DNA of 64,000 nucleotides from Eucommia ulmoides. Its lineage: Eukaryota > Streptophyta > Magnoliopsida > Garryales > Eucommiaceae. Under the pieces are notes generated by a model. That model was not told where the DNA came from. It did no database searches and was given only the letters and a program-made list of their open reading frames with translations. Made by a program: the position numbers and the translations under genes. Positions 1 to 64,000 of this stretch are shown one piece after another. The stretch lies in the NCBI GenBank assembly GCA_016647705.1, contig CM028334.1:12123546-12187545 (forward strand), read 5' to 3'. Positions within the stretch are counted from its first letter, which is position 1. Each line of letters starts with the position of its first letter.

Positions 1-150
1 CCCACTATGTTGAAAAGTCACCGTTTATATCCAGATTTTGGAATTCTGGTTATATGGTAGCCATTTTTATTTTTTTTTAGATCCAGGGTTTACAACCCTG
101 GTTTTAATTTCAATTTCACCATAAACCCGAGGTTGTGAACCCTCGACCCT
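1..150. repeat. Palindromic GGGTT/AACCC units, left end of MULE region
   Basis: Short hairpin-like units are visible: CCAGGGTTTACAACCCTGG at about 82-100, and CCGAGGTTGTGAACCCTCG just after it. Units of the same design recur at 7640-7780. The two sets bracket a stretch that contains Mutator-like transposase fragments, so they may be subterminal repeats of that element. The true outer end may lie left of the window. Confidence 0.45.
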
Positions 151-421
151 TCATCTCTTCCTCATTTTCTCTGTCTTACTTTCTCTCCTCTTCCATTTCT
201 TTCTTCCTCATTTCTTTCCTCTTCACCATTCAAGGTTGATTGGAAAAAAAATTGAGTTATCAACATTGTAGTTTATAATTAAAAAGGTAATTTTAAAAAC
301 TAATATATTAATCATACGTAATCATTGTTTTAAGAATGTATTTAAAGAATGAAATATTTAATAGTTAATTGTGATAAGTACTTAATTTATAATTATAAAA
401 ACAAGAATTCGACATAATTTT

Positions 422-663
422 AAAGCGAAACAATTTAAAGTAATCATAAATATCTTATTGAAATTAAACTCGATAACAACTTTACTGATTGAATATTCGA
501 ATCTTGTATATTTTGGACTTGGCTTGAGAATTTTGAATTTTTAAAGCGAAACAACTTAAAATAATCATAAATATCATATTGAAATTAAACTCGATAACAA
601 CTTTATTGATTGAATATTCGAATCTCGTATGTTTTAAACTTGGCTTGAGAATTTTGAATTTTG
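422..663. repeat. Two-copy tandem repeat, period 121 bp
   Basis: Two consecutive units (422-542 and 543-663) both begin AAAGCGAAACAA and end near TTGAGAATTTTGAATTTT. They differ by only about ten substitutions. The block lies downstream (minus-strand sense) of the MULE transposase remnant. Nothing in it looks coding. Confidence 0.8.
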
Positions 664-1469
664 TCAACGACATGTTCAATGTATTGGTAATCGTTGGTTG
701 AGTCCTTTAGAGTTCTTGTCGACTAATATCAAAGTATTCTACCTATAGAAAGTAATGAAGACAAAAGCTGTAATTGGAACATTTCTTACACCCTTCAAAT
801 AATTGTTGAATACCTCAGCGTAATTGGTCATAATTACGCCCCAACATTTACCATTATCGTGTTCCCTAGTCCATATCTGCAGTGGTTGGTCATCCAACCA
901 CTTTTTCGCCTGACGATCTAATTTTCCAATCTCTTTCATAATGGAATCGAACTTACGAACTTGCGACGCAGTACTCGCCTTCCAAACAAGATCTTTCAAC
1001 TATTGATTTATGAAGCAGTTGTTGAAATTGCTGTAAAGGCGGCGTAGACAATATCGGTAATACCAAACAGGCTTGTTTAGTTGATAGAGCCATAAATTCT
1101 GCACCGCACTTAGAATGGTGGTGTGTGTGTCCGATATCAACGTCACCTCCAGATGATTTTGAACAATACGACACTTAAGCATCAAAATGAACCAAGCCCA
1201 ACCGTGGATGTTCTCCTGGGGTAAATGAAGTAGTTTTTCGCAAATGTTGTAGCAGGAGCGGGATATTCTTTTATTTAAATAAAAAAAGGTAGTCGCGAAA
1301 GCCAAAGGATAACACTTGTTCGACAGTGTCATTCCAATGGCAATTAAGATCTTATTGTCGTATTTACCGTACAAATGGATGTCGTTAATTGTGACGACAT
1401 GTTGACAATATTTTCATTCAACAACTAATGGTTTGAATGCCCAGAACACCATATCAAATATTGAATAAC

Positions 1470-2395
1470 CAGGCTAAGTAGTCAGAACAATACTTTACTC
1501 AACAATCATGATACGGAACTCACTAAGAATTAGTAAGACCCGAAACCAAGTTAGGATTTCTTCGCAAATGATCGAACTAAATTTAGATTTGAAACGAAGA
1601 ATACAAGAAAATACAGAAAGTTGATAGATTACCTTAACCTAAAGTTTATGAACGAAACGCAAACCAACAATATAAGTAATGATCTTGACCCAATAATTAT
1701 TACGAATCACGAACCAAAGATATAGGGTTTGAACTCCACAAGAAATTCTTGATAAATTTAAGAAAAGTTATCTGAAGAACTTAAGAGAAAGCTCTCACAA
1801 TTGTATTGATAAAAAAATAATGTGTTTTCTCTATGTAATACAACTCTTTTAAATAAACGGCTAACAACAAAGGAAAATCCTAGATAGTGAATAGTGCAGT
1901 AATGGTGAATAGTGCGACTACAATAAAAAAAACAAAAAAAAAACCGTAGTGTCTCACACTACAAGACAAAAAAAAAAAAAAAGAATAAGAAAGCTTTTTA
2001 TCTTGCCTTATACTCCTAGTTTAAAAAGGAAAAGTTTAATTGACAATCATTCCTTACAAATCATCAACTAAAATACCAAAATTAAATTAAAAGACTAATA
2101 AATAAAATAAATATGATGAATTTTCATGGTCCTCCTTAGCCCATTTAAGTTCATGTCTAAGCCCATTCCCTTGCCTTGATAAGATGGATTAGGTCTTAAT
2201 TATCCGATAGACCTAATTTGAGTTTAACTATTGAAGACATGGGCCAAGTCTCTTGAATTAGCCCATTAAGTGATGCTTTGGTCTTCTTGGATCTTACCCT
2301 AGTAATAGGCCCAAGTGGAACATGTAACGGATCCTTTGATGGTGCTCGTTGATTTTCATCACAATTGTCCCCGGATTAAAGTGTTACAACACCAA
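1470..2395 (-). mobile_element. Retroelement debris inside the MULE
   Basis: This stretch interrupts the MULE reading between its DNA-binding and catalytic parts. Read on the minus strand from about 2380 it contains LHVPLGPITRVRSKK, which resembles the GPITRxRxK segment often found in plant LTR-retrotransposon polyprotein ends. The rest is AT-rich and LTR-like, with A-runs near 1960-1990. No paired LTRs or target duplication were found, so class and limits are tentative. Confidence 0.4.
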
Positions 2396-3334
2396 CATGA
2401 ACTTTGGCAACTTTCGATACAATTCGTCTCAATCTCTGAACAAAGTCTCGATGACTTCAGATCTAGCTAACTAAGCCTTTCGGTAGGAGATGGTGAATCC
2501 CTGAGACTCTTTTATAGAAACAACAATAACACCTATCTTTAATTCTGGATCCTCTTTGATTTGTCCAAGTATTAAGTTAAAAATGACAGCCAAATCCAAA
2601 TTCTATGATCCAAAGCCGTGTGATTGTAGAAACACGTGTGATGCCCATTGTACTGTGTAATCTGAAACATGCCGTGACTTTTTTCAGAACCACCAGCAAT
2701 CTCCAACCGTATCCATGCTTGCATTTAATCGACCAAACTTTTGGATGCGTTTTCCTCACACAAAACTCTTAGTTTTTTCATGACATGGTAATACTTCACA
2801 GTATTCTGAAGATGTTGCTTGTCCTTAAAGACCATATTAGTACGGAATTCGTCCATTTTCGTTGTCCAAAAATTCTTTCACAACTTCGGCTCGTACTTCA
2901 CCATGTCATCGTCGTTACCCCATTCCAATTAATCATAAAATAGAATAACCCTGTGCAACTCCAATTGTTCACTCTTTTACCCGCTTGACCCAACATCTAA
3001 ATCTTTGTCTCTATCTTCTTTATTCTCTTCAGGCTCTAAAGCAATACCCTTATCTAACTCTGCTTCTAACATGTCGCGATGCCTATCAATTGTATTTAAC
3101 TCACCCTCCACGTTCCCATTATACATACAACAATAATTACTTGTGTTGTCATGCGGTGGACTAGTTGGCAAATAATAGTGATGTGAAGAGGTAAAACTGG
3201 TGCCATGATCACGGTCAATCATACTATGAAAATGATATTGTTCTGGAATGTAGGGGGTAGGACGGTATAATTAGATTGAATTACTTGGGGGTGTGACATG
3301 GGAATACTATAGACGAAAAATTATCCGTCATACT

Positions 3335-5615
3335 TGACACGCCCTGATTTTCCGAAAGGAAAATGATATGAAATATTAAACGTAAAATAAGGAGTTTTTA
3401 AATCATCAATTTTCTCAAAAAAGTACTAAGGCCATTTTAAAACAAGAAGTCACCACCTAGCATTGAATTTAAATGGTACGCTAGGTCACCAAATTTTTTG
3501 AGAACAATTTCAAAGATCTAAGTAAAAATTAACTCTAAAATACTGTTAAATCAAATATTCATTTAAAGAGCTTGGGGGTCGGTTACGCTCGGAGAAGGTG
3601 TTAAACACCCCAAAACGCCCGTCCAAAAACGGTAATTTATGTCTAATGAAGTTCAATTAGTTTAAATCCGAACGTTTTATTTTATTTTGAAATCTTTTTC
3701 TTCTTACGAAATCTTTCTAGTATTTTTAAAAAATAAGATGAGAAGTTTTTTTATTTTTTGGAATGTTCCCTGAGATGACTTCTTATCAAATAGTAAAGAT
3801 TCGATAAGGATAATTCTAGGTGGTGGTTTTATGTATATTTTCGAGGGATTTCTTTAATTTAAATGGACAAACTAAACTAAGTGAAAAAGTATGAATGTAT
3901 GAATATGAACACAAAAATTAAGCTAGCATGATATGAATTTAATTCTATTGATGTAAGAGTGTATGTAATGACCTAAAAACAACTCATATGATTTTTATGC
4001 AAGAATAGTTTTAATTTAAACGTACCAATGCAAATAGTATAAATATGAGAATAAATCATAAAAACTACATGAATTAAGATGATAATATGTGACAAAGATT
4101 TAATTTTCTAATATATATATATATATATATGAAAAGTGCAAGTGGTGTACATATCGTATACTAAAATGAGAAAATATGGCATAGACTATGAAATCTAGAG
4201 TAAACTATATGTAGTGAAATATGAGAAGTGTAGGCGGTGAAAGTAACCTAAATTTGTCGTCTAAATGAAACGAAAAATAAATATACAAGATGTCGTGAGG
4301 TAAATGCAAATGACATCTATTTTTAAATTTTACCCAATTAATTCAAAGAAATCTCGTTTTGAAATTCCTTCAAATCCTATGGAGATGAGAATCAAGGGAG
4401 GATCGAGGAAACAAGTTTGTCAGAATTAATCTTTCTAAAACTTTAGCGGAATCCCACGAAAAAATATATCGAAAGAAGAGATTTCTTAAAACCAAACGTT
4501 TTTAAATACTACTCTATTTGGGGAATTAAAATGAGGTTATGGAAAATTCTCTCACAATTTATCAAATTGTTGAATTAATCATAAGGTTTGTAAGCATTAA
4601 TTCTTACAAACTAAGATTTTTTTTTTAATTATTATTATTATTATTTTTTATTTTATTTTTTTGGTTTTTATTAAAAAAAAAAGTAAAAGAAAAAAACATA
4701 AAAAAAAAAATTAAACATCCTTCACTTAACGCTCGAGAATTAAGTTTAAGTACAAATAACTCGTCCTGGCGTTTTCATCGGATGACTTATTTTTTAATTT
4801 TTTAATTTTTTTTAATAAATTGCAACAAAATAAAAATAATATATATATATAAACCAACAAGATATAAAGTGTCATCGTCTAACACTTGGAGATTCATATT
4901 GAGAACAAGAAACCTCGTCCCGACTTTTTCATTGAGTCATCAGACAATTGTAAAGGAAATAAACTTGTAAGAATTTAAATTGCGAGAACAAAAGAAATAA
5001 TGAAAAAATTAAAAATTAGAAAACATACCTATTCTGGTCAAGATGCCCGATACTTGGGTTTTTCCTCTCTTGCAAACAGCTTTCCGAAAAGGCTCTCGCT
5101 GAGAATTACTCTCTAAGAAGGTTTTTTCTCTCAATTTCTAAATGAATAAACTAGAAGGAGGAGAGTTCTATTTGTAGGAAAAGGTCTGGCGTGAAAAACA
5201 CTTAGGAAACCTTAAAATTAAGTCTAGCCGCCTAAAACTCAATCCAAGTTGGATGGGAAAGGGTAAAATTAGGAAAACAACTTAAAATAGAATTTTCTGG
5301 AACATGGGCGCGTGATTTCACATCCTCTCATTCGGCTGACACGTGGCGCCCTCCTTTGTCATCTCTCTTTCTTTCTTTTCCTCTCTCTCTCTCGGCTGAT
5401 GGGTGGCCCCACCCATTTTCTCTCGCTTTATTTCTTTTTCCTATTTTTCCATTTTTCTTAATTTTATTTTCTTTTTTTTCTTTCTATTTTCTTCTTTTCT
5501 TTTTATTTTCTCATTTTTTTCTATTTTGAATTTTCTGAAAATGAAATAAAAAATAAAGTAAACAGTAAAAATTAAATCAAATTTTTTGCGGGACGATCAA
5601 AATATCGTGTCTACA
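3335..5615. mobile_element. Solo LTR (~2.28 kb), inserted in the MULE
   Basis: The unit starts TGACACGCCCTGATTTTCC and ends GTGTCTACA, giving TG...CA termini. The flanking pentamers are ATACT on the left (3330-3334) and ACACT on the right (5616-5620), a target duplication with one change. No protein-coding segment is visible inside. The interior has a (TA)n tract near 4112-4130 and long A/T and pyrimidine runs near 4618-4700 and 5340-5520. MULE coding sequence resumes on both sides. Lineage is not assigned. Confidence 0.7.
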
Positions 5616-6764
5616 ACACTTAATACTATACGGATTAAAACTCTGAGTTATTAATTGGGTAAAATGACTAGGTTGGGGAAAAAATTGTATCGTGATCAAA
5701 TGCTCGTTCAACCTCTACATACACCTCAACAACAAGAAGTGATGGTATACTAAGAAGTAACTCAAGCGTTTGGTGTAATGTTGAATCGTCCTTGATAGAA
5801 AATAACGTATATTTAAAATTTCCCACCATACGAGCCATCGATATCCTACACTTTAATTTCAGATTCTCATTAGTCTCATCCTCAAGGACAAACGATTGTA
5901 ATATCCCAATCAATTCATTTAAGGTTGTTCCCCTACGGACCACCAAATTTTTTATTGCAGAGATACCGTAAGACACTCCAAACTCAGTCAGTTCCTTCCA
6001 ATATTCTACCACCCCAATAAAATAACAACTTAACGTTTTCCATTTCCAACGCTTATTATTTCACAAGCCAATACAAAATAATAAAATATTATCGTCAATT
6101 AAAGCTCAATCACAGTTGAAATTATTTCTCATCTATCAAATCTTCAATTAAACCATCAAGTTTTAAAGTGGAGGGAATAAAATTATACAAGATAAAACTA
6201 AATTGCACTTTTTACCCCTTAAATTTTTAACTTTGAAATATAAATTAGAAATACATTATATAATCATACCAAACTTTCAAAATCATATTTGAATAGCTAA
6301 ATAACTAATTATAACTATAACTAAATCTTTACAACTAATTAACAAAAGATGGATTACATCACTACATCTTTATCACTGATTAACACATATACATAACTAA
6401 ATATTACAAAAAATATATAATTATAACTAAAATCTAATACCAACAATTAACAACATTTTTAAAAATTAAGTAAAACAAAAAACCTAAACAACCTAAGACT
6501 ACAAACAAAGTATATTAACAAAAACTAAGACAATTATACTATAACAAAAACCAAACAAACAAACTAACAAACTAACCAAACAACCTAAACAAAAAACAAA
6601 CAAATAAACTACAAACAAATAAACAATAAAACTAACAAACAAAAAAATTACCATCAAACCCCTAAACCCTAAACAAACAAATTGAAGAACAAAAACTAAA
6701 ACAAGCAAAAGAAATAACCTCAAATATTAGACGACGGCAGAGCAGCGCTAGTGGCGGCAAATCA

Positions 6765-7459
6765 GTTGGAGTGTTCTTGACAACCCCACCTAGCATGAGG
6801 TTAAATTGTGTGTTAGGTCATCGGAATTTTAAAAATCTGTTTTTATTTTGAAATGACTCAAGTTTTGACTCGAAAAATAGTTGGTGTTTTACCTATGATT
6901 TCTTTAAGGTTCAAGGCTCGGTTATATTCAGGGAAGGTTTTTGGCACCTCAAGATATCCATTCGTAGACGATACCTTAGTCTAAATAGATGGTCATGTTT
7001 AAACAAGTTCAAGTAACTTCATTTGGTTTTGTTTAACACAATAATTTCCTTTTTCATCTTTATTTTTTGTATTTTTATGCATTTTTAATGTAAGGAAAGT
7101 AATTAAAAGTTTACTTATCTATCAATAGCAGCAGATTTAAAAAAAATTAAATGAAAACTATTTTTATTTTTTATTTTTTTATATTGCCTGAACCTGTAAA
7201 GGTTGCTTATGTATCCCAATTTTTGTGGAGAATCAAGTCGAAACATAGTTCACCATTTTCAAGATGACTTTGTTTAAAATAGGTGACCGAACTCATACAT
7301 GAGTTGCCTACGTATCTTAGATAGCTGAGAATCAGGTTAGCACGTAGTTTATTTTAAAATGACTTTTTGTTTTGTTTTTATTTTTTATGAGATAAGGACA
7401 TGAATCACACCGAATAATAAGTGGATATACACTTTTGATTTTGTCAAGAACACTCTAAC
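6765..7459. repeat. 695-bp unit bounded by 19-bp inverted repeats
   Basis: The left end reads GTTGGAGTGTTCTTGACAA and the right end is its reverse complement with one mismatch (GTTAGAG for GTTGGAG). The interior resembles plant LTR leader DNA. A piece near 6787-6830 (CACCTAGCAT...TTAGGTCA) resembles the start region of the 3335 solo LTR, and two imperfect repeats contain the GCCTACGTATC / GAATCA / ACGTAGTT pattern (7200-7260 and 7300-7355). No coding potential was seen. It could be a small DNA transposon or a rearranged LTR fragment. Confidence 0.5.
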
Positions 7460-7629
7460 TGAACTCACTTTCTTAGGCAAGTTTAGTGTTTAGGTTTAGG
7501 TTATTAATTTGAAAAGAAAAGAAAATATATAGTATATGTGTTAGTCTTACTCATAACTAAGAAAACAGAAACATTTCTAAAGAAGGTGCATACTTATCCC
7601 TAAAAAAATATTTGTGACCTCCGAGTTTA

Positions 7630-7780
7630 GTGAAAATTCTAACATAAAATTGAGGTTGACAACCCCGATTTTAAACAAAAAAGAATATTTCATACCGTAT
7701 GATTGGGGTTTTGAACCCCGGTTATAAACGACTTCCTTTTTCCGGGATTCATAACCCCAACTTATAATAATTTGGTAAAT
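7630..7780. repeat. Palindromic GGGTT/AACCC units, right end of MULE region
   Basis: Three units are visible: TTGAGGTTGACAACCCCGA, GGGGTTTTGAACCCCGG and CCGGGATTCATAACCCCAA. They match the design of the units at 1-150. They stand about 0.5 kb upstream of the phosphatase start codon. Confidence 0.5.
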
Positions 7781-8271
7781 AAATTTTTTATACTCGTTTT
7801 TTAGTAAAAAAGTAATAAAAATCTTCTCAAAAAGAAAGGTTCAAATGTCCACGTGGATATACCGTCGCCCTTGGATCCCAAATCGTAGTAGGTAAGACTA
7901 ACGCCCAAGTTCGAAAATTGCACCTGCGAAACACAAAGGTTTCTCTAAGTATTTCCATTTTAGCTTTAGAAAATTAAACGCACGATCTGCAGGTGGTCTT
8001 GTCCGCATCGGGCAACAGCCATCAGGTATAAATTGGCGAAAATCGCAGATCTCAGCACCGAGGAGAAGAATCAGAACAATCAAAAAAACTCCATTTTCAT
8101 ATCATTCTCCCATTTTCATTGTTTCGAACAACAAATAATCACGTACGTATTCGCATGCACAGTGATTTCTTTATTTTTTAAACTTAATCTGTCAATTACT
8201 GCTTTTGTGTGAGTTGGGTTGTGTATGATTCGCGTAACGCTTATTGATGGGCCAGATTTCAATTACTAATA
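7781..8271 (+). promoter_or_regulatory. Promoter and leader of phosphoserine phosphatase
   Basis: About 0.5 kb separates the last MULE-edge palindrome from the ATG. A TATA-like GTATAAAT occurs near 8024-8031, about 245 nt before the ATG, compatible with a leader that covers the segment from about 8055. No other element is claimed. Confidence 0.35.
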
Positions 8272-11200
8272 ATGGCAGATTTGATGGAAGGGTTGATGAG
8301 TTTGCGAATCAACCCTGTTCGTGCTTATAGTAAGCAACAAATCCTTAATTCCGTTCCTGTATTTTCTCGATCCGCGACGGGAAGAGTTTATATATCTCCA
8401 ATTGGATTGATGAGAAATCCCAAATCATTGAAGTCAGTAGCTGCTTCAGTTCAGCCGATAGAGGCTGCGGCAACCGGCCGCCTCGACAACACATTACCGT
8501 CCAAAGGTTCTATCTATGAACTCATATAATCTTCATTAAATGTCTATGTTTTTTTTTTTTTGGTTTTACGGTAAGATGTGTCTCGGTTAGCATACGCACA
8601 CCTCACTAATCACCTCATCAGACGAACTTAGGGTGCACTCCCCCCACATTGGCATGGTGTATTCCGGATTATATGCAAGATTTAATTCCCGGAGGTATAC
8701 TCTTAAGAACTTGATATGATTGACAATTCAATTGCGTTTAAAGTTGAACCGGTGAAAAAATATTGTTGTTTGTGAAAGGATTGTAGGTTCAGCTGACTGG
8801 ATTGACTGTGTTATTGCTTGAGTTGAGAGATCAGAGTTAGCAGAATTTGATAGAGTGCCCAAACCATTTCTCGCCTTGGCACTATATGGTTTTAAGTTGA
8901 AAGTTTCTAACATGGTATCAGAGCGAAGGTTATGAGAATTAATCTCTCGTTCCCTCGTAGTGAAATCATTTGTGCAAGTTGGGAACTGTATATTTCTCAT
9001 CATTTCCTCGTAATCAAATCATATGTGCAAACCGAGAGTTGCACTTAGGGCTGGATGTTAGATTCTTGTCCCATATCGATCATTTGAGAATACCCAAACT
9101 ACTATATAAATCAAAGGAGTTACCCCACGTGGCACCATTTGGTTTTAAGTTGGAACCTCCTAACAGGTGGGGACTAAAATTTATCAATTTTTTCTCAAAA
9201 AAAGGTGGGAATGAAGGTGCTATTGTTTCGAAGGGGGGGGTGGGGGGGGGGGGGGGGGGGGTTCAGTTCTCCACTGTATAAGGTGGATACCCCACAGCTA
9301 ACATTGTGCTAACATTGATCAACATGAATATCTTTAATTGTAGAACTTTTCCTGGTAAATAAAAAGTTAGTATGCCAAGTGCCAACCATTATGCTACTCC
9401 TCGACTTTGATCTTCATTCATAATTTGCTTATGAAATTTAGGTTTTGCTTATGTTATAGAAACATAGCTACACTTTTTTCTATATAGTATCAAACTCTAA
9501 CAGAAGCCTAAACCATGCGCACTACATTTCCCATTCCACATACCAAAACCCTGGCTTTTCAAGTGAAAGTAGGAGTTCAAACCTGAAACAACCGCTGTCA
9601 TTTTCATAATACCGGAGATATCCTTTATCTTTTTGGATTGGTTGCCTATAGCACCCTTTATCATCTTTTGTTGACAAAAATACTCTCGCAACAAAATATT
9701 TTAAATTTTTATTTTCTATTTTCTACTTTCTCCCTCTCTTGTTTTCTATTTTTACTTTTATTCTATATTTTTTGTTTTATTTTTGTTTTAATTTTTTGTA
9801 TGGTTTTTTGTAGAAAATAAAAAAAATGGAAAGTAAAAATTTAGAAAACAAAATGCAAAAAATAAATAAAATGGAAAAATGGGATTTGAAAAATAAAAAG
9901 ATTTTTTTTTTTTTTTTTTTTTTTTAATTTTAAAGTTTCCTAATATTTTTTATTTTTATTTTTTTAATTTTAAAATTTTCTTTTTGGTTTATTTTATGTT
10001 TTCTAATTTTTTACTTTTATTTTCTATAACGACCATATAAAAGATAAAGAAATAAAAATAAAACAATTAAAATAAAATAGAAAATACGGAACAACCGCAA
10101 AAAATAAAAAATAGAAAATGAAAAAGAAAGATAAATAGTAGAAATAGAAAATAAAAATTAGAAAATAAAAGAATAAGAAGAAAATGTGTTACAAAGGTAT
10201 TTCTGTCAACAAAATGTGATAAGGGGTTTATTAGGTATTATGAAAATAATAGGGGATAATCTTGGTATTTGTCAAAATAACAAGAGGTGTCTTAGGTATA
10301 AACTTGTGAAAATAAATTGGTAGAGTTTTTTTATTTTACTTTTTTTTTTAACTAATTACTGAAATTTGCTTCTAAAGCTTTTCACAATTTAAAACTTAAA
10401 ACGGTTAGTGATGATGGTGCCTCGCATTTTTTTTAGAGGTTCTTGATGTGTGGAGAAATGCGGATGCCGTATGCTTTGATGTGGATAGCACGGTTTGCCT
10501 GGATGAAGGCATTGATGAACTTGCGGAATTCTGTGGAGCTGGAGAGGCTGTTGCAGAATGGACCACTAGGTTTGCATGTGCTTTACAATAGAAATATATA
10601 TACTTGTGTTAAGGGAAATTTTTTAATAAATTCTTAATGTTTCTTTTTTACTCTGGGGTTCTTAGTATATAGTCCTCTACTTTTGGGTTTTAAATTTATT
10701 TATTCTATTTAGAGATCAATTTGTTTTTTAGTTCTTACCAACTTATTTTCAACTTATTTTTCGTCCTCACCAAGATTTTAGTTAGCATTAACTTTGATAT
10801 TAAATGCAAATTCCACATCTAATTAACATAACTAGATAAATTCAACCTACTTGACGTTAACTGAAGGACTAAAAACTTATTAGAAGGATTTAAAAATCAA
10901 GAGAAAAAAGTTAAAATAACAAATTACAAGTGACTTGCTTCAACGTCAATCAACTAATTTTCCTTTTTTTCCCAGGGCAATGAGTGGTTCTGTTCCTTTT
11001 GAAGAAGCTTTGGCTGCCAGATTATCTCTATTTAACCCTTCCTTGGCTCAAGTCCAGGATTTCCTAGAGAAGAGACCTCCAAGGTGTTATGGCTACATCT
11101 TTTTAATAATCTGCCATGTACATTAGGTTTCCCTCGTTTACTTTAAGGTCGTGTTTTCATGGCATGGAATTTAAGCCTTGGAATAGGAATTACAAATGGA

Positions 11201-14200
11201 GCGGTCTGTCTAATTCCAATTCTCTTTCTCCCGAAATCCTTTTTAAGACGATAGCATATTCAGAATGACCCTGAATATATCAGTTATTCTATATCAAGCC
11301 ATAGAAACGCAGGCCAGAAAGAAGCAACGAGGCCAATGTGCAATAATTAATAAAATGAAATTCTAACAAACTAGTTACGAAAGTGGAATGCATTAAACTA
11401 TTATCTTTTGGAATATATGATCAATGGCTTACAACCTCTACTCCTCAATGTGTAGACTTTCTCCAGGAATACATGAATTGGTCAAGCAGCTACAGGATAA
11501 AAATACCGACGTGTATCTGATCTCTGGAGGCTTCCGCCAAATGATCAATGTACGTTTTTGCTTTTTTGTTTTACTACACTTTTTTCTTGCTGCATTTCAA
11601 TAAATCTTATCAAAGTGAAACCACTTCGATCATATTCATAAATTATCAAGGCATAATTTTCCAAACATCATATTTCTTGATGGAATTTATCGTATTCTTT
11701 TAATTTTCGGTGCCGAAAGGCCCAACTTCTTTATGACTTCTAAGTGTTGTCAATCCTTGATATTATTTTGGTTAAAATGATAATAATTCGCGTTTAGCCC
11801 GTGTAGTGTTCAATTTTTTTCTTTCAATAATCTCTCAAGGTAGTGTTCGGTTGTAAGGAATTGAAGCCTTAGAAATAGAAAACGAATGCATGTAAGTTTC
11901 TAGTTTTTATTGGCCATCATTCCTAAATCCAATTTCAAAGCTCCAAATCCGTGCTTCCAAAAGCTACCTAAAGAAAACATTTTGCTAAAAAAAGATGCTT
12001 AAAAAAACTATATAAATTTTGATGCATCATCATGAAGATAAAGAAAATTATGCTCCTAATTTAGATAATTTTTTGAAAATTTTGATGCAACTCATCTAGA
12101 AATTAGAAAGGTTATTTATTACTTCAAATTTTTATTTGATAATTGTTGATATTTGATGCATAGAATCTTGATATTTTCAAAATTTAAATATTCTACATTT
12201 GTCAAGAACTTATTTTTCGATTAGCAATTCATCCATAGCTACAAGTACTTCATAGAGTCTTCATGTGCCAAAAAGACTTAGGAACACTCATACCACGTAA
12301 GAGGTATCGAACCACAGACAAAGTAACAGTTTTTTCGTTCTACCATACAATTCTGTTCATGTGTATAAGGACGAAAGTTGTTGAAGGATGCCCCTTTGCT
12401 TAAGAAATTCATTGGTTAGTATTCTCGATCATTATCGGACTTGATATTGTGAAGAACAGTATGGTATTGGGTTTTTATCATTTTGAAAAAAGAGAGAAAA
12501 ATGAGTGAAGACTTATAGCTTTTTTCTTCATTAAGTAGACTCAAGTGCAACGGCTATAATCATCTATAAATGTGACATAGTAATGGTATTGGGAAATGGC
12601 CGTGACAGGGGAAGAGCCCTGTAGGTCAGACGGTTAGAGTGAATAAGATTAAAGGCGCTAGGGGCACGTTACATGTGAAGACTATATGTAATGTGAGTAT
12701 GTTTTGACAATTCACAAACTACACTTAAACGTAAAATCTTGGCAAGCTTTATTCAACGGCAAAAACAACCAACATAAATATTGAAAATTTGCATGTCCTA
12801 AATGGGCATCGCCACAATGCTAAAGTTTGAAAAGAATAAACCGAAATATCAAAAGCTGGTAAAACTAAAGCTTTCATGCTCAGATGAAGGCATGAGGTTG
12901 GTGGGTTACCAAAAGTAGTAGAGTCCGTCATACTCATATCTCCTGCCAAATTCTTCTTCAAAGGAAGGTTCTGCAAAAACCAATGGTCGGGTAAGAACAC
13001 AACAACACAATTAAGGTTCTTTGCAAGATGACTAACAGATAAAAGATTATAGGCAAAATTAAGAACATAGTATAAAAAGTGAAGGGTTCTATATGAAGAT
13101 AAGTAGGCATCTCTCTTACAACGAATAAGAATAGAGGTTCTATTGGCGATGCACACAGATTGATCAATGGAAGTACAAGAGAGGTAAAAGTTGATGGTTC
13201 ACCAGTCATGTGATTATTGACTTTGAAATAAAAAATCTAGATAGTTGGTCTGGCTTTACCATCAAAAGTGGGAGGAGTACCTTAGCAGAGTGGCCAGTGC
13301 GTGTGGTTCACGAGAGAGATATGGGCGAGTAACAGTAATTGACTGAATATCTGCTTCCTTTCTGGTAGCCATGGATACAGATTATACGTTGAAATATTTA
13401 ATATTTCCGTTAAGACATTATTTTTTATTTAGTAGGTCATATTTCCTATTTCGGTCACGTTGACCAATTTGGTAGCTTCCGTTTTTCTTTTATTGGCCCA
13501 TTTATTAGGACGATATTCTTTCTAATTTAGCCACCGTTATAGTTATATAATAGAGAATATAGAGCCTTATTGTATAAAATACATTACATGATAATAAAAT
13601 ATTTTCTTACGCTCCAAAATCCTTTTTGGTATCAGAGCCTAGAAAGAGAGAAATAATGGGAGGCGTAGGGGATGAGGAAAACACAAGCCCCCCGCGCCTC
13701 ACTACCTTCCCGCCATTGCCCTCGTGGCGGCGCCAAACCTTCTTCCGGCCACCGCCTTCATGCGACGCCCAAAAACTTCCGACCACTGCCTTTTTGTGGC
13801 GCAAAACCACCTTCTTCTTCACCTCGCGTTGGCCCCTCTCTGGCTATCTTTCACGATAGTTGTTTGGCGTTCCAGTTGTTGCAATTGGGCGCCGAAAATT
13901 TTAATTTTTGCCCGTTGCGGTTGTCGTCGTTGGTTGTCTAGGGTTCCAGTTGTCATAGTTAGTCGTCTGACTTTCTAGTTGTCGCCGTTGGTCTCCCTTT
14001 GTCGCAGTTGATTCGACGCCATGGGAAGACAATGGCTGGAAGGGGGTTCAACGTTGCGGGAAGGGGGTGACTGGAAGGAGGTTTGGCGCTATAGGAAGGA
14101 GATGGTGAGGCACGAGGTGCTAGGGTTTTCTCGATCCCCCATGCCTTCCATTTTTCCTCTCTTTCTAGGCTTTGATACCAAAAAATGATGTTCGAGAGTA

Positions 14201-17200
14201 AGGGAATATTTTGTCATTGTGTAATATATTCTATACAATAAGGCTCTACACTCTCTATTATATAGCCATAACGGTAGGTTAAATTAGGAAGAATATTGTC
14301 CTAATAAATTGGATGATAAAAGGAAAACGGAAGCTACCAAATTGGTCAATGTGACCTAAATAGGAAATATGACCTAAATACTTAATAATAAATAATGCCT
14401 TAGTGGAAATAGTAAATATTCCAACATTATAAGATACTGTTAAAGGGGTAATTATGTCTTTCCAGTACTGTTTAGAGTTTTCCTATATTGTTTAGGGTTT
14501 CTTGTATTGTTCCCTAACTACTATTATAAATAGAGGGAGAGGTTAACACAATTGTTAAGCCGTTTCATTCTTTTCCTACTCTTTTTTCACTTTAACATGG
14601 TATCTAGAGTAGGTTATAGAATCCTTATCTCGTAGTTCTGTTCAACCATAATTTTTTTTCCTTCTCTCCATTAAAAAAAAAAAAACAAAAAAAACCCCCA
14701 CTTTTCCAGCCCACACATCCCCGCCTCCGCCGAAACCCTAGCTCATCGCCGTCCACCTACCACTTAGATCCGACGCCATCCAAGCCAGATCTCGCTTCGA
14801 CGTTATAGCTCCGACCTTCGCCATCGCCAATCCGATCGTCACTAGAGCTTCGCCAGACTTTCGTTGAGCTTCGTTGATCTTCGTCGAACCTTCACCGATC
14901 ATATATCACCACCCCAAATGGCTCTTTCGGCCCCGATCTGTTCGCTGCTACTTTTCTTCGTCCAGATCCAGAACTTCGCGACCTTGTTTGCAGTGTCGTT
15001 GAACTCTTGCGACACAGTAGTTGCCGTTGTCGCTCCCACCGTCCAGATCCGACGTCACTAGCTCACCTCTGCCATTGTCAACCATAACCTGCCCATGAGC
15101 TTAGTTTTCATTCTTAAAAAAAAAAAAGAAGGTTGAAAATGTTTTAAGTTCCCATTCTTATATTATTTGTGGGGTTGTTTCCCTTAATCATCATTGTTAG
15201 TTGTTGTAGTGGGTGTACTGTTCTATTCGTTTAATAGGTTATTAATGTCGAGTGTGGCGCCTCAATTGTTACCCACTCATAAGTTGAATAGGTCCAAAGT
15301 TGTATAAGTTGCCATTACCGATCAAGGGAAAAGAGGTGGTAGTAGTACTGGCTTTCGGGGTGGCCACGGTGGCCATTGTCGTGGTCAACATTGTCTGTGC
15401 TTACTTTTTGGAAAGAAAAATCATATCCAAGACACTTGTTGGTACAAAGTTGGTCATTCTCCTAAGTATGCTCATGCAAAGACTTCTAATCAAGCTGTTC
15501 CCATTTCATCATCCAACTCTTCAACTCCCAAGACAATTTCTGATGACGAGTATGTTCAGTTTCTCCAGTTTAAAGCGTCCAAGCAGACATCTACCCCCAT
15601 TACTTCGCTATCTCAACGAGGTAACCTTACTGCATGTTTTTCTTTTCATCCTTCACTTTTTACACCTTGGATCATAGACTTTGCTGCCACTGATCACATG
15701 TCAGGTATCTCTTCTTTATTTACGTCTATTCAATCATCTCCTTCATCGTCCCCTGTCACTATTGCTAATGGTTCCCCCGTCCCTGTTCGTGGTATTGGCA
15801 CTGTGACACTTTCATCCTCTTTTTCTTTATCCTCTATCTTATATATTCCCTCTTTTACTTTTAATTTGATATCGGGTAGTAAGCTCACTCGACACCTTAT
15901 TTGTTTTGTTTGCTTCTTTTCTGATTCTGTCATTCTCTAGGATTTGAAAACACAGAAGATGATTGGCGTAAGGCGTGAGAAAAATGACCTTTATTCTTTC
16001 GACGATCACGACGAGACACCTGCTATCCCGTCCACTGCCTATCCTGTTGTTGCATCTGCCCACCAAATTCATTGTCGCCTAGGTCATCCATGTCTTGCCA
16101 ATCTAAAGGTACTTGTTCCTAGTTTACGTCATTTGTCCTCTTTAGATTGTGAGTCTAGTCAGTTGGGAAAACATCACCGTACTTCATTTACTGCCCTAGC
16201 TGAATTTCGAGCATCGAGTCCTTCTAGTTTAGTTCATTCAGACGTTTGGGGTCCTTCTCGTATTGCTTCTATATTAGGCTTTCGTTATTTTGTCACATTT
16301 GTCGATGATTTCTCCAGGGTTATATGGCTATATTTAATGAAAGATCGTTCCGAATTGTTTTCTATTTTCTCTTCCTTTTGTGCTGAAATTAAAACTCAAT
16401 TTAATGTACCCGTGCGTATACTTCGTAGTGATAATGTTCGAGAATATTTTTCTCAACCTTTTACTTCCTTTATGTCACAGTCTGGTATACTGCATCAGTC
16501 TTCTTGTTTTATACACCACAACAAAATGGAGTCGCTGAGCTTAAGAATCGACATCTCCTAGAAGTGGCTCGAACTCTGATGTTTGAGATGAATGTTCCCA
16601 AACACTTTTGGGCAGATTCAATTCTTACAACTTGCTTCTTGATCAATAGAATGCCATCTTCTACCTTAAATAGCAAAGTTCCTTGTTCTTTTCTTTTTTC
16701 TCGATCACCCTGGTTTGCTTTACCTCCTCGTATCTTTGGATGTGTTTGTTTTGTCCATTAGTTGACTCCCGGTATGGATAAGTTAGATCCTTGTACCATA
16801 AAATGTGTCTTCCTTAGTTATTCTCGCACACAAAAGGGTTATCGGTGTTATAATCCTTGTTTACGTCGCTCTTTTATCTGTGCAGATGTCACTTTCTTTG
16901 AGTCCACCCTTTACTTTTTTGCCACATCCTCTAGGGATGATTTGAATGTCACCCTTCCTCTACCCAGCCTCCTAGACCCGACACCATCTCTTTCCGCTAC
17001 AGAACCTGTCCCGTGCAGTTGTCTTTCACCACCTTTGCAGGTATACTCTTGTTGCCAGAAGGTAGCTTCTGCCATCATCTCTGTGTCTTCAGATTCTTCT
17101 CCAGTTCATCCATCTGCGTCTGACTTGGACATACCTATTACTGTCTGGAAGGGTAAGCGCATATGTACTCAACATCCTATTTCTAATTTTGTCTCGTATG

Positions 17201-20200
17201 CACATCTATCTCCTTTATATTTCTTTTTTGTTGCTTCTTTATCCTCTTTTTCTATTCGTAAGTCTGTTTCAGAGGTGCTCTCACTCACCCTGGTTGGACG
17301 ATCGCAATGAAAGAGGAATTGTTAGCTTTACATCAGAATGATACTTGAGATCTTGTCTCGCTTCTGCCTGACAAAACATTAGTTGGATGTAAATGAGTGT
17401 ACACCGTCAAAGTTCTGCTCTCACTCACCCTGGTTGGACGATCGCAATGAAAGAGGAATTGTTAGCTTTACATCAGAATGATACTTGAGATCTTGTCTCG
17501 CTTCTGCCTGACAAAACATTAGTTGGATGTAAATGAGTGTACACCGTCAAAGTTCATCCGGATGACATCATTAATCGGCTCAAGGCTCGTTTAGTTGCCA
17601 AAGGTTACATTCAAATATATGGTCTTGATTATTCAGAGACTTTTTCTCTCGTTGCCAAACTCGCTTCTGTTCGTTTGTTCATCTCTTTGGTAGCCACTTT
17701 TCGTTGGCCGTTGCATCAACTTGATATCAAGAATGCGTTCTTAAATGGCGATTTGACTGAGGAAGTATATATGGTGCAACCTCCTGGGTTTGTTGCTTAG
17801 GGGGAGTCTAATTTGGTATGTCGATTGAAGAAATCTATTTATGGTCTAAAACAGTCTCCTCGAGAATGGTTTGGGAGATTCAATGAAGTGGTTATTGAAT
17901 TTGGTCTTTGTCGTTGTGGAGTCGATCATTCTGTATTTTACAAGCACAGTAAAGTCGGGAGAATATTATTGATTGTATATGTGGATGACATCGTGATTAT
18001 TGGAGACGACCACCAGGGTATTCAACAACTCAAAATGTTTTTGCATAGCAAGTTTCAAACTAAAGATTTGGGTCAATTGAAGTATTTCTTAGGGATTGAA
18101 GTTACTCGATCAAGTCAAGATATTTACTTATGTCAGAGAAAATATGTTCTTGATCTGTTGAGTGAAACAAGAATGCTAGGAGTTAAACCGATTGATTCAC
18201 CCATGGATTCAAACAACAAACTGTTGGCAGATCAAGGTGTACCACTGACAGATTCAACACAATACAGACGGTTAGTTGAAAAGTTGAACTACTGGACGGT
18301 TACTAGACCAAATATTTCTTTTGCTGTGATTGTTATCAGTCAGTTCTTGGAACGTCCCACGACGTATCATTGGGATACAGTAATTCGTATTCTTCAATAT
18401 CTGAAAGGTTCTCCAGGATATGGTTTGTTGTATTAGAACTTCAGTCACACTCAAATTAAGGATACAGATGCAGATTGGGCCGGATCTCTCTTGGATAGGA
18501 AGTCTACTACAGGGTATTGTGTATTTGTTGGAAGTAATCTCGTTTCTTGGAAGAATAAAAAGCAGACAGTTGTGGAGTGGTCAAGTGTAGAACCAGAATC
18601 CAGGGCGATGTCCCATACCACTTGTGAGTTAACCTGGTTGAAACATTTGTTGGAAGAATTTGGATTCGAATACACTTCACCGATGGATCTGGTATGTGAT
18701 AATCAAGCAACACTTCACATTGCATCTAACCCAGTCTTCCATGAGAGGATAAAACACATTGAAGTTGATTGCCACTTTATTCGAGAAAAAATATTGCAGA
18801 AGTAGATAGCGACTAAACATGTAAAGTCGGTTGATCGGTTAGCTGATTTATTTACTAAACCGTTAGGAGGTTTAAGGATAAAGTATATTTGTAACAAATT
18901 AGAAGCATACAATATATATGCTCCAGTTTGAGGGGGAGTGTTAAAGGGGTAATTATGTATTTCCAGTACCGTTTAGGGTTTTCTCATATTATTTAGGGTT
19001 TCTTGTATTGTTTCCTAACTACTATTATAAATAGGGGGAGAGACTAACACAATTATTAAGCCGTCTCATTCTTTTCCTACTCTTCTTTCACTTTAACATA
19101 TACGAAGGGTAAAAAAATTGACGGAGATTGTAGGGTATTGATTGCTACTGAGAGAACCGTTGAGACACGACAAGGGCAACAGGACACTCGGTTACCGGGA
19201 CAAGGAATGGCGGAGGAAGAAAACGATGGTTTTCTAGTGCATCAGGTACAGCCCCAACTGGGAAAGGAGGACAGCCAGAGGCTGCCTTACGGGCTTGCGG
19301 CAGAGCCTGATATGGACGAACAAATAACGGCGACTGGATGGAGACCGAACATTGGCTGGATGACGCTTTTGTTCATGGTTGGCAGGCCACGCTTCGGTGG
19401 CTGGAAGCAGATTAGCAGCTGGGGAAAGCCACTGGTTCGCTGCTGGACAAAGCTGCTAGTTCAACTGGACAGGGCCGAGGCTGATGGTGGCGGCTTCGCG
19501 GCTGGACAGGGCTGTGAAGCTGTGCATCGGACGGTGCGGTTTCGAGATGGCGGCGAGGTTGTGGTTTGAGGGTTTTAGTTCTGGATACCAAAAATAATAT
19601 AGCCCAACAATCAGTAAACAAGGAAGTAAAATCACCCCTAATAAATAGGAATAATTTTTTAAGGTAGTGTTTGGTTGCAAGGAATCTAGTCCTCGGAAAT
19701 AGAAACGAATGCATGTAAATTTTTAGTTTTTGACAGGTCTTCATTTTCAATTCCAGTTTCAAACCTCCAATTCCGTGCTTTCGAAAGCTACCTAAAGAAC
19801 ATATTTTGCTAAAAGATGCATTGAAAAAAATATATAAATTTTGATGCATCACAAATAATAAAGAAAAGTATTCTCTTAAATTAGATAATATTTGAAATTC
19901 TTTTTATGCACCTAGAAATTAGAAAGCTTAATTAGTACTACAAAATTTCATTGTCGAAATATAATTTATTTCTACATTTGTCAAGAACTTATATTTTGAT
20001 TAGCAATTCGTCCATAGCTACAATTGTTTGTTGAAACCCGTAACGAGCCAAGTGCATTTTTTGTGCAAATGAACAAGTATGTATTGCTAACTTCTTACGT
20101 ATTCTTTTAGCCTGTGGCGTCTATCCTTGGCATACCGCGTAAAAACATATTTGCCAATAATTTACTCTTTGGAAGCTCTGGGGAGTTCTTGGGGTTTGAT

Positions 20201-20890
20201 GTTAATGAGCCAACTTCAAGAAGCGGAGGAAAAGCCAGTGCTGTTCAACAGATTAGGAAGGTTAGTCAACAACTTTAAGAATGCGTTTGGGTTTGGCAAC
20301 AACTTTAAGAATGCGTTTGGGTTTGGGTTTGGGTGTAAGTATATGAAGAAGGAATTTGATTGAGAAAACAAAATTGTTAAATTTGAAGAAAGAATTTTCT
20401 TGAGGTAGCGTTTGTGAGCACGGAATTGAAGTCTTGAAATTGGAATTCGAAAGAAATCCATGTATATATATTTTTTACGTGCGTTCCAATTCTAATGCTC
20501 CAATTCCATGCAACCAAACCAAACGATCCCCGTTTTAAATTAAATTATTTCTTCAAATTCCTTGCCCAAAGACACTCTAAAAAGGGTATTCGTAGTGAGG
20601 AATTGATATTAAAGCTTTGTTGAACTTTTTTTTAGACTTGTGGATACAATTCAATGGTCATGATTGGTGATGGTGCAACCGATCTTGAGGTAAAACAATA
20701 ATTAGACATTATTCAGTTTTTTGCTCTTTTTTTGAGATAATCTCAGAAAACCCGTCTCTCTTCGTAGGCTCGTAGACCAGGGGGAGCAGACTTGTTTATT
20801 TGCTATGCAGGGGTTCAGCTGCGTGAAGCTGTGGCGGCGAAAGCTGATTGGCTGGTGTTTAACCTCAGAGACCTCATAAATTCATTGTAA
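8272..20890 (+). CDS. PSP: Phosphoserine phosphatase, chloroplastic (7 exons)
   Basis: This enzyme hydrolyses O-phosphoserine to serine, the last step of the phosphorylated serine pathway in plastids. Exons: 8272-8506, 10437-10569, 10976-11083, 11456-11549, 20111-20260, 20636-20689, 20768-20890. All introns are GT-AG and the frame joins to 298 aa ending TAA, near the usual plant length. Residues 1 to about 75 are Ser/Arg-rich and acid-poor, as in a transit peptide. HAD motifs follow in order: DVDST at 93-97 (Asp93 nucleophile, Asp95), ISGGF at 181-185, Lys231 in GGKAS, and GDGATD at 251-256; the C-terminus matches family members. Intron 1 (1.93 kb) and intron 4 (8.56 kb) are swollen by transposons. 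The start is the first ATG in frame with the transit peptide. The family identity is near certain; transcript processing across intron 4 is inferred. Confidence 0.95.
8800..9165 (+). mobile_element. TRIM element in PSP intron 1
   Basis: This is a terminal-repeat retrotransposon in miniature. The right LTR (9056-9165, 110 bp) runs TGTTAGATTC to CCTAACA. The left copy is diverged and ends TTTCTAACA at 8912. A primer-binding site, TGGTATCAGAGC (8913-8924, initiator Met tRNA type), follows at once. Both LTR ends share the segment GGTTTTAAGTTG followed by CTAACA. There is no coding capacity. The start of the left LTR is approximate. Confidence 0.7.
9233..9262 (+). repeat. Poly-G tract
   Basis: Eight G, one T, then 21 uninterrupted G (9242-9262) on the sense strand of PSP intron 1. 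It directly follows the TRIM. Such runs are prone to sequencing length error. Confidence 0.9.
9597..10265. repeat. Fold-back repeat with T-rich/A-rich arms (PSP intron 1)
   Basis: The outer arms match in inverted orientation: CATTTTCATAATACC near 9599 against its complement near 10236, and CTTTTGTTGACAAAAATAC near 9665 against its complement near 10195. Between them run T-rich then A-rich blocks twice (9690-9900 and 9905-10190), which could form long A/T hairpins. It looks like a fold-back MITE grown from simple sequence. Nothing in it is coding. Confidence 0.6.
11837..12247. repeat. Direct repeat, copy A (PSP intron 4, left)
   Basis: Begins AAGGTAGTGTTCGGTTG and ends CATCCATAGCTACAA. It is the partner of copy B at 19661-20028 in the same orientation, with roughly 80-85% identity by eye and small indels. 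The first ~130 bp look MITE-like (AGGTAG at the start, CTACCT near 11963). The pair brackets the cluster of copia insertions in intron 4. Confidence 0.7.
12230..13386 (-). pseudogene. Ty1/copia pol remnant (protease-integrase), minus strand
   Basis: Read on the minus strand: a degenerate protease site ([13 protein letters not shown], where a functional element would have a DSG-type site) near 13235; then the pre-integrase segment [17 protein letters not shown] and FLPDHWF near 13080-12960; then integrase scraps (MSVPKSFW) near 12270. Frameshifts and stops are numerous. A matching 5' leader on the same strand lies at 19099-19600, so this is probably the 3' half of one element later split by the insertions at 13387-19098. 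Confidence 0.7.
13387..13619 (+). repeat. Forward LTR arm of the fold-back copia unit
   Basis: 233 bp. The outer end CGTTGAAATATTT corresponds to TGTTGGAATATTT in the opposite arm. The inner end GCTCCAAAA corresponds to TCTCGAACA, so the CA terminus is mutated here. A spacer of about 7 nt precedes the primer-binding site. Confidence 0.75.
14189..14426 (-). repeat. Reversed LTR arm of the fold-back copia unit
   Basis: 238 bp, read on the minus strand from TGTTGGAATATTT to TCTCGAACA, with intact TG...CA ends. It is inverted relative to the arm at 13387-13619. Confidence 0.75.
14438..14597 (+). repeat. 5' LTR of the intron 4 copia
   Basis: 160 bp, TG...CA ends. It differs from the 3' copy at roughly ten to fifteen positions. 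A TATA-like stretch TATTATAAATAG occurs near its centre (14522-14533). Confidence 0.9.
15247..18930 (+). pseudogene. Copia gag-pol polyprotein, broken
   Basis: Domains appear in copia order. A gag tail with a damaged zinc knuckle ([16 protein letters not shown], near 15400). A protease site reading [13 protein letters not shown], where the catalytic DSG/DTG is lost. A pre-integrase part and an integrase core ([15 protein letters not shown], then a frameshift near 16505 into [10 protein letters not shown]). Reverse transcriptase with [26 protein letters not shown] and YVDDIVI (YVDD present). RNase H with DADWAGS and [16 protein letters not shown]. In-frame stops lie at about 15938, 16759, 17798, 18434 and 18803. 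A duplication at 17276-17555 adds another lesion. The leader 14600-15240 has no gag homology that can be seen. Confidence 0.9.
17276..17555 (+). repeat. Perfect 140-bp tandem duplication in copia RT region
   Basis: 17276-17415 and 17416-17555 are identical base for base as printed. The unit covers the start of the reverse-transcriptase domain. 140 is not a multiple of three, so it also shifts the frame. Confidence 0.95.
18939..19098 (+). repeat. 3' LTR of the intron 4 copia
   Basis: 160 bp, preceded by the polypurine tract and followed by TATAC. It pairs with 14438-14597. Confidence 0.9.
19099..19600 (-). mobile_element. 5' leader of the minus-strand copia remnant
   Basis: On the minus strand a primer-binding-like TGGTATCCAGAAC begins at 19590, followed by a GC-rich leader running down to 19130. 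This GC content is unlike the surrounding intron. Orientation and order fit the pol remnant at 12230-13386; the forward copia and the fold-back unit now separate the two. A plus-strand open frame at 19138-19569 is antisense to this leader and is not credible as a gene. Confidence 0.5.
19661..20028. repeat. Direct repeat, copy B (PSP intron 4, right)
   Basis: Begins AAGGTAGTGTTTGGTTG and ends CGTCCATAGCTACAA. It is the same-orientation partner of 11837-12247, and ends about 80 bp before PSP exon 5. Confidence 0.7.
20266..20335 (+). repeat. Short tandem duplication next to PSP exon 5 donor
   Basis: A 28-bp unit (AACAACTTTAAGAATGCG followed by TTTGGGTTTGG) occurs twice in a row just downstream of the exon 5 splice donor, followed by extra GGGTTT units. 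Confidence 0.75.
20403..20530. repeat. MITE-like element in PSP intron 5
   Basis: Starts GAGGTAGCGTTTGTGAGC and ends CAACCAAACCAAACGATCC. It carries internal inverted stretches around GGAATTGAAG and CCAATTCCATG. The start resembles that of the 11837 and 19661 repeats, suggesting one family. Confidence 0.5.
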
Positions 20891-23260
20891 TTTGTTATTT
20901 TTAGTAATTTCTGTTTTAAGTTCTTGTTATTTGTTGTTGTGGTGTATGTTGAGTGATCCCTCATATTATTCTTCTATTTTTGGTTTTTCATCATATGTAT
21001 TTAAATTATGATTGTGGATGGTGTATAAATGACCCCCAATTTCTTTTATTTTATAAAATGACCCCTACCTAAAACATCATTCTCATGATGGTGGCAGTTG
21101 CTTTTGACCTAAAGATGAGCATGTTGCTGTCGATGAAGAGTACCAGCCTCTCCTTTTCTTCATCATTTTCTTAAGGGGTGGGTCGGCGTTGGTTGTTGGG
21201 AGGTGGGGCCTTGTGGTTTACGTTTATGCACTCTAATTTTTATGGAATCGTATTGAAAATTCACGCCTCACAATTGCCTAGTTATGTTCTAATTTGGAGG
21301 ATGATCTTGGATCTCTCTCAACTTTAATAACTAATTCATGAGATGAGATTTTTCCTCATACTGATAACTTGATCACAAGTCTTTTTCACAACCGATGTGG
21401 GATAAAATCAACAATCTTTCTCTCTCAGATCGAGCCTTTGGTCGATTAGCCCTTAACTAGTTTCTTCCTTTGTGACTATTGGGTTAGAGTTGTAAGCTAA
21501 ACTATGATACCAATGTAGGGTGGTTTTGGGCTTCAGAAAGTTAGCTAATGAGGTGAAATTTTTTCTCACACTTAATAATATGATCATTAACTTTTTTCAT
21601 ATCTGATATGGGATAAATTCAACATAATTTTATTAGGATTTAGGGTGTAGAATGCATTTGGACAATTGTAAAATGCCGACAAAAATCCCTTATGGTATTT
21701 TGTATTAGATTGTCTAAAAAGAAAATAAATAAATAAATAAGATGGTGAAAAGATGTGATATGAAGTTATTTGATAGATCAATATCCATAATTATCTTCCG
21801 AAATTTGATTTCTAATTAGGAATTTGTTGACAATTATGTCTAATAATTTGATAATTAAATGTTATGTGTGAAGAATGTTACATTTATCATCACTTGTATA
21901 TCAATTATCAAATCATATGTGTATGAATGCATCACTCCAAGGTTGGGAATGGACCCTCTTCACAAAAAGGTGGTGAAAAAAGAACCAAATGCAATACTAA
22001 GTTAAAACGTCTTATAAAATAATAAATAATTAATAATATTTTAGTACAGTTTATCAATCTCAATATATTTAAATTTAGTAAATTTTTTGGGATAAAAATA
22101 ATTTTTTAGACCACCGAAATTATTATTTTCAGCCATTTAATAATAATATCTATTAGTAGTGGGAGAAATTTAAGGTTTATTTTCTTATTAATTAGACAAA
22201 TACACTTAAAAAGTAAATACCTAATTTGAAATCAATAGGGCTTGGCCCTACTAGATCCTTAATGGGTCTGCCGATGCTTAAAGTGTGACATTTATTTATT
22301 TATTTATTTTTATTGATCTTCAGTTATCAATTATCACAATTCAATTAAATAGATTTTTTTTTTCCTCATGTAAACTTACTTATTAACTCCATTTTCAATT
22401 TTTTTTTAATAGTACAAACCAAACAATTCCTATATTTCTTTTTCTCATCTTTGTGACATTGGATATGAAGTGTCATGACGGATAATTTTCACAAAATTGA
22501 TTGCTTTGTTTTACAAATTATGAAATATTATTGTATTTTACATTTTAGTTTTACTTTACTTAAATTCTCACAACCAAAATGTTTCGACACAACCTCAAGT
22601 GTCTCTCCAAGTTCCTCCTCATTAGAGTACATTCTCTCCAAACATCATGTTACATCATATCAGCAAACCACATCAATGAAATAAATCATGTCATTTTGCC
22701 ACATTACGTATTAGGTCATTTGTCCGCCACGTCTCTAGTTTAGTTGAAAACCAAATTTCTTTACAGTATAGTAGACTAGTTCACTTTCATTTTTATTGCT
22801 TAAGTATGTTTTTAGTAGATTTTTGCTTGTGGTGAGTTAGAGTTGGTAGAGAAAGTTGGTATGATCCTGTACGGGATCGCCTCCATTCTAGTTGACGAAT
22901 TGGGGCTTCAGTTCCACTCTGGATTTAGTTTCAAAAATTAAGACGAACGACTACAGTTCTATCCCTTTTGCCTTGTATTCTAGTTAGCAGTAGAGTGTAT
23001 AATTCTGTTTAATGACTTTAGAGTCTGCTTTTGCTTTTAAAAAAAAATATAGGCCAAATTATGTAATGGAGATAGGTAGGCAGAGTGTTATGACATTTTC
23101 AAACTAATCCTAATTCAAATTAAAAAAAAAAAAAAAAAAAAAAAACAATAAGAAAAAATCTCATTTTATTTTCAAGTTCATTTCTTTATTTATTTTTACC
23201 TAATTTACAAAATTTCTTAAATTAAAAATTGTGTAATAACGTGCACTGGATTTCCTTCCG
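20891..23260. other. Intergenic: PSP 3' flank to POLAR-like leader
   Basis: Contains the PSP 3' UTR, one TRIM (21293-21624), AT-rich DNA and a poly-A run at 23124-23144. A stretch at 22800-23040 is less AT-rich but shows no coding frame that I recognise. The short open frames here have no family features. Confidence 0.6.
21293..21624 (-). mobile_element. TRIM element, minus strand
   Basis: Minus-strand LTRs at 21624-21514 and 21413-21293 both begin TGTTGA(A/T)TTTATCCC. A primer-binding site TGGTATCATAGTTTAGC lies at 21512-21496. It belongs to the same family as the copy at 26124-26434 (shared CGATGTGGGATAAA-type segment). Confidence 0.7.
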
Positions 23261-23264
23261 CTTA

Positions 23265-24058
23265 GATAACGGGGGCGACGACGAGTCTTATGATTCCAAA
23301 GCAACACCTTCAACAACCCTCTGCGTCGGCGGCGAATCTCCGTGCTTCGCTCGGTAGATTCGCCTTCACATGGCGCAACTTTTGAAAAGTTGAACCTTTT
23401 TCCATGTGGAAAACTGAAAGTCTAGCCATTTTCCCTCCGTTGTATCTTTGTTCTTCTATCTTAATCTCATGGTTTGACAGCTACACTACACTGCTAGGTT
23501 TTCTTGAGATTTTGTGTTCTTCTTTTCGAATTTATGGGATTATCAGTTTATCAGCTGATTTAATTGGGATATTGTTCAGAATTTGTTTTACAAGGTCCAG
23601 AAAATGTGTTTATCTGGTTGCTCCTGCTGTTGATTAGCTGGAGTTTTCCGGCGAAATGGTTGTCTTTCCGTTGATGGCTGTGGACGCTAGGGTTTGATGT
23701 GAGAGGTTTATCACTTGGATTTCGGTTAAGTTTTGTCTGGCATTGGCTTTTGGATTTGATTCATCGGCTGTAGCTTAAACATCGTCTTTGTAGGTTAATT
23801 TAATTTTTTGCCGGCAGAGGGTTTCGCCATTACTGCAGAGAATTGAAAAGTTCGAAGCTCTGTTCTATGTTTGAGGTAAAATTTCTTGATTTTAGACTGT
23901 GAAAACTGACTGTTTTGATTGATGGAACTTGCTGATTTGGGAATCTCTATGCTTGCTGATTTGGGAATCTCTATGCTGATAATCGAGACAAAAAAGAAAC
24001 TCTGTCTTGTGGAATTCGGTTAGTGTTCTTCCCTGAAAAGTTGAAAGAGTAAGTAGAA
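23265..24058 (+). promoter_or_regulatory. Leader region of the POLAR-like gene
   Basis: GC content rises from about 23265. The stretch has several upstream ATGs and a possible leader intron (donor near 23875, GAG|GTAAAA; acceptor near 24020, GGTTAG). A 22-bp repeat, CTTGCTGATTTGGGAATCTC, occurs twice near 23929-23975. Leader limits are inferred. Confidence 0.4.
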
Positions 24059-27000
24059 ATGGATGTATGGATTGTTGCTGCAGCTGCTGGTGCTGGGTAT
24101 GTGGCCCAGCACTGGAAAAGTATTATGAGGGGTAAAAAAAGTATATCAGATTCATCTTTTCAGAATTCTGGACTTGCAAAATCATCTCCATTGGAAGGGA
24201 AATCCCGGGATAAAACTTGCCCTTTCCGCAAATTTGTTCATAGAAAAGACTTAGATAAAGATATTCCTACCGAAGAAGACGCTTCTACTAGTGGTTCCGA
24301 TGGGGAAAAAAGGGCAGAAAATTATGAAGATCTCAATCTGCTTTCTGTTTCTGGCTTATCAACTGGATTATTGAGCAATGAGGTTGAAAACTTTCAAGAG
24401 GGTGGTCAAATTGATGAAAAATCCAGTGACTTTCAAGAGGATAAGCCTTATGGATATTTGAGGAACAAAAGCATTGTTAGAGCTAGAAGAAGTGATGGGC
24501 AGTTTCTTAAGCCTTTGAGTTCTCTAGAGAGTTGCCTTGTGGCTCAGCTATACAAGGAACATGCTGAAATGGAAGAATACGTATATACTAACATGCCTTC
24601 ACCGTCTTCTCCAAGAGTTAGGCCTTTTATTGTGACCAATGGAAGCAAAATGATTAGTAGATCACATAGTGATTCTTTCAAGGTTCTGAAGAAAACACAG
24701 TCAGAAGAAAACGAGGCTGTTATTGGAATTCCTCCTCTACCAAATGTTGAGTTTATGAAAATTGTGAGCAAAGCGGAAGCTGGGATGGGAAAGGAGCCGC
24801 ATGGAAGACTGAGTTCTACAGATGGTACTAACTTTAGTCTTCTGGTTTTTGTGAATATTACTATCCCACATATGCATGATCATCGTTTTAATGAATATGG
24901 ATAATTCTAGTCAAACTTTCCTGATTCAACACAAAGATTCTTGAGAGTGAAAAGAATCAACAATTTTTTGATTCTCATATTCTTAAGGAATCCGAGAATC
25001 AGTCCCAACATCTTGGGATGGGGTGGGAACAGAAACGTGTTTACCAAACTCGTTTTTGTACATCAATCCCAAAATTCTGGGAGTGGGAACAAGAATCAGG
25101 GAACGGAAACACTAACCAAACAGGGCCTTACTATCCCTTGTGATTCAACTAGCATCATTACAATTTGAGATGGTAAAACTTTTCGGTACACTCTGTACCG
25201 TTAAAAAAATCTAGTTAGAAATCACTTGAGCTAGTTCTACAAGTTATAACATGCACAGCATTGTCTTCTCACACACTGTATTGTCATCTGGATCAGGATC
25301 ATCACATGGAGCACTACTCTTTTCTTTTGGTATCTCTGTTGGCATACTATCTTCTTTCTTGGCCAACAAACGGGAGGTAAACAAACTGAATATGTTGTTG
25401 AAACAAACTCAGAGCTTGGTCCAAGATCTACAAGAAGAACTTGAGATGAAGGATTCATTAACAGTTAAAGAGCTTGCCGTGGAGGATTTTGAATCACAGG
25501 ATACCCATGATGAATCTTTCAACAATGGAGCTACTCATGCATTTTCCTCTGAAGTAGGTGAATCAATAAAAGATGGGCATGATGAATTTTGTGATCAGAG
25601 GGCGGGGGAAGAATCTTTCAGTGAAATTGAGGCGGAGCTTGAAGCTGAACTCCAAAAATTGGAAATAAACATGACCTCGTCCAGTTTGGAAGGGAAGTTG
25701 TCTGATCTAGTCGAGGTAAGCATTCCTATTTATTTTTGCAAATTTAGTGGGTCATGGCCGATATATATATGTATGTATATATTTATGAATTTTCTTGGCT
25801 GCGTAGTGTTTTCTTCTCAGAGTTTATTACATGCCTGGAGATGATTATTAATGAATTCCATGTTCATTTCTTCGTCATGCGATAAATTTCTTTTATGGTG
25901 TGTTTGGGTAAGCTATTTAAAGTAGATATTTCATTTCAAGAAGGGATTTGCAAATTTTTCTGAACAAAGTTTCTTAAGTGAAAAATTACAAATCCCTTCT
26001 CAAAATGAAATATACCTTCTTCTTACCTTACCCTGATGGGCCATTTGTGAGATTTTGTTGCAAGAAGATTCTAGTTTAAAAGATTTCTGTAAATAGAAAT
26101 GACTTAGTTCGAGAAGTGGTAGGTATAGGGTGGTTTTGGGCCTTTCTCAACCCCAAAAGACAGCTCATGACGTAAGGTTTTTTCTCACACTTATAACCTG
26201 ACCATCAATTCCTTTCCCATCCGATGTGGGATAAACCTAACAATACCTCACACATCGGGCATTTGGTCAGCTAACCTTTGACCAGTCTTTCCCTTTGTGG
26301 CAATTGGTTGGGCTCTGATTCCATATAATAGGATGGTTTGGGTCCCTCTCAACCTCGAGCTCATGAGATGAGTCCCTTACACTTATAACCAGACTACCAG
26401 CCCTTCTCACATTCGATGTGAGATAAACCCAACAGTGTATCCGCAGGCACTTTTTTTTTTTTTGTATTTCTTCATCATTTTATTTCTAATATCCAAGATC
26501 TTAGTAGCGCGAACCGCCATATGTGCCATGCTGGTTCTTCCTCTAAATTTTGTTTCTAGCGACAGTCAAACAAGATTTTCTGTCATCATTTATGCATCCA
26601 TCTAGTAAGTGACATCGAATGAAGAAGTAAAAAAAAAATGTTGATTTCATATAGACAATCATACCAAGAATTTTTTTGTTACAACTTGTTCTCTCGAAAA
26701 CCATTTCTCTTGAATTTTTTATCTCTATTATTTTATTCTCATACATTTTTCTATAAATTTTCTAGTTGTGATAGTTTAATGATAAATTTCAAATGACTTC
26801 TTTCACGTAGTCATTTCAAATCCTTCCATTTGATCTTTTGAATAATGTTTTTAGTTTGTTGTATCGTATCTCTCGTATAGATTCTAGATTTAAGCTAGAC
26901 TTTTTCAATTCTAAATCCGTTCATTTCAAATCCTGCCATCCAAATGCGACCTTATTTTTTTTGGCAGCTTGACCCAGATTTTATACCAGACATCGCTCAA

Positions 27001-27630
27001 GGCGAATTAAGAGCGGAAATGTTTGGAACTGAAACCGGTTCCCAACCTTTTGCAGATCGAGACGGAAGCGGAAGCTCCACCACTCACTCCGCGAACTATG
27101 CCGTCTCTCCTCGAGAACTGAGCCTGAGATTACACCAAGTCATTCAATCAAGGCTAGAACAACGTGTTCATGAGCTCGAAACAGCACTTCAGAACAGCCA
27201 GAAAAAGGCTCAATTTCTTCAATACAGGGAATCGGGTTCTTCTTCAACAAGTCCTGTTTTTAATGGAGAGAAGACTATCGATCGGCCTGTGGTTATCAAT
27301 TTGTCAGGAGAATCTTTGGATGCTTATAACGCGTTGTTTGATGAATTCAACAAGATGAATGAATCAGAAGAAGAACAGCATTTTCAACCATCGGATCAGA
27401 GTTCGAATTTGGTGCAAAATGGTGAGTCAGAAGATTGTATGCTAAATCATTCGGTGACTGAAATTGGATTATCAGATGATTTTGATACGAGTAGAGATGA
27501 GACCGAGAGCGGTTACAATGAAATGGAGAAGCGATTAATAGAGCAAATTGTAGAAAGAGCCAGAAAAGGCTCTCCTGTTGTTTTGAACGCTCAAAGGATG
27601 TTGTTTTCAGGGGATGAAAGTGCACTTTGA
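24059..27630 (+). CDS. POLAR-like polarity protein (3 exons)
   Basis: Exons 24059-24824, 25297-25715 and 26968-27630 join in frame to 615 aa ending TGA. Residues 1-14 form a short hydrophobic Ala/Gly stretch (MDVWIVAAAAGAGYV). Residues 257-275 contain SSHGALLFSFG and the hydrophobic GISVGILSSFLANK segment. A coiled coil follows (about 276-312, NKLNMLLKQTQSLVQDLQEE), then an acidic region, and a second coiled coil at about 442-475 (SPRELSLRLHQVIQSRLEQR). These motifs match the plant family related to Arabidopsis POLAR, a plasma-membrane polarity protein of stomatal lineage divisions that scaffolds GSK3-type kinases. The long form here is mostly uncharacterised, so a stomatal role is only inferred. 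Introns carry MITE-like and TRIM insertions. Confidence 0.75.
24920..25140. repeat. MITE-like repeat in POLAR-like intron 1
   Basis: A segment with AAGAATCAACAATTTTTTGATTC at its start and CTAACCAAACAGGGCC at its end. A diverged relative lies at 28265-28485, ending ACCAAATGGGGCC. Terminal repeats are weak. Confidence 0.5.
25893..26040. repeat. Fold-back MITE in POLAR-like intron 2
   Basis: Imperfect arms of about 45 bp: AGATATTTCATTTCAAGAAG with GGGATTTGCAAATTTTTC on one side, and GAAAAATTACAAATCCC with CTTCTCAAAATGAAATAT on the other. The loop is short. Confidence 0.7.
26124..26434 (-). mobile_element. TRIM element in POLAR-like intron 2, minus strand
   Basis: Minus-strand LTRs at about 26434-26325 and 26242-26124 begin TGTTGGGTTTATCTCACATC and TGTTAGGTTTATCCCACATC. 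The primer-binding site TGGAATCAGAGCCCAACC is at 26323-26306. It is antisense to the host gene and has no coding capacity. Confidence 0.75.
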
Positions 27631-27883
27631 GAGGATGAAATGGAAAAGAGAATTGAAAGTGTTTTATTGATATCCATAATTGATTCTTGTGTATAGCTTG
27701 CATAAGAGAACCCAGATTCCATCCATTTGCACCCTTCACAAGCACAGAGATGGCTAGGTGCTGTTTCCACTCCCATGTATTTTAAATATCTTTCTTTTAT
27801 CATATTTCTATTAAGTTATTTTCTGCTCTGCAAAAAAAAACCAAAAAACAAGTAAACAAAAATACTAAGGTGACATTTGGATA

Positions 27884-27917
<34 letters not shown>

Positions 27918-28776
27918 TCAATAAATGAGGATTAGAAGGATTGATTGGGGTCCTGGTCGGAAGAACGAAAGAGACTGCGGCAGAGAGTAGTAAATTCCAA
28001 TTCTTTCCTTGGAATACATCTTTCTATTGGCTGGAAACGAATCCTCCAAAAAATGAATGAGTTCACATAACTTCATGAAAGGCTTTTATTATCAGTATTT
28101 ATGGCTAATATTTCCAAATGCATCTGCTGTGGCTACTCAATCTGTAGATTCTTGTATATTCCAAGAATTAAAACATGTTTATTAACAATCTTTTTTTAAT
28201 TATGAGAACAGAAACAAGAAACACTTTTGATTGTAATATTGTATGGTGGCTGGCAAGATGGTAGTAATCAAAGGGGGTGGCAATGAAAATAATTTTGTAA
28301 GTGAATAAGAATCAATATTTTTTTGTTTCTCAAATTCTTAGGAAATTCAAAAAATAATTCCAAATCATACAATTTTGAAAACAAAAATGCATGTAACAAG
28401 CACCTTTCTGTACATTAATCCAAAATTTTGGGCGCGAAAAAAACAATCAAGAAACAGAAACAATAACCAAATGGGGCCTAACCTACCGTTTGATAATGCA
28501 TTTTTCAATATTAAAAAACATAATTTGACAAAAAAATAATAATTTTACTTCATAATAAAAACAGAATCAAATATTTGTTTGATAGGACAAGACTTCAATT
28601 ATCCCTATAAATGATGTCCAATGCAAAACAAAAAAATTACAAACTCCAGATATCAAATAAAAAAGACAGAAGATCAGGTGTGTTCATAAATTAGCCATGC
28701 ATATAACAATCATCACTTCTTACAGAAATGAATTCACCTAAAAAAAGGTTTACAAAAGCCAAAAACCTTCCTTTGT
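27631..28776. other. Convergent 3' ends of two host genes
   Basis: The POLAR-like gene (+) and the RNA-binding protein gene (-) end towards each other 1.15 kb apart. The interval has a T-run at 27887-27911, a MITE-like repeat at about 28265-28485 and AT-rich DNA. No further gene is seen. Confidence 0.6.
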
Positions 28777-30871
28777 TCACATCCCTCTGCTGGCATAATC
28801 ATTATTAGCATCATCCTTGCTGATATAATCATCAGAAGTGTTTTGGCTGCCAAAAGCCCCATCTCCGGAATTTCCCTCAGCATAACCTCTGTTGTTATTA
28901 CCATAACCACCTCCATCATTTCCAGCACCATAGTTACTACTGTAATTATTATAACCTCTATTATTTCCGTAACCGCCACCCTCCCCCCCAAAATTTCCAC
29001 CATCTCCACCGCCATAGCCTCGCGCTCTGTCAGTTGCATAGTTCACCCTCACGTTGCGACCATGCAGATCCTGAAAAATGCATCCAAAACCCAGATTTTT
29101 TAATTTGTCAAAACAAGATTCCTATTAACTCTAGTTTGCAAAGGGGAAAATATAGATATAGTACTATAACAAGTAGAACTTTCTGTTTGGGGAGTTCTAT
29201 TTGTTTCCACAATGCCAAAATAAGTAAAATCTTTGGTTTCTTAGGGAAACAACCATTACGCGGAAAGATGAAAACAAAATTACCTTCCCATCCAAGGCTT
29301 GGATGGCAGCACTTGCTTCATCGGAGTTACTGTAAGTAACAAAGCCAAATCCTCTCGATCTACCAGTTTCACGGTCCACAATGACCCTAGCTGCAACAAA
29401 TGAGCTAGTGAGAATCCCAATAAAATCTCTCTACCTTAGTGGAGCCCGCAAAAGTTTCCTCTCAATCACAGTTTAAAAAATGGCATAACAAAAACTATTA
29501 TGCTCAATTCATTGTCGGAGAATTTCAATCAAAAGCACAAATCACATATACAGGATGTGTCAATTATTTATTTTGCACAGCATACAGAATTGTGACAGGT
29601 TAAAGAACATTGTTTTGTACCTCTGTTTTTTTAAAAAAAAAAGGGTATTCGTGAGTAAGAACCAAGATTCAATTTTGTACTACAAATTCAAAGTAGATAA
29701 AAAATTGCTGGCCTCAAACTATATAATGTGTTTCAAGCAGTGCCTTAACTAAAGATTTTCGTCTAAACCCTTCACTATCAAAGTGGAGCAACGTGCCCCT
29801 TCGAATTCTGTCTAGAACCTCAAATGGAGAATCAGTCACTATGACAACTTATTTTATCAGATAAACAAGTCAGGGAACATAAAACTACCACCACAAAAAC
29901 AAGAAAATTTTAAAACACATGCTTGCATAAGTTATCACCCAGCCAACATGTTTGTCTATATCCTAATTTGATCAGTCAATCCGATCTTACAATTCTTAAA
30001 CAGTCTGATGGTTCTCACACTATTATTCCCCTCCCTAACCCACCTACACATACCATTGCATCCCACATCCACCAAATGTTAATTCCGTTTTGACTTCCCA
30101 TATCTATTAAGCAAGCAAAACCATGTTATCATCTCTAAGAACACAAAGTAGCAGTCATTCATCATTCAACATGATTAGTGATTGCTCATCATATTTTGGT
30201 TGGGATGTGATCCAGTACAGTGGTTCAAGGAATCATATGGAGGTTCATCAGTTCATGGACATTCACTCATGTGATATTTAGGTTGGCGGAGTTCAAAAGC
30301 CATTCTTTGGTCAGATCAAGCAGGTTCGCAAGTGGATTGTGAGGTTGAGTGAGTGAACAATTGGGTCAATAAATGGTACCTTCCTTTTTTGTTCAATTTT
30401 CATACATGTTGGAAGCATTTGTCATGTGTGAATACAAGTATAAAAAGTTCTCATTATCATAATGAATACAAAAATTGGCATGCAATAAAAGTATGAAAAG
30501 TTCTCCATTATCATAATGAATACAAAAATCAGCAAGCAGCACAATATGGCTCAAAATTGTCTTAAAACTATATTTGAATGTACCGTCAATGACATGGCCA
30601 TAGTTGGCAAAGGCGTCTTTCAAACCATCGTTGTCCGTACCATAGGATAATCCTGCAGTGCCAAACACAAGAAACATTAACACCATTCAGGAAAAGAAGA
30701 AACTAAGTTGCCACTCGAAAGAAAACATGACGCACCTCCGATGAAGACCTTTGAAGATGACATGCTTCTTATAAGTTGAAAGATTGAGGGATTAGAATCA
30801 GATATTTCCGGGCTGATGTGCCTAGTCACAGTCTGCCTCAATATATTTGCAGTTTTACTGAAGAAAGCCAT
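28777..30871 (-). CDS. Mitochondrial-type glycine-rich RNA-binding protein (4 coding exons)
   Basis: Exons on the minus strand: 30871-30736, 30652-30584, 29390-29284, 29070-28777; all GT-AG, 201 aa, stop TGA. Residues 1-36 are basic and acid-poor at first (MAFFSKTANILRQTVTRH), as in a mitochondrial presequence. One RRM follows, with RNP2 KVFIGG at 41-46 and RNP1 RGFGFVTY at 81-88. From about residue 119 the tail is Gly/Asn/Tyr-rich (GGYGNNNRGY-type repeats) and ends acidic. This plan fits plant GR-RBP/GRP proteins of the mitochondrial class (Arabidopsis GR-RBP2/3 type), which act in organelle RNA editing, splicing or cold response. Which one it matches cannot be decided here. A leader intron precedes the ATG. 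Confidence 0.92.
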
Positions 30872-30873
30872 TT

Positions 30874-31513
30874 CTGCAACTTACAACAGATGTACATAAG
30901 AATATGGACAGAGATATGGAACACATACAATACAATGCATGAATATCCGTAACAATTGAAAAGATTATATATCTATAGACGTGAAAATAGAAAGACCTTA
31001 ATTGTGAAATACAACAAACTATGATCCCAATTCACGTTCCTCAGTTTTTGGACCATCATTTCCAAATAATAGAAGACACGACTCCCCAAATATCAATCTT
31101 TAAAGGGTTAAAGATTACAAATTCATACTGAACAAAACGCATGTAGCACCGAATATCGTAGAACTGCTAGGTCTAAGAGCATTATAAGAGCTCATTTGTA
31201 TCCAAACAAAGCTCAAGCACCCGGAAATCACGGTAAACAGTGAAAGTCAGGAATTAATTTCCGTTCCCGATACGCAGTTCTAAGCTTTAATCACAAACAT
31301 ACTGCAAATGAACACAAAATATATATAAAAAAAAAAAAAAAACACATAAAAATGTTTAGAACGCAACGATGAACACACAAAGAGACGATCATTTTCAGTT
31401 CAGTAAATCACCGAGAAACAGAAACCCAGAAAATTATACGATTGCAAGTAATCGTACAGACAGCATACAATGAATGACTACAAAAACAAAACAAAAATAT
31501 CGTCAAGGAGCAC
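30874..31513 (-). other. Leader intron of the glycine-rich protein gene
   Basis: Inferred from donor ACACGAG|GTGCTC at 31514/31513 and acceptor TTGCAG|AAATGG ending at 30874, two bases before the start codon. The upstream leader exon would cover about 31514-31590. Confidence 0.55.
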
Positions 31514-31539
31514 CTCGTGTTCTTTCTGCGGAGAGGCTA

Positions 31540-31548
31540 AAACCCTAG
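31540..31548 (+). promoter_or_regulatory. Telo-box AAACCCTAG
   Basis: AAACCCTAG on the plus strand within the leader/proximal promoter of the minus-strand RNA-binding protein gene. Telo-boxes near the start are common in plant genes for translation and RNA processing; function here is inferred. Confidence 0.5.
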
Positions 31549-31789
31549 AATGTATGATCGAGGGTTTAAGAGGAGACTGCCATTTCCTGAACCCATATAT
31601 TTGAGTTCTTCGAATAAATGTTCATCGTTGGATCTATGTTGTGGATTACGAGCCGTTGGATGATGAGGTGAGGGACTGGGGCTAGGGGCTTGGGGCAGGG
31701 CCCATGTCTAAATTTTTATCAACAGAAATGGGCAGTTGGCCCGGATGTAAGGATCATTTTCTGCAAATCGAGTTAAATTCAGTCTAATG

Positions 31790-33540
31790 TTACAATCTGG
31801 CACTCAGTTTCATTGTTTGAAGTCTTGAACCCAAACGGAACTGTCTATTCCAGTTCATCTCCTTTAGGACTAGTGAGCACAATTCTAACTCCGAAACCTT
31901 TTGAATTCGTTGTTCCATCAACCCAAATATTCCACTGATTTAAATTTGGTACCGATGACTCTGAATTCTCCTCTCCTTCTCTAGGAGTCAACTCCACTCA
32001 AAAATTAACTAAAGTTTGACCCTTGATTGTAATTTTTTGGACGAACTTAATATCAAATTCACCAATCTCCACTGCCCACTTCATCAATCTTCCCGATGTA
32101 TCCGATCGGTCCATTATTGTTCTTAAATGATAAGAAGTTATGACACTAATGGGATGAACTTGAAAATAATTCCTAAGTTTTCTGGTTGCAGTTATTAATG
32201 CCAAAGTTAACTTCTCCAAATCAATGTATCTAGACTCTATAGAAAGCAACAATTTACTGAAATAATGGATTGGGTATTGAACTTTGTCTTCTTCTATGAT
32301 AATATTGCACGGATTGCCCATTCGGATACAGCCAGATACAAATAGAGTTGTTTCCCATATTCCACTAAGGACAATGATTTAATCCTTTCCAAATACTCCT
32401 TCAATGATTGGAATACTTGCTCACATTCTTCAGTCCATTAAAAACTCTTATTTTCTCGTAGAACCTTGAAAAATGGGGTGACATTTGTCTGTGAATATCC
32501 AAATAAATCTACAACGCAGTTAACCTCCCAGTTAACATTTGTACTCCTTTAATGCTCATTGGGGACTTCATCTTCGTGATAGCATCCACATGTTCCCGAT
32601 TAGCTTTATTCCCCAAACTGCTCTACAACATATCGTATTTTTTTTTTTTTCAGGAGATACCCCAAAAGTACGCTTTTCTAGGTTTAACTTAATCTTGTAC
32701 CTTCGGAGTACCTCAAGCACTTCTCTTAGATGCTTCACACGATCAATTCTCTTCTTACTTTTAACCAACAAGTCACAAATATAAACTTCAATTGTATCCC
32801 TAATTTGTTCTTGGAACATTTGGTTTGCTAACCTTTGATAAGTTTCCCCTGTATTCAGTAAACCAAAGGGCATCACCTTATAGTAGTAAATTCACATATG
32901 AGTAATGAAAGTTGTTTTAACTTCACCGAGATGGTCCATCTTGATTTGGTTGTACCCAAAATAAGCAACCATAAAACTCATGATTTCATGCCTAGGAGTA
33001 GAGTTCAACATTCGATCCACTTAAGGGGTAGGATAACAATCCTTCGGGCATGCTTTATTCAAATCATTGAAGTCTACACATCCTTCAATTTCCTTTTTTC
33101 TTATTTACCGATACTTAGTAATCATTCCACATCGTCTTCAATTACTCACATTTTATCAGAATTGAAAATTCTTTGCATCTGACATACTAGAGGATGTGAA
33201 CTTGTTACATTGAGAAGATGCGCTGTGACATGGGTATCTATCCCTTTTATATCATTTGAATTCCAAGAATTTTCCTTTGAAAACTCCTTCAACAATCGAC
33301 TCATTTGCTCATTTTCACCAATAGAGCCATCTTGATCTTTACCTTTTTCTTGTTTGTTTCATCCAAGTACACTTCTTCTGTCAGTTCAGTAGGGTGAGCA
33401 ATTCCTGAATTTTATCAAAAACCATCAACTTCAGTATCTGAACTTAACATCTTCGAAATGCTTACTCTGCAATTAGTTGCTATTGATCCTTTGACTTTAG
33501 TTTCATGGCCACAATAAAATAATATTGAGAGTTTACATGA
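31790..33540 (-). pseudogene. Ty3/gypsy pol remnant (RT, RNase H), minus strand
   Basis: Minus-strand reading in gypsy order. A pre-RT linker (frameshifted, NSNDIKGIDTHVTAHLLNV near 33260). RT with MPFGLLNTGETYQRLANQMF and a YICDLLVKSKKRID motif at 32876-32700, where the usual YxDD has become YICD. RNase H with PIHYFSKLLLSIESRYIDLE and SGRLMKWAVEIGEFDIKF at 32321-31998. Then a second, archaeal-type RNase H fragment (WVDGTTNSKGFGVRIVL) down to about 31800. The pieces sit in different frames. The matching gag is at 41303-42540; a later insertion separates them. The remnant stops about 0.2 kb from the RNA-binding protein gene. Confidence 0.85.
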
Positions 33541-35087
33541 TCTCTGTCACACCCCACCCCGGACACCTATCATCCTAGGGCCGGCATGACGCCGACAAGA
33601 CATCACCTGCGTGCCAAACCAACTAGGAAATGACAAGTGCATACATAAATACACAACCACCAATTCAGACCATATTGATTTTAATTACACTCTTTAATTG
33701 GGGACACACTCATTCCTACAAAATTTAATATTAAAACAAAGATAAAACAACCATGAACCTCTCATAGGTTCGCCTCAACCAGCACCTCCCAAAAATACTC
33801 TCTCACTACTGTATTGCCGGACTTTATCTAGTGCTAGTAGAGGACCGATACCTAACTGCTGTACCTACGAGTGTACTGTCTTCTTAATAAAAACATTTTA
33901 GAAGGATCAAACATAAAACACATAAATATCACATATCACAAAGAAAACCCCATTTTCTTGTCACCACAGAAAACAACATATATATGTTTATAACATCTCA
34001 ACTAAGCAGTAAAAATCAACCAGAACGTCGCAGCAACCATATAGTATAACGCAACCGAAATAGTAGATATATCAACGTAAACGGATACACCAATCCAGTA
34101 TAAAATAAAGTATATATAATTGCAAATTTATTCAACTCATTCACCATATATGAAAAATACAACATCACACCATGGCTAGTCATGTGATCGTTTTAACCTC
34201 ACGATCGGGAGTTGTAATGGTACTGTACCACTCATAGGATATGCCTTCCTAGCGGGATATAACAACGCTCTACTGAACTATGCAAAACAGGTGAACAATG
34301 CTCTGTTAGACTATGCCAAGCAATTAAATATCCAACACCAGTTTTCACCTCACCTCAATAACAACAACTCATTTCCACCTCAACAACAACAACTCTACCC
34401 ATGATCAACTTCCACCCTTTTAGAAAAATAATGAAATCCACAATTTCAGAAAAACCCAAAATACCGCTTGATCCATGTAAGATAAAAAATTCATTCAATT
34501 TTAAGTAAACACATTTTTCTATTATATATATATATATATGAAAATAGATTTACTAGAAGACAGTACACTTACCTGGTTATCCGCTCCGAAGGCTTTTACT
34601 AACTATCCTCTATTGGTAGTCCGATGCCTGCAAACCTAATAGTGACAAGGTCTAAATTAATATTTTATATAAAAATAACCTAACCACGAAATGCGGGCCT
34701 TAATTTTCGTAATTTCCTATTCCCCGTATTTTATTATAAAATATAACTATTCAACTAGTATTGCTTAAATTTATTTATGGGAATGGTCTCGATATTTATT
34801 ATAGTCATTTTGATATTTGTGATGCTAATAATTAAAGTTAACATTTATAAGATATAACGAGAAACGTTACCCGTTCCGAAACGGTTGTCGATTTTCTTAA
34901 AAAATTCTTAATTTATACTCCTGCTCCCACCGCCTCGGCGCAAAACCCCCCATTGCGGCGAACACACTCCTTCTCTGCTCTAGTTCACTTATTGATGCTC
35001 CACTGCCTAGGCGAAATAACCACCGCCTAGGCGAACCGCTTCCCTTACTTTCTGATCTGTACATTGACCCTTTTCCGCCGAGGCGAA

Positions 35088-36620
35088 TGATAGGTGTAAA
35101 ATACCTATCTATTTCTAAACCAAATTTGTCAGTTTTCGAGTGTTTTATTAATCTTTTATTGTGTTTTTGTCAGTATTTATGTAATTCAGGTGTAGGGATG
35201 TTAACGAGTAATAAACAAGCAAAACGGTGGGAGAACGACGAAGAAATGAAGGAAAAAGATAAGGTTTTATGATAGTAAGTCACCGCCGCGACGGTGAAAG
35301 TACAAAAAGTTGTGTTTTCCTTTTGAAAGCCTTACCGCAGCAGTGGTAGATCCACCACCGCGGCGGTGAAACAACAAAGAGTTGTGATTTCTGCTCAAAG
35401 GCTCCACTGCCACGACAAAAGGCCCATTGCCGCAGCGGTGAAAGTGCAGAGAAGTCTGATTTCTGCTCAAAGGCTCAGCCGCTGCGGTGGTTAAACAATA
35501 GAGAGTTTGTAAAAAGCTTTACCGTCGCAACAGGAATCCCACCGCCGCAGCGGTGCACTAACCGACTCAACCCATCACCCGCAGCGGTGATCCCAACCGC
35601 CGCGGCAATAAGCTCTACACAGAGGAAAATATCTATTTATATATTTTTGAAACCTTAGGCCTATAAATACCACTCCCACTTGTCTGAAACAAGGGAGTTA
35701 AGCATTACTAACCCTAATATAGAGTTCTTAAGCTATCTTTGAGAGATCAAGGAGGAGATTCATCATTTGGGCAAAGAGGAATCATTGGTGGAGCGATTAG
35801 TAGCGACAGTGGACCGTTCCATTTTCAGTTTTGATCGTTATTCTCTTGTTTTTATCTTTGTAATTACTTTTCCATATCTAATGATGTTGAATCACTCTTA
35901 TTTTGTATGGTATATGACTAAGATCATATAGTATTAGTTAAATGTTACTTAGGTGTTGTTGAAATCATGTAATTGTTAGTTGAATGAATTCATGTTACTT
36001 TAATGAATGTTTGTCTAAATCCGATTGTGTTTACCGTTATTTTTGATATTATGCTTGTATTGATAAACCGAGAATACAGGGTTTGACACTCGAGAGAGGT
36101 ACTAGGGTAAACGCAACGTAACGTTCTAACGACCCGGGAAGGCGTTAAAACGTATGCAATCCATGACGTTGGCTCAAGATTCATGCGACCTAGGGTCGTT
36201 AAGGCGTTGAGGGGGATTTCGTCGTTGACATGAAGTTGTGTAATTCCCCGTCTTACACTCGGGAGAGGTAGCGGAGGAGTTATCGATACAGAGATTGTCG
36301 GAATAGATAAACACCGTTATAACTAACTAAATGAAGTCAATTATGCATTATGTGAAAGAAATCAATACCTAAGTAATTAGTGTAATTAGAACTAAGCCAA
36401 TAGTTGTCATTTATCTTAGTAGATTAAATAGAATACAAACAATTTTTGATTCGTCAAGATAATATGAGATTATGCCAATCACCATATTCAACTAAATTAC
36501 ACCATTCCCAGTGGAATGATATCCGATCTTAAGAGATCTATTATATTAAAACTAGACCTTGTGCACTTACGAGTAGTCATATACCGTGAGGAGCGATGAA
36601 ACCTCGCCCGTACAGAGAAC
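35088..36620. mobile_element. LTR-like insertion with CCGCGGCGG tandem repeats
   Basis: Absent from the other LTR copy, where the flanks are almost adjacent (near 41050). It starts TGATAGGTGTAAAATACC. Near its end it has CTTGTGCACTTACGAGT and CCGTGAGGAGCGAT, which resemble 3' LTR ends of plant Athila/Tat-type gypsy elements. This suggests a solo LTR of about 1.5 kb. A clean target duplication is not visible and about 25 bp at the right end are unexplained. Confidence 0.55.
35281..35600. repeat. GC-palindrome tandem array (~70-bp period)
   Basis: Units of about 70 bp alternate a CACCGCCGCGGCGGTGAAA-like palindrome with an A/T-rich linker (AGAGTTGTGATTTCTGCTC type). At least three units are clear, followed by further solitary palindromes to about 35600. 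An open frame exists on the minus strand (LLFHRRGGGSTT-like repeats), but it is probably a by-product of the repeat. Confidence 0.7.
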
Positions 36621-37550
36621 GTATTTTTGCTTAGGCAAACTTGCTGCTCTTTCTCTCTACTTTGTTTTGAAGCTCAGCCATCTCTTTCTCTCTTTCTCTC
36701 CTCGCCAAATCCGGCTACCATCACCCACGAACGTCCATACATACACAACACACACAATACACACAATACACACCCGCATACACACCGTAAGCTTTACTCC
36801 CATACACAGCAGGCACCTTCATACAAGCACAGACAATGTCATATACACCACCACAGCTCTCTTTCTTTCTAGCTTTTATTCACTGCCGGCCAAATTAACC
36901 GACGACGATACCCACACACATATAGCAGAACACACACACACAACAGCATATACGACGAACCATAATTACACATACATACCATCACAGTAGACACACATGC
37001 ACAACACACACTCACGATCATCCCCACCATCGTCAAACCAACCCAAAACCGACGAACACACACAAAATCAAAATGGAACACACATACACACACTTTCACA
37101 GATGACTAGAAACACCCACATACATACACTCAACACACACACACAAATGAAACCCACAAACTCATCGCCGGCGAACACCCCCTGCGGACCTCTCTCTTTC
37201 TTCTCTTTCTTCATTTCTCTCTCTCGTTTTTGGATTTGTCCCCGTTCTTCCTGATTATTGTGTGGATATATATATATATGCGATCAAATGACAGGCCAAG
37301 TGGCTATCTTCTCTCCATTTATTATCTTCACCACCTCTCTCTATATATAATATATATGTAATTTGCACTAAGTCCCCCTTTATTTTAGTTAAGTTACAAT
37401 TTAACCTAATTCAAATTTTATTGTTTCTATAGATTACAATCTAACTCAAATTTTAATTCACATAATCAATATCGCAATCCACCTCGGTATTTTTGAAATA
37501 TTTTAAAATGTGACTTAAATTATACGTATGTCAAAGGTCGGGGTCTTACA

Positions 37551-39674
37551 ACTCTTCCCCCCTAAAAAATATTTTGTCCCGAAATTTTCGTGCAAAACAA
37601 ACGGAATTAAAATTTTGGTCAACACAATAAAAATTTAGAGCCGGACCACACGACATGTTAGTCACACTTGATTCTAGCACAATTATTTTCTATGTAGGGT
37701 TTCATAACCGAAAGTTACCCCTAATTCATAACCAACAATCTCTGTCAAAACATTTTTACCCATCGCAATATTTTCATTTACAGTGGCCAACATTATATCA
37801 AACAACCGACAAACAGGGTGCACTTTGGTCGGTAACGCCTAATACAAATAATCAACTGCTAAAAGATCTCATTTTTAGTAGGTCTACAACCTCAGTAATT
37901 TCCCATAACCAACATTTATAAACTTTGTTCCATAATTCCAAGCAAACAGTTCGCAACAATATCTCTATTCGATAATTAAACCAACAATACTCACAGCCAA
38001 ACTCATAAATAACAAGTAACCTAGACCCCACGTAAACTGGCTCGTGAGACCCAAAAATCATTAATCGCAATACTCACAATCTCGTAAACATTTTATAAAT
38101 ACTATCACAATCTAACTTCAAATAATAAATTTTTTACAATACGTCAAAACCACATAGGTACGTTTCAAATCACGTCACAACATATACATATCCCTCAAAA
38201 CACATCAATACATATTAAAATACATCAATCAGGTCATCTATAAGAATTCTCTTCATGTCTCCATATTTAATCAAATCCTTGAGAAGGCCACCCGCGTCAA
38301 CTATGTTTCAAACTAGCTAAAATGCTTCAAACATCTAACTACACATAAATATGGATCGGTGTGCATAGATACGTCCCAACTACAAAAATTCGATACGTCG
38401 CAAAAATCAATAATCACTTAATGTAAAATATTGTAGGTAATATATTATATCAATAATATTCATGAACCATCTCCTTATTCAACCATCGACTACCAATACT
38501 CATTCTCAACACACCTTTCTTTCCCTTTTCGAATAACACCGGATTTTCATAAAGAGAAACACCAGGTCTACTATAATCGCGGGTTAATAGATCTTCCAAA
38601 TTTTGTCAACTCAGTATGCGCCCTATGATAGGGTGTAATTTATATAAGAACAGGTCCTAGAAGTAACTCGATGGTGTTTACTGGAAACCTTGACAATTCT
38701 GCTGGGACATACATTGAGACAATCCCTCACTACTAAAGTATCCGCCATTTGAATGTTGTTTTGACTGGTGCCTATCACCTGTGTGAGGTATCCCTGATAT
38801 CCCCCCCTTTTTTTTTCCAACAACTTCTGACCTCCTGGACCAAAAATCAAATTGACTGGGGTAATGATACAAACTTTACCTCTTCTAAGATTCAGAAGAT
38901 AACTTATTTTTGAAACAATCCACCGACAACTCATACGACAAGGACTATAGTTATACACACTTACATAATCACAAACTCACAATTTCTCGGCTATCTTCTA
39001 CATATCATTCATTAGTAAGTTTGTTGTATTTACTAGTTCCACAAACTTTTACTCTGCCTGCCCGTCAACCTAGAACGTACTACCAAATTAAATCCTTTCT
39101 AACATCGCCACAATTTTCTCATATCCCTAATTCCAACTACTACGAACTCTCCTTTTGATTTCATTATAATATTTCCTTAGTCTTGCCTAGAAGACAGTTT
39201 TATACTCATCTTGAATGTCGTTTCATATTCCAACTTAAGTGTGTTCTGCTATACTATCAATTATTTTAACAACTACATATTAGGTGCTATCGATAATGGA
39301 TTCCAACATCTAGTAATACACATATGATTGTTTATCGGTTAAAGTCTAACATTTCCAACTACTAGTATCCCCACAATCGCAATCTACCCATTACCACTAT
39401 TAACAACACAACACCACCCGATCCACTAATTGGCAATAACATAACTTCGTCGCATCCAAGCATGGCCAACAAGACAACTAACCATACACGATGCCAATGC
39501 ACTAACTAATGTAATGAAATAACTATCACTCATGTGTCGAACTCACCTATCGACACCCTATCTCATGTCCCCTACTGACTAGACGATTGACATGTCTTTC
39601 TATCTCATGGTCCTCTATTGACACAACAACTGAAAAGTCTACAGAACTTATAACCTAGGCTTTGATACCAAAAT
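37551..39674 (-). other. Internal region of the large LTR element
   Basis: AT-rich, with many C-rich short motifs. The longest minus-strand frame (38958-38623) has no known domain. No zinc knuckle, protease, RT or integrase motif was found in any frame. Confidence 0.6.
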
Positions 39675-41302
39675 TGTCACACCCTACCCCGGACACCCAT
39701 CATCCTGGGGCTGGCATGACGTCGACAAGACATCACCTGCGTGCCAAACCAATTAGGAAACGACAAGTGTATACATAAATACACAACCACCAACTCAGAC
39801 CATATTGATTTTAATTATACTCTCTAATTGGAGACACATCCGTTCCTACAAAATTTAATATTAAAACAAAGATAAAATAACCATGAACCTCTCATAGGTT
39901 CGCCTAAACCAGCACCTCCCAAAAATACTCTCTTACTATCGCATTGCCGGACTCTATCTAGTACCAGTAGGGGAGTAACTCCTAACTGTTGTATCTGCGA
40001 GTGTACTTTCTTCTTAATAAAAATATTTTAGAAGGATCAAATATAAAACATATAAATATCACATATCACAAAGAAAATCTCATTTTCTTGTCACCACAGA
40101 AAACAATGTATATATGTTTATAACATCTCAACTAAACAGTAAAAATCAACCAGAACGTCGCAGCAACCATATAGTATAACACAATCGAAATAATAGATAT
40201 ATCAATGTAAATGGATACCCCAATTCAGTATAAAATAAAGTATATATAATTACAAAATTATTCAACTCATTCACCATATACGACAAACACCACATCACAC
40301 CACGACTAGCCATGTGATCATTTTAACCTCACGATCGAGAGTTACAATGGTACTGTACCACCCGTAGGATATGCCTTCCTAGCGGGACATAACAACGCTC
40401 TGCTGGACTATACCAAGCAGGTGAACAATGCTCTACTGGACTATGCCAAGCAGGTGAATATTCAACACCAATTTTCACCTCACCTCAACAACAACTTTGC
40501 CCATGATCAACTTCTACCTTTTTAGAAAAACAATGAAATCCACAATGTCAGAAACACCCAAAATACTGCTTCTACCGGTAGTCCGATACCTGCGAACCTA
40601 ATAGTGACAAGGTCTAAATTAATATTTTATGTAAAAATAACCTAACCACGAAATGCGGACCTTAATTTTCGTAATTTCTTATTCCCCGTATTTTATTATA
40701 AAATATAACTATTCAACTAGTATTGCTCAAATTTATTTATGGGAACAGTCTCGATATTTATTATAGTCATTTTGATATTTTTTATGCTAATAATTAAAGT
40801 TAACATTTGTAAGATATAATGAGAAACGTTACCCGTTCCGAAACAGTTGTCGATCTCCTTAAAAATTTCTTAATTTATACTCCTGCTCCCACCGCCTCGG
40901 CGCAAAACCCATTGCCGCGGCGATCACGCTCCTTCTCTGCTCTAGTTCACTTACTAACGCTCCACCACTTAAGCGAAATAACCACTGCCTAGATGAATCG
41001 CTTCCCTTACTTTCTGATCTGCATACTGACCTTTTTCCGCCGAGGTGAATGTATTTCCGCCTAGGCGAACTTGCTGTTCTTTCTCTCTGTTCTATTTTGA
41101 AGCTCAACCATCTCTCTCTCCTCGCCAACTCCGGCCACCATCACCCACGAACGTCCATACACACACAACACACACAATACACACCCGCATGCACACCGTA
41201 AGCTTCACTATCACACACAGCAGGCACCTTCACACACACACACACACACACACAATGTCACACACACCACCGCAGCTCTCTCTCTTTCTAGCTTTTATTC
41301 AC
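39675..41302 (-). repeat. 5' LTR of the large element, truncated
   Basis: Matches 33545 to about 36885 of the other LTR, less the insertion and a ~150-bp internal gap. Homology stops at CTTTTATTCAC (about 41302), where gypsy gag sequence begins. About 0.66 kb of the LTR start is therefore missing. Confidence 0.8.
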
Positions 41303-42540
41303 CACTTGACCTCCATCTTGAGATGTCTGCAGTCATCTATATTGTGTCCATGATCTTGATAGAAACTATAGTACTTCTTTTTGTCCCTCATGTCTGGATG
41401 TGTAAAGATCCTTTGTGGCCAGTTCAACATCTCTGAAGATTTTATTTCGTGCATGATCCTTGAAATTGCAGCTTCAACCTAGGAAGTACTGGTTCCAGCT
41501 CTCTCCGCTAGCGTTGAGCTTCTAATATCTCGTATCTATGGTTCTCATCCTTGTGCTTCTTAGGATGATCATTCTTCCACTATTTTCTTTGACTTTATTT
41601 GATTATCTCCACTATCTGGCTCTTCTTATATCTTTGAACTTCATTTGTGGCTTTGTCATTTCCATCAGCTCCGTAATATCTACTAGTAAATGCTTTATTA
41701 ATGAATCTTAGAAATGGTTGGGCTGCAATTCAGTTATGAAGGCCTTTACTACTAGATTAGTTTCACATCACTCAATACAAGTTAGCTCGTTAAATCTAGT
41801 GACATACTACCGAATTGTTTCCTCATGTACTATTTCAATGTCAGCAAGTACTTTGCCTCTTTCTTCAACCTTTGACAGGTAACGAATCTATTAATGAACT
41901 GTTTGTCCAATTTGGAGAACGAACTGATGGATCGGGGAACTAATCTGCGAAACCATTTTAAAGCTGATACCTTTAGTGTTTTAGCGAATGCAACACAAAA
42001 TAGAATCCCTTACTTATTAAAGGGCCATCATATGTCTGAAGTGCCTGATGTGATAAATCAATTTTGTTTTTCATTCGTATTATCTAACTTGGAAGGATTA
42101 AACTTACAAGGGAAAGGTTCCTTATTCAACGCCTGAATAAACGGAGACTTTTTTGTTTCGAGTAGTTCCTCTAGTTTCATGCTTTTGGTTTTTCCCACCT
42201 CTTTTGTTATATCATCTTCAATTAAAATTAATAGACTTTTTGATTCAATCATTCTTTCTAGGATTTGCCCTCTTCCTATTTTGAAGTAATATCCCATCTT
42301 AAACAATCTTTGAATGCTGTACTGGATCCTGTTGGTCTCTGCAAAATTCGATATTCTTTCAGGCTCCTTAGATTGATCATTTTGTGCTTGCATTTCCCTA
42401 TTTGTAACACCGAAGTTTTCAACTCTCTGATCTGGAGATTGCAGGCAACGATCTCTCCAACAAGATCATCTCCTGTCATTCCATTGTTATTCGCTATGTT
42501 GTCTTTGGTTTCACATCCTGACCTCAATTGCGGTATTACC
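41303..42540 (-). pseudogene. Ty3/gypsy gag remnant, minus strand
   Basis: The minus-strand reading gives a gag-like zinc site, KKYYSFYQDHGHNIDDCRHLK (near 41400-41340), typical of plant gypsy gag (YCxFHxDxGHxTxxC pattern, first Cys changed). Other gag-like scraps lie upstream, in several frames with stops. Order and strand match the pol remnant at 31790-33540. Confidence 0.7.
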
Positions 42541-42559
42541 CTAAACCTTTTGTTAGTTT

Positions 42560-43130
42560 TCCGCAGAAGGCGCCAAACGATATTACTGAAAAATCCTTGA
42601 CACTTTTAGGTTTCAACTCACTGATCAATACCTACAAAATAAAATAGTTAGGATAACAGCGTGGTATTGACCAAATATCCTCCGGAGTGAGAATAAATTA
42701 ATTAGGAATTGAATCGAATTGGAATTATGTATTGATGTCTGGAAATCGCTATATTTATAAATTAAAATCATATATAAACTATTTTATTCTAGTTATATTC
42801 TAATTGATTAACATCACTAGGATGTTATTTATATCTAATTTAATTACAAATATCTCAAACAATATACTTGGGCCTTGTTTTATACTCTAATAATTTCCCC
42901 TTATATTAGATTTACATATGGGCCTATTTAATTTAAGCCCATATTTAGTTCTCCATTATCAAATATAGACCTGCTCAATTCAAGTCTATCATCTAATATT
43001 CAATTGCTTATTATTATATATGAGCTTGTGCAACTCAGGCCCATCATTATTTGTCTGTTATATCTACCTTATAGATTGTGGGTGAAACCATCCTCATCAT
43101 TTTCTTCTCTGAAAAAATATTGTTCATACA
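42560..43130 (-). mobile_element. Primer-binding site and probable LTR of the gypsy remnant
   Basis: On the minus strand CGTTTGGCGCCTTCTGCGGAA lies at 42580-42560, matching the TTTGGCGCC-type primer-binding site of plant gypsy elements. The sequence just upstream (42583 to about 43130) would be the 5' LTR. Its start is not fixed, because the partner LTR is missing beyond the pol truncation. A (TA)n tract at 43159-43193 lies just outside. Confidence 0.5.
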
Positions 43131-43154
43131 CTATAACGAAATAATTAGGTAAAA

Positions 43155-43196
<42 letters not shown>

Positions 43197-43315
43197 TTTC
43201 TTCTCTCGTTAATAAGAAAGGCTACTAGAGTCTTTTCTGATAATTAACACACGCTCAGTAAGGCCACTTGAGTTTTCTATAATTTAATGGGATTAAAAAC
43301 CTTACAAGCATCAAT

Positions 43316-43443
43316 TGTTGAATAATTGTACTTTCCTAATTTAGAATAATTTTACCTTCCTATTTTAGAGATTTAATTGAGATTGTAATTAGGATAATTG
43401 GGGGATGTGATAACTTGTTTATAGGGTTTTATGTCTAGAATCA

Positions 43444-43493
<50 letters not shown>

Positions 43494-45502
43494 CTTGTAT
43501 GATCCATCCAAGAGGTGGATCATTCTCCAACTCAGCCAAAAACCAATGTTCTAGAAAATGTAGCTCCATCCCCGGTCAACATATCACACCAATCGTTTAC
43601 TGAAGATATTCCTGAACCACACAAAAGATAGTTACCACAGCGTCGCACGAGAGGTATTCCTAAATCCATATATGAACCTGAACTTTATAGTAAAGTAAAA
43701 TATCACGAGTCATTACGTGTCTAACCATTGTTTGTCAGAATCAAATATGTCTTTTGTGAATTAATTATCTGTTGTATCAATTTCTAACAGTGTGCATGAA
43801 GCCTTATCTGATCGTAGATGGAAAGCAGCTATGAATGAGAAGATGAAATCTCTGGAAAAAAAAATGAAATATGGGAACTAGTTGATCCTCCACCAGGAAA
43901 GAAACCAGTTGGATGTTGGTGGATTTACATTGTGAAGTACAAGACTGATAACACAATTGAATGGTAGCAAATAGATACGCTCAAACTTATGGGATTGATT
44001 ACACAGAAACATTTGCACCTGTAGCCAAAATCAACACAATTTGTGTTTTTCTATCTTTAGTTGTCAACTTGGATTAGCCCTTACAACAATTGGATGTGAA
44101 GTATGCATTTTTTGCATGGTGAATTATCTGAAGAAGTCTACATAGATCTCCCACTAGGATGCATGAACCCAAAAGACAACCAAAAGGTTTGCAGACTAAA
44201 GAAATCATTGTATGGGTTGAAGCAGTCTCCTAGAGTATGGTTTGGAAGATTCACAAAATCTATGATAGCCTTTGGCTACTATTGAAGCAGCTCAGATCAT
44301 ACTCTTTTTCTCTAAAAGGAGTAAGGTAAGATAAATGCACTCATTGTATATGTGGATGATATAGTGGTTACATGGAATAATCCTAATGAAAGAAAAATCT
44401 TGCAAGATTACTTGTCCAAAGAATTTGAAATGAAAGATCTAGGCCCTCTGAAATATTTTCTTGGGATTGAAGTACCCAAATCTAACAAAGGGATGTTCTG
44501 TCTTAAAAAAATGCTCTAGATCTATTACGAGAGACGGGTATGTCAGCATGTCAACCAGTTGATACACCTGTAGAAGAAGATCTAAAACCATGTGTTAAGC
44601 CCAACTAGATACCAGTTGACAAGGGAAGATACCAAAGACTGGTAGAGAGATTGTTGTACTTATCTCATACCAAACCAGATCTGACTTTTACCTTGAGTAT
44701 TGTCAGCCAGTTTATATATAATCCTGGAGAACAACATATGAATGTATTTATTCGCATTTTGAGGTATCTAAAGTCTGTTCCAGGAAAATGAGTATTATTC
44801 ACTAAAAACATAAACCATCAAAGCATAGAAGCCTATACTGATGCTGTTTGGGCTGATGATGTGGGTGACAGACAGTCTACTTCTGGATACTTTACTTTTC
44901 TAGGACGTAACCTTATGACATGGAATAGCAAGAAGCAAAATGTTGTAACTCGCTCGAGTGCAGAAGTTGAATTTAGAGGTTTGACAAATGTACTGTGTGA
45001 GATATTATGTCTAAGATTCCTTTTGTGAGATTTGGGTTATCTACCTGAACAACCTATTCGACTATTTTGTGACAATAAAGCAACATGTGACATCGCGTAT
45101 AATTCAGTTCAACACGATCACACAAAACACGTCGAGGTTAATAGATTTTTCATTAAGGAAAAGTTAGATGGAAAGATTGTGAAATTACTTAAGATTCGAT
45201 TAGAGAATCAGTTGGTTGACATCCTTACCAAAGTAGTCTCAAATCAAGTATTCTTAAAGTTTTTAGACAAGTTGGGCATGTGAGACATCCATGCACCAAC
45301 TTGAGGGGGAGTGTTGAATAATTCTACCTTCCTAATTTAAAGTAATTTTGCCTTCCTATTTTAGAGATTTGATTGAGATTGTAATTGCGATAATTGGGGG
45401 GATATGATAGCTTGATTCTAGGGTTTTATGTTTAGAATCAAGCTATATGTATACACATCTTGTATGATTGAAATGATATGAATGAAAAGATATAATCCAA
45501 TA
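43316..45502 (+). mobile_element. Truncated Ty1/copia element
   Basis: The 5' LTR (43316 to about 43502) and 3' LTR (45312-45502, 191 bp) both begin TGTTGAATAATT. The polypurine tract TTGAGGGGGAG abuts the 3' LTR. TCAAT flanks both sides (43311-43315 and 45503-45507), a perfect target duplication if the LTR ends CCAATA (a CA to TA change). The 5' LTR runs straight into late pol, so leader, gag, protease and most of integrase are deleted. The 5' LTR carries a ~45-bp (TA)n expansion absent from the 3' LTR. Confidence 0.85.
43520..45283 (+). pseudogene. Copia RT/RNase H remnant
   Basis: Visible motifs: an acidic linker with [68 protein letters not shown] (RT active site kept) and KYFLGIEV. RNase H follows with a QSTSGYFTFLGRNLMTW-type segment, SSAEVEF and CDNKATCDIAYN, ending near VDILTK. 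Stops and frameshifts break it into many pieces. Confidence 0.9.
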
Positions 45503-45507
45503 TCAAT

Positions 45508-45875
45508 GCTTACTCATAGAAAAAATCCTAAAGGGTGTGTCATTTACAAGGATGTCTACCGAATCGACATGATTATTGAGATCAAAAGTCATATGCGTTC
45601 AAATTGTGGTTGTTCATGGAACTTAAAGCCCATGTGAATGCTCTAAGGGTCAACCCGATCTGTTCCATAATCCAACATCTAGGGTTCAGGATAATCCACC
45701 CCTCTCTATCATTTAATGTCTCTCTCTCTCTCTCTCTCTCTTTTCCTTGAAAACAACAGGTCTCTCTCTATTTGAATATCGAGTTTATGTTTTGTTTTTT
45801 TTCCTTTCAAATCTACGAATTTGCTTCTAGATCCATAGATCTATGATGGTAGATTCATAGTGTTTTTAACCATGG

Positions 45876-45931
<56 letters not shown>

Positions 45932-47088
45932 GTAGAAAAATCAAGTTGTTTGGTGCTTGACTTGTAGATAAGTCATGGTTTAGGATCATTTTTTTTCCAC
46001 ACGTCTTTTTGGTTTCCAAATCTAAATCTCAAGAATATATATTTTCTTTTTAATTCATCATATTGTTTCAAAACTCTTTTTGGTTTAGGCTAAAAAAAAT
46101 TGCCCTAGAATTTTTAGACAATAATATTCCAAATTTTTTAGTTACAATTCCAAAATATCCAAATCATATTATTCCAAAATTTCATTCATCATATTTTTCC
46201 AGATTTTTTTTTTCTAACTTGCACATAAGATTTTTTGGTTTCCAGATCTTAATTTTAGTTTTCAGATTTTTTTTCTCACGACATCCTGGTATTAAGAAAA
46301 GGTATGTTTCTCTTAATTTCATGACGGCATCTGGGTCAAATCACGTTTTAAGGCATTTCAATTTAACAAAGCATTTAAGAATAATAAATCCATATAAATA
46401 ATAGCCGAGTTATTTTATTCAGTGTATTATTGAATAAATTATTTTGTGCCATGATTTTTTTTTTCATTCGTTTTTTTTTTTTTTTTGAACTATTTTCTTG
46501 TTTCATGTATTCAATTTTTTGGTTTACATTTGCACTTTAATTTTGTTGTTACTAACATAATATAATTATCAGAGAAATTCATTTCATTAATAATAGTCTA
46601 TTGTGGTTTTTAACTTTGTTTTACAGAAAAAATAAAATTTGATAGCACAATAAGTGGAGGAGAAGCTGAAATATTACAGTGTTTTTCCAGTGTTACTTAA
46701 ACTAGATTTAAAAATCTCTTTGTTGTATAATTTATGTAAAGACATGTTTTTTATTAATATATCGAGACTTTTTGATATTTACTCCTAACTAATTGTGGTA
46801 AAGTTTTTTTTTTTTTAATCTACGAAAAGTGATTATGTAGAAAATATGTAAAAGTCTACACTATACTTTCAAAGTGACAAAAAGGGCTGATAATCATTAT
46901 ATAACACTTTCGCCATTATATTGCCAAGAGCGGACAATGTCGGGGTAAAAACGTAAAACTCTATATGACTTTCTACTTTAAGAAAAGAAAAATGCTTTGA
47001 TGCGCGTAATTTTCATCCGTTGTAATCAGACGATCGTGAGGAACCCAGTCATCACAAGTAGCGCAATAGTTCATCACAGCATTTATCG
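45508..47088. other. AT-rich intergenic DNA
   Basis: Contains a (CT)n tract at 45720-45742, a (TA)n tract at about 45879-45927, and T-runs near 46456-46486. An open frame at 46063-46401 is Phe/Asn/Lys-rich low-complexity translation of AT-rich DNA; no gene is supported. Confidence 0.6.
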
Positions 47089-47159
47089 TGCACCAGCCGG
47101 GAATCGAACACGATTATGTACCGTGGCAGGGTATTATTCTACCACTAGACCACTGGTGC
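47089..47159 (-). tRNA. tRNA-Gly(GCC)-like gene, possibly degenerate
   Basis: 71 nt on the minus strand, the usual tRNA-Gly length. The acceptor stem GCACCAG/CTGGTGC is perfect, the D-arm GGTCTAGTGGTAGAAT is intact, and the anticodon loop CTGCCAC gives GCC. Departures: the anticodon stem starts A opposite C (ATACC/GGTAC), and the T-stem 5' strand is TCGTG against CCCGG, giving one T-G wobble and one T-C mismatch. The B box has one change. No T-run terminator follows closely. It is either a decayed copy or a variant gene. Confidence 0.75.
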
Positions 47160-48643
47160 TAGATGATTGACATGTTCACTTTAACTGTGACGATAAAACA
47201 AAAAAATCAACTTTGATATTCAATAAAATATTTTATATAAAATATCTTTTCAAAATATATTTTAAATCCATATCATTTCACATTCTATTATATAAATACA
47301 TAATAAATTACTTTAATACTTCTTAAAAAAATTTAATCAATTTATATAGATTATTTTGCAATTTATTAAAATAATAATAATTATAAAAATAAAGTATTAG
47401 TTTCTTAAAATATGTGGGGGTCAAAATGTAATTCTCCTCCAATTCCAAGTCTGTATTTTTCCTTCTTCTTCGACATCCAAAATTAACAAAAGATTTAATT
47501 TAAAGGATACTCTGAAATTTGTTATTTGTCATATTTAAAACATAAATTTAAAATTAGTCCCTTAAACTCATTTTTTACTTCTATATTAGTCTTGCTCATG
47601 CTCATGCTCACGTATTGTATGTGAAGCGTAAAGAAAATTTGGTGAGTGAATTCGTATTAAAGTGAATATTAGTTATGTATAAATAAAATTAGTTACAAGT
47701 GTTATAATTACAAATTATATGTAACATTACTTGTACAGATTAGGGCTAACAAAATAAGTATTTACATGATAGCACGACACGAGACCAACAAGAAATTATT
47801 GGGTATGAATTTAGTTTATTGGATAATGGATTGTTATTAGGTCTAACTCGATAAACACGATAAAAAACATGTTAGGTTATCAGGTTTACCTGATAACCCG
47901 ATAAGAGACACAAATAACCCGATAATAATTTATCAAGTGTTAAGGTTTCGTGTCGTGTTTATGTTCAGGTTTTGTGACACGATATCTTATTGTGTCGTAT
48001 TCTTGTTTCGTGTTATCATGTTCGTGTCAGACACACCCCATTTTTACTTGTATAATATTAATTATATGTATTTGTGTAATATTAGTTAGTTACATGTACT
48101 TATATATTACTAATTACATGACACGACATAAAATACGACTTCACGACACGAATTGATAAACAATGAATTTACCATAAATAACCAACTGTTAAGGACCACA
48201 CACCCCAAAAAAAAAAAAAAAAAAAAAAAAGGGAAAATGTTAAAAATTGGTCAAACAGAATATTTGTTATCCAAAAGAACCACAGTAGCTTTTCTAGTCC
48301 ACCGAATACATAATTTTTGGCAATGATTCTAGCTGCATCAAACTCACCATTAGGTGGCAAACTAACTGTATACACTCAAAAAACTGTATCAGAACAATTC
48401 CACCAGAAAGAATGAACAAAAACAGAAACAGAAACAGAAACAAAAACAATTCTCATGTCATTTTCCAAGTATGAACTATGGAAAGAACTCAATTAAACTC
48501 TTACCCCCAACATAATAGACAAAAAAAGAAAACCTAAAAAAGAACTCCTAATGCCTAAAATTTGGATCCAAAAAATCCTTTTACTTATCATCATCAAAAA
48601 ATAGCTTATTGGCTGAATATTTTAGTAGTCATCATCTATAATC
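47160..48643. other. Intergenic, with CGTGT/ACACG-rich repeat
   Basis: 47220-47400 is very AT-rich. 47760-48160 is a dispersed-repeat-like stretch full of ACACGA / TCGTGT and CCCGATAA motifs; similar wording recurs in G3BP intron 7 (about 51310-51960). A poly-A run is at 48208-48230. No gene is seen. Confidence 0.5.
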
Positions 48644-51600
48644 TTACGAAGAAATGGCATTCTTATTTGTTCCACTTTGACGATTTTGCCTCCCACTTGA
48701 GTTTTGATCAACACGTTGATAGATCTCGACACTACGTCCTGAAGAAGGAGGACCTTTCGGTCGGTTAGAGAATTCACCCTGGCTTCTGAAGTCGTTTCTG
48801 GCATAGCCTCTGCCACCGCCGAAATTTCCACGGCCTCTAAAGCTGTTCCTGAACCCACCTCTCCCTGTAGGGAACCTCCCTCTTCCACTGCCATCAACTG
48901 CACCCACACCCACACCCACACCCACACAAACCAAGACAAGAAAAAAGAATTGTATCGTTGTTAATGAGGCTCAAAAGATATAACACTAGATTTACTTAGA
49001 TGGTGTTTTGTTTAGTGCTTTCGTTCTGAAATTTGCACTTTAGTTCCTATAAAACTTAGAGCAGAAACATAATTCCGCTTATAATGTTGCAATGCTCCTA
49101 CAAATTTGTTCTAGAATTCAGGAACAGAACAAAAAAGACTTTATTTCCCATATAAGTTTTAGTTCCTTCTAAGAACAGAAAATCAAAATTAAAAAGGGAA
49201 ATTCCTTCAAAGGTTGTTCCCTTAAAAACACCACTTTATGGAGTCCTGTAACAGTAATTTTTTTACACATGAGATAGGACTTAGAAAGTGATTTTTGAAA
49301 TCTTGGGACCTCTCAAAAAGTTTCTCTAAATAAAAAACACTAAGACCCTGTTTGTTTAGTGTTTTTGTTCATATTTTTGTTTAACAATTTACTGAGAACA
49401 GAAATTGAGGGAGCCTGTTACAAAAATATAAAGCAGAGTAGGTCGTAGTGTTATTTTTGAAATTTTAGAAAAATCACAGGGTCAAGCTGCCATTTAAATA
49501 AACCTCAGGGGAGGTAGATTCAAATTTTCTGAAATAATTTATATAAATTATGACCAAAATGGTTAGCTAAGTGATTAGAGTTACAGAAATGAAGTCTAGA
49601 TTTTCTTCCTTTTTTTCAAAAATAAAAAATAAAAAAAAATCACGCATTGAGATCTCTAAAAACAATACCAAATTCTCGTAATTTTAATATTTGGAAGCAT
49701 GATCGATGACCTAATTCCAGTTTTCAATCAAAAGAGAGGCCACAATTTTCATGTTTTTTGAGTTTTACGAGCAAAAAAATCAAAATATAACAATTTAAAA
49801 ATTGATTAAATAGCAAATAGCCTAATTCATGAAATGCAGGACAACCAAACAGCCTCTTAGATAACATGTGAATAACTTCAACTCACCTCGGGTGGTGGTT
49901 CTCTTTTCTTCGACCGCAGCTTGACGATTTCCAATCATTACAGGTGATGCCTGAAATATTTCAAAAAATATTCAATGGAAACACAATAGACAGACTGATT
50001 TCAAGCAATTTCTAGCAGAGTGATAGACAAACCAAACCATCAAACCCAGTTGAACATTTACAAGAAAACAATGTAATAGTACTTAGGCACCCATTTGGCT
50101 AACACTTTTGAGATCCCAAACTGCGGTTCTGGAGGTTCCGATTCAATTTATTTTCAATTTATAAACTGTGGTTTCGGGCCTCATTAATGAAATCAAGAAA
50201 AATCATCAATCAATGATAAGTGAACTTCTACTGAACCACCAAATCTCACTACCCAAAGAGACATTTTTAAGAGGCAACACAAGCTCAATTGAAAATAAGT
50301 CTGATTGGATATCTTTCTATCCAGCAAATCCTGTCCTGTGTGTGTTCGCAAGGAAGATTTAATTATAAACGATGATATATAACCAAAGTAAGAACGCCGG
50401 AATTACACAATTTCTTGCTTATTTCATCTCCACTACACCCCATTTTGTTCATACAGAGATCCAATATGGGTATTGTTAAAGGGTATTTTTGTCATTCACT
50501 AGCAGTTAGGGTTCCAATTTACTGTATCGTGGTATCTGTGCCTTGTAGCATCCATTTCCGACATCCATGTCAGTGACTCAGTGCTCTTATATAAGCAACA
50601 TCATGCAAATTTGAGGGCGAAGTAGAGCTAGTGCATCATCTTGGATAGAATACATAATAAAAGGACCCAAAAGTTCAGGGTGTTGTGTCAATAGAAAAGA
50701 AGAGACAATGAAGTGAGTTAGTTTGTGAAAATATAGGTTCTCGATCACAATTTTCAGCACCAACATTGGCTTCTTAAAGCTGAAAATGTTGCCCTAAGAA
50801 AAAGGTCAGCCCGAGAAGGCTCTTGCCATTGTGAGGGCCAAATGCACGTAATCTTACCCCTGCATGCATATGCAGAGAGACTGTTGCTTGATTGTATGCC
50901 CTCATGCCCTGCTTTGCCAACTTCTCAAGACTTTCGAGCATATACCATTTTTAGCATGGGTTTAAATGTGGATAAAAGAATACTGATATACTTCCTTTTT
51001 TCACGACCAAGAGAAGCTTTCATATTATGTCATTTCATCGTCTCACATAGTGCAACATTATCCTCAATTTGGAATCTTCAAGGTTATTGTTATCTACATT
51101 GTATGTTACACAACTTGAAAACAAGAATGGTGACACACTAGGGCTGGAATATTTTTTCTGATTTGAACCAGCATCCACTATAAGCATTATAAATAGTCTT
51201 CTTGAGTAACCAATAACCATGCCGTTCATGTGATATTTATTCCTAGAACTTCTTAAGCTATGATATTGGATTGATTCTAGACATAAAGAGGGTACAAAAA
51301 TGTGTCTTGGCACAAAAAACGAAGAAAAAAGTGCACGGTGTTTTTGTGCTTGTGTCTAGGTTAAACAGGTTACGTCTAATCGTGTCTGATTCGATTGCTT
51401 AAGAGCAATGTTACATGTTAGCCTGTTACCACCATAAACGACACAAAATATGCGAGTTTAATAATATATTTTATTATTCAGATGGTGCTTTAATTAAACT
51501 AATTAGATTAGGATTATATTAGCTAATTGCAATACTTAGAACATGTTTATCAGGTTAAATGGGCAAACCAAGTCAAGCACTACCATGTTTATTTTCGTGT

Positions 51601-52775
51601 TGAATCTGTTAGTTGTGTATGTGTACTCATGTTAAACAGGGTAACCCCGTCAATCACTTCCATTTTCACTAGTGATGGAGACACATGCTATATGCAAAGA
51701 AGTTCTGAGGGATAGGAGAGTCATGAGATACTAAATGCTCTCTCCCTCGATATTTACAGTAATAGATTCAAATATGAATGTCAAATATGATAATCTTATA
51801 TTATTATCAGCTCATAAAGTGAGATATATATATATAATTGTCTTACACAAGTCAACTTTGCGTAAACACAAATAAAAACTGTCGTGCTCATGTCTAGATT
51901 TTTAGCATGATTATAATCGTGTCGTGTTCACGTGAGACTGACCGGTCGGCAAAAATTGCAAGACATAGATACAGACTTACAGTGAAGTACAATACTAAAA
52001 ACTAGTATAAGCCAGATAGTAAGTGATACCTCTATTGCACTCCTCATGGACTCCATTGATTCAAATTCCACGAAGCCAAAACAATATCCCTGTTGCTGGA
52101 AACGGAACACAAGGGCAAACTCATCAGTATTCAATTCAATAATAACAAAATCAAAAGTCGTACAAAAAATGCAGTGAACAATCTCAATAGAAGACCTTAT
52201 TACTTCTGACTTGAACTCCTCCACGCTTGATGGTCCCAAATTTTTTAAATTCATCCTCAAGTTGTGCAGCTGTTGCATTCAGAGGCAAATTCCGTATGTA
52301 TATGGAGTGTCCTTCAACTTCAAGAAGTGCAAAGTTAGTACTAGCATATTCAACAGTCACTAAAAAAGGTGAAATCATAAAAATACACATCAAAATGCCA
52401 AAAATGTATTTCTGCTAGAAAATTGTATTTTTCATGAATGTACATAGAATAATACTTTGAAATATATGTTCAAGAATCCATCACAGAAGAAATATGAAAG
52501 CAAGCTAGGGATCAATATATTTTGAATTAAAGAATCCATACCATCCTCATAAGTATTACTATCGTAAGGAACATTATCAGGAGGAGGACCTGATGCTTCT
52601 GGTTGAGGAGAAGGTTTTACTGAACCAAGCGCTGGCTGGTCAGTGTCCAAAGGTGCCGCTCGTGCCTTACTGACGGGTACATACTTTATAGTAATAGTAG
52701 GAACTTTAGTAACTTTCACCTATACAAAATTTAGTGGAACAAGTAAATTTGACCGGATCACTGATATGCATACAT

Positions 52776-52813
<38 letters not shown>

Positions 52814-54132
52814 ATGGGAATGAATTACAATTGATGCATAAGATTTCTTCTCCTCTCGAGCAGCAGAGATATCTGCACCAACGACAGCAATATTTTCAAC
52901 CTGGCTCGAATGAGTTGGAGGTTCATCAACAATTTCTTCGTCAGTAACTGATCCTTCCTCATTATCCGAAGGGTCCTGAACTTCTGGGGTATTATATGCG
53001 TCATCAGCTTCCAAGGTAGGTGACAATTCAAACGTGGGATGATCCGGAACATTGGTGGGCTCTGAGGAGAAAAACAAGACGAGTTGAAAATTTTTACCAT
53101 GATTTCTTATCCAAAAACGGATCTAAAGAGGAAGTCCTAAACATCAGTCAAATGAGAGGAATAAAGCCAACCTGCATCTGATTCCAATGGAGCAGTTGGT
53201 GGTGCACTGTCATTGATACTATTAACTGATGGAAAGAGAGTATCCACCGATTCACTATCCTCAACATACCTAAAAATATCATTTAAGACAAAATAGCCTT
53301 TCTCTTGTGGAGCTAGAAAGAACGTTTGTGTGAAGTCTTTTCTAACATTGTCCTTTCCAGTTAAGCAACCTGTCACCAGAACAATCACCCCTTCCTGGTG
53401 CGAATCCTGAGCATCTGCACTTTTTATTTCGGCCTTGTAGTTCTTATAATCCAAGGATTGTATCTTCTCATTGATTGCCTGGTCAAGGTGGAGTAAAACA
53501 TACTTGCTCAAATAAGACCACTGATCTCATGCAGTTCCAGTTTTAAAAAATTCTTTCTATTTTTACGCATTTCCAAGGATAACAAAGAAAAGGTAAATAT
53601 GAGCAATTTAACATAAGGCCAAAGTCATCCTCTAACATGGATGTGAGGAAAACTGGTGGTTATTGGCCTTATCCAAACTGGCCTTTAGAGAGACTTATTC
53701 GTTATCTAGCTCTAAGCAATACAGCTTATAAGATAAATATATTAATTCATAGGAAAGTATAAACATGGAGAAGCATAATAATACGCACTCCCACATCGGT
53801 CACTCTCAAGTCTTAAGCAAGTTTTATCACCATTCTGACTAATTCTCTTTCAGCTTGAATTACTTGTGACATATTATGTATACCCTGACCCAATTATTTA
53901 CAAGCACAAACACTTAAAAAGATCAAATTAATAGTGGGCCTACTTGCATTGTGGTCACTGAAGTCATTACACCATTGGGATCTGGTCGGCTCAGCATGCT
54001 TACGTCCTGATAAAATTTGTAAACCAGTTCGGGAGATTGATGAAGTATATGATAATACTGCTCCACAAAGGCATTGCCAACAACTTGGGAGCTGTGAACC
54101 GCAGCAGCAGAATTTGCTGCCTCCATAGCCAT
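48644..54132 (-). CDS. G3BP-like NTF2/RRM protein (9 coding exons)
   Basis: Exons (minus): 54132-53944, 53478-53172, 53061-52829, 52719-52542, 52317-52196, 52095-52030, 49950-49887, 48897-48644. These eight blocks, all GT-AG, sum to 470 codons plus stop in one frame, so there are eight coding exons plus a non-coding leader exon. The NTF2-like domain spans about 13-132 (VGNAFVEQYYHILHQSP, GYFVLNDIFRYVE). An acidic linker follows, then a Pro-rich stretch, an RRM from about 306 (RNP2 IYIRNL, RNP1 GYCFGFVEF at 346-354) and a Gly/Arg-rich RGG tail from about 389. This is the G3BP/Rasputin layout: an RNA-binding protein of stress granules in the cytosol, linked in plants to stress and antiviral responses. 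The first exon begins exactly at the ATG after CAACACAG. Confidence 0.93.
48903..48923 (-). promoter_or_regulatory. G-quadruplex motif at a 3' splice site
   Basis: On the transcribed RNA four GGG runs separated by TGT occupy 48923-48903, and the AG of the acceptor is at 48899-48898. The tract replaces the usual pyrimidine stretch next to the AG; pyrimidines begin only about 30 nt upstream. It belongs to the last intron of the G3BP-like gene. Confidence 0.7.
51300..51960. repeat. Dispersed repeat in G3BP intron 6-7
   Basis: Rich in GTGTC / CGTGT and TTAAACAGG motifs, similar in wording to 47760-48160, with (TA)n at 51824-51836. No coding signal. The class is not identified. Confidence 0.4.
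52091..52100 (-). promoter_or_regulatory. Tandem 3' splice site, 6 nt apart (G3BP)
   Basis: The acceptor of the RNP1 exon reads CCAG|CAACAG|GGA. Use of the second AG would remove two Gln (344-345) just before the RNP1 motif without a frameshift. Confidence 0.45.
52786..52811 (-). repeat. (GA)n microsatellite in G3BP intron
   Basis: About 13 GA units on the plus strand; on the transcript this is a CU tract just inside the intron after the exon ending at 52829. Confidence 0.85.
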
Positions 54133-57100
54133 CTGTGTTGAAACTAAAATCCAAGTACATTTATTAATAAAACATGAAGCAGTGAAATGATTAAAGAAAA
54201 TACATAAATAAATCAAGTAAGCAAATTAAAAACAAGGATATGTTGGTAGTATCAAGAGAAGTAAACATCTTATCCCAGACAAAGACAACCGATAAAGGGC
54301 CCATGTCTTCAGAGAAAGAAAGCATGGATACGGACACGCCGACAAGGGTACGATACAAGGATACGACAAATTTCAAAAAACCAGAATAAGGATACGGCTG
54401 AAATACGTGAATGTATTACTATTTTTTTCTATGTATGTGTGTATGTGTGTGTAACTGTGTATAGATATACAATTTATTATTATTGCTCATATTATGAACA
54501 CCTAAAAATTCTCCTCCCCTCCCCTTCTCTCCACTAATTTATAAAATCCCTTATCCAAACAAACTCAAGTGTTTTTTCCCGGCCATGAAATTCACTTCGA
54601 ATGCTAAAGTGAACCACCACCACCACCACCACCACCACAACAAAGTCTTTGCCCCACTTAAATAGAGTCGACTACATGAATCCCTTCGGGCCATACATAT
54701 CGTTCAAGGGTCATCCTTTTAATTAAGTTCAAAGCCATCGGATTCTTAATTTTCGTGTGACGTGTCCTAAATTTTCTTAGATCTACCTCTCCCCCTTTAG
54801 CACTTTCCACTTAAATTAAATCAAATTTTCTCATCAGTGCGTCCGCTATACACATGCCCAAACAATTCTAAACTTTTTTTTACTCATCTTATCTTCAACC
54901 AGTGCTATTTCTAACCTCTCCTCAATAATCTCATTCCTAATTTTATCCATCCTTGTCTTAATACTCATCCACCTTAACGTCCACATCTCCGTAGCACTTA
55001 CTTTCTAAACATGCTTCTTGTTTACCTCCCACGTCCCAACATTTTGAACCACAGAGATCCTTCAGTTTAATTACAGTGTAATAGAATGTATCTTTCAATT
55101 TTAGTAGTATCCTATAATCAAAAATCACCCCAACCACCCTTGTCCACTTAAACAATCCTATCTTAACTTTGTGTAATGTCCTCCTCAATTTCTCCATTTC
55201 CTTCAACCAGGTCCTAATATCAAATTTTTACTATATCATCATCTCTATGAGTATTACTAAAATTGCAAGAGCATAACCACTGTTTGTTTTTTTTTTTTTG
55301 TTTTTTTTTTTAAAGTTAACCATCATAATAGTTAATATGTAATAACATGAAAAGTGACGCACCATAAAAACAAACAAATGAACATATGAACAACCAAACA
55401 AGATATCATGTTTTGAAGAAAAAATCTACGATTGCAACAACATAAATTGGTTCTAGGGGGACACCTGAAATGAAAATTGAACTATAAGTTGTTGAAATGA
55501 ACCCATAGCCAAAGAAACCACTAAATGTTAGAATAACGAAAACTTGTCTATAAACTACTGATATTCCAACTACATTAACAAAACATTTACAAACATAGAA
55601 TGAAGTTTCAACAATCATAGATAATAACAAAAGAACACAACAAATATTAAAATAGACATGAATGGTGCTTAGCAACAAAAACCATGTGTCATTCCAATGA
55701 TGGTAACATCGCCAACAAGAATTAAGAAAATTCAGGAAAAAATATTTACTCAAGATTACAAGAAAAACAAGTGCGCATAGTTGGACATGTAAAGAGGGTG
55801 GGTGTTCTTCCTAAAACATATCCCAATTCTCCATCCCAACTCTATCATGGAAAGCAGTAACCCCCAAACCCGTCCCTGCCTTGTTGTAACATGCAGCCAT
55901 CCCTACCCAACACTCTTCTTTTTTCTTGGGAAAGTGTACATGTGAAGTACAGAAAATACCATGCCACAGCGAAATGGAAAAAATAACAAAAATCATAATT
56001 AATCTCCCAAAACCTCAAGAACTTATTTAAAGAGAAACCTAAGCACCATGATCCCCATTCAAAAATACTTTCAAGAAACAAACTATAAGATTGGAGAGTG
56101 GCAACTCCTCTAGTAGAAAGTGCATATGATTAGCCTCAAGCCAAATGTTCTACCATAAGCATAGTGGTATCATTTCCTATATGTCCAACCCACCTCTCGT
56201 CAACCATTAAGCTTTCCAAGTGTAGAGTACATCCAGCAATTTAGGCATAACCCAACTCCAACCAGAAACACTGCATTCCCTAGCTCCCACGCAAAACATA
56301 AAATGTAAAAGACGATTTCTTGCGGACACATCCCTGTTTGCACATGCAATCCCCATTGATTGAACTACTATACTTCTCTGTCATAAACAAATGTATATTT
56401 ATGTAAAATGGAATAGAAAGCGAGAGAGAGAGACACTGATTCAGTCATTTTGACCACGAGATTGCATAATCAACTTGATAACAATCACAGAGTGTAGTAT
56501 ATTATCTTGTAATAAATTTATATATCAAGGGTTTCAGAAATATAAAATTGCAGCAAACCAAAGATGAGATAGGTTCACATCACCTTATTCCAGAACGTGT
56601 ACCTAGCCGGCTAGATCGTCTTGGATTTTTGACCCATACTCAGCCCTACTCAAGTCTAATTGAACTAGACCCAAATCCACCAATTTTCATATACAAGGCA
56701 AGGTAGTTTCCCATTTAAGCTACCCCGGCCATCCTCGCACATAAGCGGCCTCTTCGAGAAAGAGTTGCATTTTTATCATGAAATCAAAGGTGCATACAAG
56801 ATATAATTGAACATCCCGTTGTTTTTTCCATTACAATCTTCTCCGCAGCAAAACTGGAAGTTATAGTGATTGAATCTATAAATTCCTATAAACTTGTACA
56901 ACCATATAAACCAAAATGTCCGAAACACAAATAAAGAAGTGGTCACTCCCCCCATGTGATATGCAATGCAATTCCAAATTCATCACCGAGTCCAATTAAA
57001 ATGGTCCACCAAACCCTCATGAAAAGACTAAAGCCAATACTCCCCAAACGAAATCAAGCCAAAAAAATAGAAAAGAAAAATTCTAGTATACTTAGAAAGC

Positions 57101-57411
57101 AGCTCAAACAAATTGAACGAATAAACCCCATAAATGCCCGGATCAAGTGAACTGCTGTTCTGGTCCAAACATGGCGGAAACAGCCGACGCCTTGATCTCA
57201 TCGATCAGAACACATACTCAGCAAAAACATATGATACAACCCTCGCTGAATCGTAACCACCACCAAAAATGCCATGGAAAGAAAAATCAAAAACCAAATC
57301 AAGTAATCAATTCAATGAAAGGAACTTCAAACAGTAAAGCTTGCAGGTGAAACGAAAACCCTCACAATCTACACTCGAAAAATGTAGATGAAAAAAAGAG
57401 AGAAAAGTACC
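54133..57411 (-). other. Leader intron of the G3BP-like gene (3.3 kb)
   Basis: A leader exon is inferred at about 57411-57445 with donor CACCGG|GTACTT at 57411/57410; the acceptor CAACACAG ends at 54133, directly before the ATG. The intron carries a LINE 3' end (54605-55260). The rest (55260-57400) shows no gene, only shadow open frames. Confidence 0.55.
54605..55260 (-). mobile_element. LINE 3' fragment, minus strand
   Basis: The minus-strand reading shows the C-terminal end of a plant LINE-type polyprotein: LRWMSIKTRMDKIRNEIIEE, then RLEIALVEDKMS, and further down IKNPMALNLIKRMTLER and WPEGIHVVDSI, in broken frames. The 3' end runs into a (GGT)n tract at 54612-54637, as expected for a LINE tail. 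It is 5'-truncated. The family is probably RTE-like, not certain. Confidence 0.65.
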
Positions 57412-57462
57412 CGGTGGAGAGCGATCCGAGAGTCGTGGAGGGAGAGAGCGAGGGAGATCTGA

Positions 57463-57472
57463 TGGTATATAG
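57463..57472 (-). promoter_or_regulatory. TATA-like box of the G3BP-like gene
   Basis: Minus-strand GGCTATATACC near 57472-57462. It lies about 30 bp upstream of the inferred leader exon, whose CT-rich sequence is typical of plant leaders. Confidence 0.45.
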
Positions 57473-57699
57473 CCTTCGTGTATTCGCAGCAGAGAGCACG
57501 CAGAGGAGGGAACGAGGACAGAGCAGAGATTCAGAAATCTATGGCAGTGTTTGGATTCGGTATTTCACAAGCGAGATCGGAGAATGGGATGATCAGAAAT
57601 CAAATAAAGAAAAAAGTGGTCTCTTTTTTCTTTTTTTTTTCCCTTTTTTAATGTTTGCTTTGGTTCTAAGTCGTGGAATATTTGTAATCCAAAATTCAT

Positions 57700-58630
57700 G
57701 AGAAATTGGAATAAGGTACTCTAACAACGTTAGCCAAGTGCATCCACGTTCAATTGGGTTTATAAAAAAGGGTAATTTACATTATAAGTATTCAATCCCC
57801 ACAAAATCTTTAATTTTTTTTTTTGTATTTTGGTCTCCTCTATTCACTTATATTTACGATTCTGTCATTTTATTCTATGTTACAAGACAAAGAATATTCA
57901 ACATTACATTAACGTTAATGTAATTGTCTAGCAATTTTTAGGAAAAGATCCTTAATATTACTCTTAACTATTTACTTAAATTTATGATTTTGCCATTTTG
58001 TCCTATATAATAAGACAATAATATGTAACATGACGTTAACGTTACCATAAATGTTCAGCAATACATTTTGCGTTTTTTTTTGTCAAACTTTTCTTATGTT
58101 ACAAAAGTACGACTTGAATTTCACGTTAACGTTAACAATAACGCATTTTCATATTCTTTTTGTGTGAGTTAATATTAACATTATCGCACCATATTCATTG
58201 TTGTGTATTTGGGTTTGATGTGTATTAATGTTAACGCATTTTCACTATCAGACTGTGAGTTTTAGTATTAACGTATTTTTTTTTTTGTTTTGTGCATTAA
58301 TGTATTTTGCATGAACATTTACGTTATCGTCCTGTTGCATATTTTTTATCTTGTGCACGTTAACATTAACTACCATATGTGATATTTTGTCATTTTAAAT
58401 TAAATGTGTATTTGAGTTGGGTTTGTGTTAACATTAATGTACAAAAACATATGTGAAAAAATCACGCAAACACTAACATTAATGTAAAATGAACACCTCC
58501 TCCATATCTGCCACCATTCGTATCCCTATCATCATCACTGCCGACACCATCTCGGAGCCATAGATATTTGAGAACGATCATAAGCATGTGGTTGTTCGAT
58601 TAGGCGGCGAAAACCCAGATCTAGAAACTC
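57700..58630. other. Intergenic stretch with GTTAAC-type motif cluster
   Basis: Between about 57895 and 58485 there are more than ten copies of TTAACGTTAA / ATTAACGTTAAT / GTTAACATTAA-type palindromic words in otherwise AT-rich DNA. No coding frame is credible. A (GA)n tract follows at 58651-58678. Confidence 0.6.
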
Positions 58631-58908
58631 TAGATTTAAGATTCTAAATGAAGAGAGAGAGAGAGATAGAGAGAGAGAAATATGGTTTCTTCGCTGCTAG
58701 TATATCCGACGGCAACAACGAAGTTTGTGTCGTGCCGAAAATCGGTGTCGAATTCTTGTACAAATTGAAATACGAAAGTTCGACCGTTGACGCTGCACAA
58801 AAAAAAAAAATTATACAGAAAACCCACAAATCTAAAACACCAATTTCGTAAAATCGAAGAAATGAATGGTAAACCCTAAATTAGACGAACAAGAAGGAGA
58901 TAAATCAG

Positions 58909-59291
58909 ACCGTGAACCCCAAGCCGGGAACCTTCCGCTACGCTGTGGTCCAGGAGAAGCCCATATGGATCATCTTCTCAAATCCATGGTCATCAGGCTC
59001 CAGCAAGAGCTTATCATGACCAACGATAAGGCCATCGACGACCGTGGAGTCAACATCCACATCGCCTACGGCGCCGGAGTCACTCTCTCTCCAGAAGTGT
59101 GCCGACAACCTTATCAACGTCGTTCAGGCGTCCATCGCCCTCACCATGTCCAATTGCAAATTCAACAACCACAATGAGGTAAAATTCAAAATTTCATCAA
59201 AATTCAAAAATTCGATAAACCCTAAAAATCCCCAAATTTGAACCCAAGTGATGTTGTTGGGAGCAACCGACGGGTACACCGACAACCTCTA
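58909..59291 (+). pseudogene. Pectate lyase (PL1) relic
   Basis: The plus-strand reading matches plant pectate lyases in three pieces. First, [20 protein letters not shown] (58909-58970). After a frameshift near 58978, [20 protein letters not shown] and RGVNIHIAYGAGVTL. After a gap of about 55 family residues, KCADNLINVVQASIALTMSN and KFNNHNE to 59178. A likely intron (GAG|GTAAAA) is followed by VMLLGATDGYTDN and a stop at 59291. The N-terminal exon, much of the catalytic core and the C-terminus are missing. Confidence 0.75.
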
Positions 59292-60003
59292 GTAGAAGCC
59301 CGTTGTTTGTCGCTGGACGAAGTTAGCCGACAGTGGTGGTGTGCTCCATTCGACCAAGAGAAAAGATATATATATATATAGAGAGAGAGAGAGGTTAGGG
59401 TTTGGAGAGAGAGGATAGAAAGAACTGGAGTGGTTGGGGTTGAAATTGATTAGGTTTATTCAAATATATTATATGGAAGGGTATAATAGTATATTCATTC
59501 ACGTTGTCAATAGTCAATGGACTAAAAATTAAATTGGTTATATTATGAGGATTGAAAGTTAACACAACTCTTTTTTTTTTTTTTTACATGAACTCTTAAT
59601 TTATGGCTAAATAATAAAAACCTCTATAAAAAAATTATAATAAATTTTTAATATTAAAACATAAAAAACATACATATTATTTGGTTACTTTAGTAATAAT
59701 ATTCGAAAATGGATGCATAAATTTTATTTAGTAAAGGCGTTTTATAAATACCAAAAGTAAATATACTATTAAAAATTATGTAAATAATTTTAAAAATAAA
59801 ATAATATTTCTACTAACTAACTTTTATTAATAGACTATAAAATAACAAACAAATAACTATAAATTATTATTAATTTTATCAAATTTTGCATGTTTAATAA
59901 CTTCAAATTTAATTAATTTTTATCATATTTAATTTATTTTTTGTTGAAAATATTTTTCAATCACAATTTTTTTTTTAAGTAATTTAAAATGTGCACCAGA
60001 GAA
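59292..60003. other. AT-rich intergenic DNA
   Basis: A GA tract at 59361-59392 is followed by very AT-rich sequence. No gene is visible. Confidence 0.6.
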
Positions 60004-60308
60004 ATAATCATATATTTGTGCATTAATTAGAAAAAAAAATATAAATAAAACAAAAAAGAAAGAAAGAAATTGAGTACGGCACTTATTATTTAATATATAA
60101 AAAAAATTTAAGAACTCACCAAAATGCTTAAAAGATGCATTCTCCAACCTAATTAATTGAAAAATTAATCATATATTTGTGCATTAATTAAAAAAAAATG
60201 AAACAAAAAAAAAAAAAAAAAAGAGAGAGAAAAATAAATTAAGTAGGGCACTTATTATTTGATATATAAAAAAAAATATAAGAAACATTATCCAACTTAA
60301 TTAATTTA
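60004..60308. repeat. Two-copy tandem repeat, period ~161 bp
   Basis: The units start TAATCATATATTTGTGCATT at 60005 and 60166, and both contain GGCACTTATTATTT. The second copy has a long A-run. The array abuts the gypsy LTR start. Confidence 0.75.
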
Positions 60309-60311
60309 TAT

Positions 60312-61040
60312 TGTATCCGATGTGGGTAAAAATCAACCAACTCCAAGTCATTCCACTTAAGTTTGCCACCTAGACCAAACGTATGACGTGTTATGTGAAA
60401 TCAATAGGTGCGAATAGCAGGATTCCTGTTCAGCTCGGTACATTCAGACCAGTTAGTTCTCAAGACTTGAACGATTACCGTTTGGAAGCCCTCTACAATC
60501 AAGGAAGAACCAACCGATGAAACCCTAGTCAGTGTACCTAATTCAACATCCGTACTCGTGTCCAGGTCGGTTCATCTGCTGTTTTGGCAACACGGTCCAT
60601 GGACTTTTCCATCAATACTAAAAATCCCAAGCCCATAGCTCTAATCTCTTCACGCGCCTTTCTGCTCCACCACGCGCTGTGTTAAGGTCGATAATTGAGC
60701 TTAAGGCTCCTAATATCCAAAACACTAATAAGATTTTCTCCTATAAAAGGAAAGATGAATAGTGTTACGAAGGTAATCGGTTTTAGAATATTCAAAGCAT
60801 TCCTAAAAATTCTCCCCCTTAGCTCTTACTCTCACGTCGGAGGTGATTCACCGGCCATAACCCCGGTGGGTCCTGTGCAGGTTCAAACTTGAAGCCTAGG
60901 TTGGACAACGCCAGATCAACTCGGACAAGCGAGGATCCACGGAGAGTTAACAAGAGAAGTCATCTAGATTACCACTAAACAACCCGTGTGGATTCTGATC
61001 AGACTATACTGCGAGTGTTAGCCATTTTTCGACATCAACA
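60312..61040 (+). repeat. 5' LTR of a Ty3/gypsy element
   Basis: 729 bp from TGTATCCGATGTGGG to GACATCAACA. It is followed at once by GTTTGGCGTTGTCTGTGGGA, a variant of the TTTGGCGCCGTCTGTGGGA primer-binding site of plant gypsy elements. The partner LTR is beyond the window. Confidence 0.75.
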
Positions 61041-61109
61041 GTTTGGCGTTGTCTGTGGGAATGTTACAAAAAGCTTCATTCTAATCATCAACTTTATGCT
61101 TGGCTAAGA

Positions 61110-61980
61110 CTTAATGATCACAAGTTCTGGTCAGATTATTCAGCGAAGAGATCAGAACCCCACGGTGAATAGCAACCCGATTAGAAAAATGTCAAGGATT
61201 CCCCAGTCAGACGCTAGAGTTCCAGTCCCCAACCCAGCTAAAGATGAGAACGTTCTAACAAGCAGGGCAAGTGAGTCCCTCAGTTTTGCCCTCAGGCATC
61301 GTTGTAGGCTAGATATCCGAGGCCGTAGAAGCGTCAAGGATCAACAATTTGGAATGACGCCTTGGTGAGTTTTAGAGCTATTTCCAAGTTTTGCATTCTC
61401 GCCTGCCGCTAGCCCCCGTTCAGGGGGGACCAGCTCTTCAGACCGCAGGGGGAGGGGAGCAACCCCAAGAGTCAAGGGATCACTTGATCCATTCCCATGG
61501 ACATGTGCCTACGGCTGACCTCGGTCCTATAATCGAGTAGTGAGAGAGAGGAATTTAGCCTCTCTGCTACCTCGGGATTGTCGTCCCAACCCTCACAAGG
61601 GCACTAAGTAGAGAGTCGTCATGAGTCCCTACTGGGAAGACCGCCTAGCCACATTGCTCGGTCTGAGCACCAGGCCCATTGAGTTCGATAAGTTGATTCT
61701 CATTCTTCATCGGCTAGGAGGTAGGGAGCCTGGGTAGTTGCCAGCCAGGTTGTGGCACGGCCGAAAGGTGAAGCTATTGTGGAACACTGCCTTGCCAAGA
61801 TGGAAACGACTCTCCACCAACTACAAGACTCAAGGGGAGCAGCTCCGCTACCTGATGAGGTGAGGTTACCTTTCGCGAATGATATTATAGATAAGGTGGT
61901 ACCCTACAGATTCTCTTACCCCAAATGGCTCTGTATGATAGAACCATCGACCTAGTGGACTACCTCTCAATCTTCATATC
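61110..61980 (+). pseudogene. Gypsy gag remnant
   Basis: A first frame (61114-61368) has a basic, Ser/Pro-rich N-terminal gag character. A second (61752-61955) reads PDEVRLPFANDIIDKVVPYR and FSYPKW, resembling the start of the plant gypsy gag domain (a PFxxxI...PxxFxxP pattern). The reading breaks near 61980, where a repeat begins. Confidence 0.6.
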
Positions 61981-62002
61981 CTAAATAGATATGCACACAG
62001 TC

Positions 62003-62402
62003 TCAGTTAGGGATGCCCGCGGTCCGGGTTTGACTTGGTTTTGTACAAAACCAAAACCAAAACTGTGAAACATATATAAAGCCAAAATAAAAACCACGAA
62101 ACTGCGAAACCGTTTAAGATTTTTAAATTTTATAAAAAAACAAAATCAAAACCAAAATCACAAAATCGCAGACCATTGTTTCTTATATATATAAAAAAAT
62201 ATAACTAAAATATAATAACAGTCTCCAAATCATTCTCATACAATTAATTTTAATCCTACAAAATCAACTGATTGATTCTGAAGAGGAAATATGAGAAGTG
62301 AGATTTGAGAACTCTACCTATAACCATATATTTATAATAGGGTTAGTAGGTAAAAGGGTTAACTTATAAATAAAAAAAAAGGATTAAACTGTAAATTTCT
62401 TA

Positions 62403-62437
<35 letters not shown>

Positions 62438-62580
62438 CGGTTATACGATTCGGCTCACGGTTTGGTCACATGATTCAATTACGCAGTTCGGTTACGCGAT
62501 TATTATCCCAAAATCAAAACCAAAACCAAAACCACTTTGATTGCTAAATTTAAAACTTGAACTAGGGAGGGGTTCAAAGA
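62003..62580. repeat. Repeat with (AAACC)n edges and (TG)n core
   Basis: Starts TTAGGGATGCCCGCGGTCCGG. It has AAACCAAAACCAAAAC runs near both edges (62046-62160 and 62506-62535), a (TG)n tract at about 62405-62435, and CGGTTATACGATTCGGC-like wording. It interrupts the gag remnant. The class is not identified. Confidence 0.55.
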
Positions 62581-62699
62581 CCTATACATTTGCCCGACAT
62601 AGGCAACCAAAAAAAAAAAAAAAAAAAAATGAGAAGAAAATAAAAAAAAAAAAAACTAAAAAAAAAAAAGTAGCTACATTATCTTGGTTGATTAAATTA

Positions 62700-64000
62700 C
62701 TGAGGCCCCTGGCCTGAGCCCTCCCATGCCTGCTGGTTTCAACTAGAGCCCCGCTACTCGGCCTGACTTGACCACCTTAAGCACCCCCGTCCACCTTCTT
62801 CGAGTTGGAGAACTCCATTTGGATTTGTTGATATGGGAATTAGGGGTACTGGTGTCGGAGAGAATGAAAGATGGCGCTGTAGTCGTCCTTATTCACGTCG
62901 ACGCCGATACTGAGCTTGAAGTTTATAAACTCCTGGCTTGCTTTCTAATTATTCACGACTTTTTGCTCAACCCGGGATACGACTTTCCTCTTTTCTTCCT
63001 CAATAGCGGGCAATCGATCCATCTGCCTAGCCATGTCATTCTTCATCTTGCTGGCGAGAGAGCTTAGTCGTTCTTTCTCTTTGGTCAGTCTCTCGACCTG
63101 AGTTTTCATCTTTTCATCATCAACGCTCAATGCACGTATCTTTTCATGAAGCTCATTAAGGCCCTTCACTGCATTGGATTTCTCCTCGGTGATGTTCTTG
63201 TTCGCCTTGTTGGTGCGGTTGAGATGGAGACCCTTTTCGGTTGCCTTAAAGAGATTCTGTATTCAAGGAGGGGAAGAGTTGTTATTACAAAAGTAAGGAA
63301 AAAATATCCAAGACAGGAAAATATACAGAGGTGAGACTTAACACCAGGGTGTCCTTATACAACTTAGTGATCAGCTTCACATCGGTCTTGGAAGCGACCT
63401 TCTGCCGATCTTCAGGAGTGGTGATTTTGTGAATGAAGCTCGGAATGAGCTCAGGAACGTCCAAAATGCGTTGATCGAGCTTCAGTCCAGTGTCTGTCAC
63501 GGAGAAGGATATGCTCTTCTCCTTGTACTGCGGTTAGTTGTCCATCTTACTTTGTTTTGACCTTGGGCTCGACCTTCGTTACCTTCCTCTTCCCTTTATC
63601 CCTATTCTCCATCGGGGCCGAGTTGTCCATATCCACCAGGATAGGAGTGATTTCCTGAGCAAGGGTTGCTTCCTCAGACGCCAGTCTTACTGGGGTGTGA
63701 TGAGGTATAGTCCAGACTGAGGAGGGCGCTTTTTGCAGAGCTTCCTTACCAGACTGAGCTCTCTACTGAGCGGTGGTGATGGTGGTGGCCTTAGCAGCTT
63801 TCCTAACTTGTTACTTCTTCACGATCCTCTTTAGGGTGGCATGGTCCATGACTGCAAAAAAAAAAAAAAAAAAATACAATTTAATCAGAATAAGAAAATA
63901 AGAAAAATTTCTAAAGTGCAATAAAAGAACCGAAAATGAACTAAGAACTTACTGTTAGTGAATTCTTTGTCAAATACTAGCTCAGTAAGGCAGTGATCAC
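62700..64000 (-). pseudogene. Antisense extra ORF of the gypsy element (transposon-type gag-like protein)
   Basis: The minus-strand reading has exon-like blocks. An upstream piece ends at an AACA|GTAAGT-type donor near 63951. A block begins TCATGGACC near 63852, after a poly-T/AG acceptor, and carries in-frame stops (about 63816). A block at 63500-63350 (LKLDQRILDVPELIPSFIHK) is followed by an inferred intron (donor near 63345, acceptor near 63253). The next block, FKATEKGLHLNRTNKANKN, leads into a coiled coil (63169-62945, IRALSVDDEKMKTQVERLT) and a tail near 62930-62800. It resembles the plant 'putative gypsy-type transposon' domain found as antisense ORFs in Tat retrotransposons. It continues past the window edge. 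Confidence 0.6.

Follow-up and report, generated by a model that had tools for sequence, protein, structure and literature searches.

Background

DIRS elements employ a tyrosine recombinase and are not known to make a target duplication. In auto-integration products, an LTR end is linked to a site within the element. Such products of Ty1 were reportedly characterised by Garfinkel and colleagues in 2006, a study cited in PMC12786077 and PMC11044480. The template-switch LTR complexes described by Sabot and Schulman (2007, PMC1950507) are direct three-LTR structures with normal U3 and U5 ends. In Arabidopsis methylation mutants, the new truncated EVD insertions all keep two LTRs and two of them have clear duplications, according to the sections of PMC10462705 that deal with them. 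At the level of cDNA, host alt-EJ is reported to act on retrotransposon molecules via short homologies (Yang et al. 2023, as summarised in part of the review PMC12786077).

The window analysed here is the whole stretch of 64,000 nucleotides of Eucommia ulmoides DNA at C10:12123546-12187545. It contains a unit of two inverted arms, each with an LTR, which we read as one insertion of a fused cDNA from a TRIM-like family, whichever route of fusion was taken, with a probability of roughly 0.82.

Structure of the inverted unit

Direct reading of the window sequence places a unit of 1,040 bp (13387-14426) between two TTATA motifs, the left target-site duplication at 13382-13386 and the right one at 14427-14431, both of which are also marked by paralogous empty sites, where a single TTACA-like motif stands at the left position. 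The unit consists of two inverted arms, each running from its outer end inward through an LTR, a primer-binding site (PBS) and a leader, with U3 as the outer end of both arms and the two LTRs facing inward. In the left arm (+ strand), the LTR occupies 13387-13626, as judged by its sequence and the family alignment, and is followed by the PBS TGGTATCAGAGCC (13627-13639, read directly), which we take to be of the tRNA-iMet type, and by a leader/internal part (13640-14005) that the family alignment shows to be collinear with the parent to about position 624. The arms join at 14006-14010, where family matches running in from either side share 5 bp (AGTTG). The right arm (- strand) has its reversed leader at 14011-14167, collinear with the parent to about position 421, its PBS TGGTATCAAAGCC (as read on the minus strand) at 14168-14180, and its LTR at 14181-14426, all assigned on the same grounds as in the left arm. 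The right terminus reads CCAACA and the left one CGTTGA. The left LTR thus has CG at its terminus, where most of the parent family has TG (TGTTG).

A repeat search recovered the inverted arms as matches of 115 nt at 86%, 102 nt at 81% and 85 nt at 81%, and in the arm-arm alignment left-arm positions 2-426 correspond to right-arm positions up to 421. Together with the direct reading, this bears out the initial annotation in its description of inverted, facing LTRs with their own PBS and leader and TTATA on both sides, although the LTRs, given there as 233 and 238 bp, are slightly longer, at 240 bp (left) and 246 bp (right) when measured to the PBS. Self-complementary arms, which had been expected to form a hairpin of ~350 bp, are likewise present, but the paired span is longer, about 421 bp, and a single-copy loop of ~200 bp lies between the unequal arms (624 and 421). 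A strand of the unit is predicted to fold almost end to end, at -548.7 kcal/mol (value for the predicted fold itself), and it is possible that a hairpin transcript and siRNAs are produced from it.

No polypurine run was found at any LTR edge in the unit. Since it has neither a polypurine tract (PPT) nor a 3' LTR and its LTRs are inverted, the unit itself does not have the form of a direct-LTR TRIM-like element. A local inversion inside a normal direct-LTR copy, for which no supporting point was found, is a highly improbable source of this arrangement: the right arm has a PBS and a leader, which are absent after a 3' LTR, its U3 end is flush with the duplication, which would require a breakpoint exactly at the LTR edge, and the lack of a polypurine run at the LTR edges also speaks against it.

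The parent family

The genome searched comprises 946.7 Mb in 391 contigs. A search with the window unit gave 877 first-look candidates, the best 40 of which were scored, and the 39 of these other than the window, with 13 further loci from the junction search, make up a family sample of 52 loci (53 with the window), chosen by similarity to the window. Most sampled copies are either single LTRs or elements with direct LTRs that measure about 0.9-1.4 kb. The direct copies have ~240-bp LTRs, a PBS after the 5' LTR and a polypurine tract, e.g. AACTTGAGGGGGAG, before the 3' LTR; short LTRs, PBS, PPT and a length of about 1 kb place the parent among the TRIM-like non-autonomous LTR families. The direct-LTR parent anticipated by the initial annotation does therefore exist, but its copies of about 1 kb are too short for a coding copia. 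The left arm of the window unit is collinear with direct-LTR copies to 587-632 in 19 of the 23 copies tested, and the right arm to 355-421 in 20 of the 23.

Among the 27 same-strand LTR pairs, which include a few not from one element (e.g. in L029 and L043), eight have a perfect 5-bp duplication, one of them the low-complexity TTTTT, and nine have a 4/5 match, the corresponding values in a control of 702 cross-pairs being 0.3% and 9.7%. As the duplications exceed the cross-pair rate, the parent copies can be regarded as ordinary LTR insertions. In seven of the eight perfect cases the duplication puts the 3' end of the LTR behind TTTT, which in the 5' LTR is immediately followed by the PBS; the family LTR thus runs TG...TTTT, not TG...CA. 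Only the U3 end carries the usual CA-3', and the U5 end is TTTT.

Evidence for a single insertion

The left and right flanks of the window unit were joined by script and compared with 20 related host loci, comprising all 12 other matches of the left flank (110 bp) and 8 of the 16 matches of the right flank. An uninterrupted empty site was found in 11 of the 20 (L048, L049, L054, L058, L060-L063 and L065-L067), with TTACA present once in ten of them and TACA with a one-base gap in L054; six of the eleven (L061-L063 and L065-L067) come from a single cluster at C16:52.1-52.2 Mb and probably do not count as independent cases. In eight loci (L050-L053, L055-L057 and L064) the alignment over the site is gapped or poor, and one (L059) stops short of it. 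Most relatives have TTACA, while both window copies read TTATA, as expected if one TTATA was duplicated. Because related loci show an empty site with one motif, the unit was inserted whole and in a single event, and both of its ends were U3. The proposal in the initial annotation that a molecule with two identical ends was integrated as a single unit is thus upheld, the empty sites also showing that the 5-bp duplication is real. The probability that two random 5-mers from the window flanks are identical is 0.0018. As evidence for the duplication, the empty site is stronger than this match probability.

Two separate insertions in opposite orientation, with later deletion of both 3' halves, might be imagined for a family this common (877 first-look candidates), in which chance neighbours do exist, as at L037. 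This is, however, very improbable, given that the same TTATA stands at both outer flanks, that the paralogous empty sites have the motif once, and that the arms resemble each other more closely than do most LTRs drawn from different elements.

From their sequence, the flanks of the unit look like the leader/gag boundary of an old copia-like element. The left-side flank matches many places in the genome, and a Pfam search of a 149-aa frame left of the unit gave no match. A second copia element (14438-19098), with Pfam RVT_2 and rve, lies 6 bp beyond the right-hand TTATA and is itself flanked by GATAC and TATAC.

Relation of the two arms

The LTRs of the two arms are 85.8% identical (K2P 0.160). 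Mean identity is 83.5% in within-locus pairs (17 pairs) and 81.5% in between-element pairs (1,522 pairs, at most two LTRs per locus), L043 being left out of both comparisons, and 3.4% of the between-element pairs are as similar as the arms. Five rare variants are common to both arms, two of which occur in 0% and 3% of the other 60 LTRs; at least as many are shared in 5 of 18 within-locus pairs and in 4.0% of 1,866 between-element pairs. Identity between the leaders (75.0%) is not higher than the mean among other copies (74.6%, 351 pairs). When ranked by leader score, the left arm is the first or second nearest to the right, and the right arm is the 7th to 18th nearest to the left. The arms are not sisters in the LTR tree (clade of 24, support 0.08), which has little power, as it recovers only 3 of 18 same-locus pairs, L043 excluded, as sisters. 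On these comparisons a common or sister RNA source of both arms is likely, and a sister relation proper is weakly supported. The LTR divergence of 14% indicates that the window insertion is old. An assembly artefact was rejected, as the arms differ by 14% in the LTR and by 25% in the leader.

The junction

In a genome search with a junction query, family matches end at query position 161 from the left and begin at 157 from the right, and this overlap at 157-161 is the ground on which the junction was placed at 14006-14010. The overlap AGTTG is possibly a microhomology. It is present at the join in several left-side parent copies, and the only copies that align far enough to the right, L012 and L016, have CACCT against CAACT of the right arm, a 4/5 match to the overlap, so the microhomology would comprise 4 or 5 of 5 bases. 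At this junction internal sequence meets internal sequence. Auto-integration, one of the sources considered in the initial annotation, is disfavoured because neither side is an LTR terminus.

Other inverted copies

The initial annotation also envisaged a small self-complementary family. No other match crossing the window junction was found among the best 40 of 51 candidates for the junction query, and a family propagating in this form is not supported. Opposed leader pairs elsewhere than in the window were absent from the best 40 of 96 matches in a leader search, and opposed leaders were absent from the best 40 of 106 with another copy's leader as query, a search of limited power in which the window was not among the matches scored. 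These results also bear on an origin as a MITE or other DNA transposon whose terminal inverted repeats are long. Such an element would fit the inverted ends and the short duplication of the target, but several copies of the whole structure would be required, of which no other was seen among the 40 regions scored, and the ends are LTRs whose family normally inserts in direct-LTR form with PBS and PPT; the chance of this origin is accordingly very slight.

LTRs on both strands occur in 3 of the 52 sampled family loci (L037, L043 and L071); the loci were picked by similarity to the window and from the best candidates only, a choice that may overlook further inverted copies and does not allow a rate to be derived. 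A U5-U5 pattern search gave no matches at up to 3 mismatches, but a one-base deletion would hide L071 from it as well. The opposed LTRs of L037, ~2 kb apart, look like separate insertions; the + LTR is bordered by CATAT on each side if its end is placed one base past the alignment.

L043 consists of a + LTR, ~360 bp of other DNA and then a reversed whole element, with U3 outward. On both sides of the unit stands AAAAA, which is of low complexity and occurs at 41 of the 4,897 positions of the locus. Its outer flanks are directly joined in the paralog L082, where the left one matches 7-153 and the right one 150-566, with many indels. The scores against L082 are 104 for the left flank, 110 for the right flank, 206 for the two joined and 107 for the left flank with the inner DNA; in the genome search, the left-flank match had E 7.3e-9. 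Since the paralog shows its empty site, L043 is shown to be a second U3-outward insertion. Two independent insertions at L043 had been considered, and the empty site in L082 overturned that reading. Part of the locus was later duplicated in tandem. Its join has a truncated U5 with filler. The ~360 bp of extra DNA gave no Pfam match for its frame, no Rfam match and no plasmid match, and segments of it are found at six further places, with all 9 candidates scored.

L071 holds a whole element and a reversed one whose U5 ends meet with 0-1 bp in between. The outer flanks, TTGTC and GTGTG, agree at 3 of 5 positions, and a match of 3/5 or better has a chance of 16%; L081, the only other match to its right flank, shows no empty site. 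L071 is thus a possible third U3-outward unit. In the window unit, L043 and L071 alike, U3 is outside and the variable join lies toward the U5 side. The search for other inverted-LTR copies suggested by the initial annotation has therefore yielded an independent U3-outward unit and a possible further one, but not the same junction again.

Possible origin and significance

We propose that two 5' parts of a TRIM-like element (LTR, PBS and leader; ~624 bp and ~421 bp) were fused tail-to-tail before integration, and that the fused linear cDNA would have ended in U3 on either side. An integrase acting in trans, presumably that of a copia element, would then have inserted this molecule and made the 5-bp TTATA duplication. 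The fusion of the arms may have occurred by end joining of partial cDNAs, or by snap-back or strand-switching synthesis. End joining is slightly favoured in view of the extra DNA where the parts of L043 meet and of the direct U5-U5 contact in L071. It typically leaves truncations, short overlaps and filler.

In snap-back or strand switching, which would also yield a fused cDNA, the growing plus strand would reach ~624, fold or switch at AGTTG/CAACT near position 421 and then copy a plus strand as far as its U3 end. Unequal arms, a loop of ~200 bp and a 5-bp inverted overlap are expected of such self-priming. On the other hand, the hairpin would be closed at one end and a second copying step would be needed, the extra DNA of L043 and the U5-U5 join of L071 are not readily explained, and the overlap is matched only partly in the parents. 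The initial annotation had named this route beside auto-integration, and while the latter is not supported, the former has a considerable chance, though one below even. For the window unit taken alone, snap-back is possible.

The U3-outward orientation may reflect the presence of CA-3' on the U3 end only, as the three cases, one of them doubtful, suggest. Tentatively, and perhaps against the odds, U3-outward fused dimers might be a recurrent minor class in this family, with an integrase that readily uses two CA-3' U3 ends and host end joining of partial cDNAs that steadily supplies self-complementary by-products competent for integration, seeding hairpin-RNA loci.

The window unit gives evidence from genomic DNA that the integrase of LTR elements can insert a molecule with two identical ends. 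Thus, tail-to-tail fused cDNA would not always be a dead end, and aberrant joined copies may still be insertable. Such insertions are long inverted repeats, and hairpin RNA loci able to trigger silencing of the family could plausibly arise from them.

Comparison with known systems

A literature search returned no integrated LTR unit with U3 at both ends in titles and abstracts, which does not establish its absence from print. The nearest forms are the template-switch LTR complexes (PMC1950507), which the window unit resembles in that an aberrant cDNA, fused before integration, entered once and is flanked by 5-bp duplications; the single insertion with flanking duplication that marks those complexes was found here as well. 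They have, however, a shared internal LTR and direct order, whereas the arms of the window unit are inverted and both of its ends are U3, which sets it outside that class. The truncated EVD insertions are similarly rearranged LTR-element cDNA in the genome, but they keep two LTRs, and inverted arms are not mentioned in the sections of PMC10462705 on these insertions, unlike the shape seen here. The part of PMC12786077 that treats alt-EJ places it in normal second-strand transfer and circle formation, with no mention of an inverted fused dimer.

Auto-integration products share with the window unit the rearranged element cDNA, but no LTR end is present at its junction, and DIRS-1-like elements share the inverted LTRs, although the window unit has a target duplication. 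The TRIM elements, as far as they are described in the account of Cassandra tandem arrays (PMC7215508), are like the parent family, which has ~240-bp LTRs, a PBS, a PPT and, in most copies examined, a length of about 0.9-1.4 kb; the unit differs from them in its inverted LTRs and in lacking the PPT and the 3' LTR. The window unit is a real and well-supported insertion, an unusual variant of the integration of aberrant LTR-element cDNA and not a new kind of mobile element.

Family termini and loci elsewhere on C10

The LTRs of the TRIM-like non-autonomous family, the parent of the inverted-LTR unit in the window, begin with TG and end with TTTT (TG...TTTT) instead of TG...CA; this boundary is set by the target duplications in 7 of the 8 cases in which these are perfect. 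Two family leaders, the internal sequences that follow the PBS, point the same way at C10:22329868 and C10:22330671, some 800 bp from each other, and this pair possibly represents a tandem element.

Locus L043 (C10:5500100-5505000), which carries family LTRs on both strands, contains at 2043-3706 a second U3-outward unit, i.e. one with U3 termini at both outer ends, with AAAAA on both flanks. The join of this unit holds approximately 360 bp of extra DNA, parts of which are also present at six further genomic sites. A tandem duplication of about 1.2 kb, later than the U3-outward insertion, was also observed in this locus. Another locus with LTRs on both strands, L071 (C10:48707600-48711400), harbours two whole family elements arranged tail-to-tail (156-2769), their abutting U5 ends being separated by 0-1 bp; no clear target duplication was found outside this pair.

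Other features of the window

A copia element (14438-19098) is inserted 6 bp from the unit; its LTRs are 92% alike over 161 nt, and an exact 140-bp tandem duplication (17276-17555) is located inside it. Further repeats include an LTR-like element of about 2 kb (43316-45453) with 142-bp direct repeats (89%), the second of which is preceded by a polypurine tract, as well as direct-repeat pieces at 33545-34908 and 39675-40870, 92-94% alike and about 6 kb apart. An ORF with an NTF2 domain is situated on the minus strand (53137-53526).
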